Virus record (IMG/VR): IMGVR_UViG_3300029826_000005
Location: 1-36,755 of that record
DNA: 36,755 nucleotides
Reading direction: 5' to 3' (one strand)
From: a virus
In this document: positions 1 to 36,755 of the stretch, one piece after another
How the letters are laid out: each line of letters starts with the position of its first letter
How positions within the stretch are numbered: position 1 is the first letter of the stretch
Notes under the pieces: model-generated
What the model was told of the DNA's origin: nothing
The model's input: the letters and a program-made list of their open reading frames with translations, nothing else
Database searches by the model: none
Program-made: the position numbers and the translations under genes

Positions 1-633
1 TTTGTTAAAAGAAGTTAAAGATTTTCCTGGCTATTTTGTAAGTAGCGCAGGGTTTGTAAAAGGAAAACGTGTCTCAAGATTAAAAGGTAAAATAACTTGG
101 GACGGGTACGAGGAAGTGGTTCTTGTCCATGCGCAGAGAAGGCGTAGTGTAAGAACACATATTCTCGTAGCAGAACATTTCTTAGACAAACCAATAGATA
201 AACCCCAAGTTAATCACAAAGATGGCAACAAGCTGAATAACTCTGTAGATAATTTAGAATATACAGATAATTCTGGTAATATCCGTCATGCTTTTGTAAA
301 TGGTCTAATTAGGACGAAAGGTAGAGTTATTAGTATGCTTTCGGAAGAAGAACTAGCAGAGATGTTCAGAATGAAACAAGAGGGTATGAATAACCCACAA
401 ATAGTAAAACATTTTGATCTTTGTTGTGACCCTAAATACTTGTGGGAGATATTTACTGGGAAGAAGTTAGCAGAACTAACAAAGGACTTACGTTCAACGA
501 CTATCCCGCAAGGGAGTAGATCAGAAGTCTGATCGAAACAAGGTGCTCCTGTAAAAAGGATGAAGATATAGTCTATTCTGCATGGAAACATGCAGCAGCG
601 TTAGCTGAAGAGTATTAACGACACTCTTTAATG
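1..633 (+). ncRNA. Group I intron, 3' portion, interrupting the large terminase gene
   Basis: The core elements of a group I intron are visible. An R element reads GTTCAACGACTA (492-503) and an S element reads AAGATATAGTCT (563-574). GACTA (499-503) and TAGTC (569-573) can form P7. A 7-bp stem capped by a GAAA tetraloop lies just downstream (578-584 with 589-595, a P9-type hairpin), and a second 6-bp hairpin (608-613 with 623-628) comes before the likely 3' splice site after G633. Smaller hairpins lie at 504-513 (GCAA loop) and 519-534. The 5' exon, P1 and most of P3-P6 are outside the window. An in-frame TGA at 632-634 means the terminase reading frame cannot continue upstream without splicing. 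The exact splice point is inferred from the terminal G rule and the resulting protein sequence. Confidence 0.85.
2..532 (+). CDS. Intron-encoded HNH homing endonuclease (NUMOD4-HNH), 5' end possibly cut
   Basis: The protein has a NUMOD4-type start (PGYFVSSAGFVKG, about residues 9-21) and an HNH core with N71-H72, D74-G75, N80 and the NLE...N..HA signature (about 84-97). This is the architecture of phage homing endonucleases that cut intronless alleles and so spread their intron. Its last 40 bases overlap the intron core (R element at 492-503), which is common when an ORF sits in a group I intron. The first possible start is TTG at base 2. NUMOD4 normally lies a few residues from the N terminus, so only a few residues, if any, are missing. 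The residues after about 100 are a helix-rich DNA-binding tail of less certain nature. Confidence 0.85.
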   Translation: MLKEVKDFPGYFVSSAGFVKGKRVSRLKGKITWDGYEEVVLVHAQRRRSVRTHILVAEHFLDKPIDKPQVNHKDGNKLNNSVDNLEYTDNSGNIRHAFVNGLIRTKGRVISMLSEEELAEMFRMKQEGMNNPQIVKHFDLCCDPKYLWEIFTGKKLAELTKDLRSTTIPQGSRSEV

Positions 634-2092
634 AATATTGGCAGCCGGTGGTGGCAAATCATTTAGTCTTTTAATGGATAGTCTAAAATATATAGATTGT
701 CCATACTATAATGCAATTTATTTTCGATCTACGACAACGCAACTGGAAGAGTCTCTTTGGCCAGAAGCTGTTAACATGTACTTACCATTCATTACCCACC
801 AAAGTGGTCCATTGAAAGGTAAATATATTACAGGCTCAAAGATACGTGAGAAAAATCATCTAATAATCTTCCCATCAGGTGCAAGAACGAGATTCGCATA
901 TCTTGAACTTGAAAAACATAAGTTGGCGTATCAGGGTGCTCAATTCACACGTATCTTTTTTGATGAATTCACACATTTTACGGAAAGTCAATTTAACTAC
1001 CTACGGACTCGATTAAGATCTAAATCAAAATATAAGCCAGCACTTAGGGCATCAATGAACCCAGATCCAGAACATTTCGTCAGAGACTGGATTGAAGCTT
1101 ACCTTGATGATGATGGATACCCGATAATGGAATTATCTGGGAAGGTAAGATATATGCTTTATTTCGATGGACAATTATTTACTTCATGGGATAAAGAAAC
1201 TTTACAGAGGAATTTTCCTAATGCGGCCATTAGAACTTATACTTTTATCCCTTCTCAATTAAAAGATAATAAAATACTTATCGAGAATAATCCAGAATAT
1301 GAAAAAGATCTAGAAGCAAACACCAAAGCTGAAAAAGCAGCACTACTTGGTGGCTGCTGGAAGTATCAATTAAACGAAGGTAGTTATTTTAATAGGGACT
1401 GGCTAATTAGAACAGACAAGGTTCCAGAAAGGGCTAAGCCTGCAAGAGCTTGGGATAAAGCATCCTCAATCCCATCAGATACAAACAAATACCCTGACTA
1501 TACAGCAACTGTAAAGATGTATAAAGACATAGATGGTCTTTATTATTTAGTTGGAGATTGTCTGCCTGAAATACAGGATGAGACAGAGATAGCCAACAGG
1601 TTTAGAAAACTCCCTGGGGAAAGGGATGCTCTTATAACAAAACAGGCAAAAGAGGATGGTGTAGAATGCACTGTTGTCTTTTCGAGAGATCCAGGTCAAG
1701 CAGGAGATAGTGAATTCCAGCAATCAGCTAAGAAGTTGATTGAGATAGGTATGGTTGTAAGACCAGACCCTATGCCAAGTAATAAAACAAAAATTACAAG
1801 ATTTAGTCCTTTCTCAAGTGCATGCCAAAATGGTCTTATAAGGATAGTTCCTTCTACATGGAAATCTCAAGCATCGCTAGAACACTTCCTAAAGGAGCTG
1901 GAGACGTTTAATGGTGAACCCTCTAGTGCTAGAAGGAAAGATGATCTCGCAGATGCTGTAGCCTCTGTATTCAACTTCTTGGCACAAGAACAAGTAATAG
2001 ATATCCGAGGTCTCCACGCAGGGTTGTCTGTAATACAGCCCCCTACGCTTGGCGGTATGCGAGATATAAGAAGTATAATGAATGATATTTAA
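634..2092 (+). CDS. terL: Terminase large subunit, 3' exon
   Basis: This is the DNA-packaging motor ATPase/nuclease. After splicing, the exon would read I-L-A-A-G-G-G-K-S, a hydrophobic strand running into the Walker A loop. Counting from the TTG at 638, Walker A is residues 2-8 and Walker B is IFFDE at 106-110 with the catalytic Glu. The C-terminal nuclease domain shows acidic residues in ARAWDKA (D273), SRDPGQAGD (about 349-357) and KDDLADA (435-439). That is the full ATPase plus nuclease core. Only the N-terminal part before Walker A is missing, encoded in the exon upstream of the window. No Shine-Dalgarno precedes 638, and a stop lies one codon upstream, so 638 is an exon position rather than a start. 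The portal gene follows after 13 bases. Confidence 0.92.
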
Positions 2093-2105
2093 TAAGGCAG
2101 GATAA

Positions 2106-3569
2106 ATGGTACAGGACATACAAATACCTGATGCACAAACTCTTGCAGATGGGATAATGCGATTTCGAGATGGAGCTATCGGGCAGACAGGACTAAGAGT
2201 CATAAATGGCCGTGTCTACGAAGAAGCTAAAAAAGAACTTGTATTCCCAAGAAGTATTAGAACGTTTAAGACGATGATGTATGATATTTCAGTAGCTTCG
2301 GCTAATGATTTATTTCAGATGTTAATTAAACGTGTAGATATTTCTGCCGAACCTTCCGACCCTAATAATCCAACAGCGGTTAAGAATGCTGAATTCATAA
2401 ACTGGATGTTTGCTAATTTTGAAGGACAATCTTTCCAAGACATTAAGAACGAAATACTTACTTATACTTGGGCAGGATTTTCACTCCTAGAACAAATTTT
2501 CGAGACTGTTAAAGATGGAGACTGGGAAGGATGGTATAGAGTTAAAGCTTTAGAACCAAGAGCACAAGAAAGTATATTTAAATGGCTTTATGATGTAAAA
2601 ACAGGTAGAAAACTTATAGGTGTTAAACAAAGTATTATTTACAGACGTAGAAATATTGATATTTCTGCTGTGAATTCTACTGTGAACATACCAATTGAGA
2701 AACTACTGTTATTCTCATATAACGCAACAAAAAATAATCCAGAAGGGAAATCGCCTCTCCTCAAAGCCTACATTACTTGGAAGTTTAAGTGTCTTTTTGA
2801 AGATATTGAAGGTACTGGTATCTCAAAAGATGTATCAGGAATTCCAGTAATAAAAGTACCTAAAAAAATAATTGTAGCTGCACAACAAAATAAAGAGTCT
2901 GAAGAGGCAACTTTATTTAATTATATGTTGAATATGGCAGCAAGTATCCAGAATGGTAGTCAGCTTTCAGCAGTAATTCCAGTGGAATATGATTCGTCAG
3001 GTAAGGAATTATATAATTTTGAACTTGCAGGCGTATCAGGTAATGGAAAGAGTTATGACGTAGATTCTGTTATCCGTCGCAGACAAACAGAAATACTTAT
3101 GGCTTATTTTGCTGACATTATTGCTCTAGGGAATACATCACATGGAAGCTTTTCATTAGCAGATAGTAAGACTAACTTAGTAGCACAAGCTGCTGAAGAA
3201 CATCTTAAATTTATTACTGAAGTTTTACAAAAACAATTAGTAAATAGATTGGCTATATGGAATGAATGGGATGTTTCTACAATCCCAGTATTAAAATATG
3301 GTGATATTGAAAAAGAAGATCTAGATGTATTTTCTAAAGCAGTACAACGTATTTTTGCTGTCGGGGCTGTAGAGGGTCGTAGAGATGAGTATAACTTAGT
3401 ACGTGAAGTATTAGGATTAGATGATATCGACGGAAATCCTTACGAGATAGTTCAACCACCTCCTTCCACAAGTAAATCTGGACAAGGTATGCAATCTGGA
3501 ATGAATAATGGTACAGGACAGGCTACGAAAGGTGGAGACACATCTTCAGGCAACAAGGAGAACACTTGA
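2106..3569 (+). CDS. Portal protein
   Basis: This 487-residue protein lies between terminase and the head protease, the usual portal position. Its sequence resembles the DUF935/Mu gp29-like portal group: an N-terminal region with DLFQMLIKR and FINWMFANFEG, a WAGFSLLEQIFE segment, the polar YRVKALEPRAQESIFKW segment, and NPEGKSPLLKAYITWKFK (about residues 216-233), which is typical of portals. Portals form the 12-subunit ring for DNA entry and exit. The C-terminal 35 residues are Gly/Ser/Thr/Gln rich and probably disordered. The ATG at 2106 follows a purine-rich GGCAGGA. The stop TGA overlaps the next ATG by one base. Confidence 0.85.
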   Translation: MVQDIQIPDAQTLADGIMRFRDGAIGQTGLRVINGRVYEEAKKELVFPRSIRTFKTMMYDISVASANDLFQMLIKRVDISAEPSDPNNPTAVKNAEFINWMFANFEGQSFQDIKNEILTYTWAGFSLLEQIFETVKDGDWEGWYRVKALEPRAQESIFKWLYDVKTGRKLIGVKQSIIYRRRNIDISAVNSTVNIPIEKLLLFSYNATKNNPEGKSPLLKAYITWKFKCLFEDIEGTGISKDVSGIPVIKVPKKIIVAAQQNKESEEATLFNYMLNMAASIQNGSQLSAVIPVEYDSSGKELYNFELAGVSGNGKSYDVDSVIRRRQTEILMAYFADIIALGNTSHGSFSLADSKTNLVAQAAEEHLKFITEVLQKQLVNRLAIWNEWDVSTIPVLKYGDIEKEDLDVFSKAVQRIFAVGAVEGRRDEYNLVREVLGLDDIDGNPYEIVQPPPSTSKSGQGMQSGMNNGTGQATKGGDTSSGNKENT

Positions 3570-4858
3570 TGGCAAACGAATTATTTAGGTTATCTCAAGA
3601 CCTATATAATACACCACACCTAATTACACAAGAAGCTTTTGAACGTATTGAGGCTTACTTAGAACAAAGAAATGAAGGAATAAAATTACAAGATAGTCAA
3701 ACTAGCCCTTCTCAACCCTCTTCAAATATAACTCTACCTGACGGTGTAGGTGTATTGAATATCATGGGTGTTCTAACGTATAGAACCACAATGTTTGAAA
3801 CTCTTTGTGGAATGATGTCTTATCAAACAATCACAAAAAACTTTGATGCCTTAGTGGCTGATGGAGTTAAGGTAATTGCCATGATAGCAGATGGTCCGGG
3901 TGGGCAAGCATACGGCATGACGGAAACAGGCCGTTATTTGAGATCTATAGCAGATGAGAAAGGGATAAAATTAGTTGCTTATATAGATGGAGTAGCTGCT
4001 TCGGCCACGTATGGACTAAGTAGTGCAGCTCATGAAGTAATTATGAATCCAGACGCCTTAGCTGGAAGTATAGGGGTAGTTGTTTCGCTCATAAATGATT
4101 CTAAGAAGTTAGAACAAGACGGATATAAAAGAACGTTTATTTATGCTGGCGACAACAAGATTCCATACGCAGCAGATGGAAGTTTTCGTAAGGATTTCTT
4201 ACAAGAGATTCAACAACGTGTTGATATGACATATCAGGAATTTACAAGCTATGTAGCAGAAATGCGTAATATTTCTCAAGAAGACGTAATTAATACGCAA
4301 GCTAGTATCTTCGATGCAAATAAAGCATTAGAGCTAAAACTTGTAACTGGTATTAAAACAAGACAAGAGTTTAACGATTATATGAAAACTCTTGTTGTAG
4401 AAAATGCTTCTCCAGGCAATACAACTACTTTAGGAGTAAAAATGGATAATGAACAATTAGAACTTCTAGCTAAAAAACTGGAAGAAACAGAACAAGCCTT
4501 GGCCCTTATGCAAGACCAGAACGCTAAATTAGCAGAGGCTGCTAAAGCCAAAGCAATTAGCGAATTGACAGAAAAAGCTACTGCTTGGGAATTTGCTGGA
4601 GTCGATGCTGCTAATTATGCAACTGCTGCATTCGAAGGCAATATTCCTGTGGATATGTTTAATTCTGCAATGGAATTAGCGAGTAAGGCACTTGAAGAAA
4701 AAAATAACTCTATCGCTCAAATGAAAGAGCAACTAGAGAATATGGATCAGATCGGACATCTAGTAGAAACTCCGACTGAAGAACCTAAGAAAGATACTGT
4801 ATTAGAGGCAGCAAGAGCTAAAGCTAGTCAGTATAACGTAACAATTAAAGGAGAATAA
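3569..4858 (+). CDS. Head maturation protease (S49 family) fused to scaffold
   Basis: The N-terminal half is an S49 (SppA/lambda C-like) serine protease. It has the MIADGPGGQAYG loop, the nucleophile in DGVAASATYG (Ser145) and a lysine in AGDNKIPY (Lys197). The 52-residue Ser-Lys spacing equals that reported for lambda C (S166/K218). From about residue 292 the protein is a charged helical coiled-coil region rich in E, K, A and Q, as in scaffold proteins, ending near TIKGE. The likely start is ATG 3569, with AAGGAG eight bases upstream; TTG at 3566 is too close to be preferred. The layout matches lambda C, in which the C-terminal part is also made separately as the scaffold. Confidence 0.88.
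   Translation: MANELFRLSQDLYNTPHLITQEAFERIEAYLEQRNEGIKLQDSQTSPSQPSSNITLPDGVGVLNIMGVLTYRTTMFETLCGMMSYQTITKNFDALVADGVKVIAMIADGPGGQAYGMTETGRYLRSIADEKGIKLVAYIDGVAASATYGLSSAAHEVIMNPDALAGSIGVVVSLINDSKKLEQDGYKRTFIYAGDNKIPYAADGSFRKDFLQEIQQRVDMTYQEFTSYVAEMRNISQEDVINTQASIFDANKALELKLVTGIKTRQEFNDYMKTLVVENASPGNTTTLGVKMDNEQLELLAKKLEETEQALALMQDQNAKLAEAAKAKAISELTEKATAWEFAGVDAANYATAAFEGNIPVDMFNSAMELASKALEEKNNSIAQMKEQLENMDQIGHLVETPTEEPKKDTVLEAARAKASQYNVTIKGE
4442..4858 (+). CDS. Nested scaffold protein from an internal start
   Basis: Inside the protease gene, ATG 4442 is in frame and has AGGAG (4432-4436) five bases upstream, a near-ideal ribosome binding site. It would make a 138-residue protein starting MDNEQLELLAKKLEETE, which is exactly the coiled-coil scaffold part without the protease. 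Lambda does the same with Nu3 inside C. The separate product would let scaffold outnumber protease during procapsid assembly. The start is inferred from sequence; the protein itself is not demonstrated here. Confidence 0.7.
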   Translation: MDNEQLELLAKKLEETEQALALMQDQNAKLAEAAKAKAISELTEKATAWEFAGVDAANYATAAFEGNIPVDMFNSAMELASKALEEKNNSIAQMKEQLENMDQIGHLVETPTEEPKKDTVLEAARAKASQYNVTIKGE

Positions 4859-4861
4859 TGA

Positions 4862-5575
4862 ATGGTAGGTTTAGTAACCACTTCTCGTAAGCCAATGTCT
4901 GATTGGTTAAAAATCGAAGAAGAATATAAAAATATGAGCCGTAAAACTGTTACTCTGAGAGTTTCTGCTGATACAACAATTCAAAATGGTACAGTACTAG
5001 GAAAAGTTTTTGCAGGTACAGCAACTGCTGCTGCATTCTCAGGTAATAGTGGTGACGGTGCAATGGGTGCTATCACTGTCTCTGGTGGTGCGAAGTCTGG
5101 AGTTTATAAACTGACTATCGTTGCTGCTGCAACAAATGCTGGAGCTTTTATTGTAGAAGATCCTGATGGTATTGAAATCGGAACTGGAAATGTAGCGTCT
5201 GCTTTCTCTGCTGGTGGTTTAGCTTTCACTCTCGCTGATGGAACTAATGATTTCGTAGTTGGTGATGGTTTTGATATTACTGTGGTAGCTACTTCTGAGA
5301 AGTACACTCCTGCTGTCGAGACTGCAACAGACGGTAGTAACAAGTTTGCTGGTATTTTCATGATGACTGCCGGTGGTGATGACAATTATACCTTCACTGC
5401 TAATACTGACTATACAGTAGTTATCTTTGAGAAACAAGGCATGGTAAGTGCAGAAGGTTTGATCTTTGATTCTTCTTTCGATACTGCTGCTAAGAAACAA
5501 GTAGTATACGATGCAATGGAAGCAAAATTCATCCGTGTATCTACTAATAATGATGTTGGCTATCCAGCAATCTAA
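4862..5575 (+). CDS. Head decoration protein (lambda gpD-like) with inserted beta domain
   Basis: The position between scaffold and capsid, and the ends of the protein, match the gpD-like decoration family: an N-terminal region with VTLRVSADTTIQNGTVLGKV and a C-terminal part with FAGIFMM and VIFEKQGMVSAEGLIFD. Decoration trimers bind and stabilise the expanded capsid. Between about residues 65 and 145 lies an extra glycine- and alanine-rich beta segment (GAITVSGG...GDGFDITVVAT) of a kind also seen in longer phage decoration proteins, making this one 237 residues against about 110 in lambda D. The ATG at 4862 uses AGGAG lying in the end of the scaffold gene. Confidence 0.82.
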   Translation: MVGLVTTSRKPMSDWLKIEEEYKNMSRKTVTLRVSADTTIQNGTVLGKVFAGTATAAAFSGNSGDGAMGAITVSGGAKSGVYKLTIVAAATNAGAFIVEDPDGIEIGTGNVASAFSAGGLAFTLADGTNDFVVGDGFDITVVATSEKYTPAVETATDGSNKFAGIFMMTAGGDDNYTFTANTDYTVVIFEKQGMVSAEGLIFDSSFDTAAKKQVVYDAMEAKFIRVSTNNDVGYPAI

Positions 5576-5599
5576 TAATAATAACAAGGAGAATTATAA

Positions 5600-6640
5600 A
5601 TGATTCGTAGTCCTATAGACCAGAATTTAATTCAGGACCGTACAGCCACCATCAATAAGATGGAGAATATGTATGGTCTATTTACACAACTTGGTATTTG
5701 GAGAGAAAGCGGTGTCCGTACTCGTACATTCCAATACGATGTTGTAGAAGACGGTTTTGCTTTAATCCCTGACTCACCTTGGGGTGCTCGCCGTGATCAA
5801 TTCGTCGGTAAATCAAAATTCAAAACTTACTCTTTCCCGATCCCTCACTTCACCTTTGACGGTGTAATCAAGCCAGAAGACGTAGCTGAAAAGCGTATGC
5901 CTGGAACTGATGCAGAGTTCGATACTTTAGATAATAAAGTTGCCGAAGAACTGCTAAGAATCCGTAACTCTTGGGCTATGACTCGTGAATGGTCTAAGCG
6001 TAACTTGATTGTAAATGGTACTGTCTATGCACCTAATGGTACTGTAGATGTAAACTACTTTACAGCTCTGGGCGTTTCTCGTCAAACTATTTACTACAAT
6101 ATCGCAACCAGTGATACTGCTGTAGAAGTGTGGGAAAAAGGTGAAGATGCTCGCGTATACGTTCGTGATAACTTGCTAGACGGTTCTATCGTTAATAACT
6201 ATGTAGCAGTATGTTCTAAAGAATTCTTCAGAGCACTGATTGCTCACAATAGTGTTAAGCAAGCATATCAATTCTACGCCAATCAAAACCGTAACGGTGA
6301 GATTTTGAGAGACAGACTGCCGACTGTAATGGGCGGATATCGTTCTTTCTTGGGTGGTGATGGTATCATGTATATCGAGTATGACGTTTCCTTGAAAGGT
6401 ACTCCTTTCATCCCTGCAAACGAAGCTTATTTGATTCCTATGGATGCTTCTGGTTTGTTCCAAACTATTTATGCTCCGATGAGCCATGTAGATTATGTGA
6501 ACACTGTCGGTCAATCTCAATACGCATTCGTATATGAAAAAGAACGCGGTCAAGGTTGGGATATTGAGACAGAATCTAACTTTGCAGATTTTTGTGCAAA
6601 ACCAAATCTAATTGTCAAATTAACTACAGCAGCATCTTAA
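5600..6640 (+). CDS. Major capsid protein (lambda gpE-like)
   Basis: At 346 residues this is close to the length of lambda E (341), and it follows the decoration gene as in lambda. Features of the capsid-E family include the IPHFTFDGVIKPEDV segment, a helical region TLDNKVAEELLRIRNSWAMTREWSKRNLI (about 112-140, the spine-helix region of the HK97 fold), and the C-terminal YAFVYEKERGQGWDIETESN. Codon choice differs from its neighbours: Arg is mostly CGT, and NNC codons are common, as expected for a very highly translated gene. A strong AAGGAGAATTATAA ribosome binding site precedes ATG 5600. A hairpin terminator follows. Confidence 0.92.
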   Translation: MIRSPIDQNLIQDRTATINKMENMYGLFTQLGIWRESGVRTRTFQYDVVEDGFALIPDSPWGARRDQFVGKSKFKTYSFPIPHFTFDGVIKPEDVAEKRMPGTDAEFDTLDNKVAEELLRIRNSWAMTREWSKRNLIVNGTVYAPNGTVDVNYFTALGVSRQTIYYNIATSDTAVEVWEKGEDARVYVRDNLLDGSIVNNYVAVCSKEFFRALIAHNSVKQAYQFYANQNRNGEILRDRLPTVMGGYRSFLGGDGIMYIEYDVSLKGTPFIPANEAYLIPMDASGLFQTIYAPMSHVDYVNTVGQSQYAFVYEKERGQGWDIETESNFADFCAKPNLIVKLTTAAS

Positions 6641-6653
6641 TAAAATTAAATAA

Positions 6654-6680
6654 AAGGCAGGTAAGTCCTGCCTTCTATTT
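6654..6680 (+). terminator. Hairpin terminator after the major capsid gene
   Basis: AAGGCAGG (6654-6661) and CCTGCCTT (6667-6674) form a perfect 8-bp stem with a TAAGT loop, followed by CTATTTTATAT. The T run is short, so it may be a partial terminator or 3' RNA stabiliser that separates abundant capsid mRNA from the genes downstream. Confidence 0.7.
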
Positions 6681-6780
6681 TATATATCTCTTTGAGAACT
6701 ACATGCTTCTTACATTTTTATTAGAAGCTCTACAAAAATAAATACTAATTTTGCAGCTTCATTAATCCAGGAAGACTTTA

Positions 6781-6864
6781 ATGACTAAAACCGTTAATTT
6801 AACTAGAGCTGGTAGCTATTACGCTGCCAACCTTGATTGCAAGTACAGGAAAATTCTAAAATGA
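6781..6864 (+). CDS. Small coupled ORF (27 residues), possible remnant of a replaced gene
   Basis: ATG 6781 has AGGAAG (6769-6774) six bases upstream and encodes MTKTVNLTRAGSYYAANLDC followed by seven more residues and TGA. The stop overlaps ATG 6861 of the next gene as ATGA, so it could couple translation. The first 18 residues look like the start of a structural protein, while the last few (CKYRKILK) look like out-of-frame reading. The AT-rich composition is like the phage, and the GC-richer cassette begins right after it. I infer a truncated native gene kept as leader; a true micropeptide is also possible. Confidence 0.5.
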   Translation: MTKTVNLTRAGSYYAANLDCKYRKILK

Positions 6865-8294
6865 CAGTCAATCCCGCAAATATCACAGTTGATTTAACAA
6901 CCTACAAAAAAGGCCGTGACGGAAAATATCGTGGAGATGATCCAAATGGCTTGAAAGGCGCACCGCCTGTAATTACTGCATTAAATTTTAATGATCCTGC
7001 TTCCGCTGGTCAGGTATTTACGGACTGGACATGGTATTCAGATGTGACAGGATATGGACAGCCGGGGTGGCAAAACAACGCAGAAAGTCCTACTGTACAT
7101 TCAGCGAAAGGTCGCTGGTATCGAATATTCAATAAATCAGGAGAATCGCTTTCATCTGGATATGGACAAACACAAAATGACCCTGCCATTGATTCAACTG
7201 TTAAAGCGCCTCAGAGGAGTTCGGGAGGATCACTGTTAATATCTGAGTCTTCATCTCTCGGTCGCTGTGGTGCGTGGGTATGGTATGACGGAGAGGCAGT
7301 AATTGACAGGCTTGGCATACTCGCAAAACACAATCGTTGTTCAACCTATGTTCTTACGCATGGTTACGATGATTTTCCAAAGACGGGTTTGGAAAATGAC
7401 ATAGGGGGCGGAAATTTCCACTGGGCCACATATCTTGGATGGACTGGAACGGGTTCGGCGTATGGAACTGGTGACGGCTTACCCTATGAAGGCCCTGGCA
7501 ATCAACATTATTATCATTATTTTAATCTGCCGCCAGATTACTGGTGCCATTTGCAACTGGATCAAAGGCCGCGTTGGCGCAGAAATGCAGGCGATTATTC
7601 AAATTATAATTATGCCGCCGGAGGAGCGCAACTGACTAATCCGCCATTATGGGGAAGCGGCCTTAATTATATGCAGCAATTGATTGAATGGTATTGCGAA
7701 AACCGATACACAGCATCATCGAGTGGACAAAGCAGTAGTCTCAATTTTGATAATTTCGAGTTTTGGTCAACTTCCGACTCAGTGCAGCCTATTCAGAACG
7801 AAACATCAATAGCAGGGGTTGCCGTTGGAAAGCATGTAACAAGCGATAATTGGTTTATTTCGTTTTATGATACGACAGCATTAGCACCAACCCCTAACAG
7901 TTCAGTGGTATCTGATGCAGCCCCACAAATATCGATGGATTATACAACTAATACAACGTTTGAAGTGCGCTGGTCACCAAATCCAATCACTGAAGCTAAC
8001 TGGGAAAATGCGCAATCTGTGATTTTTGATGCAAATTCGTATGCAGGCGTAGCTTATGCGGGTGCAGAGAATAAGCTGAAAAGGTTTAATCCCTGGGATG
8101 CGATGGTATTTTCTCGTTTCACACTTCCACCTGGAACAGAAGCAGCAAATAGTATTATCTATTTTGCTATTAAAGATGTTTCGGTAAAAGGCGGAAATAT
8201 TGGTACGCAAAGCCCATACAATAATCCATCTGGTGATTTCCGAGATGCAGAGCCGGGTATTAAATTAATTGATTATGTACTGAGGTCCGCATAA
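6861..8294 (+). CDS. Large putative virion protein of unknown family (477 residues)
   Basis: I do not recognise this protein. It is rich in W, Y, G, N and S, with few hydrophobic helices and no signal peptide, as in beta-sheet surface proteins. Regions that stand out are aromatic patches in the first half (FTDWTWYSDV, WYRIFNKSGE), a middle region with several His and Tyr (GNQHYYHYFNLPPDYWC), and a C-terminal part where VEVRW-like strands alternate with loops; this could be a jelly-roll or carbohydrate-binding fold. ATG 6861 has AGGA ten bases upstream and overlaps the stop of the small ORF before it. TTG 6837 is possible but less likely. Position suggests a head- or fibre-associated protein; function is unknown. 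Confidence 0.7.
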   Translation: MTVNPANITVDLTTYKKGRDGKYRGDDPNGLKGAPPVITALNFNDPASAGQVFTDWTWYSDVTGYGQPGWQNNAESPTVHSAKGRWYRIFNKSGESLSSGYGQTQNDPAIDSTVKAPQRSSGGSLLISESSSLGRCGAWVWYDGEAVIDRLGILAKHNRCSTYVLTHGYDDFPKTGLENDIGGGNFHWATYLGWTGTGSAYGTGDGLPYEGPGNQHYYHYFNLPPDYWCHLQLDQRPRWRRNAGDYSNYNYAAGGAQLTNPPLWGSGLNYMQQLIEWYCENRYTASSSGQSSSLNFDNFEFWSTSDSVQPIQNETSIAGVAVGKHVTSDNWFISFYDTTALAPTPNSSVVSDAAPQISMDYTTNTTFEVRWSPNPITEANWENAQSVIFDANSYAGVAYAGAENKLKRFNPWDAMVFSRFTLPPGTEAANSIIYFAIKDVSVKGGNIGTQSPYNNPSGDFRDAEPGIKLIDYVLRSA

Positions 8295-10774
8295 TGACTA
8301 ATTTCACAGTTGGACCGTCGAGTACTTACGCTGATTTTCCGTCTGCCGTTGCTGCTGTCATAGCCGCAGGCACATTAACAGAACAGCCAATAATATTGAT
8401 TGAGGATGGTTATACCTACGATGGTGCGCCACCGAGTTTTACAGGTTGGAATGTAACTTCAACATATCCATGTATTGTTCGATGTGTAACTGGAAGAGTT
8501 AACGGCGGTACAGGTACCTATTCCCTCGCATTCACAAGTCAGCTCGATGGACCTGGATATCTTGAATATGAAGATGCAATTATTTCACCAAGCGCATCAT
8601 TCTCGGGATCTAATGCTTTCTGGCTAGATACGAATACTCAAGGAAACAGATTCCGTTATTGTGGCATTACTAATCCTCACACAATAAACGTTAACGGACT
8701 GTTTGGAAGTGCAAATTATCGAGACAATACAGTTGATCAGTGCTATGTATCGGGATTTTCAAGCGAATACAAAAATGCTATATTTAATTTCTTAGAAGTT
8801 ACAAAAACAGTTACATATAACAACTATTCCGGTATTTCTAATTGCACTACCGTTACTGATTGCGCATCTGCATCAAACACATCTGCGGATTTTAATGCAA
8901 ACACTACTCAAACATATTGTGCATCAAGCGACACTACCGCGTCCGGTGTGAATTCCATTACGGGGATCGTTGCTACAACTGAATTTACAAATCCTTCTGC
9001 TAATGATTTTACATTAAAAGCCGGCTCGCAATTAATTTCATCTGGATCAACCGGCGACAACATTGGCGTTGATCAAGTTACGCAAAACCCAACAGCGCCA
9101 GAAGTCACCCAGCAACCCGCTTCAGGTTATGTTGTCGAAGGCGAAGCAACATCATCTATAACATTTAATGTGGCCTTTTCTGGCTATCCAGCACCGACTA
9201 TACAGTGGCAGAAAGATACACAAGGTAACGGAATTTTTGTAAACATAACAGGCGCGACTTCTAATTCGCTAACTGTTGTTGGAAATACTGTAACCATTGC
9301 TTCTAATAGTGGTGATGTTTATCGGGCTGTTGCTACAAATAGCACCGGCAGTATTACAACCAGTGGTGCAGTTCTAACGGTAACTCCTGTTCCACTGGAT
9401 TCAATCATTGCACCTGTGACGATGATTCGCGGTGCGACGTGCCAGTGGACTGTTAGTGACTCTACGGCTGTTCCTACACCGTCAAATGTTACGATCAGTT
9501 ATACGGATGCCAGTTTGGCAGCGGGTACTGTTTCGTTAAGTTCTTATTCAGTATCAGGGACCGGCCCTTATGTTATAACTGCCACGGTTCCGGCTAATCT
9601 TGCATTACAGCATTCTAAAACAGGCTATTCGTGGAAGGTTGATATTGGTGGGAAATATGGATTTTCAGTAAATGTCCCATTAACCCCTCCATCCGGTCAA
9701 TCATTTGTTAATTTTAACGGGCCAGTAACAACATCAGGGTCGGTATTGGCAGGATATACGGGTGATGCTGCTGTAACAGGTGATCAGGATGTATATGAAA
9801 ATATTTCTACGCCTGACTCTATTCCTATTTCTGTAGATGCAACTGGCGTTTGGACATTGGATGCGACGAATTATTCAGTTTTAAGAAGCCAGACGTTTAA
9901 TCATTACATTATTCAGCAAAACGGGACAATTGGGCCGTCTGCGACAGTCACATATCAAATTACCGATGTTGTACCCATAGCTGCATCAATTGATATCAGT
10001 GGTGATGTTACTGGTGCAGATCCTGGTGCTATCACAACAAAGACAATCACACCCTCTGGTGTGGATGCAGGCGCTTCAATTACTGCCTCGGTGACAAACG
10101 GTCAGATAGCAGTTAACGGTGGTGTGTATGCATCTACTGTTTCCTGGCAGCTTGGAGATACGCTTACCATTCAAGGTACAGCCCCAACTTACGAAGCCAC
10201 AACAACAATCGTGCTATCAATATCGGGCGAAACTTCAAGCTTTTCGATTACGTCACGTGCGGCTGTTGTTCCGACTGTAACAACTCCACCAGCAAATGCT
10301 TCTGCAACAGTCGGGGCACAGGCTTCATTCAGCATTGCAGGCACTGGAATTGATCACGTTATTTGGGATGTTGACGGGACAGTTGATGCGTCTCAGACAG
10401 GCTTAACGTTTAACGTCACTAAAAATACTGTAGGAAATTATACGATTGGAGCAACCGCTGTTTCAGCAGAAGGTGGCGACGCAACCAAAGTTACCGCGAT
10501 ACTTACGGTGATTGCTGCATCTGTCACTCTGACAACTGATGTACTACAGGATCGAAATGGAATTATTGCTAATCAAAGTGTAGCGGTTGAGGTATGGACG
10601 CCATTTGTCAGCGGACAACAAGCGACTATGTTGTGGTCTGGAAGTATTACCACCAATGCGACAGGTATTGGAACGGTGACAAACAATCAAATGGGGATAG
10701 CTGGTGATTCTGTCGCTGTTCGTTTTCCTGGTTTGAATAACTCTGCATCTGAGTTGAGGTATACACTCCAATGA
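8294..10774 (+). CDS. Putative fibre or decoration protein: beta-helix-like region plus Ig-like domains
   Basis: The 826-residue protein shows several modules. Residues 1 to about 255 start with GPSSTYADFPSAVAAVIAAG, a motif typical of right-handed beta-helix repeats, and end with NPSANDFTLKAGSQLISSG, also typical of such folds. About 265-365 is an Ig-like domain (QQPASGYVVEGE, IQWQKD, VYRAVATNSTGS). Further beta-sandwich segments follow, one starting at PTVTTPPANASATVGAQASF. The final 83 residues (from about 744) resemble the protein encoded next. Ig-like domains on phage virions are thought to bind surface glycans weakly. TAATG overlaps the upstream stop and ATGA overlaps the next start, so the three genes are coupled. 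Binding target unknown. Confidence 0.75.
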   Translation: MTNFTVGPSSTYADFPSAVAAVIAAGTLTEQPIILIEDGYTYDGAPPSFTGWNVTSTYPCIVRCVTGRVNGGTGTYSLAFTSQLDGPGYLEYEDAIISPSASFSGSNAFWLDTNTQGNRFRYCGITNPHTINVNGLFGSANYRDNTVDQCYVSGFSSEYKNAIFNFLEVTKTVTYNNYSGISNCTTVTDCASASNTSADFNANTTQTYCASSDTTASGVNSITGIVATTEFTNPSANDFTLKAGSQLISSGSTGDNIGVDQVTQNPTAPEVTQQPASGYVVEGEATSSITFNVAFSGYPAPTIQWQKDTQGNGIFVNITGATSNSLTVVGNTVTIASNSGDVYRAVATNSTGSITTSGAVLTVTPVPLDSIIAPVTMIRGATCQWTVSDSTAVPTPSNVTISYTDASLAAGTVSLSSYSVSGTGPYVITATVPANLALQHSKTGYSWKVDIGGKYGFSVNVPLTPPSGQSFVNFNGPVTTSGSVLAGYTGDAAVTGDQDVYENISTPDSIPISVDATGVWTLDATNYSVLRSQTFNHYIIQQNGTIGPSATVTYQITDVVPIAASIDISGDVTGADPGAITTKTITPSGVDAGASITASVTNGQIAVNGGVYASTVSWQLGDTLTIQGTAPTYEATTTIVLSISGETSSFSITSRAAVVPTVTTPPANASATVGAQASFSIAGTGIDHVIWDVDGTVDASQTGLTFNVTKNTVGNYTIGATAVSAEGGDATKVTAILTVIAASVTLTTDVLQDRNGIIANQSVAVEVWTPFVSGQQATMLWSGSITTNATGIGTVTNNQMGIAGDSVAVRFPGLNNSASELRYTLQ

Positions 10775-11094
10775 CGTGGTTTGTTGAGAGCCCAGCTCAA
10801 GTAGGTTACGCGCTGATTGTTTCACCGTATGTCAGCGGCGGTAATCCGGCAACATTTACTAGCGTAGAACCATTACGAGATATTAATACTAGAACTCTTT
10901 TATCTAATACATCTATTAGTTATATAGTTATTAAGCCGGATGGATCAGAAGTTTCTGGAACAGCTATTACAGACTCTAATGGATATCTTTCAGCATCCTC
11001 TGTAACTTTCGGAGTTGCTGGAGATATCGTAAGAGTGATAGGTGAGAATCCTGGGACTGCATATTTTACAGGCTTTAAGGTAGTACTGACATGA
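10771..11094 (+). CDS. Small beta-rich structural protein sharing a domain with the gene upstream
   Basis: This 107-residue protein begins in GC-rich sequence and continues in AT-rich sequence. From residue 35 (LRDIN) to the end it aligns by eye with the last 80 residues of the preceding protein: L-x-D-x-N, N-x-S, SG, NG or NATG, G-x-AGD-x-V-x-V and PG recur in the same order. This suggests a small beta-sandwich that occurs both free and as the C-terminal module of the large protein. Its start overlaps the upstream stop (ATGA) and its stop overlaps the next start (ATGA). Function is unknown; a structural role fits the context. Confidence 0.65.
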   Translation: MTWFVESPAQVGYALIVSPYVSGGNPATFTSVEPLRDINTRTLLSNTSISYIVIKPDGSEVSGTAITDSNGYLSASSVTFGVAGDIVRVIGENPGTAYFTGFKVVLT

Positions 11095-11906
11095 GTTATG
11101 GATGGGGAGCATTGACAGATGGAGGCTACGGTTTTGGATATTTGGAATTACCAGCGGGTGGAACATTTCTAGGTAATTCAAGCCTAAATGGAGCATTAGT
11201 TACGATATTCTCTGGAACGTTGTCTACAAGCAGTATATTAAATGGTAATTTAGTAGATACATTTTCTGGCTCACTGCTCTCAGATTCAAACCTTAAAGGT
11301 CAGATGGACAGTGAATATTTCTCTGGACTATTCTCTGGAGTAAGCTTATCAACACTATCTGGTAGTCATATAACTACAGACTTGTCTGGTATATTCCGTA
11401 ATAATTCCACTATGACCGGAAATATTGCTGAAATCACATCAGGAAGTTTTATTGCTACATCTTCCCTTTCAGGCAGAATTGCCGAAATAGTGTCCGGTAA
11501 ATTTACAGCTTCAGGTTCTTTAACTGCCATTTTAGTCTCAACCTTGCAAGGAAGTCTTGTAGGAGTTTCGACCTTGACTGGCCAGGTAGACATTCCTGAT
11601 ACAATATCAGGAAATTTTACCGGAGAAGGTACATTAACTGGAGAATTAATCACTGCTCTATTTGGAGTATTTAAGCCTTCCAGCAATTTAACATTAGAAT
11701 CAACATTCCTATACCTTGATCCTGCCTTCCACGGGATCTTAGTCGGAGATTCAAATTTACAAACTGTAGTCTTTGATTACTTATTAAATGATATGTCAGC
11801 AACTGCTGTTGCTGAAAGCACCTTAATTGGAGCATTAATAAGTCCAATATCAAAACTTCGTAGACTACATCACTTCAAACTCGTTAATTCTATAGACAGA
11901 GGATAA
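11091..11906 (+). CDS. Virion protein built of 18-residue repeats
   Basis: The N terminus (MSYGWGALTDGGYGFGYLEL) is a glycine/aromatic leader of a kind common in small phage tail or fibre proteins. Residues 26-250 consist of about eleven degenerate 18-residue units with the pattern S-G-x-hydrophobic-x-x-x-S-x-L-x-G-x-L, likely a regular beta structure. The same pattern makes up the middle of the gp25-like baseplate protein at 22769. The last 20 residues are basic (KLRRLHHFKL). No enzymatic motif is seen. The gene is coupled to its neighbour by ATGA. It may be a fibre or decoration element; no function is assigned. Confidence 0.65.
   Translation: MSYGWGALTDGGYGFGYLELPAGGTFLGNSSLNGALVTIFSGTLSTSSILNGNLVDTFSGSLLSDSNLKGQMDSEYFSGLFSGVSLSTLSGSHITTDLSGIFRNNSTMTGNIAEITSGSFIATSSLSGRIAEIVSGKFTASGSLTAILVSTLQGSLVGVSTLTGQVDIPDTISGNFTGEGTLTGELITALFGVFKPSSNLTLESTFLYLDPAFHGILVGDSNLQTVVFDYLLNDMSATAVAESTLIGALISPISKLRRLHHFKLVNSIDRG
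11166..11840 (+). repeat. Degenerate 18-residue protein repeat array
   Basis: About eleven in-frame units follow SGxFxxxSxLxGxLxxx, for example FSGTLSTSSILNGNLVDT and TSGSFIATSSLSGRIAEI. The DNA copies are strongly diverged, so this is a protein-level repeat and not a recent tandem duplication. Confidence 0.75.
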
Positions 11907-11909
11907 AAA

Positions 11910-12317
11910 ATGGCTGCCTTTTCAGACTATTTGGAAAATGCAATTTTAAATTATTTTAGAGGTACAACAATGACTGCACCTACGACAGTATATGTAGGTT
12001 TGGCTTCCAGTGCAACAGATGATACTAATACTGGAGCCACAGTACCAGAATTACCAAACTCTAATGGTTATTCAAGACAAGCAGTTTCTTTCGGAGCACC
12101 TACAGGCGGGGCTAACAATGAAATCAGTAACATTTCTACTATCAATTTTACAGCAACTGCCGATTGGCCAACAGCTACGCATTTCTTTTTAATTGATGCA
12201 GTTACTTATGGTTCTGGTAATGTGTTGATGCACGCTGCAATGGACACTCCCGTCACTGTATTATCAGGTCAAGTCCGTCAGTTCCCTATTGGGGCATTAA
12301 AAGTAGAAGTTGCATAA
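11910..12317 (+). CDS. Phage gp80-type fibre or decoration protein, copy 1
   Basis: The 135-residue protein has the layout of a widespread phage structural family often annotated as tail fibre or gp80-like: an N-terminal helix FSDYLENAILNYFRG, a VYVGLASS strand, NGYSRQAVSF, a central ATHFFLIDA strand and a final GQVRQFPIGALKVEV. The gene at 12659 encodes a clear relative (matching YARQSVSF, ATHIAICSA and GQFAIGQISI), so the two are paralogues. The precise place in the virion is not known from sequence. AGAGGA lies upstream of ATG 11910, and the stop overlaps the next ATG. Confidence 0.72.
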   Translation: MAAFSDYLENAILNYFRGTTMTAPTTVYVGLASSATDDTNTGATVPELPNSNGYSRQAVSFGAPTGGANNEISNISTINFTATADWPTATHFFLIDAVTYGSGNVLMHAAMDTPVTVLSGQVRQFPIGALKVEVA

Positions 12318-12649
12318 TGTCATTATATATCAGTGTTTATCTCGGGACAGACACCCAAACTAAAATAAAAATTTTAGCATCAGGAGTACCAGTAGATTTA
12401 TCTGATATTACGAGAATCACACTGGCAGTTAATGGTGAAATTGTTGATAGTGATATAGCTACTGATGCCTTTGAATGGCTAAATACAGATAAAACGGGAG
12501 AGGTATGGCTAAAGCTGGGGCCATATTTAACTACTAAAAAATGTTCTCCATCTCCAGCCAGAATAACTTTATACGATATCTTAACACCAAATGGATATGT
12601 TGCAGATGAGAGTTGTGAGACTCCATCTTTATACATTTCTGTTTGCTAA
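12317..12649 (+). CDS. Small beta-sandwich structural protein, unknown
   Basis: This 110-residue protein sits between the two gp80-like paralogues. It shows alternating strands: a VDLSDITRITLAVNG segment, a WLNTDKTGEVWLKLGPYL segment and a C-terminal RITLYDILTPNGY. This resembles the N-terminal domains of BppU-type upper baseplate or fibre proteins, though I would not assign the family. TAATG overlap with the upstream gene suggests coupled translation, so the trio at 11910-13027 may make one structure. Confidence 0.6.
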   Translation: MSLYISVYLGTDTQTKIKILASGVPVDLSDITRITLAVNGEIVDSDIATDAFEWLNTDKTGEVWLKLGPYLTTKKCSPSPARITLYDILTPNGYVADESCETPSLYISVC

Positions 12650-12658
12650 GGAGGAAAA

Positions 12659-13027
12659 ATGGCAAAATCAGATTACGCAGAAAACGCAGCACTTACTGCT
12701 CTCTTGGGCGGTACAAAATATGTAGCTTTATGCTCGTCTTCTCCAACCGATGCCCAGACTGGATCAACAATACCAGAATTAAGTGGAAATGGATACGCAA
12801 GGCAATCAGTTTCTTTTACTGTCTCTGCATCTACAGCCACTAACGCAGGCACTGTCACATTTACTGCATCTGGCGGCGTATGGACAGCAGCAACACACAT
12901 AGCGATCTGTAGTGCAGCTACAGGAGGCAATGTTATCTATTACGGAGCTCTGACAAACAGTATTACATTGAATGATGGAGAATCCGGTCAATTTGCAATA
13001 GGTCAGATTTCAATCGCAGAAGATTAA
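12659..13027 (+). CDS. Phage gp80-type fibre or decoration protein, copy 2
   Basis: The protein has 122 residues: a helical start (DYAENAALTALLGG), YVALCSSSPTDAQTG, NGYARQSVSF, WTAATHIAICSAATGGN and a terminal QFAIGQISIAED. It is the closer match of the two paralogues to the family's consensus order (helix, YVAL strand, GYARQ, thematic THIA strand, G.F.IG). It is preceded by an excellent Shine-Dalgarno (AAGGAGGAAAA before ATG 12659), so it may be made in larger amounts than copy 1. Role in the virion is inferred only. Confidence 0.75.
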   Translation: MAKSDYAENAALTALLGGTKYVALCSSSPTDAQTGSTIPELSGNGYARQSVSFTVSASTATNAGTVTFTASGGVWTAATHIAICSAATGGNVIYYGALTNSITLNDGESGQFAIGQISIAED

Positions 13028-13044
13028 TCTGACATGGAGGAAAC

Positions 13045-13533
13045 ATGCTAATAGATGTTTCTGAAGAACATACTTTAGTGAGATTCACTATAGGGGATTT
13101 CGAAGAACCTTTTGAAATCCCTTCTTCTATGATCGACTATGCAATCTCCCTACAAGACAGCACAGCCAAACAAAATTATAGAGTTTGGAAAGCTAGTCTT
13201 CAATGCTTATATTGGCTAAAAGCCAAATATGCTGCGCAGGGAAGTCATAGAAGAGAAAAACAAGGTGGAAGGGAAGTTGAAGAATTTAGAAGAGAAAAAT
13301 TACTATCCATAACAGACCTAATAACTTGGTTAGAAGATAATCCAGGTGGTGCTGGACAAGGAATGGCTCTACCTATATTTACAGGAACAACTGTAGCTGA
13401 AAGGGATGCACTAGATAATGATCCAAGATTTGTAAAACCAAGAATAAAAAGCAATTGGTTTTATCGAGAATATGGAAATCTACAAGGAACAAATTATTGG
13501 GAATTGGACGACGACGATAATGACTTACATTAA
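13045..13533 (+). CDS. Putative head-tail adaptor or unknown structural protein
   Basis: The protein has 162 residues and is charged. It has a short N-terminal beta part (VRFTIGDFEEPFEIPSS), a helical centre (TAKQNYRVWKASLQCLYWLKAKY and REVEEFRREKLLSITDLITWLED), and an acidic C terminus ending ELDDDDNDLH. No family is recognised. The location, upstream of the neck genes, and the helical core fit a connector between portal and neck, but this is only positional. A strong GGAGG precedes ATG 13045. The gene overlaps the next by 14 bases. Confidence 0.6.
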   Translation: MLIDVSEEHTLVRFTIGDFEEPFEIPSSMIDYAISLQDSTAKQNYRVWKASLQCLYWLKAKYAAQGSHRREKQGGREVEEFRREKLLSITDLITWLEDNPGGAGQGMALPIFTGTTVAERDALDNDPRFVKPRIKSNWFYREYGNLQGTNYWELDDDDNDLH

Positions 13534-14011
13534 AACAAAAGTTAAGCCAAAAATGTCAGAGTTATATAGATTACATTCCAGATTAAAACAATTAGAAAAT
13601 TACTCATCGAAGGCAGGTTTTTGGGATACTAAAAAACATCCTAATGGTAAATTAGATTCTGCCGCCCTTGCGAATATACTGAATTACGGTGCAAACACAC
13701 CGGGAAGTTCAGGCTACATCCCTCCCAGACCTTTCATAGTCGATGGCGCTTTAGACAGCACAATAATATTGAAAACTATGATGGTAGCAAGATTTAAACA
13801 TTTTCTTGGCTTGTATGGAAATAAAACTAGCCCAAGAGATACCTTGCATCCATTAGGTATTGTTGTTGCTAGGTGGATTAGTAATCGAATCCTATTCAAT
13901 ACTTATGAACCTAATGCCCCTCTAACCGTTAAACTTAAAGGTTTTAATAAGCCGTTATATGAATCTGGCTGGCTATCTGAAAATGTACAAGTTAAGACGA
14001 GGAAGAAGTAA
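13520..14011 (+). CDS. Neck or tail-completion protein (HK97 gp10/Mu gpG-like)
   Basis: About 163 residues from ATG 13520, which overlaps the upstream gene by 14 bases. An earlier frame-open codon at 13472 lies deeper inside that gene and lacks support. The diagnostic segment is NYGANTPGSSGYIPPRPFIVDGALDS: a neutral E/NxG turn followed by IPxRPF, found in virion morphogenesis proteins of the gpG/HK97 gp10 type. The protein is basic with helices around it. Such proteins complete the neck or tail top during joining of head and tail. The next gene starts in a TAATG overlap. Confidence 0.7.
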   Translation: MTYIKTKVKPKMSELYRLHSRLKQLENYSSKAGFWDTKKHPNGKLDSAALANILNYGANTPGSSGYIPPRPFIVDGALDSTIILKTMMVARFKHFLGLYGNKTSPRDTLHPLGIVVARWISNRILFNTYEPNAPLTVKLKGFNKPLYESGWLSENVQVKTRKK

Positions 14012-14376
14012 TGGGAAGATCTATTTGGAACATGCGTTTCTTACAAGGTATAGACATTCAAGGCCACAGAGTAAGAGTACAAAATGATGAGTATAACATT
14101 TCAAGAAAAGTGGAATTTGATTTTATCGTAAAAGACGCGGACATCCAACCCATAAAAGGTAACACTCTTCTAGCCTTACCAGATGGGTATAGGAATAAAA
14201 GCATCTATTCCATATATACAAAGACACCACTAACTTCTGGAAAAGAAGGGACAGATAATCTACCAGATAGATTGCTTATTTTTGGTGAATGGCATGTAGT
14301 TTTTAGAGTGGATAAATGGCTCAATGGTCTTGATGATTATTATGTGGCTTATGTTGTAAATGAGAATCCAAGATGA
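14011..14376 (+). CDS. Putative head closure (stopper) or neck protein
   Basis: This 121-residue beta-rich protein includes a C-terminal LIFGEWHVVFRVDKWLNGLDDYYVAYVV segment. A G-E-W-(Y/H)-x-V motif followed by W-x-x-G-(L/I)-x-x-(H/Y)-Y is typical of small neck proteins of contractile-tailed phages. The order is gp10-like protein, this gene, then the neck terminator, as in several myovirus neck regions. No enzymatic motif is seen. Start ATG 14011 is in a TAATG overlap, and the stop overlaps the next ATG (ATGA). Confidence 0.55.
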   Translation: MGRSIWNMRFLQGIDIQGHRVRVQNDEYNISRKVEFDFIVKDADIQPIKGNTLLALPDGYRNKSIYSIYTKTPLTSGKEGTDNLPDRLLIFGEWHVVFRVDKWLNGLDDYYVAYVVNENPR

Positions 14377-14873
14377 GTAATACCGATCTAACAGAATTTA
14401 TTTTCATACCTCTGTCTGATTTCATTTTTAAAGCTATAGGCGAAAGACCTTATCTAATGAATAGTGCTTTTAATGGTCAAGATGGAGATTATATTGCTTG
14501 CAAAATTGTAGAAATACCAACCATCTCTTGGGCTGAAGGTGCTAGAACAAACTCAGGTGTCGATGGAAGAGATGTTGTCTATACAGCCTATGAGGCAATT
14601 GTAAGAATTATAGGTTACGGCGATAGTGCATTAAGCAAGATACAATCTATTTGTCAGGCTTTCAGGGAAAAAGGGTTACTGAAAATATTGAAAGATAAAA
14701 ATATAGCATATTCCACACACACCCCAGCAAGAGACACCAGCATACAATATTTAGATAAAGTCGAGATTAGGTGTGAAACCCTATGCACTCTACGTTTTGT
14801 GCAGGGTGGTATTGATAGGGGTGATGATCCTTCATACATAGAAAAAGCAGGCGCTACTGCAACTTACATATAA
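14373..14873 (+). CDS. Neck/tail terminator protein (LIC_12616-like)
   Basis: The protein has 166 residues. The centre contains VVYTAYEAIVRIIGYGDSALSKIQSICQAFRE and near the end RCETLCTLRFVQGGIDRG. This combination, a strand then a helix with a conserved alternating pattern, is the hallmark of the phage neck terminator family that caps the tail tube and sheath at the head end. It immediately precedes the sheath gene, as expected for contractile tails. A conserved N-terminal helix (LTEFIFIPLSDFIFKAIG) begins the protein. Confidence 0.7.
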   Translation: MSNTDLTEFIFIPLSDFIFKAIGERPYLMNSAFNGQDGDYIACKIVEIPTISWAEGARTNSGVDGRDVVYTAYEAIVRIIGYGDSALSKIQSICQAFREKGLLKILKDKNIAYSTHTPARDTSIQYLDKVEIRCETLCTLRFVQGGIDRGDDPSYIEKAGATATYI

Positions 14874-14891
14874 TGTCTTATAGGAGAAATT

Positions 14892-16217
14892 ATGGCATTT
14901 GAAATTGAAGATATTGTTGATGTTTCTATTACCTATGGTGATAGACCTATTTCAACACAATCTTTCGACATCCCTCTATTACTTGTGACACACAATCTTT
15001 GGGACGAAAGGACAAGAATCTATACCAGTGCTAATGACATTTTAGCAGATGGTTTTGCAGATGGAGGCCCTGCATATAAAATGGCTTCAGATTTATTCTC
15101 AGGTATTGAAAAACCTAGAGAGATAGTCTTAGGAAGGCGTGAACTTACCGATTACAGATTAACTTTCGAAGTAGCAAACTCTACTGTCTATACAATTAAT
15201 TTGTATGTTGATACTGGATCTGCAACTTACACTAAAACGTTCTCATACACTTCAGATGCAGATGCTACATCCTCTGAGATAAGCGCTGGACTAGCTTCTT
15301 TGATTGAAGCTGACGGTACTATCAATAGCTCTGTGGCAGCTTCAGATAGTTCAGGCACTCTAGTGATTGCTCCTCAGAATACCGGAAGACTTTATGTAGG
15401 GGCTGTGACTAATAACATACTTATCGCCTCTACATCTCCAGAAACTGTAGGTACAGCTTTAGCTGAAATTGACGTAGAGAATAATGAATGGTTTTTCATT
15501 CTGTCTCCTTCACATAGTTCTACAGATATACAAGGGCTTTCAGAGTATGCTTCAGCAAATAAGAAGATTTATTTTACAAGCTCGCAAGAAGCTGCAATCT
15601 TTACATCTTCTACTGTGGACATTGCTTCTGTTCTTAATGGTTATCAGTATGATAATGTCGTGTTTACATCATATTCAAGTGCAGATAAAGAATTTCCAGA
15701 AGCCGGGGCATTAGGGACTGTTTGTAGTGCTACACCGGGGATAGGTGATTTATTTGCTAAGACTCTAATTGGTGTTGCAATTGACTCAATTAACACTACG
15801 CAAGCGAATTATGCAAAAGCTAAAAAGGCCAATATCTACATAAAGCGTGGAGGTGTTGGTTGGTATGAAAATGGCACAACAGTCTCTGGAAGATTTTTTG
15901 ATGTAGTACACGGGGCGCTTTGGTTAGAGGCCAGACTGCAAGAAGATATCTTTGGTGAAATTAAACGGATGTCTGATCTTAGCAAGAAAATACCTTATAA
16001 AGACGAGGGTGTAGATCAAATTCGTGGAGTCATGATTAAGCGTCTTGATGAAGCTGTAAGAAATGGTTTTTTAGCCTCTTATGAAATATTCCCGCCAAAA
16101 GTAGATGATATTGCAACTAATGATAAGGCTAATAGATTATTACCTGATATCCCATTTGAAGCAGTACTTGCTGGCGCAATACATACAGTCAAGATTAATG
16201 GTTATGTGAGAATATGA
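14892..16217 (+). CDS. Tail sheath protein (DUF3383 family)
   Basis: The 441-residue protein is a contractile tail sheath of the DUF3383 type. It begins MAFEIEDIVDVSITYGDRPISTQSFDIPLLLV, followed by YTSANDILADGFADGGPAYKMASDLFSG (about residues 42-70), an insert with a small beta domain (about 85-190), and the C-terminal RGGVGWYENGTTVSGRFFDVVHGALWLEARLQEDIF region common to this family. It shows that the virion is a myovirus. AGGAGAAATT precedes ATG 14892. The stop TGA overlaps the ATG of the homing endonuclease, which has been inserted between sheath and tube genes. Confidence 0.88.
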   Translation: MAFEIEDIVDVSITYGDRPISTQSFDIPLLLVTHNLWDERTRIYTSANDILADGFADGGPAYKMASDLFSGIEKPREIVLGRRELTDYRLTFEVANSTVYTINLYVDTGSATYTKTFSYTSDADATSSEISAGLASLIEADGTINSSVAASDSSGTLVIAPQNTGRLYVGAVTNNILIASTSPETVGTALAEIDVENNEWFFILSPSHSSTDIQGLSEYASANKKIYFTSSQEAAIFTSSTVDIASVLNGYQYDNVVFTSYSSADKEFPEAGALGTVCSATPGIGDLFAKTLIGVAIDSINTTQANYAKAKKANIYIKRGGVGWYENGTTVSGRFFDVVHGALWLEARLQEDIFGEIKRMSDLSKKIPYKDEGVDQIRGVMIKRLDEAVRNGFLASYEIFPPKVDDIATNDKANRLLPDIPFEAVLAGAIHTVKINGYVRI

Positions 16218-17029
16218 CCGAAAAATTGAATTTGGTCACGCTTGGGGAGACTAAAAACCTTCCCAAGTTATATCAAATAACTAACAAAATAAACAACAAA
16301 TACTATATTGGAGTTACTAGGCATAAACTCTCTAAAAGATTCAAAGAACACTGTAGTTCACGATCTAATTGTCTTCATTTAAAGCACGCGTTAAGCAAAT
16401 ATGGCATTAAAAATTTTGAAATCAAACTTTTAGTAGTCGGTGAAGAGAAGTATATAGCAGACTTAGAGAAGAAAGTTATTTTACTTTATGGGGCAAATGA
16501 GCGTGAAAAAGGATATAACATAAAAGTAGGAGGAAAACATCCTAATACTGCCTCCACAACTGCGAAAGAAAGGATCTCCCAAAGTCTAAGAGAATACTAT
16601 TTAAATAATGAATCTAAGAGTAAAGGATTACCTAGTCCAAATAGAAAACCTGTGATTATCAACGGATCTGAGTATGAGTCTATTGTTACAGCTTGTAGGG
16701 AGATAGGCATTAATTACAAAACTTTCTTGAAAATAAGGTCTGAGAATCTTCTGCATGATACTGATGAATATTTCAGACTATCTAAAATTAAACAATACAG
16801 ACCTAGAGCTACAAAGAAAATAAGAAAGTCTAAATCAGAAGCAAAGACTGGAGAAAATAATCCTATGTTTGGTAAATTAAATAATCACCGATCTAAGAAA
16901 GTTGAAATTTTAGGTATTATGTATCCTAGTATCTCCGAAGCTGTACGACAAACTGATATGACAAAATCAATGATTGAAAAACGTCTCCAGAAGGGTATTT
17001 CTGGATATAAGTACGTAGAGGACAAATAA
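16214..17029 (+). CDS. Free-standing GIY-YIG homing endonuclease
   Basis: Residues 19-46 contain the GIY-YIG module: LYQITNKINNKYYIGVTRH, with Arg42 in KRFKEH as the likely catalytic arginine and Glu96 or Glu98 before GYNI as candidate metal ligand. A long DNA-binding tail follows with NUMOD-type segments: a basic SQSLREYYL motif (about 122-130), NUMOD1-like repeats at about 147-172 and 230-258, and a NUMOD3-like GENNPMFGK (213-221). It lies exactly between the complete sheath and tube genes, starting in an ATGA overlap, so it is a free-standing mobile endonuclease rather than intron-borne. Composition matches the phage. Confidence 0.9.
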   Translation: MTEKLNLVTLGETKNLPKLYQITNKINNKYYIGVTRHKLSKRFKEHCSSRSNCLHLKHALSKYGIKNFEIKLLVVGEEKYIADLEKKVILLYGANEREKGYNIKVGGKHPNTASTTAKERISQSLREYYLNNESKSKGLPSPNRKPVIINGSEYESIVTACREIGINYKTFLKIRSENLLHDTDEYFRLSKIKQYRPRATKKIRKSKSEAKTGENNPMFGKLNNHRSKKVEILGIMYPSISEAVRQTDMTKSMIEKRLQKGISGYKYVEDK

Positions 17030-17030
17030 T

Positions 17031-17513
17031 ATGACAATTCCATTTTTAGGTACATACGATCCGAATGCAGTCATCATTTCTCTTATTGCACCAACAGGCA
17101 AGATTGAACTTTCTGGTTGGGCAGATGGAGCAATGCTTTCGCTAGAAAGGACTGCTGAATTTTTTACAAATAAAGTTGGAACAAGAGGTGAAGTTAGTCG
17201 AGCTTACAATAGAGATGCAACATGCTCTTTTACTATAAGACTTCAATCTACTTCTCCATCAATTAAAGCTCTAGAGGATATTAAAGTAAGTACAAGCTTG
17301 CTTAAAGTTCCTCCGGTTATGGCTTTAACAGTGACTGATCCTTCTAGCTATGAAACAATCGTAGTAGCTCAATGCTGGATTCAAAAAGATCCAACAAGAG
17401 AATATAGCAATGAAGTAGGTATTCGTGAATACCATTTTTATGGTGTAACAACTATTACTGCTTCTAATAACAATATAAATTTAGCAGCTAACGTAGCAGC
17501 TAATTTTATTTAA
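17031..17513 (+). CDS. Tail tube protein (DUF3277-like)
   Basis: The 160-residue protein follows the sheath (with the endonuclease gene between) and is the inner tube of the contractile tail. The N-terminal YDPNAVIISLIAPTGKIELSGWADGAMLSLER and the segment FFTNKVGTRGEVSRAYNRDATCSFTIRLQSTS (about 54-85) match the DUF3277/tube group. It has alternating strands and a single helix as in the tube fold. A strong terminator follows 9 bases after the stop, which would help set the high level of this abundant protein. Confidence 0.82.
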   Translation: MTIPFLGTYDPNAVIISLIAPTGKIELSGWADGAMLSLERTAEFFTNKVGTRGEVSRAYNRDATCSFTIRLQSTSPSIKALEDIKVSTSLLKVPPVMALTVTDPSSYETIVVAQCWIQKDPTREYSNEVGIREYHFYGVTTITASNNNINLAANVAANFI

Positions 17514-17521
17514 TAAATACT

Positions 17522-17556
17522 AAAGGAGTGGTGTTAAGCATCACTCCTTTTTATTT
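17522..17556 (+). terminator. Rho-independent terminator after the tail tube gene
   Basis: AAAGGAGTGGTG (17522-17533) pairs with CATCACTCCTTT (17539-17550), a 12-bp stem with one G-U pair and a TTAAG loop, followed by TTATTT. It is the strongest intrinsic terminator on the plus strand in this window. Confidence 0.85.
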
Positions 17557-17573
17557 GTCTGGAGGGCACAAGT

Positions 17574-17999
17574 ATGGAAAATGAAAAAACAATTACAATA
17601 CATGAAATTCCTGTAACTCTATATAAATGGAACTTAAGGAAAGTCATGCACAATCAAAATATAATCGTACCATTGATAAAAGATCCACTAATTAACGGAA
17701 TGGCTTTTGCGGAATCCGGCGACGAAGATACTTTAATTCTTTCAGTTATTGAGGGAGTCTTAACATCTTTAGAAGGGCTTGATTTTGAAAAATTAGCCGA
17801 AAAATTATTAGATGGTGTGTATTATCGAGACATAAGTAAGTCTGCACAATTACAACCAGTCACAATAGAAAAATTAGAAGAATCAGGTTTTGGATTAAGT
17901 GATGTTATGGCAATTTGCGTAGCAGTGATTAAATTCAATTATGGTGATTTCTTAAAAAAAGATTTGTTGGACTCTCTTATGAAGATAATAAACAGTTAA
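17574..17999 (+). CDS. Tail assembly chaperone, short form
   Basis: This 141-residue acidic, helical protein lies between tail tube and tape measure genes, where phages encode chaperones that coat the tape measure protein. It starts after GGAGGGCACAAGT at ATG 17574. It includes LYKWNLRKVMHNQNI and a helical region GLDFEKLAEKLLDGVYYRDIS. The stop at 17997-17999 ends the short form, and a -1 slip at 17954-17960 makes the longer form. No family motif other than location and frameshift is decisive, but this pairing is almost universal for tail chaperones. Confidence 0.75.
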   Translation: MENEKTITIHEIPVTLYKWNLRKVMHNQNIIVPLIKDPLINGMAFAESGDEDTLILSVIEGVLTSLEGLDFEKLAEKLLDGVYYRDISKSAQLQPVTIEKLEESGFGLSDVMAICVAVIKFNYGDFLKKDLLDSLMKIINS

Positions 18000-18223
18000 G
18001 TCCTAGAGAGTCCAGACTCTTTGCTGAAATAGAAAATACATCTTCTATCGATAATATGGATTTGCTATGGTTAGAGCCTTTATGTGATCCTAATTGTGGT
18101 GTCACGGTAGATCTTTTTGATGTAGATCTAAGTATGTTATTAAAAATAAATGAATTTAGAAAGATCAGAAATGATTTAGAATATATTCATCATAAAGAAT
18201 TCGAAGAGAAATTAGGCAAATAA
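17574..18223 (+). CDS. Tail assembly chaperone, -1 frameshift long form (216 residues)
   Basis: Reading to Lys129, then shifting -1 at A-AAA-AAA (17954-17960), gives an open frame of 87 further residues, beginning RFVGLSYEDNKQLSPRESR and ending EFEEKLGK, with TAA at 18221-18223 directly before the tape measure ATG 18224. Without a frameshift, about 220 bases (18000-18223) would be noncoding in an otherwise gap-free operon and that frame has no good start of its own. The long form is analogous to lambda gpGT, where the T part binds tail tube protein. Minor-form ratio is unknown. Confidence 0.8.
17954..18014 (+). promoter_or_regulatory. Programmed -1 ribosomal frameshift signal
   Basis: The slippery heptamer A-AAA-AAA occupies 17954-17960 in the correct phase (zero-frame TTA-AAA-AAA). 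After a 7-base spacer comes a 10-bp perfect stem, TGGACTCTCT (17968-17977) with AGAGAGTCCA (18005-18014), around a 27-base loop that could also form a pseudoknot. Spacer length and stem stability are those of known stimulators. Confidence 0.85.
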
Positions 18224-20017
18224 ATGTCAGAAGATATAAAAGTTGCTAGTATTTATGCAGAGGTCGATTTTAGACTCTCTGCTCAAACAATGAATAATCT
18301 GAACAGATTTGAAAAGCGTTTAGATACAGTTAGAAGAAAACTAGCAAATCTATCCACTACTAAATTCAATATAAATGCACAAGTGCATGGTGGAGTAGGT
18401 GGCGGAGCAAGAGGTGCTAGTGGTGGTGCTGCTTTTGGCATGGCTGGTATGTTATCTGGTGGTAACATGATGAAACTGGCGCAGGATATTAGATATCGTG
18501 AAGCAGTCATTAAGAATAAGTTCAACACCCTAGAAAATAAAATTAGAGCTACAGACTTAGTACCTCAAGAATTAATAACAAAAACTAGAGAAGATTTTAA
18601 TAAATTAGCAGATGCATTCCGCCTAGATAAATTAATGAAAATAGAATTTGAAGGTGCGAGTCGTGAATTAGCAAGATATCTTGCAGACGCACAGAAGAAG
18701 GAAAGAGATGCACTTAGACCTACAAAATTTTCTAAAGAGATTAACGCTGGAGCTATAACACAACTTGCCAGGATTGCAAAAGCCAAAGAACAAATGGATC
18801 GCAATATTGAAGTCAAACGTGATCAATTTGAACGTGCTGCAACTAATTTAGGGAATTTAACACCAGCGCAAATATCCCAATATCGTGCTCGGTTACATAA
18901 CCTTATAAAAGAATATGAATCAGCTCCGTGGGCAGTAAATAAATTCAGAACTTCTGTTTCTATGTTAGATAGAGAGATGAGAAAAGCAAATAAAACAACA
19001 ACATTCTTTACTAGACAATTAAAATATCTAAAAGATTATGCCAAGATGGCAGAGATGGCTGTTATACCTGTCATAGGTGGAATGGCAGCAGGTATCTTCA
19101 GTGTTGGTAGGAGAATGGATAAAATAAATACTTTGTTTTATTCTGCTTTTGGTAAGAATGCTCAAAGTGAAATGGAATATTTACGTGGAGAGTCTGATAG
19201 ATTAGGCGTCTCATTAATGCAGAATGCCGGAGCTTATGCAAAAATTGCATTCTCTCTGAAACTGCTAAATCTACATGGAGATCAAGCTAGAAAAGTATTC
19301 TCCTCATTCTCTGAAGCTTCGTTAGCTTTCGGTATGTCTCAAGAAGATCTTGCCCATGCTTTCCTAGCTATCGAACAGATGTATTCTAAAGGCAATGTAC
19401 AGGCTCAGGAACTTAGAAACCAGTTGGGTAATGCTGGTATACCGGGTGTATTCGAAATCGCCGCACAATCCATGAACATGACTCCACAGCAATTAGATAA
19501 AGCAGTACAAGCAAGGCAAATATCTGCTGAAAAATTGATCATGGCTTTATCGGATGCCTTGCACGTCTTAGCAGCCCCTGGCGTTAAGCGTGGGATGAAA
19601 ACGATAGAACCTACATTGAATAGATTTAATCTATCTCTTCAATGGATTTCAGATGAAATCTATCAAGATCTTTTACCAGGGATGAAGGATTTTATAGATT
19701 CATTCAGAAATATTATAGATGGATTAGAGCCAATCATAATGCCAGTAGTTGATGTATTCGGTAGACTTTTTAATATAATAGGATCTATCTTCAAAGTAGC
19801 TACTTCAGTATTTTACGATATTACACATTTAGATAAAATATTTGGACTTGGTTGGATGAATTGGAAACCATTCAACAATAATACAACTGTAACCAAAGAA
19901 ACAAAAGCTACAATAACGATACAACCATCTGAACAAGCTAAGAAAGATTTAGATATTAAAATAGAAAAATCACACAAAGATTTCTGGGACGGTATTAGTC
20001 TCAGTATTGCTAAATAA
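18224..20017 (+). CDS. Tape measure protein
   Basis: This 597-residue mostly helical protein starts immediately after the chaperone stop. It contains the tape-measure N-terminal-type region (about 290-445): RRMDKINTLFYSAFG, then SLMQNAGAYAKIAFSLKLL, AFGMSQEDLAHAFLAIEQM and YSKGNVQAQELRNQLGNAGIPG, a motif set found in tape measure proteins. A Gly/Ala-rich stretch lies near residues 57-80, and hydrophobic helices at about 275-290 and 490-525 may cross or insert into membranes at ejection. At about 0.15 nm per residue the tail would be about 90 nm, a rough rule only. Confidence 0.88.
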   Translation: MSEDIKVASIYAEVDFRLSAQTMNNLNRFEKRLDTVRRKLANLSTTKFNINAQVHGGVGGGARGASGGAAFGMAGMLSGGNMMKLAQDIRYREAVIKNKFNTLENKIRATDLVPQELITKTREDFNKLADAFRLDKLMKIEFEGASRELARYLADAQKKERDALRPTKFSKEINAGAITQLARIAKAKEQMDRNIEVKRDQFERAATNLGNLTPAQISQYRARLHNLIKEYESAPWAVNKFRTSVSMLDREMRKANKTTTFFTRQLKYLKDYAKMAEMAVIPVIGGMAAGIFSVGRRMDKINTLFYSAFGKNAQSEMEYLRGESDRLGVSLMQNAGAYAKIAFSLKLLNLHGDQARKVFSSFSEASLAFGMSQEDLAHAFLAIEQMYSKGNVQAQELRNQLGNAGIPGVFEIAAQSMNMTPQQLDKAVQARQISAEKLIMALSDALHVLAAPGVKRGMKTIEPTLNRFNLSLQWISDEIYQDLLPGMKDFIDSFRNIIDGLEPIIMPVVDVFGRLFNIIGSIFKVATSVFYDITHLDKIFGLGWMNWKPFNNNTTVTKETKATITIQPSEQAKKDLDIKIEKSHKDFWDGISLSIAK

Positions 20018-20026
20018 AGGTAGATT

Positions 20027-20638
20027 ATGGCATTAACAGTTTTTTTAGCTGGAGTAACTAGCAGTGTAGACTCCTTCATAGCTGACGCCACTATTAAAGT
20101 AGATCAAAAGTTTTCAAATCAAATAACAGAATATACTGTAGATAAGAGGAATAAAATAACTGATCACGTTTTTAATAACAATCCAAAATATACTATAGAG
20201 GGTGTAGTGACAAATCACCCTATCACGCAATATTCTAGTAACGTAATTGGATATGATGGTAATAGAGTGGAAAAAGCAGACAAGCTTTTTCGAGAGGCGT
20301 GGCAAAACGGAGATGTGTTTACAATACTGACAGAGTATGCAGATATAAATTTTTGTATAATCTCAGATTACGAAGCCTCTTTTTCTGTAGACTCTTCAGA
20401 GTGTTTAAATTTTACAATAACAGTAGAGCAAGTCAGGTTTGCTGAAACTCAATTTGTTACAGATGTTCTTCCAGAAGATCTACAAACAGATAGTGTGATC
20501 TCCAATGATGGTTCTGGTGCACCACAGGATCTAACCGTATCGCGTAGTTTAGATGCTATTAAAAAAGCTTATAAGCTTATTATTTCGTCTGCTTTATTTG
20601 TACCAATAAATATCTATAAAGGTGTGACAGGAAACTAA
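20027..20638 (+). CDS. Baseplate protein with Dit-like N-terminal domain
   Basis: The 203-residue protein follows the tape measure gene. Its first 140 residues (VTSSVDSFIADATIKVDQKFSNQITEYTVDKRNKITDHVFNNNPKYTIEGVVTNHPI) match the Dit-like module: the phrase T-x-x-x-x-x-DH-x-x-x-x-P-x-x-x-x-x-(G)-x-(V/I)-(T/S)-(N/D) is typical. Dit-like proteins form the ring linking tail tube to hub in simple contractile baseplates. The last 40 residues contain a hydrophobic helix (SLDAIKKAYKLIISSALFVPINIY). AAAGGTAGATT lies upstream of ATG 20027. Confidence 0.75.
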   Translation: MALTVFLAGVTSSVDSFIADATIKVDQKFSNQITEYTVDKRNKITDHVFNNNPKYTIEGVVTNHPITQYSSNVIGYDGNRVEKADKLFREAWQNGDVFTILTEYADINFCIISDYEASFSVDSSECLNFTITVEQVRFAETQFVTDVLPEDLQTDSVISNDGSGAPQDLTVSRSLDAIKKAYKLIISSALFVPINIYKGVTGN

Positions 20639-20639
20639 T

Positions 20640-21023
20640 ATGCCTAAAATACTCCCTGTAAGGCAAAGCCTATATGACCAGACAAATAATATTCAAATAG
20701 ACAATAAAACTTACACTTTCCGTTATAGATATAATCAAACTGAAATAGATGATAACGGGAACGGTGCTTGGTACTGTTATATTGGTCGCATAGCTGAAGA
20801 TCCTAAAGTGAAATTCAAGATAGTCAATGGTATTGATCTGCTAGCTCCTTGGGTGTGTTACGAAGAAGTTCCACAAGGGTCCCTTTTTGTTTTTGATAAT
20901 GATTTAACATACGGTAGGCCGGGAAAAGATACTTTTTATTCTGATGGCAGATTCTTTATGATATTTATTGCAGCTTCAGAAGATTTAACTCCGCTTATAA
21001 ATGTAATATCCTCAGAGCAATGA
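20640..21023 (+). CDS. Baseplate plug-like protein (Pam3 gp18/DUF6983-like)
   Basis: The 127-residue beta-rich protein lies between the Dit-like and hub genes, the same position as the plug protein of simple myovirus baseplates such as cyanophage Pam3. Recognisable segments are YTFRYRYNQTEIDDNGNGAWYCYIGR (about 25-50), IVNGIDLLAPW and YGRPGKDTFYSDGRFFMIFIA. A short linear layout of strands with a conserved L-x-x-x-D-x-x-x-x-P-x-x-x-(D/E)-x-F is typical. Family call is from pattern recognition only. Confidence 0.68.
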   Translation: MPKILPVRQSLYDQTNNIQIDNKTYTFRYRYNQTEIDDNGNGAWYCYIGRIAEDPKVKFKIVNGIDLLAPWVCYEEVPQGSLFVFDNDLTYGRPGKDTFYSDGRFFMIFIAASEDLTPLINVISSEQ

Positions 21024-21024
21024 T

Positions 21025-22065
21025 ATGACATCAAAATATTTTAAAAGAAAATATGAGCTTCTTATTGGTCAACCTGTCCCTGCTAGAAGAATTTATGGCC
21101 CTGCCGACACTATAATTATAGATAACTATATTGACACTACTGGAGATATAAAATCTAAACCGAATTCATTCCTTATGAATGAACATCATATCACTTTCAG
21201 TATAAATAAAAATAATAAGCAAGCGACAAATAAAGCACATATTTCAATATACAATCCATTAAGAAATTTAATTGATTACTTAGAATTATTTGCTACAGAA
21301 AAAATAAGTTGTGTATTGAAGGCTGGATACGAATATAAGGTAGTTGAAATATTCAGAGGGACGATAGAAAAATTTGAGTTTAGTTTTAAAGAACCATCTT
21401 CAGTCTTAAAACTTACTTTAACGGACGGTGGCCAAAACTTAAAAGAAGCCTTATCTAGCAGATATTACCCTGTAGGTACACCATATAAAACAATCATCGA
21501 AGATTTGTCACAAGATATGGGTATACCAGTAGCTAACGTAATTGTAAATACTGAGACTCAGTCTATAAATAAACCTATATATTTGAATGGGAAGACATCT
21601 TTAAATCTAGACAGGTTAGCTAGAGAATTAAAAGCTAATTGTAGTGTGGTGAATGGAAGCTTATGGTGGCTACCAGAAGATATTAGATTAAAAGATCCAG
21701 TGTTAAAACTTACTGCTGAATCAGGACTTCTCTATGAAGTAGAGGCATATAATGATAATAGTGCTAATGCTACTCTCGATACAACTGCAAACAAGAAAGG
21801 AATTAAATTTACTTCCTTGTTGAATGGTTTAATCGTTCCAAATGCTACAGTCTATGTTCAAAGTTCAGACAAAAAATATGATAGTTATTATAAGATAGTT
21901 TCTTGTACATACAGAGGAGGCTATCAATCTTCAGAAGCTTGGGAAACTGAGGCTATTGCTATTGATTGCGGACCTAACACTACAAAAACTGTGGCAACAA
22001 ACATCGCAGCAAACGCTGCTGCCAATATAGGTATTGGTTCGGCAATCGTAGGTACAGGGGGATAA
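21025..22065 (+). CDS. Baseplate hub protein (gp27/gpD-like)
   Basis: The 346-residue protein follows the plug gene and precedes the spike gene, as T4 gp27 equivalents do in simple baseplates. Sequence features: HHITFSINKNNKQATNKAHISIYN (about 52-75), an EIFRGTIEKFEFSFKEPSSVLKLTLTDGG segment (109-137) of the tube-like domain, LDRLARELKANCSVVNGSLWWLPE (about 191-214), and a C-terminal Ala/Gly-rich tail. The hub connects tail tube and spike. Start at ATG 21025 directly after the previous stop. Confidence 0.78.
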   Translation: MTSKYFKRKYELLIGQPVPARRIYGPADTIIIDNYIDTTGDIKSKPNSFLMNEHHITFSINKNNKQATNKAHISIYNPLRNLIDYLELFATEKISCVLKAGYEYKVVEIFRGTIEKFEFSFKEPSSVLKLTLTDGGQNLKEALSSRYYPVGTPYKTIIEDLSQDMGIPVANVIVNTETQSINKPIYLNGKTSLNLDRLARELKANCSVVNGSLWWLPEDIRLKDPVLKLTAESGLLYEVEAYNDNSANATLDTTANKKGIKFTSLLNGLIVPNATVYVQSSDKKYDSYYKIVSCTYRGGYQSSEAWETEAIAIDCGPNTTKTVATNIAANAAANIGIGSAIVGTGG

Positions 22066-22066
22066 T

Positions 22067-22759
22067 ATGGGATACGATGTATTAGTAAATCTTTTTATTG
22101 ATATGATGCGTCATGTCCACACTATAAAACCTGCTGTAGTTAAGTCTGTGGACTTAGAAAAGAATAAACTCTCAGCTAGGATATTGACTGCCACTAAATA
22201 TCAAGATGGACATATACAAAATTTTACAGATGTAGAAGACGTTCCATTTTTTATTTTAGCAGGCGATGCTGGAAATGCTCGAATAACCATACCACCTTCC
22301 GTTGGAGATAATGTAGTTATACTTTTCAGTGATCGGGATTATGGTTCATTACTGGAGTCTGATGGTCAATCTACCCAAAACCCTAGTGAAATTAAAACAC
22401 ATGAATTTTATCCGTTAATTGCACTGCCAGACTTTTTTACTTCATCAACAGCTAAAAAAATCGAGGCTGATAAAATCGTAATAGAGAACGGAGTTACATC
22501 AATAAAAATTGACTCCATAGGTAGTATAGAAATTACAGCCCCTCAAACTATGACGATAACGACACCTAGCTTAATGATTAATTGCCCTGCAACTGTATTC
22601 ACTGGGACTATAGCTACCGCAGGAATCTTACCAGCACCGGGAGTTGGATCTGTACCCATGACTGGTAGCTATAACATGACAGGAAGTTTTACACTTAATG
22701 GTGTGGTACAAGAAACTCATAGTCATTATCCAAGTATAGCACCACCTTACAACCCATAA
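22067..22759 (+). CDS. Membrane-piercing spike protein (gp138/gpV-like)
   Basis: At 230 residues, the N-terminal part has the OB-fold of the Gp138/gpV group: PAVVKSVDLEKNKLSARIL, then DVEDVPFFILAG and RITIPPSVGDNVVILFSDRDYGSL. A beta-helical shaft follows (KIEADKIVIENGVTSIKIDSIGSIEITAPQTMTITT), with regular strand spacing. Near the C terminus, T-H-S-H (His218, His220) sits before the final ten residues. An HxH pair at the tip binds a metal ion in related spikes such as P2 gpV and phi92 gp138. The shaft is short, about 70 residues. It probably punctures the outer membrane. Confidence 0.82.
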   Translation: MGYDVLVNLFIDMMRHVHTIKPAVVKSVDLEKNKLSARILTATKYQDGHIQNFTDVEDVPFFILAGDAGNARITIPPSVGDNVVILFSDRDYGSLLESDGQSTQNPSEIKTHEFYPLIALPDFFTSSTAKKIEADKIVIENGVTSIKIDSIGSIEITAPQTMTITTPSLMINCPATVFTGTIATAGILPAPGVGSVPMTGSYNMTGSFTLNGVVQETHSHYPSIAPPYNP

Positions 22760-22768
22760 GAGTAAAGA

Positions 22769-24859
22769 ATGTTTGATTTTTACATTAACCCTGCCACTGG
22801 AGATATTGATTTCGATGGCGGGACTGTAACATTAGTCTCTGAGCCTAAAAAAAGAGTTAGGCAAGAGTTAGAAACTACACTAAGAACTTTTGTAGGTGAA
22901 TGGTTTAATAATTTACAATTTGGCGGTATAAATAAAGATTATATTGGCCGAGTAGGTATATCTAAAATAGAAGTGGATGCTTTCTACCGTAGAGTAATAA
23001 TGTCCAACCCAGAAGTATTAGAAATTCTGGATTTTACAAGCTCATTAAATACTTCAACAAGACATTATGAGTTAGACTTCACAGTGAGAACACCTGCTGG
23101 AGATGTAAATCTGATTGTATCTTCTGCAAGCAATGAACAGACTTATCAATTGCCAGATGTTACTACTTATTTGCCGCCTACTACTCCATCTCTCAAGAGT
23201 ATGGCTACATTCATATATGGTACTTCAAGTATTGCTGCAATATTTAGTAAAGATTCAAATCCAATTGTTGCGCAAACAATCACAGGAACGTCATCAATAT
23301 CTGCTTCACCATTAAAATTATGGAATGCTGTAGCTTTAACTGGTAGTTCTACTATGACTGCCGGAGAAATGGTTAAAGTATTGGCTACAACTATTTCAGG
23401 TACAAGTACAGTAACTTCGGCTGCTGGTACATTGATGTCAGCAAATATAACTGGAAATGTATCTAGTTTAGACGCTGTAATAGTTAAAAGATTAGCTAGC
23501 AATATAGGAGCTACAAGTTCTCTTCTTGGAGCTTTTATGAAGAGTATTTCTACTGATATAACAGGTACAAGTAATATCTCTGCATTAATGGCTAGAAGTG
23601 GAGTTACTTCTGTAAGTGGTAATTCTAGTATTACATCGACAATGACTAAACTGATGTCTGCAAATATATCAGCTACATCGTTTATGTTGGCAAGCTATTC
23701 TGTACAAATGAGTTCTGATATTACAGGTAGCAGTGTATTAACTTCTAATGCAGTTAAAACTCTGAAATCTACCTTAACAGGTATAAGTTCAATATCTGCG
23801 AATTCTAATAAGAAATTAACTTCTATACAAAATAATGCAAGTAGCGTATCTGCGACTATAACTAAGAGATTAGCAGCTAATATACCTGCAACAGTTTCTA
23901 CTATATTTGCTAAACCAAACCACAGCTTGAATGGAAACATTACTGGATCTTCCGGTGTGGTAGCAACTATGAAGAAGATTAAGAAGTCTTCTAGCATAAT
24001 TAATAATACAAGTAGTATAGTAGCTAATATGGTCAAGACTAAGAACATATCTTCAGGAATTACTGGAAGCTCATCATTAACAGCTAATCTATCTAAACTA
24101 TTTTTAGCCGCTGGGGATACTTTGACAGCTTATGATACAGCAGTGGTTAATGATAGTGCAACAAACTATTGGAAATTACATGAAGATTATGGAACTTCAG
24201 TTCCTTCGCCAGCTACGGTAGTAGATATGTTATTAGGTGATGTTGGAAGTGTTTATTCTCCAAGTATCTCCAGTTTTAATTTTACAGGTGAAGCTTTATT
24301 AAATTATCCGTCCAGTAGAAGTATTAATTTGAATTCTTCAAGTAACCTTGCTGATTTAAAATACAGACTCATGCCGTCAGGAACTTTATCTCAGAGCATG
24401 ACATTAAATTTCTGGGTGAAGATAGCTTCGAGTGGGGTTGTTGCAAATCCACTACTCGCGGCAAAAACAACCACAGGTAATCAGTATTGGTCTGTTATTT
24501 TACAGAACACAGGAGCCTTAATTTTCTCACTAACGGATTATAATTTAACTACATATACAGTATGGACAACATCTAGTGGAGTGATCTCAACTAACAATAA
24601 ATATTTTGTAAGTATTATTTTTGACAATAGTCAGACAACAGCAAACAAGATAAGAGTATATATTAATGGGGCACTCGTAGGTGTATCTCAAGGTTTTAGT
24701 AACTCAGCAGGTATAACCTTAAGTAATAGTAGTGCTTTATCAGATTTATTATTAGTACCAAATGGATCACAAGGACACAGAATAGAATCAATCAGTTTGC
24801 ATAAAGATGTTTTAACTCCAACACAAATAACTGATTTATATACGTTAGGCAATAACTAA
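22769..24859 (+). CDS. gp25-like baseplate wedge protein fused to repeats and a lectin-like domain
   Basis: Residues 1-120 are the gp25/gpW-like baseplate wedge: PKKRVRQELETTLRTFVGEWFNN, then EVDAFYRRVIMSNPEVLEILDF and YELDFTVRTPAGDV. Normal members stop there. Here about 149-445 are some 15 degenerate 18-20-residue units of the form (I/V)(T/S)G(T/S)S(S/T)(I/L)(S/T)A-x-x-x-K, and about 450-696 is a jelly-roll domain of LamG/ConA type (MTLNFWVKIAS, YWSVILQNTGALIFSLTD, IRVYINGALVGVSQG, ISLHKDVLTPTQITDLY). Such domains often bind glycans. The gene ends in a TAATG overlap with the next. The fused part may radiate from each wedge; this is inference. Confidence 0.82.
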   Translation: MFDFYINPATGDIDFDGGTVTLVSEPKKRVRQELETTLRTFVGEWFNNLQFGGINKDYIGRVGISKIEVDAFYRRVIMSNPEVLEILDFTSSLNTSTRHYELDFTVRTPAGDVNLIVSSASNEQTYQLPDVTTYLPPTTPSLKSMATFIYGTSSIAAIFSKDSNPIVAQTITGTSSISASPLKLWNAVALTGSSTMTAGEMVKVLATTISGTSTVTSAAGTLMSANITGNVSSLDAVIVKRLASNIGATSSLLGAFMKSISTDITGTSNISALMARSGVTSVSGNSSITSTMTKLMSANISATSFMLASYSVQMSSDITGSSVLTSNAVKTLKSTLTGISSISANSNKKLTSIQNNASSVSATITKRLAANIPATVSTIFAKPNHSLNGNITGSSGVVATMKKIKKSSSIINNTSSIVANMVKTKNISSGITGSSSLTANLSKLFLAAGDTLTAYDTAVVNDSATNYWKLHEDYGTSVPSPATVVDMLLGDVGSVYSPSISSFNFTGEALLNYPSSRSINLNSSSNLADLKYRLMPSGTLSQSMTLNFWVKIASSGVVANPLLAAKTTTGNQYWSVILQNTGALIFSLTDYNLTTYTVWTTSSGVISTNNKYFVSIIFDNSQTTANKIRVYINGALVGVSQGFSNSAGITLSNSSALSDLLLVPNGSQGHRIESISLHKDVLTPTQITDLYTLGNN
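23213..24103 (+). repeat. Degenerate 18-20-residue protein repeat array in the wedge fusion
   Basis: Unit starts fall at residues 171, 209, 227, 246, 264, 282, 300, 318, 336, 354, 372, 391, 411 and 431 of the protein, with ITGTSSISA-like motifs. Copies differ at DNA level, so this is an old protein repeat like that at 11166-11840. Confidence 0.75.
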
Positions 24860-26346
24860 TGGCAGAAATAACAAAATACGGTTTTGAGAGGGAAACTTAT
24901 CCCGAAGTTTTAGCAAAAGTGAAAGATATTTTTCGTCAAACGCTGGGCGTTTCTGTCCAGCTTAATGACGATAATATTTTAGGGCATCATGCAGCTATAT
25001 TAGCAAAACTTCAAAATGATAATAATAGATTAGCAGAGGCTATCTGGAGCAGTCAGAGATTAGAGGGCGCAGAGGGAGTTTATTTAGACGATATTTTTTC
25101 CAAGAATGGTATTTATCGTAGAGGTAAACAACCCTCCTCTGGGGATATTATTTTAGAATTAGATTCTACTGTACCATCTAATCAGACAGTACCAATAACT
25201 ACACAGTTTATAGGTAGTAATAATCAAGTTTATCAACCTACATCTGAAGTACTTTTAACCTCATCTGTAATAGGTTACAAACTGGCATTAACTGATATAA
25301 CTGACACAAGCTATTCTGTAACTCTTATCAGTACAATAGATGGAACAACTAACAATCTTACATTCACAAATGATGGAACAGATGCCAGTAAAATAACGAT
25401 GATTCAATCTATTTACTCTGCTTGGTTAAATTACACAAGTGGGAATTCAGATAGAATCTTCATAGACAATACAAATAATATTCTATATGTTGGATATTAT
25501 ATTTCAAATTCTGAATTAGTGGGCCTGAAAGAATCCACTGAATTTCAAATATCTCCTAATGTTGGAACAAAATATTGTTCTGTTAACGTTAAGGCAGTTA
25601 ATGCCGGATATTACCCACTACCGGCTAATGGGATTAAATCCATTACACCTACATTCTCCGGCCTGCTGAGTACTAAGAATATTATTTCTTTTTATTCAGG
25701 AAGTGAAATAGAATCAGATGCAGAATACCGTGAAAGATATTTTTCAGAAATAGCTGCATTATCTGGAAGCACTAGAGATGGAATCGTCAGTTCTGTATTG
25801 AAGGTAAGCGGTGTTAGTAAAGTTACTCTTTACGATAATCCAACGCTAATAGATCAAGACTTTGCAGATGCATTAACTTTTCATATTGTTGTCCTTGGTG
25901 GAACTAATGCAGATGTAGCACAAGCTATTTATGAAAGTAAACCGATAAATACGCAAACCTATGGTGCTCTGAGCTATGCAGTTAGCACTCTGGATGGAGA
26001 CACGGAAACTATACGTCACTCTAATGCTTCACAAGTAGAGGTAGATGTCAGGGTTAACTATAAAACTCTAAATAGAGTCCCGCTTAGTAGCACAGAGAAG
26101 ACAGAGATCATAACCGGATTAAAAGACTACTTCTCATCTCTAAAGATAGGATCGGTTCTATACAACGCCCAAGTACTGTTTATAGTTTTGAACAGTATAT
26201 CTAGAAATAGGGTTTTGAGTGTTACATTAGATATGAAGTTGTCTTCTTTATCTGATTCAGCTTTTGGAAACTCTGATCTTACACCAAACTATACAGAACT
26301 GTTTGTTTTACGTGATGGGGGTGTTAGCTTTAATCAGCTAGTTTAA
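24859..26346 (+). CDS. Baseplate wedge protein J-like
   Basis: The 495-residue protein has the J/gp6-like layout: FERETYPEVLAKVKDIFRQTLG at the start, then NNRLAEAIWSSQRLEGAEGVYLDDIFSKNGIYRR (about residues 52-85), a QPSSGDIILELDSTVPSNQTVPI segment, GLLSTKNIISFYSGSEIESDAEYRERYFSEIAALSGSTRDGIVSSVLKVSGVSKVTLYDN (about 273-335), which is the conserved core of this family, and a C-terminal VNYKTLNRVPLSSTEKTEI helix region. J-like proteins form the wedge that triggers sheath contraction. It is coupled to the next gene. Confidence 0.88.
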   Translation: MAEITKYGFERETYPEVLAKVKDIFRQTLGVSVQLNDDNILGHHAAILAKLQNDNNRLAEAIWSSQRLEGAEGVYLDDIFSKNGIYRRGKQPSSGDIILELDSTVPSNQTVPITTQFIGSNNQVYQPTSEVLLTSSVIGYKLALTDITDTSYSVTLISTIDGTTNNLTFTNDGTDASKITMIQSIYSAWLNYTSGNSDRIFIDNTNNILYVGYYISNSELVGLKESTEFQISPNVGTKYCSVNVKAVNAGYYPLPANGIKSITPTFSGLLSTKNIISFYSGSEIESDAEYRERYFSEIAALSGSTRDGIVSSVLKVSGVSKVTLYDNPTLIDQDFADALTFHIVVLGGTNADVAQAIYESKPINTQTYGALSYAVSTLDGDTETIRHSNASQVEVDVRVNYKTLNRVPLSSTEKTEIITGLKDYFSSLKIGSVLYNAQVLFIVLNSISRNRVLSVTLDMKLSSLSDSAFGNSDLTPNYTELFVLRDGGVSFNQLV

Positions 26347-26347
26347 T

Positions 26348-27025
26348 ATGTCTCTTAACTTTATACAGGAAAATCAGGAATACACTCAGGACGTGTATTC
26401 CTTAGTACTCGACCAATATGCTAACAAAGAATACTATATTAAATTTATTGATCTGTTGATTAATATCCAAAAAGACTTTCAAAGACTCTTAGTTGAATTA
26501 GCAACAAGTCGTAGATTACCGTTGGCAGAAGGAGAGCAGTTAACAGAAATAGGTCGTCAGTTAGGTATAACAAGAACTACAGACGATGATAATGATTTTA
26601 GAGCTGCTATCTATCTCTCCTCAGTAAAACGTACAGCAGATGGCACAAGAGATTCAATAGCGAGTGCATTACAAATCTCTACTGGAGAATATCCTTATCT
26701 GTATTCAGGATTATACCATTCAGTAGATGTAACTATTAATGGTGATATATACCCTTCATTTGAAACTGTGGACGAAGTTGTAAACTTACTACCTGTAAAT
26801 ACAAATTATAGGATATTAAAGTCACCAATAAACGGAAGTAAACCTTTTGGTTTTTATAGTAATACTCATGCTGGAGGCATGGCCAGTAAATTTTTATCAG
26901 ATACAACAGGCTGTGGAGCTATGTGTAGTAAATTAACTCAAACACCAAAACCAAGAATAAGAAGTAATTTGGCATTACCTTATGTCGAATTTGGTTATGT
27001 AGAATCAGGATATGTAGGTAACTAA
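26348..27025 (+). CDS. Baseplate I-like protein (DUF2612)
   Basis: The 225-residue protein follows the J-like gene. Its first half matches the gpI/DUF2612 group: a helix YIKFIDLLINIQKDFQRLLVELATSRRLPLAEGEQLTEIGRQLGI, then DDDNDFRAAIYLSSVKRTADGTRDSIASALQ. The second half is a small beta domain ending in an aromatic/Gly tail (YVEFGYVESGYVGN). I-like proteins bind between wedge and tail fibres. The last 70 residues contain two Cys (CGAMC) and could interact with a fibre chaperone or adaptor; that is speculative. Confidence 0.78.
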   Translation: MSLNFIQENQEYTQDVYSLVLDQYANKEYYIKFIDLLINIQKDFQRLLVELATSRRLPLAEGEQLTEIGRQLGITRTTDDDNDFRAAIYLSSVKRTADGTRDSIASALQISTGEYPYLYSGLYHSVDVTINGDIYPSFETVDEVVNLLPVNTNYRILKSPINGSKPFGFYSNTHAGGMASKFLSDTTGCGAMCSKLTQTPKPRIRSNLALPYVEFGYVESGYVGN

Positions 27026-27618
27026 TGACAATAACATATAGATTAACCAAGGGATCGCAACTAACTTATCAAGAATTGGATGCAAACTTCCAAGACGTAG
27101 ATACAAGACTTAAAAAATCAGATAAGTTGCGAGGCGGCTGGCACTCAGTAATAGACGTTACAACTCAATCAACGCCGATATCTTACACTGGCGGTAGTGG
27201 AACCATTTATTTAACTAATGATGGAGCGGATGCTAGAACAACCGCAGATTACCTACCTGATGGAGTCACTTCCTTATGGGATACCTCCACCAACAGGTTT
27301 GATTTCTCAGAGTTGCCCATAGGCAGCATTTTGCATATTAATACAATAACTACTTTTATCACTAGCGCAGCTAATCAAGAGATAGTCTTGCAATATATTA
27401 AAGCGATAGGCGATACTGCTGAAGAAGTCTTCCCTCTGTGGTATGGTCAGTTCAAAACTGCCGGAACTTACACAATAAGTAACAGGTTAAGTATACCTAT
27501 AGCAGATACCTCATTCACTACACTGCCCGGCGGGGTTCAATTTTCAAGCCCTAACGATTGCAGTATAAAAGTTTATGGTTGGTTTTTGGAAGCTTATATT
27601 AGAGGTGAGATTGCCTAA
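27025..27618 (+). CDS. Tail fibre-type protein, N-terminal module
   Basis: The 197-residue protein begins MTITYRLTKGSQLTYQELDANFQDVDTRL, a short leader with Q-L-T-x-x-E-L-D-x-N-F that is a common start of phage tail fibre and baseplate adaptor proteins. The rest is beta-rich with YTGGSGTIYLTNDGADART, YLPDGVTSLWDTSTNRFDF and VYGWFLEAYIRGEI, like a receptor-facing or capping domain. No enzymatic motif. It is in a TAATG overlap with both neighbours, so it is likely made in equal amounts with the collar protein. Confidence 0.6.
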   Translation: MTITYRLTKGSQLTYQELDANFQDVDTRLKKSDKLRGGWHSVIDVTTQSTPISYTGGSGTIYLTNDGADARTTADYLPDGVTSLWDTSTNRFDFSELPIGSILHINTITTFITSAANQEIVLQYIKAIGDTAEEVFPLWYGQFKTAGTYTISNRLSIPIADTSFTTLPGGVQFSSPNDCSIKVYGWFLEAYIRGEIA

Positions 27619-28211
27619 TGACAATAAATACTGATGAGTTGAAGTGGGCTGTAGATGATGTAAATCTTCCGGGAACAGGCGCTGCAAATAAATCTGAACC
27701 TAGCACTACAATAAAAACTGTAGGCTTAGATTATCAAGAATTTCTTGCAGCCGAAGATCTCAATTGGATGTTCTCTAAAATATACTCTGCAATAGTAGAT
27801 TTAGACAGTAGAACAATTAGTGCTGGTCAACTACCAGTAGGTTCCCTCTATATGAACGAGGATGACGATAGAAACCCTGCTATTTTGCTTGGATATGGGA
27901 CGTGGGAGTCTAAGTCAGGTACAGTAATAATTGGGGCTGGAACTTATACAGACTCCAATAATGAAACAAAAACATTCATTGCTGGAACAGAGGGTGGTGA
28001 GTATAGCCATAAATTAACAATCTCTGAGTTGCCTGCACACACGCATGGGAATGTGCCGCTATATAAACCTACGGGTGACGTAGACAGAGGTACAAATACC
28101 TCTAAGTTCTCTATCGACGATGTCGATAAAACAGCATCGACTGGTTCTGACCAACCACACAACAATATGATGCCCTACACTGTAGCTTATGTTTGGAAGA
28201 GGATTGCATGA
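27618..28211 (+). CDS. Tail fibre protein with a collar-like C-terminal domain
   Basis: The 197-residue protein starts with a similar adaptor sequence (MTINTDELKWAVDDVNLPGTG, then LAAEDLNWMFSKIYSAIVDLD) and ends with a tail-collar type domain: QLPVGSLYMNEDDDRNPAILLGYGTWESKSGTVIIGAGTY and GEYSHKLTISELPAHTHG, with NMMPYTVAYVWKRIA at the end. The E-L-P-x-H-x-H motif (about 146) and NMPPY-like ending are hallmarks of T4 gp12-like and lambda Stf-like receptor-binding tips, where the His pair binds a metal. Two neighbouring fibre genes may build one fibre. Confidence 0.78.
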   Translation: MTINTDELKWAVDDVNLPGTGAANKSEPSTTIKTVGLDYQEFLAAEDLNWMFSKIYSAIVDLDSRTISAGQLPVGSLYMNEDDDRNPAILLGYGTWESKSGTVIIGAGTYTDSNNETKTFIAGTEGGEYSHKLTISELPAHTHGNVPLYKPTGDVDRGTNTSKFSIDDVDKTASTGSDQPHNNMMPYTVAYVWKRIA

Positions 28212-28534
28212 CAGAGATGGAAGTCGGACAATTTGCTTTATCATTATTGTGGACGCCTTTTGTGGCAGTAATGTTAGCAAAGCGTTCAGAAGAGAAAAAA
28301 GAAAAAGAAAAATTAGTTGAGAAATTACAAAACTTAGAAACTGAGTTGGCTGTATTGCAAGAAACTTCAGTCACTGAAGTAAAACTTCGAGATTACATCT
28401 CAGATAAATTTCGTGATTCAGAAGCGCTACAGCGTAAAGAGTATGATCGGCTAGATTTAAAACTAGAGCAATTAGCTAAAGCAGTTAATGAAATACTAAT
28501 AAACTTACCAAAGAGAAAATCTGAGGAAAAATAA
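28208..28534 (+). CDS. Small membrane protein with coiled coil, unknown
   Basis: 108 residues from ATG 28208, in an ATGA overlap with the upstream stop. Residues 6-23 (VGQFALSLLWTPFVAVML) form one transmembrane helix, directly followed by KRSEEKKEKEK and a long charged coiled coil (about 30-95). The positive charge after the helix argues for a cytoplasmic C terminus, unlike an i-spanin. It adjoins the holin gene, so it may be a holin partner; no family recognised. The TTG at 28193 is inside the previous gene and has no clear Shine-Dalgarno. Confidence 0.6.
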   Translation: MTEMEVGQFALSLLWTPFVAVMLAKRSEEKKEKEKLVEKLQNLETELAVLQETSVTEVKLRDYISDKFRDSEALQRKEYDRLDLKLEQLAKAVNEILINLPKRKSEEK

Positions 28535-29061
28535 TGGACCCAATCACGATAGCAGGTTTGGCTGCTAAGTTTCTTCCCGATATTGTACACTTATTCACCA
28601 ATAATGAAAAAGCCTCCCAGACAGCTTCAGTTGTCTCAGATTTGGCGCAAAAGGTAACTGGTGCTACCACACCGGAAGGTATAGAAACAGCCCTACAATC
28701 AAAACCAGAGCTTGTAGTAGAGCTTAGAAAGGCTGTTATGGCAGATAGTCATATCTCCGAGCAATTAAGGCTCCAAGATGTAGCGGATGCTAGAGATATG
28801 CAGAAGAAGGCTTTAGCTCAGGATGATGTGTTTTCTAAACGGTTCACATATTATTATGCGATAGTTTGGACTACATTTGCATTTCTTTATATCTCAGGGA
28901 TTACGTTCTTTGCTTTGCCCCCTGACGGGCAGCGTTATGCTAATACGATCCTTGGATTTCTGTTAGGTACCGCAATGGGAGCTATTCTGCAATTCTTTTA
29001 TGGAAGTAGTCATGGAAGTAAAGCGAAAGATGAAACATTAAACAATATGGCAAAGAAATGA
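28534..29061 (+). CDS. Holin (two TM segments, 3TM-holin-like)
   Basis: The 175-residue protein has a helical amphipathic first 100 residues (LAAKFLPDIVHLF, VADARDMQKKAL), then two hydrophobic segments at about 107-128 (YYAIVWTTFAFLYISGITFF) and 135-157 (YANTILGFLLGTAMGAILQFF), ending in a short basic tail. The phrase LQDVADARDMQKKAL followed by two TM helices ending QFFYGSS is common among proteins annotated as 3TM-type holins. It probably permeabilises or signals at the inner membrane at lysis. It ends at the convergent terminator; its endolysin is encoded on the opposite strand. Confidence 0.72.
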   Translation: MDPITIAGLAAKFLPDIVHLFTNNEKASQTASVVSDLAQKVTGATTPEGIETALQSKPELVVELRKAVMADSHISEQLRLQDVADARDMQKKALAQDDVFSKRFTYYYAIVWTTFAFLYISGITFFALPPDGQRYANTILGFLLGTAMGAILQFFYGSSHGSKAKDETLNNMAKK

Positions 29062-29062
29062 A

Positions 29063-29083
29063 AAAGGGGCTATTAGCCCCTTT
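29063..29083. terminator. Bidirectional hairpin terminator between the convergent operons
   Basis: AAAGGGGCT (29063-29071) and AGCCCCTTT (29075-29083) form a 9-bp stem with a 3-base loop. On the minus strand it ends in five U; on the plus strand only three, so it should act best on the minus operon. Confidence 0.85.
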
Positions 29084-29085
29084 GT

Positions 29086-29667
29086 TCACCGAGTATTTTG
29101 AATTGTAACTGTAGCACTACCGGATTTAGTCACACGGTTTGTCTTGTAATCGACTGTAACTGGATATGGATAGACTGTAACTTTAGTTTCAACATAAATG
29201 GGTTCAATTTGTCCTGCTTTTCCTGCACACATTACCCAAGTTGCAGAAGTATTTTTACTTGCAAAAATTCCATTGGGTTCTGGTTGTTCTACAGATGTAA
29301 GAGCACCACCTTGATATGTATGATTATGCCCTTCCACATCTTGACTTGTAGCCACAAGCGGATTTGTCAGGCTTGTATCATAAGGGATTCCAAAACCAAT
29401 AGATGGACAATCTCCTTCAACAACTCCAGTATTAGATCGCCAGACAGAGTGTGTTACAGCACGAACATTCCGCATATTATAGAGTTGAATCACAAGATCT
29501 CGTTCTAAGCTCCAATCATAAAAAGGAACTGGCTGAACTTTCGTGTATTGCTCCTGCTGATTATTAACTTGAAAAGCTGTCTTAGTCTCTGATGAAGGAC
29601 TGGACATCTTACATCCGGCAGTAAATACCAGAATAACGAACATAGTGATTACAGATACCATTTTCAT
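29086..29667 (-). CDS. Phage lipoprotein
   Basis: From ATG 29667 (AGGAG 8 bases upstream; the GTG at 29676 overlaps that site) the protein has 193 residues. The start, MKMVSVITMFVILVFTAGC, is a lipobox signal: basic start, hydrophobic core and TAGC with Cys19 as the acylated residue. The mature part begins with a Ser-rich linker and ends with beta-rich segments (VETKVTVYPYPVTVDYKTNRVTKSGSATVTI). It is probably anchored in the outer membrane with the rest in the periplasm. Phage lipoproteins often block re-infection or receptor proteins, but the family here is not assigned. It is the last gene of the minus operon. Confidence 0.75.
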   Translation of the reverse strand: MKMVSVITMFVILVFTAGCKMSSPSSETKTAFQVNNQQEQYTKVQPVPFYDWSLERDLVIQLYNMRNVRAVTHSVWRSNTGVVEGDCPSIGFGIPYDTSLTNPLVATSQDVEGHNHTYQGGALTSVEQPEPNGIFASKNTSATWVMCAGKAGQIEPIYVETKVTVYPYPVTVDYKTNRVTKSGSATVTIQNTR

Positions 29668-29682
29668 TTTAAACACTCCTAT

Positions 29683-29967
29683 TTATTGATTGATAGTGAT
29701 TGCAGTGAGTTGTGCTTGCAAAATCTTACGTTGATTCCGTAGATCCTCATTAGAAGGATCTTTGGCAATTTCAACATTCAATTCTGCAATGTTTGCTTTA
29801 AGGATAGCAGCACGTTGTGCCATACCTTCCTGGTATTGGAAACTGTTTTTAGTGATTACACGGTTTGCAACTGTATCGGTGTAGTTGAAAAAATAACCAA
29901 TAAATGTTAGCACACCTGTAATAATGATTACAATAAAAAATATGCCAATAGCTTTTAGGACATTCAT
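29683..29967 (-). CDS. Small signal-anchor protein with coiled coil
   Basis: The 94-residue protein has an N-terminal TM helix (residues 5-26, AIGIFFIVIIITGVLTFIGYFF), then a soluble periplasm-type segment with a helix AQRAAILKANIAELNVEIAKD and a coiled-coil-like NQRKILQAQLTAI. The layout resembles an i-spanin, and the lipoprotein next to it could be an o-spanin, yet its 193-residue length and beta content are not typical. GGAGGCGTAAT precedes ATG 29967. I call it unknown with a single TM. Confidence 0.55.
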   Translation of the reverse strand: MNVLKAIGIFFIVIIITGVLTFIGYFFNYTDTVANRVITKNSFQYQEGMAQRAAILKANIAELNVEIAKDPSNEDLRNQRKILQAQLTAITINQ

Positions 29968-29977
29968 ATTACGCCTC

Positions 29978-30382
29978 CTATACGATTTTCATTTTAGTTG
30001 CTTTACTTTTTACTTTGTATCCACTCACAACCTGAAGAACATAACTATCTGAGTTAGATTCTTCTGAAAGGGCTTTAGCATGAGCTTCAGCTTTCCTCAA
30101 AGAATCAAATTCTTCAGAAACGTCACCTTCATGAAGAACTATCCAAAATTTATTAACATTATCCTTACAAGCAGTCACTAATTTAAGCCATCCAGGGTAA
30201 AAATAATATTCATCATTATTATATGATAATACTATATCTCCGGCATGATCAATCTCAAGTATTTTATGTTTTTTACCGATAAAAGGGTCCATTCCTCCAT
30301 CTGACCAACCAGGGCCATTTTCTTTTTCCTTTTCGCTAACCTTCAATACTTCAACAATGTCACCTACTTTAAACTTAGTCAT
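29978..30382 (-). CDS. SH3/MIB-like small protein with Arc-like tail
   Basis: The protein has 134 residues. The first 70 (FKVGDIVEVLKVSEKEKENGPGWSDGGMDPFIGKKHKILEID, then YYFYPGWLKLV) match the MIB/HERC2-like SH3 pattern found in phage small proteins: F-x-V-G-D-x-V, then W near 26, G-K-x-x-x-I/V, W at about 65. The second part (FWIVLHEGDVSEEFDSLRKAEAHAKALSEES) is a beta-alpha segment often seen in phage proteins of unknown role. AGGAGAGATTAA precedes ATG 30382. Function is unknown. Confidence 0.6.
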   Translation of the reverse strand: MTKFKVGDIVEVLKVSEKEKENGPGWSDGGMDPFIGKKHKILEIDHAGDIVLSYNNDEYYFYPGWLKLVTACKDNVNKFWIVLHEGDVSEEFDSLRKAEAHAKALSEESNSDSYVLQVVSGYKVKSKATKMKIV

Positions 30383-30415
30383 TTAATCTCTCCTGTTCTG
30401 TGGTTTCTATATCTA

Positions 30416-30472
30416 CTATGTAGTAACATAGACTACATGGTGTTCAATGACTTTCACTCTGTATTCTTTCAT
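30416..30472 (-). CDS. 18-residue micro-ORF, possible truncated gene
   Basis: GGAGAATAAA directly precedes an ATG (30472) that encodes MKEYRVKVIEHHVVYVTT and then TAG. The sequence resembles the first strand of many small phage proteins (a Y-x-V-x-V strand pair), so it may be a truncated remnant or a real micropeptide. The next stops follow quickly (TAG, TAG, TAA), so no readthrough form is open. Confidence 0.35.
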   Translation of the reverse strand: MKEYRVKVIEHHVVYVTT

Positions 30473-30473
30473 T

Positions 30474-30677
30474 TTATTCTCCTATAGGCTGAAGTTCTTC
30501 CGCAGTATACCACCAACCCGTGCACCCATCGTAGCGCTTAGAAAACAAGACATAATAGCCTAGAGCGTTGGCATCTTCATAATCTATTTGCTCGACCACT
30601 CCTTGCTTCCCTATAGTCTCCTCTGGAGCACCACATTCAGAAAATAACACTTCCACTTTATCTCCAATCTTAAACAT
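30474..30677 (-). CDS. SH3/MIB-like small protein
   Basis: 67 residues. MFKIGDKVEVLFSECGAPEETIGKQGVVEQIDYEDANALGYYVLF followed by CTGWWYTAEELQPI is a complete minimal SH3-like barrel in the same style as the gene at 29978: F-K-I-G-D-x-V at the start, G-K-x-x-V-V in the middle and a W-W-Y-x-x-E-L-x-P end. AGGAGAATAATA precedes ATG 30677. It is likely a paralogue of the others at 29978 and 36312. Role unknown. Confidence 0.6.
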   Translation of the reverse strand: MFKIGDKVEVLFSECGAPEETIGKQGVVEQIDYEDANALGYYVLFSKRYDGCTGWWYTAEELQPIGE

Positions 30678-30679
30678 TA

Positions 30680-30955
30680 TTATTCTCCTCGAGGAGGGAT
30701 AGAAATTTTATATGCCCTAAAGCGAGGCATACCATCTGAAGTATGTGCTACAATATCAAAGCCTCGTTTGCGCATAAGAGTAATGAATATACCTTCTCCC
30801 ATAGGAACATCTTCCGTTAATAGAGTTACTTCCTTGACGGGGTAATTAGCAATAAACATATCCTTTATCTTGCTTTCTAGTAATGAATCCACAATTCCTT
30901 CATAATTTTCTTCTACTGCTTTACACATCTCAGAGACATCTTTAGCTGTAATCAT
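30680..30955 (-). CDS. Hypothetical protein, 91 residues
   Basis: ATG 30955 has GGAGGA (30961-30966) five bases upstream, better than the longer frame start. The protein begins MITAKDVSEMCKAVEENYEGIVDSLLESKIKDMFI: a helical N-terminal part, then GEGIFITLMRKRGFDIVAHTSDGMPRFRAYKISIPP, with a beta-rich end. This alpha-then-beta order resembles small phage proteins that bind nucleic acid or another protein, but no family is recognised. It overlaps the HNH gene by 14 bases. Confidence 0.5.
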   Translation of the reverse strand: MITAKDVSEMCKAVEENYEGIVDSLLESKIKDMFIANYPVKEVTLLTEDVPMGEGIFITLMRKRGFDIVAHTSDGMPRFRAYKISIPPRGE

Positions 30956-31496
30956 ACTCTTCCTCCAACCATTTAACATATTGTTCAACACGTTGTTCTT
31001 TAGTCTTGAGAGGAATTATACCTAGATTTGCGAGGATGTCAATCTGTTCTTTCGCTTTTTTCTTGGAAAATTCAATTCTAGGCTTTTCAATGTATTTAGC
31101 TCTCTCAAAGGAACAGTTAAGCTTCTGAGATAATGTTACTATGGCATGGCAGTCTTTGCAAAGAATTCTGATACCCGAGAAATCCACTACAAGAAGACGT
31201 TCTATCCAAATAAGCCATTCTTGTATATTGGCAGTGCTCCCGACTTGCTCAATATGATCCACTTCAAACTTTCTAGATTGTTCTTGACAGATCTCACAAT
31301 CGCACACCCAAACTAAGCCTTCAGGGTTCTTCTTTGTTATTTTTCCTATAGGGGCTTTATAGCGATGTTGTCGTATATAGGCAAGCTTGACAGGGGATCT
31401 ACTCCAAATCCTCCTAGAAGCGCTACGAAGCCACTGCACAAAAGCAGCTTCATCTCTCCATAATTCAGGAACATCATTCCATGGGGTTCGAGTCAC
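30942..31496 (-). CDS. HNH-type nuclease-like protein
   Basis: The 184-residue protein has a zinc-binding HNH layout: CxCxxC (Cys65, Cys67, Cys70), EVDHIEQV with Asp80-His81 as the HNH centre, and LCKDCHAIV with Cys113, Cys116 and His117. Long helices follow. Unlike the intron-encoded one it has no NUMOD modules, so it may be a phage nuclease for DNA metabolism or packaging, or a relic endonuclease. Its GTG start (31496) overlaps the upstream stop, implying translational coupling. Catalytic activity is not established. Confidence 0.72.
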   Translation of the reverse strand: MTRTPWNDVPELWRDEAAFVQWLRSASRRIWSRSPVKLAYIRQHRYKAPIGKITKKNPEGLVWVCDCEICQEQSRKFEVDHIEQVGSTANIQEWLIWIERLLVVDFSGIRILCKDCHAIVTLSQKLNCSFERAKYIEKPRIEFSKKKAKEQIDILANLGIIPLKTKEQRVEQYVKWLEEEYDYS

Positions 31497-31789
31497 GGTT
31501 TACTGCCTACTTGTAAAACACCAAAATATTCCACTTGCATCCACTGGCTAGGGATTACCTCACCACTATTGTCTGATTTCTCATATAGTGTTTCAAACTC
31601 CTCACGCAGTTGTAATTGACCTTCATATTCTCCACTAATTATTTTGAGAAAATATGCGCCTTTATACCTGTAAATACCTCCATAAGGCACATCATCAAAA
31701 TCTCTAATCCAAGGCTCTCTTGGAAACCAAGAATTAGTGTTCCAATCTTCATATTCAACTTTCAAAAGTATCTCTGGTTTTTTACTCAT
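31493..31789 (-). CDS. Hypothetical protein, 98 residues
   Basis: This small protein contains VPYGGIYRYKGAYFLKIISG (about 34-53), a strand-turn-strand pattern that recurs in the gene at 34091 as VPPMGLFEYTGDVYLKISD, so the two are likely related. This P-x-G-x-(I/F)-x-Y-x-G-x-x-(Y/F)-(L/F)-K-I motif occurs in small phage proteins of unknown role. It starts at ATG 31789. Acidic with several Trp near the start (DWNTNSWFPREPW). Confidence 0.5.
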   Translation of the reverse strand: MSKKPEILLKVEYEDWNTNSWFPREPWIRDFDDVPYGGIYRYKGAYFLKIISGEYEGQLQLREEFETLYEKSDNSGEVIPSQWMQVEYFGVLQVGSKP

Positions 31790-32094
31790 TATCTATTAGT
31801 CTCCCCATTGTTATTCTTTAATATTTGGAATATATCTTCTTCAATAGCAGCTTCAAGTTTTTTAGCGCCTTCTTCAACTAATTCATTCCAATTATCAGGA
31901 AGAGTCATCCCACCACCTGACGCTCCTCCATATAATTTAGGCATTAACTGTTCATTTAATCTCTTGAGATCTTCAATCAAATCTACCTTAGAATAATTCT
32001 CCCCCACCCACACACTACTTCCATGTGGATTTTTAGAAAGTGCATTAATAATTTCTTCGAGAGAAGAATAAGAGTTATTATTTCTTGTTTTCAT
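31789..32094 (-). CDS. Hypothetical protein, 101 residues
   Basis: No family is recognised. The first half is helical (SSLEEIINALS, KVDLIEDLKRLNEQLMPK), the centre has a glycine-rich loop (YGGASGGGMTLPDN) and the end is helical again (WNELVEEGAKKLEAAIEEDIFQILKN). Overlaps both neighbours slightly (16 bases with the gene upstream, 1 with the gene downstream), typical of this operon. No TM or signal sequence. Confidence 0.5.
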   Translation of the reverse strand: MKTRNNNSYSSLEEIINALSKNPHGSSVWVGENYSKVDLIEDLKRLNEQLMPKLYGGASGGGMTLPDNWNELVEEGAKKLEAAIEEDIFQILKNNNGETNR

Positions 32095-32347
32095 TCGCTA
32101 TCTCTATAAGCCCGTCAATCATAGATATAACTGTACGGAGAGTATCAGTCTCGCCCTGTCTACAACCTTGATCAAAACAGTCATTAAAGTTTCCACCACT
32201 CCAACCCATAGGGTCAAACTCCACAGCTTCATCTTCAAAGAAATCTATACAGCTCTTAAGTTTCTCTTCTATGGCTCCCTTCAATACTTCTAAAAGCCCA
32301 GTTGAAATTTCTATATTTAGTTGTGCAATTACTTTTTCTGTCGTCAT
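32078..32347 (-). CDS. Hypothetical protein, 89 residues
   Basis: The start ATG 32347 (MTTEKVIAQLNIEI) is preferred; AAGAGG lies about eight bases upstream and a nearer GGAGG only two bases away. GTG 32356 is also possible. Residues include two helices (LEVLKGAIEEKLKSCIDFFED and TLRTVISMIDGLIEIANE) around a short acidic Gly-Asn loop (DPMGWSGGNFNDCFDQGC). No motif is recognised; the two Cys may be structural. Overlaps the next gene. Confidence 0.5.
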   Translation of the reverse strand: MTTEKVIAQLNIEISTGLLEVLKGAIEEKLKSCIDFFEDEAVEFDPMGWSGGNFNDCFDQGCRQGETDTLRTVISMIDGLIEIANENKK

Positions 32348-32790
32348 TACCTCCACCTCTTAAAATCTTCAATTAGTTTTTCTTTTTGTAAGTCTTTCTT
32401 TTTACGTTCTAGTTTAGCTTTGATTATGTGTAAACCATATACAATACTTCTTTTTTCAAAGGCTGTACAGAAATCATAAGAATCTACCCACGAACCGCCT
32501 CTATCTGTAACACTTAAACGAACATATTCCCAATCTGGATCTAAATTCCAAATAAAATTGAAATATCTTCCTGTCGTTTTCTCGCGCAAGTAGGTCTCAC
32601 ATTCTACTTTGACAAATTCCCATTCTCCGTCCCGAATAGCATTAAGCATCTCTTGTGCTGGGGAACCTATTCCTTCAGCTCTACCTTCAATTTTGAAATC
32701 TTTATACCCTAGCCAATACCAATCACTACGTTTTCTTTGTATTGTCTCATCTGTAAATACATCGTAATATAAATTTCTAATTTTACTCAT
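32347..32790 (-). CDS. Hypothetical protein, 147 residues
   Basis: No family is recognised. Strands and aromatic residues dominate the first half (YYDVFTDETIQRKRSDWYWLGYKDFKIEG), the middle has ETYLREKTTGRYFNFIWNLDPDWEYVRLSVTDR, and the end is a basic helix (HIIKAKLERKKKDLQKEKLIEDFKRW). The basic C terminus might bind nucleic acid. The gene overlaps the flap-endonuclease-like gene by eight bases at its start. Confidence 0.5.
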   Translation of the reverse strand: MSKIRNLYYDVFTDETIQRKRSDWYWLGYKDFKIEGRAEGIGSPAQEMLNAIRDGEWEFVKVECETYLREKTTGRYFNFIWNLDPDWEYVRLSVTDRGGSWVDSYDFCTAFEKRSIVYGLHIIKAKLERKKKDLQKEKLIEDFKRWR

Positions 32791-33760
32791 AAGTCACCTT
32801 AAATATATCAAGTTTAGATTGAAGACAATAAGCATCGTCTGGTGTGCGTTTAAGATATAACAATCTGCAATTTTCTTGTAAAATATCGAACCAATTGTCA
32901 GGATATTGAATACGATATAAATCAACAACACGTTGTAACATTTTTTGTGGAGTATCACAATCCTCTAGAAGCTTTACAGCACTCTTTTCTCCAACACCCT
33001 TACCTTTCCATATACCATATTGCTCTTTAACTTCCTTGGGTAAATCGACAATACCTTTAATGTTGTCAGAAGCATCTCCCATTATACATTGAGTGTAGAA
33101 TTTCCTTGCAGCACTTATTTTATCTACCCAGTAGATGACATTCTTATCGTAGTTATAATGCCAGCCGGGGCATTGATCGATATCTTTATCGACATGACCT
33201 AAAACAACATTGAAATGTTCTTTTCTTTCACCTACTCTTAAATATTCTTCATATAGGTATTGAGCTACAGTATCATCAGACTCTTCACCTACAGCAAGGA
33301 TCGCCTTATCTCCAAGCTTCTTGATGGCATGTTCTTTTACATCTGGCGTGAAAATTGGTTTTTCTTTCCTATTACCTTTATATTCGGCAATAGTAGCAAT
33401 TTCATTTCTGTGATTACCTTCTTTGTGAATTATGAAGAGAACATCATAAGCCCAAGTGGAAGCTGCTGTTCTTATCTTCTCTATCTCTCGATTCAGAGCG
33501 TGCATTCCGATGTATTCAGGATGATGCAATATCTCTTTATTCTCTGTACTATCTGCTGCTGGTTTTAATGGTTGAGGTTTCCATTCGAACTTATACTTCT
33601 TATGATATTCCGGATTGATCTTCTGTAGGAATGCTTTTTGAGATTGTACAGGATATTCATTCCCTGTGTCCTTATGTATAGCTACATAATTGGTCTGACA
33701 CATTGAGGCTGACCTTACGATAGGCGTATCAAAATCTACAATTAATAATTTTTTACTCAT
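32783..33760 (-). CDS. Flap-endonuclease-like 5'-3' exonuclease
   Basis: The protein of 325 residues starts at ATG 33760 (GGAGAA ten bases upstream; TTG 33778 overlaps that site). It carries the FEN/T5 D15 series of acidic residues: VDFD near the start (Asp9, Asp11), EESDD (159-163), DKDID (191-195) and GDASDN (228-233), then a helix-hairpin-helix GKGVGEKSAVKLL (253-265). These enzymes remove RNA primers or 5' flaps in replication or repair. The region around 60-90 (KFEWKPQPLKPAADST) is an unusual insert. Confidence 0.85.
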   Translation of the reverse strand: MSKKLLIVDFDTPIVRSASMCQTNYVAIHKDTGNEYPVQSQKAFLQKINPEYHKKYKFEWKPQPLKPAADSTENKEILHHPEYIGMHALNREIEKIRTAASTWAYDVLFIIHKEGNHRNEIATIAEYKGNRKEKPIFTPDVKEHAIKKLGDKAILAVGEESDDTVAQYLYEEYLRVGERKEHFNVVLGHVDKDIDQCPGWHYNYDKNVIYWVDKISAARKFYTQCIMGDASDNIKGIVDLPKEVKEQYGIWKGKGVGEKSAVKLLEDCDTPQKMLQRVVDLYRIQYPDNWFDILQENCRLLYLKRTPDDAYCLQSKLDIFKVTYE

Positions 33761-33785
33761 TATTATTATTTTCTCCAACGAATAA

Positions 33786-33804
33786 AGCCAGCATTAAGCT
33801 GGCT
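33786..33804 (-). terminator. Hairpin terminator overlapping a stop codon on the minus strand
   Basis: AGCCAGC (33786-33792) and GCTGGCT (33798-33804) make a perfect 7-bp stem with a 5-base loop. Read on the minus strand it ends in TTTATT. It covers the last three codons and stop of the gene at 33794, so it may limit readthrough into the nuclease gene. U-run is weak. Confidence 0.55.
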
Positions 33805-34087
33805 GCTTCTTCTTTTTAACTTTCTTTTTGAATTTCTTTTGTTTTTGTGTAGTAGGGGCATTCTCATGTGCGAGCTGACTATCCAGCGTGAAACGCTTCT
33901 TATTGACAGGATACCAACCTCCATTAATTAATGTAGGCTTGTAGGTTCTACTATTTCTGTCAGAAACATCTACAATAACTCTTCTACCATTGTCCATCGT
34001 TGCCCATTCAGTGTAGCCTACAATATGTTTCAATAGGATGTCATCTGTTGGCTTTTTTTCTTCTTGTATTTTCTTAGCTTCTGTCAT
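33794..34087 (-). CDS. Small basic protein, unknown
   Basis: The 97-residue protein is strongly basic at its end (KQKKFKKKVKKKKQPA) and begins with MTEAKKIQEEKKPTDDILLKHIVG. The centre contains DNGRRVIVDVSDRNSRTYKPTLINGGWYPVNKK, likely two strands. The C-terminal tail of eleven Lys may bind nucleic acid or the membrane. No family is recognised. AGGAGTAATAA precedes ATG 34087. Confidence 0.5.
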   Translation of the reverse strand: MTEAKKIQEEKKPTDDILLKHIVGYTEWATMDNGRRVIVDVSDRNSRTYKPTLINGGWYPVNKKRFTLDSQLAHENAPTTQKQKKFKKKVKKKKQPA

Positions 34088-34090
34088 TTA

Positions 34091-34321
34091 TTACTCCTGT
34101 TCGATTGTAACTTTAGCGATACCAAGAAATGTGACTAAAGTTTTTGCATTTAATTGGTCTGTAGCTTCCAGAGCATTACTCTGTAAATCAAGATCACAAT
34201 ACTCTCTACTATTGTCTGAAATCTTTAAATATACATCACCAGTATATTCAAATAATCCCATAGGTGGAACATTTTGATACTCTGTCTGTTTCTTGATACT
34301 CACTTTTAATTCAACACTCAT
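34091..34321 (-). CDS. Hypothetical protein, 76 residues
   Basis: The 76-residue beta-rich protein contains VPPMGLFEYTGDVYLKISD (about 18-36), which resembles the middle of the gene at 31493, then a central ALEATDQLNAKTLVTFLG. The two are probably paralogues of a small phage beta-protein family of unknown role. GAGGAGAAATAGT precedes ATG 34321, and a single base separates it from the endolysin gene. Confidence 0.5.
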   Translation of the reverse strand: MSVELKVSIKKQTEYQNVPPMGLFEYTGDVYLKISDNSREYCDLDLQSNALEATDQLNAKTLVTFLGIAKVTIEQE

Positions 34322-34322
34322 A

Positions 34323-34769
34323 CTATTTCTCCTCGTAAAAGCAATGACTACCTAATTTCATAGTAAATACTACTTTACTTTTATCCCAACTTCTAGGAAA
34401 TGGTATTTTGTGCTTTCCACTACAAGCATAGTATAGTGTGCTTTGTGCCACTTTAGGCACACGACAATAGCCATCTATAACACATTCTGTAACGCTCACA
34501 GCTAAATTAAATCTCTCTTCTTTAACTTCAAAAGATGTTCTTTCCAAAAAAGAGAATTGCCATACACCTTTCTTTTTCTGTTTAACTACTCCACAAGGTA
34601 GCGAAGGATATCTTTTACTTTCTACTCTATTCATTATAACTTGAGCTATAGCTACTTGTCCAGCAATACTCTCACCTCTTGCTTCAAAATAGACAGCTTT
34701 AGCTACACATTGGATATCAATAGCATAACAAAAGGATGGAAATAATAGAAAGAGTATAAGAAATTTCAT
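34323..34769 (-). CDS. Secreted SleB-type endolysin (Hydrolase_2)
   Basis: The 148-residue protein begins with a cleavable signal peptide, MKFLILFLLFPSFCYA (1-16), then the SleB/Hydrolase_2 fold: CVAKAVYFEARGESIAGQVAIAQVIMNR (residues 21-48) with Glu29 as catalytic acid, a central LPCGVVKQKKKGVWQFSF, and the closing FTMKLGSHCFYEEK. The lytic transglycosylase-like domain cleaves peptidoglycan. Export by Sec means it reaches the periplasm without the holin, so the timing of lysis may depend on secretion and membrane depolarisation. It is encoded far from the holin, in the early-type operon. Confidence 0.85.
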   Translation of the reverse strand: MKFLILFLLFPSFCYAIDIQCVAKAVYFEARGESIAGQVAIAQVIMNRVESKRYPSLPCGVVKQKKKGVWQFSFLERTSFEVKEERFNLAVSVTECVIDGYCRVPKVAQSTLYYACSGKHKIPFPRSWDKSKVVFTMKLGSHCFYEEK

Positions 34770-34778
34770 ATCTTTCCT

Positions 34779-35000
34779 TTAATTTATACAAACAGCATTA
34801 GGTGCGAAGTCATCTTCTTCTGGATCGCATTGAACTTCACGATAATATCCTTCGTCTACCTGCATCAATGTTGGGGTATAGGATACATCATGGTATCCAT
34901 TCCCTTCAGAGTCTTTAGCATAGATAGTATCTAATTCCAAAGCTTCCGGATGTTCTTTTACAAATTCATTTAAATTCTCAATGTATTCCTTAAGCTTCAT
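34779..35000 (-). CDS. Small acidic phage protein, unknown
   Basis: The 73-residue acidic protein (MKLKEYIENLNEFVKEHPEALELDTIYAKDSEGNG, then TPTLMQVDEGYYREVQCDPEEDDFAPNAVCIN) is typical of small conserved phage ORFs. A helix 1-20 is followed by short strands. The start ATG 35000 lies in an ATGA overlap with the HigA-type gene, so the two are translated together. It has none of the basic character of a HigB toxin. Confidence 0.6.
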   Translation of the reverse strand: MKLKEYIENLNEFVKEHPEALELDTIYAKDSEGNGYHDVSYTPTLMQVDEGYYREVQCDPEEDDFAPNAVCIN

Positions 35001-35284
35001 TTGCTAATCTCTCTGTAATTGTTGCTCGCTTCCCACAGATCGAGATTCACTTGCATCTGATACCAGGACTCTGGCGATGTCTCAGTAAATTTTGCCCACT
35101 TAAGCGCCATCTCAGGACTGAGTGAAGTGCGCTCATTCAAAACTTCAGATAGTGCTTTGCGTGATACATGCAGCTTTTCAGCCGCATCCGTCACAGAAAG
35201 ACCTAACGGCTCCAGCACATCTTCACGAAAAACTACGCCGGGGTGGGTAGGTTTACGTTCAATCATCACATACTCACTTTCCAT
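34997..35284 (-). CDS. HigA-type XRE antitoxin, no toxin partner seen
   Basis: The 95-residue protein matches the HigA/VapI addiction-module antitoxin: MIERKPTHPGVVFREDVLEPLGLSVTDAAEKLHVSRKALSEVLNERTSLSPEMALKWAKFTETSPESWYQMQ, with the K-P-x-H-P-G start, helix-turn-helix (about 30-58) and the SPE-x-W-x-x-x-Q signature. In bacteria it pairs with HigB. No HigB-like gene lies next to it; the partner spot holds a small acidic phage gene. Its GC content is above its neighbours (28 of 60 bases in 35101-35160), suggesting a bacterial origin. GGGAG precedes ATG 35284. It may neutralise a host HigB or repress a promoter. Confidence 0.85.
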   Translation of the reverse strand: MESEYVMIERKPTHPGVVFREDVLEPLGLSVTDAAEKLHVSRKALSEVLNERTSLSPEMALKWAKFTETSPESWYQMQVNLDLWEASNNYREISK

Positions 35285-35308
35285 AACTTTCTCCCATCTT
35301 TAAATCAT

Positions 35309-35374
35309 TTAACAATAAGGCAGCTCAATGAAATCATCCATTTTGAAATCTTCACTTTTAAAACCTATATTCAT
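35309..35374 (-). CDS. Micro-ORF of 21 residues
   Basis: ATG 35374 has AGGAG (35381-35385) six bases upstream and encodes MNIGFKSEDFKMDDFIELPY followed by Cys and TAA. It fills a 99-base gap between genes, and the acidic, aromatic composition is like a phage micropeptide. No family is known. Expression is unproven. Confidence 0.4.
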   Translation of the reverse strand: MNIGFKSEDFKMDDFIELPYC

Positions 35375-35383
35375 AATACTCTC

Positions 35384-35590
35384 CTAGCAATGGCTTTGAA
35401 AAATACCATGAACGCCCACAGACTCCAAACTCACTTCTACTATGGTCCAATACTCTTTTTGAGTAGAGGGATAAGCTTCAAGACACAAGCCTAATGCTTC
35501 TGACTCTGTGTTAGCCACAACAAAACCTGTGAATTCATCATAAGCACCATAACTGAAATATTGAGTATAGTCAACATCAAAAACTTTCAT
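35384..35590 (-). CDS. Hypothetical protein, 68 residues
   Basis: The 68-residue protein starts MKVFDVDYTQYFSYGAYDEFTGFVVANTESEALGLCLEAYP. The alternating strand then helix (VVANTESEALGLCLEAY) and a second strand WTIVEVSLESVGVHGI make a small alpha/beta fold, as found in small phage proteins. No family is assigned. GAGGAAATTAA precedes ATG 35590. It overlaps its upstream neighbour by 14 bases. Confidence 0.5.
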   Translation of the reverse strand: MKVFDVDYTQYFSYGAYDEFTGFVVANTESEALGLCLEAYPSTQKEYWTIVEVSLESVGVHGIFQSHC

Positions 35591-35774
35591 TTAATTTCCT
35601 CATTGTTGCTGACATAATATATTTAGGCTCTTGCCTTAGTTCCCTATCCACTTTCACAGCATACAGGACACTATCTAATACGTCAAGCTGATGGTCTGTT
35701 AATTCATCCAATTTTGAAAGCAAATTATTTAGATTCTCAGATAGAAAATCTTCTTCATTTAGTTTTATCGACAT
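35577..35774 (-). CDS. Hypothetical small helical protein, 65 residues
   Basis: The 65-residue protein is helical and acidic: EEDFLSENLNNLLSKLDELTDHQLDVLDSVLYAVKVD, then RELRQEPKYIMSATMRKLNESF. A heptad-like L-x-x-L-x-x-L spacing suggests a dimeric coil. No family recognised. GGAGAGCTGGC precedes ATG 35774, and the gene overlaps both neighbours. Confidence 0.5.
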   Translation of the reverse strand: MSIKLNEEDFLSENLNNLLSKLDELTDHQLDVLDSVLYAVKVDRELRQEPKYIMSATMRKLNESF

Positions 35775-36315
35775 GCCAGCTCTCCTTAATGTTTACAAGA
35801 TTCTCTTTAGGGAAATAAATAAGCCAATCAGGATTTCCCCACGGATATCTAAAACTATATTTTTTGTCATCCCAAGCATTATATTTTTTAACTAAATAAT
35901 GCTTGTAATAAGAAATTGCATCCTTGTGCTCCTTCGCTAATTCTGGATCTCCTACCATGTATGGAGGTTTAAAACCTCTCCGTACCATATTAAATGGATG
36001 TCTAGCTAGAGGTTCTATCAGATATGCCTTATCATGATCTCTATTGTAGTATTGTTTATATTGCAATAGTAGATAAACCCACAACTCATAGAGCCAATCA
36101 TAATGGTAAGTGGATTGTTCCGCCCAGAAGGTACAGGGATGTCCCTCATGTGTCGCTTTCATTAGCCCTTGGTCATCTGCCCAGACGTTCCCATCGAGCC
36201 TCCTGTGGGCTGTAGAAAGCATCTGAGCATATTCCCAGATCATCTTCACACAATACCTATTACAATGATTGAGAGCGCATTGTTTAGGATCGGGATGTGT
36301 ATAAAAAATATTCAT
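35755..36315 (-). CDS. Conserved phage protein with HC...KM..E.AQ motif, unknown function
   Basis: The 186-residue protein starts MNIFYTHPDPKQCALNHCNRYCVKMIWEYAQMLSTAHRRLDG. The pattern H-C-(N/D)-(R/K)-x-x-V-K-M-I-x-E-x-A-Q-(M/L)-L-S-T-A-H is a conserved start seen in phage proteins sometimes labelled as pyrimidine dimer glycosylase-like, a label I would not accept on sequence alone. The centre has HPCTFWAEQSTYHYDWLYELWVYLL and the end is aromatic with FRYPWGNPDWLIYFPKE. Many His, Trp and Tyr residues suggest a metal or nucleic acid site. GAGGATGGATATGA precedes ATG 36315. Confidence 0.6.
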   Translation of the reverse strand: MNIFYTHPDPKQCALNHCNRYCVKMIWEYAQMLSTAHRRLDGNVWADDQGLMKATHEGHPCTFWAEQSTYHYDWLYELWVYLLLQYKQYYNRDHDKAYLIEPLARHPFNMVRRGFKPPYMVGDPELAKEHKDAISYYKHYLVKKYNAWDDKKYSFRYPWGNPDWLIYFPKENLVNIKESWHVDKTK

Positions 36316-36680
36316 TCATATCCATCCTCATCTTTAAGGAAATCAGTATTGGTGCGCAATATCTTTACCTTATCTCCGATTTTAAACTCTTTTTGTTTAA
36401 CATCCTGTTTAACCTTCCCTTGTTTAATTTCTGCAAATTTAATCTTCTCTTGTTCAATCTCTGCAAAAGATCCTTCTCCGTGCCATCCATCATAGTTACG
36501 TGGATTATTATTTCCTTTCATCTCTTTTATGCGATAGCAATATTCATCCTTCAAATAATGATTAAATCCGACTTCAGTTATTGTCACTTCCTCACCGATT
36601 GCACCATCCGGAAATCCCTCACCACTCTCAACTACTTTTACTTTCTGACCTACTTTAAATTTAGATTGTTTATTAATCAT
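36312..36680 (-). CDS. Double SH3/MIB-like small protein
   Basis: The 122-residue protein has an SH3/MIB-like module at residues 7 to about 70 (FKVGQKVKVVESGEGFPDGAIGEEVTITEVG, then YDGWHGEGSFAEIE) and a coiled-coil-like charged linker EQEKIKFAEIKQGKVKQDVKQ. A second start of the same kind (FKIGDKVKILRTNTDF) follows at about 98 but is cut short by the stop. This suggests duplication and loss of a second domain. It is a paralogue of the genes at 29978 and 30474. Confidence 0.6.
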   Translation of the reverse strand: MINKQSKFKVGQKVKVVESGEGFPDGAIGEEVTITEVGFNHYLKDEYCYRIKEMKGNNNPRNYDGWHGEGSFAEIEQEKIKFAEIKQGKVKQDVKQKEFKIGDKVKILRTNTDFLKDEDGYE

Positions 36681-36755
36681 TTTTTATTACCTCTTGAAGT
36701 TGACTAAACAATGAATGACTTAAATCTACCACAACACAACCATTAGAGTCAACAG
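36673..36755 (-). CDS. C-terminal fragment of a gene entering the window
   Basis: On the minus strand the frame ending in TAA at 36673-36675 is open to the window edge. It encodes VDSNGCVVVDLSHSLFSQLQ and then EVIKND. Its stop overlaps the ATG of the following gene by several bases. No family can be named from 26 residues. Confidence 0.45.
   Translation of the reverse strand, partial: VDSNGCVVVDLSHSLFSQLQEVIKND

Follow-up and report, generated by a model that had tools for sequence, protein, structure and literature searches.

Here we describe a viral protein in which a gp25-like baseplate wedge domain (BW1), a repeat stalk and a lectin-like domain are joined in one reading frame; as far as the sequences can tell, this three-part fusion is real, rare and conserved. 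We think it fairly probable that the protein is the sheath initiator (BW1) of a phage with a contractile tail and that its C-terminal extension makes it an adhesin borne by the baseplate wedge. The stretch of DNA analysed (the window, 36,755 nucleotides) comprises positions 1-36,755 of the virus record IMGVR_UViG_3300029826_000005, which is 52,888 bases long.

Layout and conservation of the fusion protein

The gene runs from an ATG at 22769 to a TAA at 24859 as a single unbroken frame, which translates into 696 aa. Residues 1-132 (22769..23164, plus strand) form the gp25/BW1 sheath-initiator domain, which was recognized by the PHROG profiles phrog_120 ('baseplate wedge subunit', 3e-16) and phrog_4233 (4e-19) and by matches to sheath initiators in the PDB (9zd7, 5.2e-13; 9cuy, 4.3e-10; 9mjn, 5.5e-10; Phi92 gp139, 4.4e-9); the Pfam gp25 model gave no match. 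Residues D12, Q32, W45, G52 and R98 of the core are invariant across 20 aligned sequences. In the AF2 model the domain has pLDDT values mostly of 75-93, with lower values at residues 41-60, and a Foldseek search with the full model found the sheath initiators of PhiTE, Pam3 and E217 and T4 gp25 (9cuy at 6.3e-4; 7yfz, 8env and 5iw9 with weaker E-values and a probability of about 1), as well as Barba proteins. The gene also sits at the position expected for gp25, between the spike and BW2/gpJ genes.

At the end of the gp25 domain lies a Y-x-x-P linker motif common to other extended gp25 proteins. The alignment places a proline-rich linker, conserved in the 1016-residue relative described below, at residues 133-143 (23165..23197, plus strand). 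The stalk follows at residues 144-443 (23198..24097, plus strand) and was parsed into 16 contiguous units of 18-22 residues with a consensus of about xLSATITGTSSVTANxTK; its periodicity is evident from autocorrelation (z = 5.0 at lag 18 and 3.2 at lag 19), and the AF2 model shows regular strands, about two beta strands per unit, at a pLDDT of about 53-71. An earlier note on this DNA had proposed a fusion of gp25, a repeat stalk of some 300 residues and a lectin-like domain in one frame, and both the stalk and the uninterrupted frame are borne out, the latter with the same plan in a second contig.

The C-terminal part (24119..24856, plus strand) is assigned as a ConA/LamG-type jelly-roll. When the C-terminus was scanned alone, Pfam Laminin_G_3 matched with an E-value of 7.5e-10 and 39.6 bits (cut-off 27.6) over profile positions 10-111 of 151, with the core match at 24374-24706; the match recurred in a genome search (40.6 bits) and was missed when the protein was scanned at full length. 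Within the contigs of the window record and of the relative, this protein and its homologue account for the only LamG matches. The tip was poorly modelled in the full-length AF2 model, and a tip-only model of low confidence (pLDDT 43), in which the strand pattern is seen, led Foldseek to lectin-type folds in the PDB (PilC, CBM40, galectins and LamG). Homology to the Botulinum binding domain, suggested by Foldseek matches, was rejected, as only the jelly-roll fold is shared. Searched against the sequences in the PDB, stalk and tip returned nothing credible.

The search for other gp25 fusions by architecture that the earlier note had proposed yielded one full-architecture relative, a homologue of 1016 residues on a 93.7 kb contig (IMGVR_UViG_3300024307_000003; loci L069 and L116), which was found only by scanning IMG/VR with an alignment of gp25 sequences from extended proteins. 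The two proteins are 43% identical across residues 1-448, and their 16 repeats pair one-to-one in the same register with nearly equal spacings. The relative has four extra stalk units at the distal end, before the lectin part; the first of its lectin-like regions aligns to the tip of the window protein and the second matches Laminin_G_3. Both contigs share the gene order from the tape measure gene through a gene of 175/184 aa. Identity between these two genomes is 55% in the gp25 part, 38% in the stalk and 24% in the tip, which is thus the least conserved part, and amounts to 61% for BW2, 62% for the sheath and 45-48% for the fibre-type genes. A conserved core with a fast-diverging tip is typical of receptor-binding tips, and the combination of a conserved virion-anchored N-terminus and a variable C-terminal tip, found here in two genomes only, is what would be expected of an adhesin.

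The full architecture was seen in these two genomes only. No relative emerged from IMG/VR scans with the whole protein or the C-terminus alone, from bacterial and archaeal genome scans or from a plasmid search, and a scan with BW2 returned only the same relative. Of the queries put to the isolate phages (whole protein, gp25 part, C-terminal part, stalk), the gp25 part was the only one that found any; stalk and tip together gave no match at 1e-2, the tip alone one match at chance level, and the stalk of the relative none.

Extended gp25 proteins in other phages

The lengths of gp25-like proteins were surveyed in 98 distinct complete frames from the fetched loci, a pattern-based sample in which fractions are rough: 68 were of 140 aa or less, 28 of 141-225 aa, one of 441 aa and one, the relative and the only protein above 450 aa, of 1016 aa. 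Gp25-like proteins do not always have the 120-150 residues that had been given as normal: lengths of 166-222 aa are frequent among vequinta-like and phi92-like phages, and Barba phages reach 441 aa. The extended gp25 proteins of vequinta-like, phi92-like, Aeromonas and Vibrio phages have in common a tyrosine-proline linker that is followed by a W-rich motif, whereas the fusion protein has the linker without the W-rich motif and runs on into a stalk of its own. The gene following the extended gp25 gene encodes an endosialidase or sialidase in the Aeromonas and Vibrio phages, and in Barba it is a tailspike gene annotated with a pectate-lyase-type domain (PF12708). Because tailspike-type genes follow several extended gp25 genes, the C-terminus of BW1 is a plausible outward exit, and we infer that it serves as the exit for adhesins in several lineages, usually as separate proteins and here covalently.

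T4 gp25, Mu gp46, Pam3 gp21 and the BW1 proteins of PhiTE and Phi92 (gp139) are alike with the fusion protein in the N-terminal domain, its fold and the position between spike and BW2; they mostly measure about 115-220 aa, however, and the fusion protein adds about 560 residues of stalk and lectin. The closest isolate by the gp25 domain (38% identity) is the gp25-like protein of Rheinheimera Barba phages (441 aa, QCQ59200.1), which also has a long C-terminal extension in one frame; unlike that of the fusion protein, this extension lacks a repeat stalk and a LamG match, giving just sub-threshold Ig/fn3-like matches, and the tailspike is encoded separately by the next gene. In the Barba loci (L002:4001-5326 and L014:6001-6597), the frame with the extension runs through all 441 codons in Barba5S, and in another record a stop stands at codon 199 (CAA to TAA), with the remaining frame still open.

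Wedge proteins with comparable additions have been described. Gp119 of phage Vp4 has lectin-type, carbohydrate-binding modules of its own and was shown to bind host cells, which it decorates (PMC11406892), but this protein is BW3, the wedge component to which fibres usually attach, whereas the fusion protein is the sheath initiator BW1. According to the passages of PMC10811340 that cite it, gp102 of phage A511 is also a BW1 with a fused C-terminal domain (BW1-BW4); its fusion partner is given there as an internal LysM-type glue protein, whereas the fusion protein carries an adhesin-type module. In the open-access literature we found no published fusion of gp25 to an adhesin. Lectin-bearing wedge proteins are thus already known (BW3 of Vp4), as are extended BW1 proteins, and no report of a lectin on BW1 was found. 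The fusion shows that large C-terminal modules are tolerated by BW1.

Tail module and possible function

The contractile-tail module to which the fusion gene belongs also contains sheath, tube-type, tape measure and hub genes. The tail sheath protein is encoded at 14892..16217 on the plus strand (phrog_205, 2.2e-94); a GIY-YIG homing endonuclease gene (16214-17029) stands between it and the next structural gene. The spike, wedge and short fibre genes named next are likewise on the plus strand. Directly upstream of the fusion gene is the gpV-like baseplate spike (22067..22759; PF18352, 8.7e-7; Phage_base_V weak) and directly downstream the BW2/gpJ-like wedge protein (24859..26346; PF04865, 5.3e-9; phrog_6, 3.4e-43), followed by a BW3 candidate (26348..27025; phrog_4056 baseplate protein, DUF2612 below cut-off). 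Next come a short fibre-type protein (27025..27618), whose N-terminus LTKGSQLTYQELDANF is similar to that of tailspike gp123, encoded by the gene that follows gp25 in Barba, and a short fibre/tip protein with a Gp10_C domain (27618..28211; PF21939, 1.8e-19). Both short fibre-type genes are in the usual fibre position and conserved in both genomes. An adhesin-like protein of 826 aa with an Ig-like domain is encoded at 8294-10774. No chaperone-family match was obtained among the genes scanned.

The earlier note had supposed that the wedge could display its binding heads without a separate fibre gene. This is not supported, as two fibre-type genes and the adhesin-like gene are present and the phage does not have to depend on the gp25 fusion only; of that interpretation as a whole, the domain identities and the single frame stand.

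BW1 starts the sheath; its six copies form a ring that receives the arms of the lowest, first-assembled layer of the sheath (PMC11915804). The gp25 core would be seated in this ring in six copies, like other BW1 proteins, and the stalk would exit the baseplate from the BW1 C-terminus. The LamG/ConA head would then meet the host surface, with a surface glycan as its most likely target by analogy, and six binding heads would be added to those of the separate short fibres. Display of heads by the wedge protein fits the conserved core and diverging tip. An adhesin role is likely. Binding could also pull directly on the contraction-trigger ring, a weaker suggestion; a direct link from host contact to sheath firing is something we would only infer.

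A central question in the study of contractile tails is how receptor binding at the periphery makes itself felt in the sheath. Receptor-binding proteins of the phages in the papers cited here attach mainly to BW3; those of Milano bind both BW2 and BW3, and the Milano tailspike also has disulfide bonds to BW1, one of several such partners (PMC10811340). In the present viruses the trigger ring itself may bear a part that touches the host, and a covalent adhesin on BW1 would, if true, be a natural experiment in which the relay is shortened. We regard as rather doubtful the bolder proposal that the sheath initiator is itself a main receptor-binding protein in this phage lineage, its six covalent lectin-tipped stalks acting mechanically on the trigger upon binding, with no fibre-to-BW3 linkage.

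Several points speak against a wedge-borne adhesin. The lectin model is of low confidence, and the full architecture comes from two genomes. Most adhesin stalks are trimeric, whereas six BW1 copies would carry single chains, and the separate fibre-type genes may encode the true receptor binders. In an unlikely alternative, stalk and jelly-roll are a structural connector between the baseplate and either the short fibres or adjacent wedges, and the products of the genes at 27025, 27618 or 8294 bind the host. Such a role would agree with the retention of separate short fibre-type genes in both genomes, and anchoring of another protein is suggested by the many extended gp25 genes that encode a conserved C-terminal W-rich motif and are followed by a tailspike or other gene. 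However, that motif is absent from the fusion protein, the divergence of the tip (24% identity) greatly exceeds that of the fibre-type genes (45-48%), and the lectin-type fold, together with the second lectin-like domain added in the relative, better suits ligand binding.

It is quite improbable that the protein is processed like a polyprotein, freeing the gp25 core from a stalk-lectin part that acts alone or is lost: although a core of about 120-130 residues suffices in most phages and at least one Barba record has a stop codon within the gp25 extension, no cleavage site was noticed, and linker and stalk are kept as one frame in the relative at 43% identity. The sequence stems from the contig of an uncultured virus, where the loss of a stop codon or a chimeric assembly could be suspected, but because an independent contig repeats both the three-part protein and the order of its neighbouring genes, a sequencing or assembly artefact is very unlikely, to the point of being negligible. 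We favour the BW1 protein extended into a wedge-borne adhesin.

Further genes

Two large genes without a PHROG match follow that of the major head protein (6837-8294 and 8294-10774); the product of the second, the adhesin-like protein with its Ig-like domain, has perhaps a beta-helix-like start and is possibly a head fibre or spike. A cell wall hydrolase gene (Hydrolase_2) on the minus strand at 34323-34769 is a candidate endolysin gene. A nicotinamide phosphoribosyltransferase gene (L013:2506-5040; G000:C1:39205-41739) is split by an insert that resembles an intein; it is about 320 residues long, starts with CYDTETEIL and ends with VCGN before a T. Upstream of it lies a PRPP synthetase gene (L013:761-1573), and the two genes together suggest a phage NAD+ salvage pathway.
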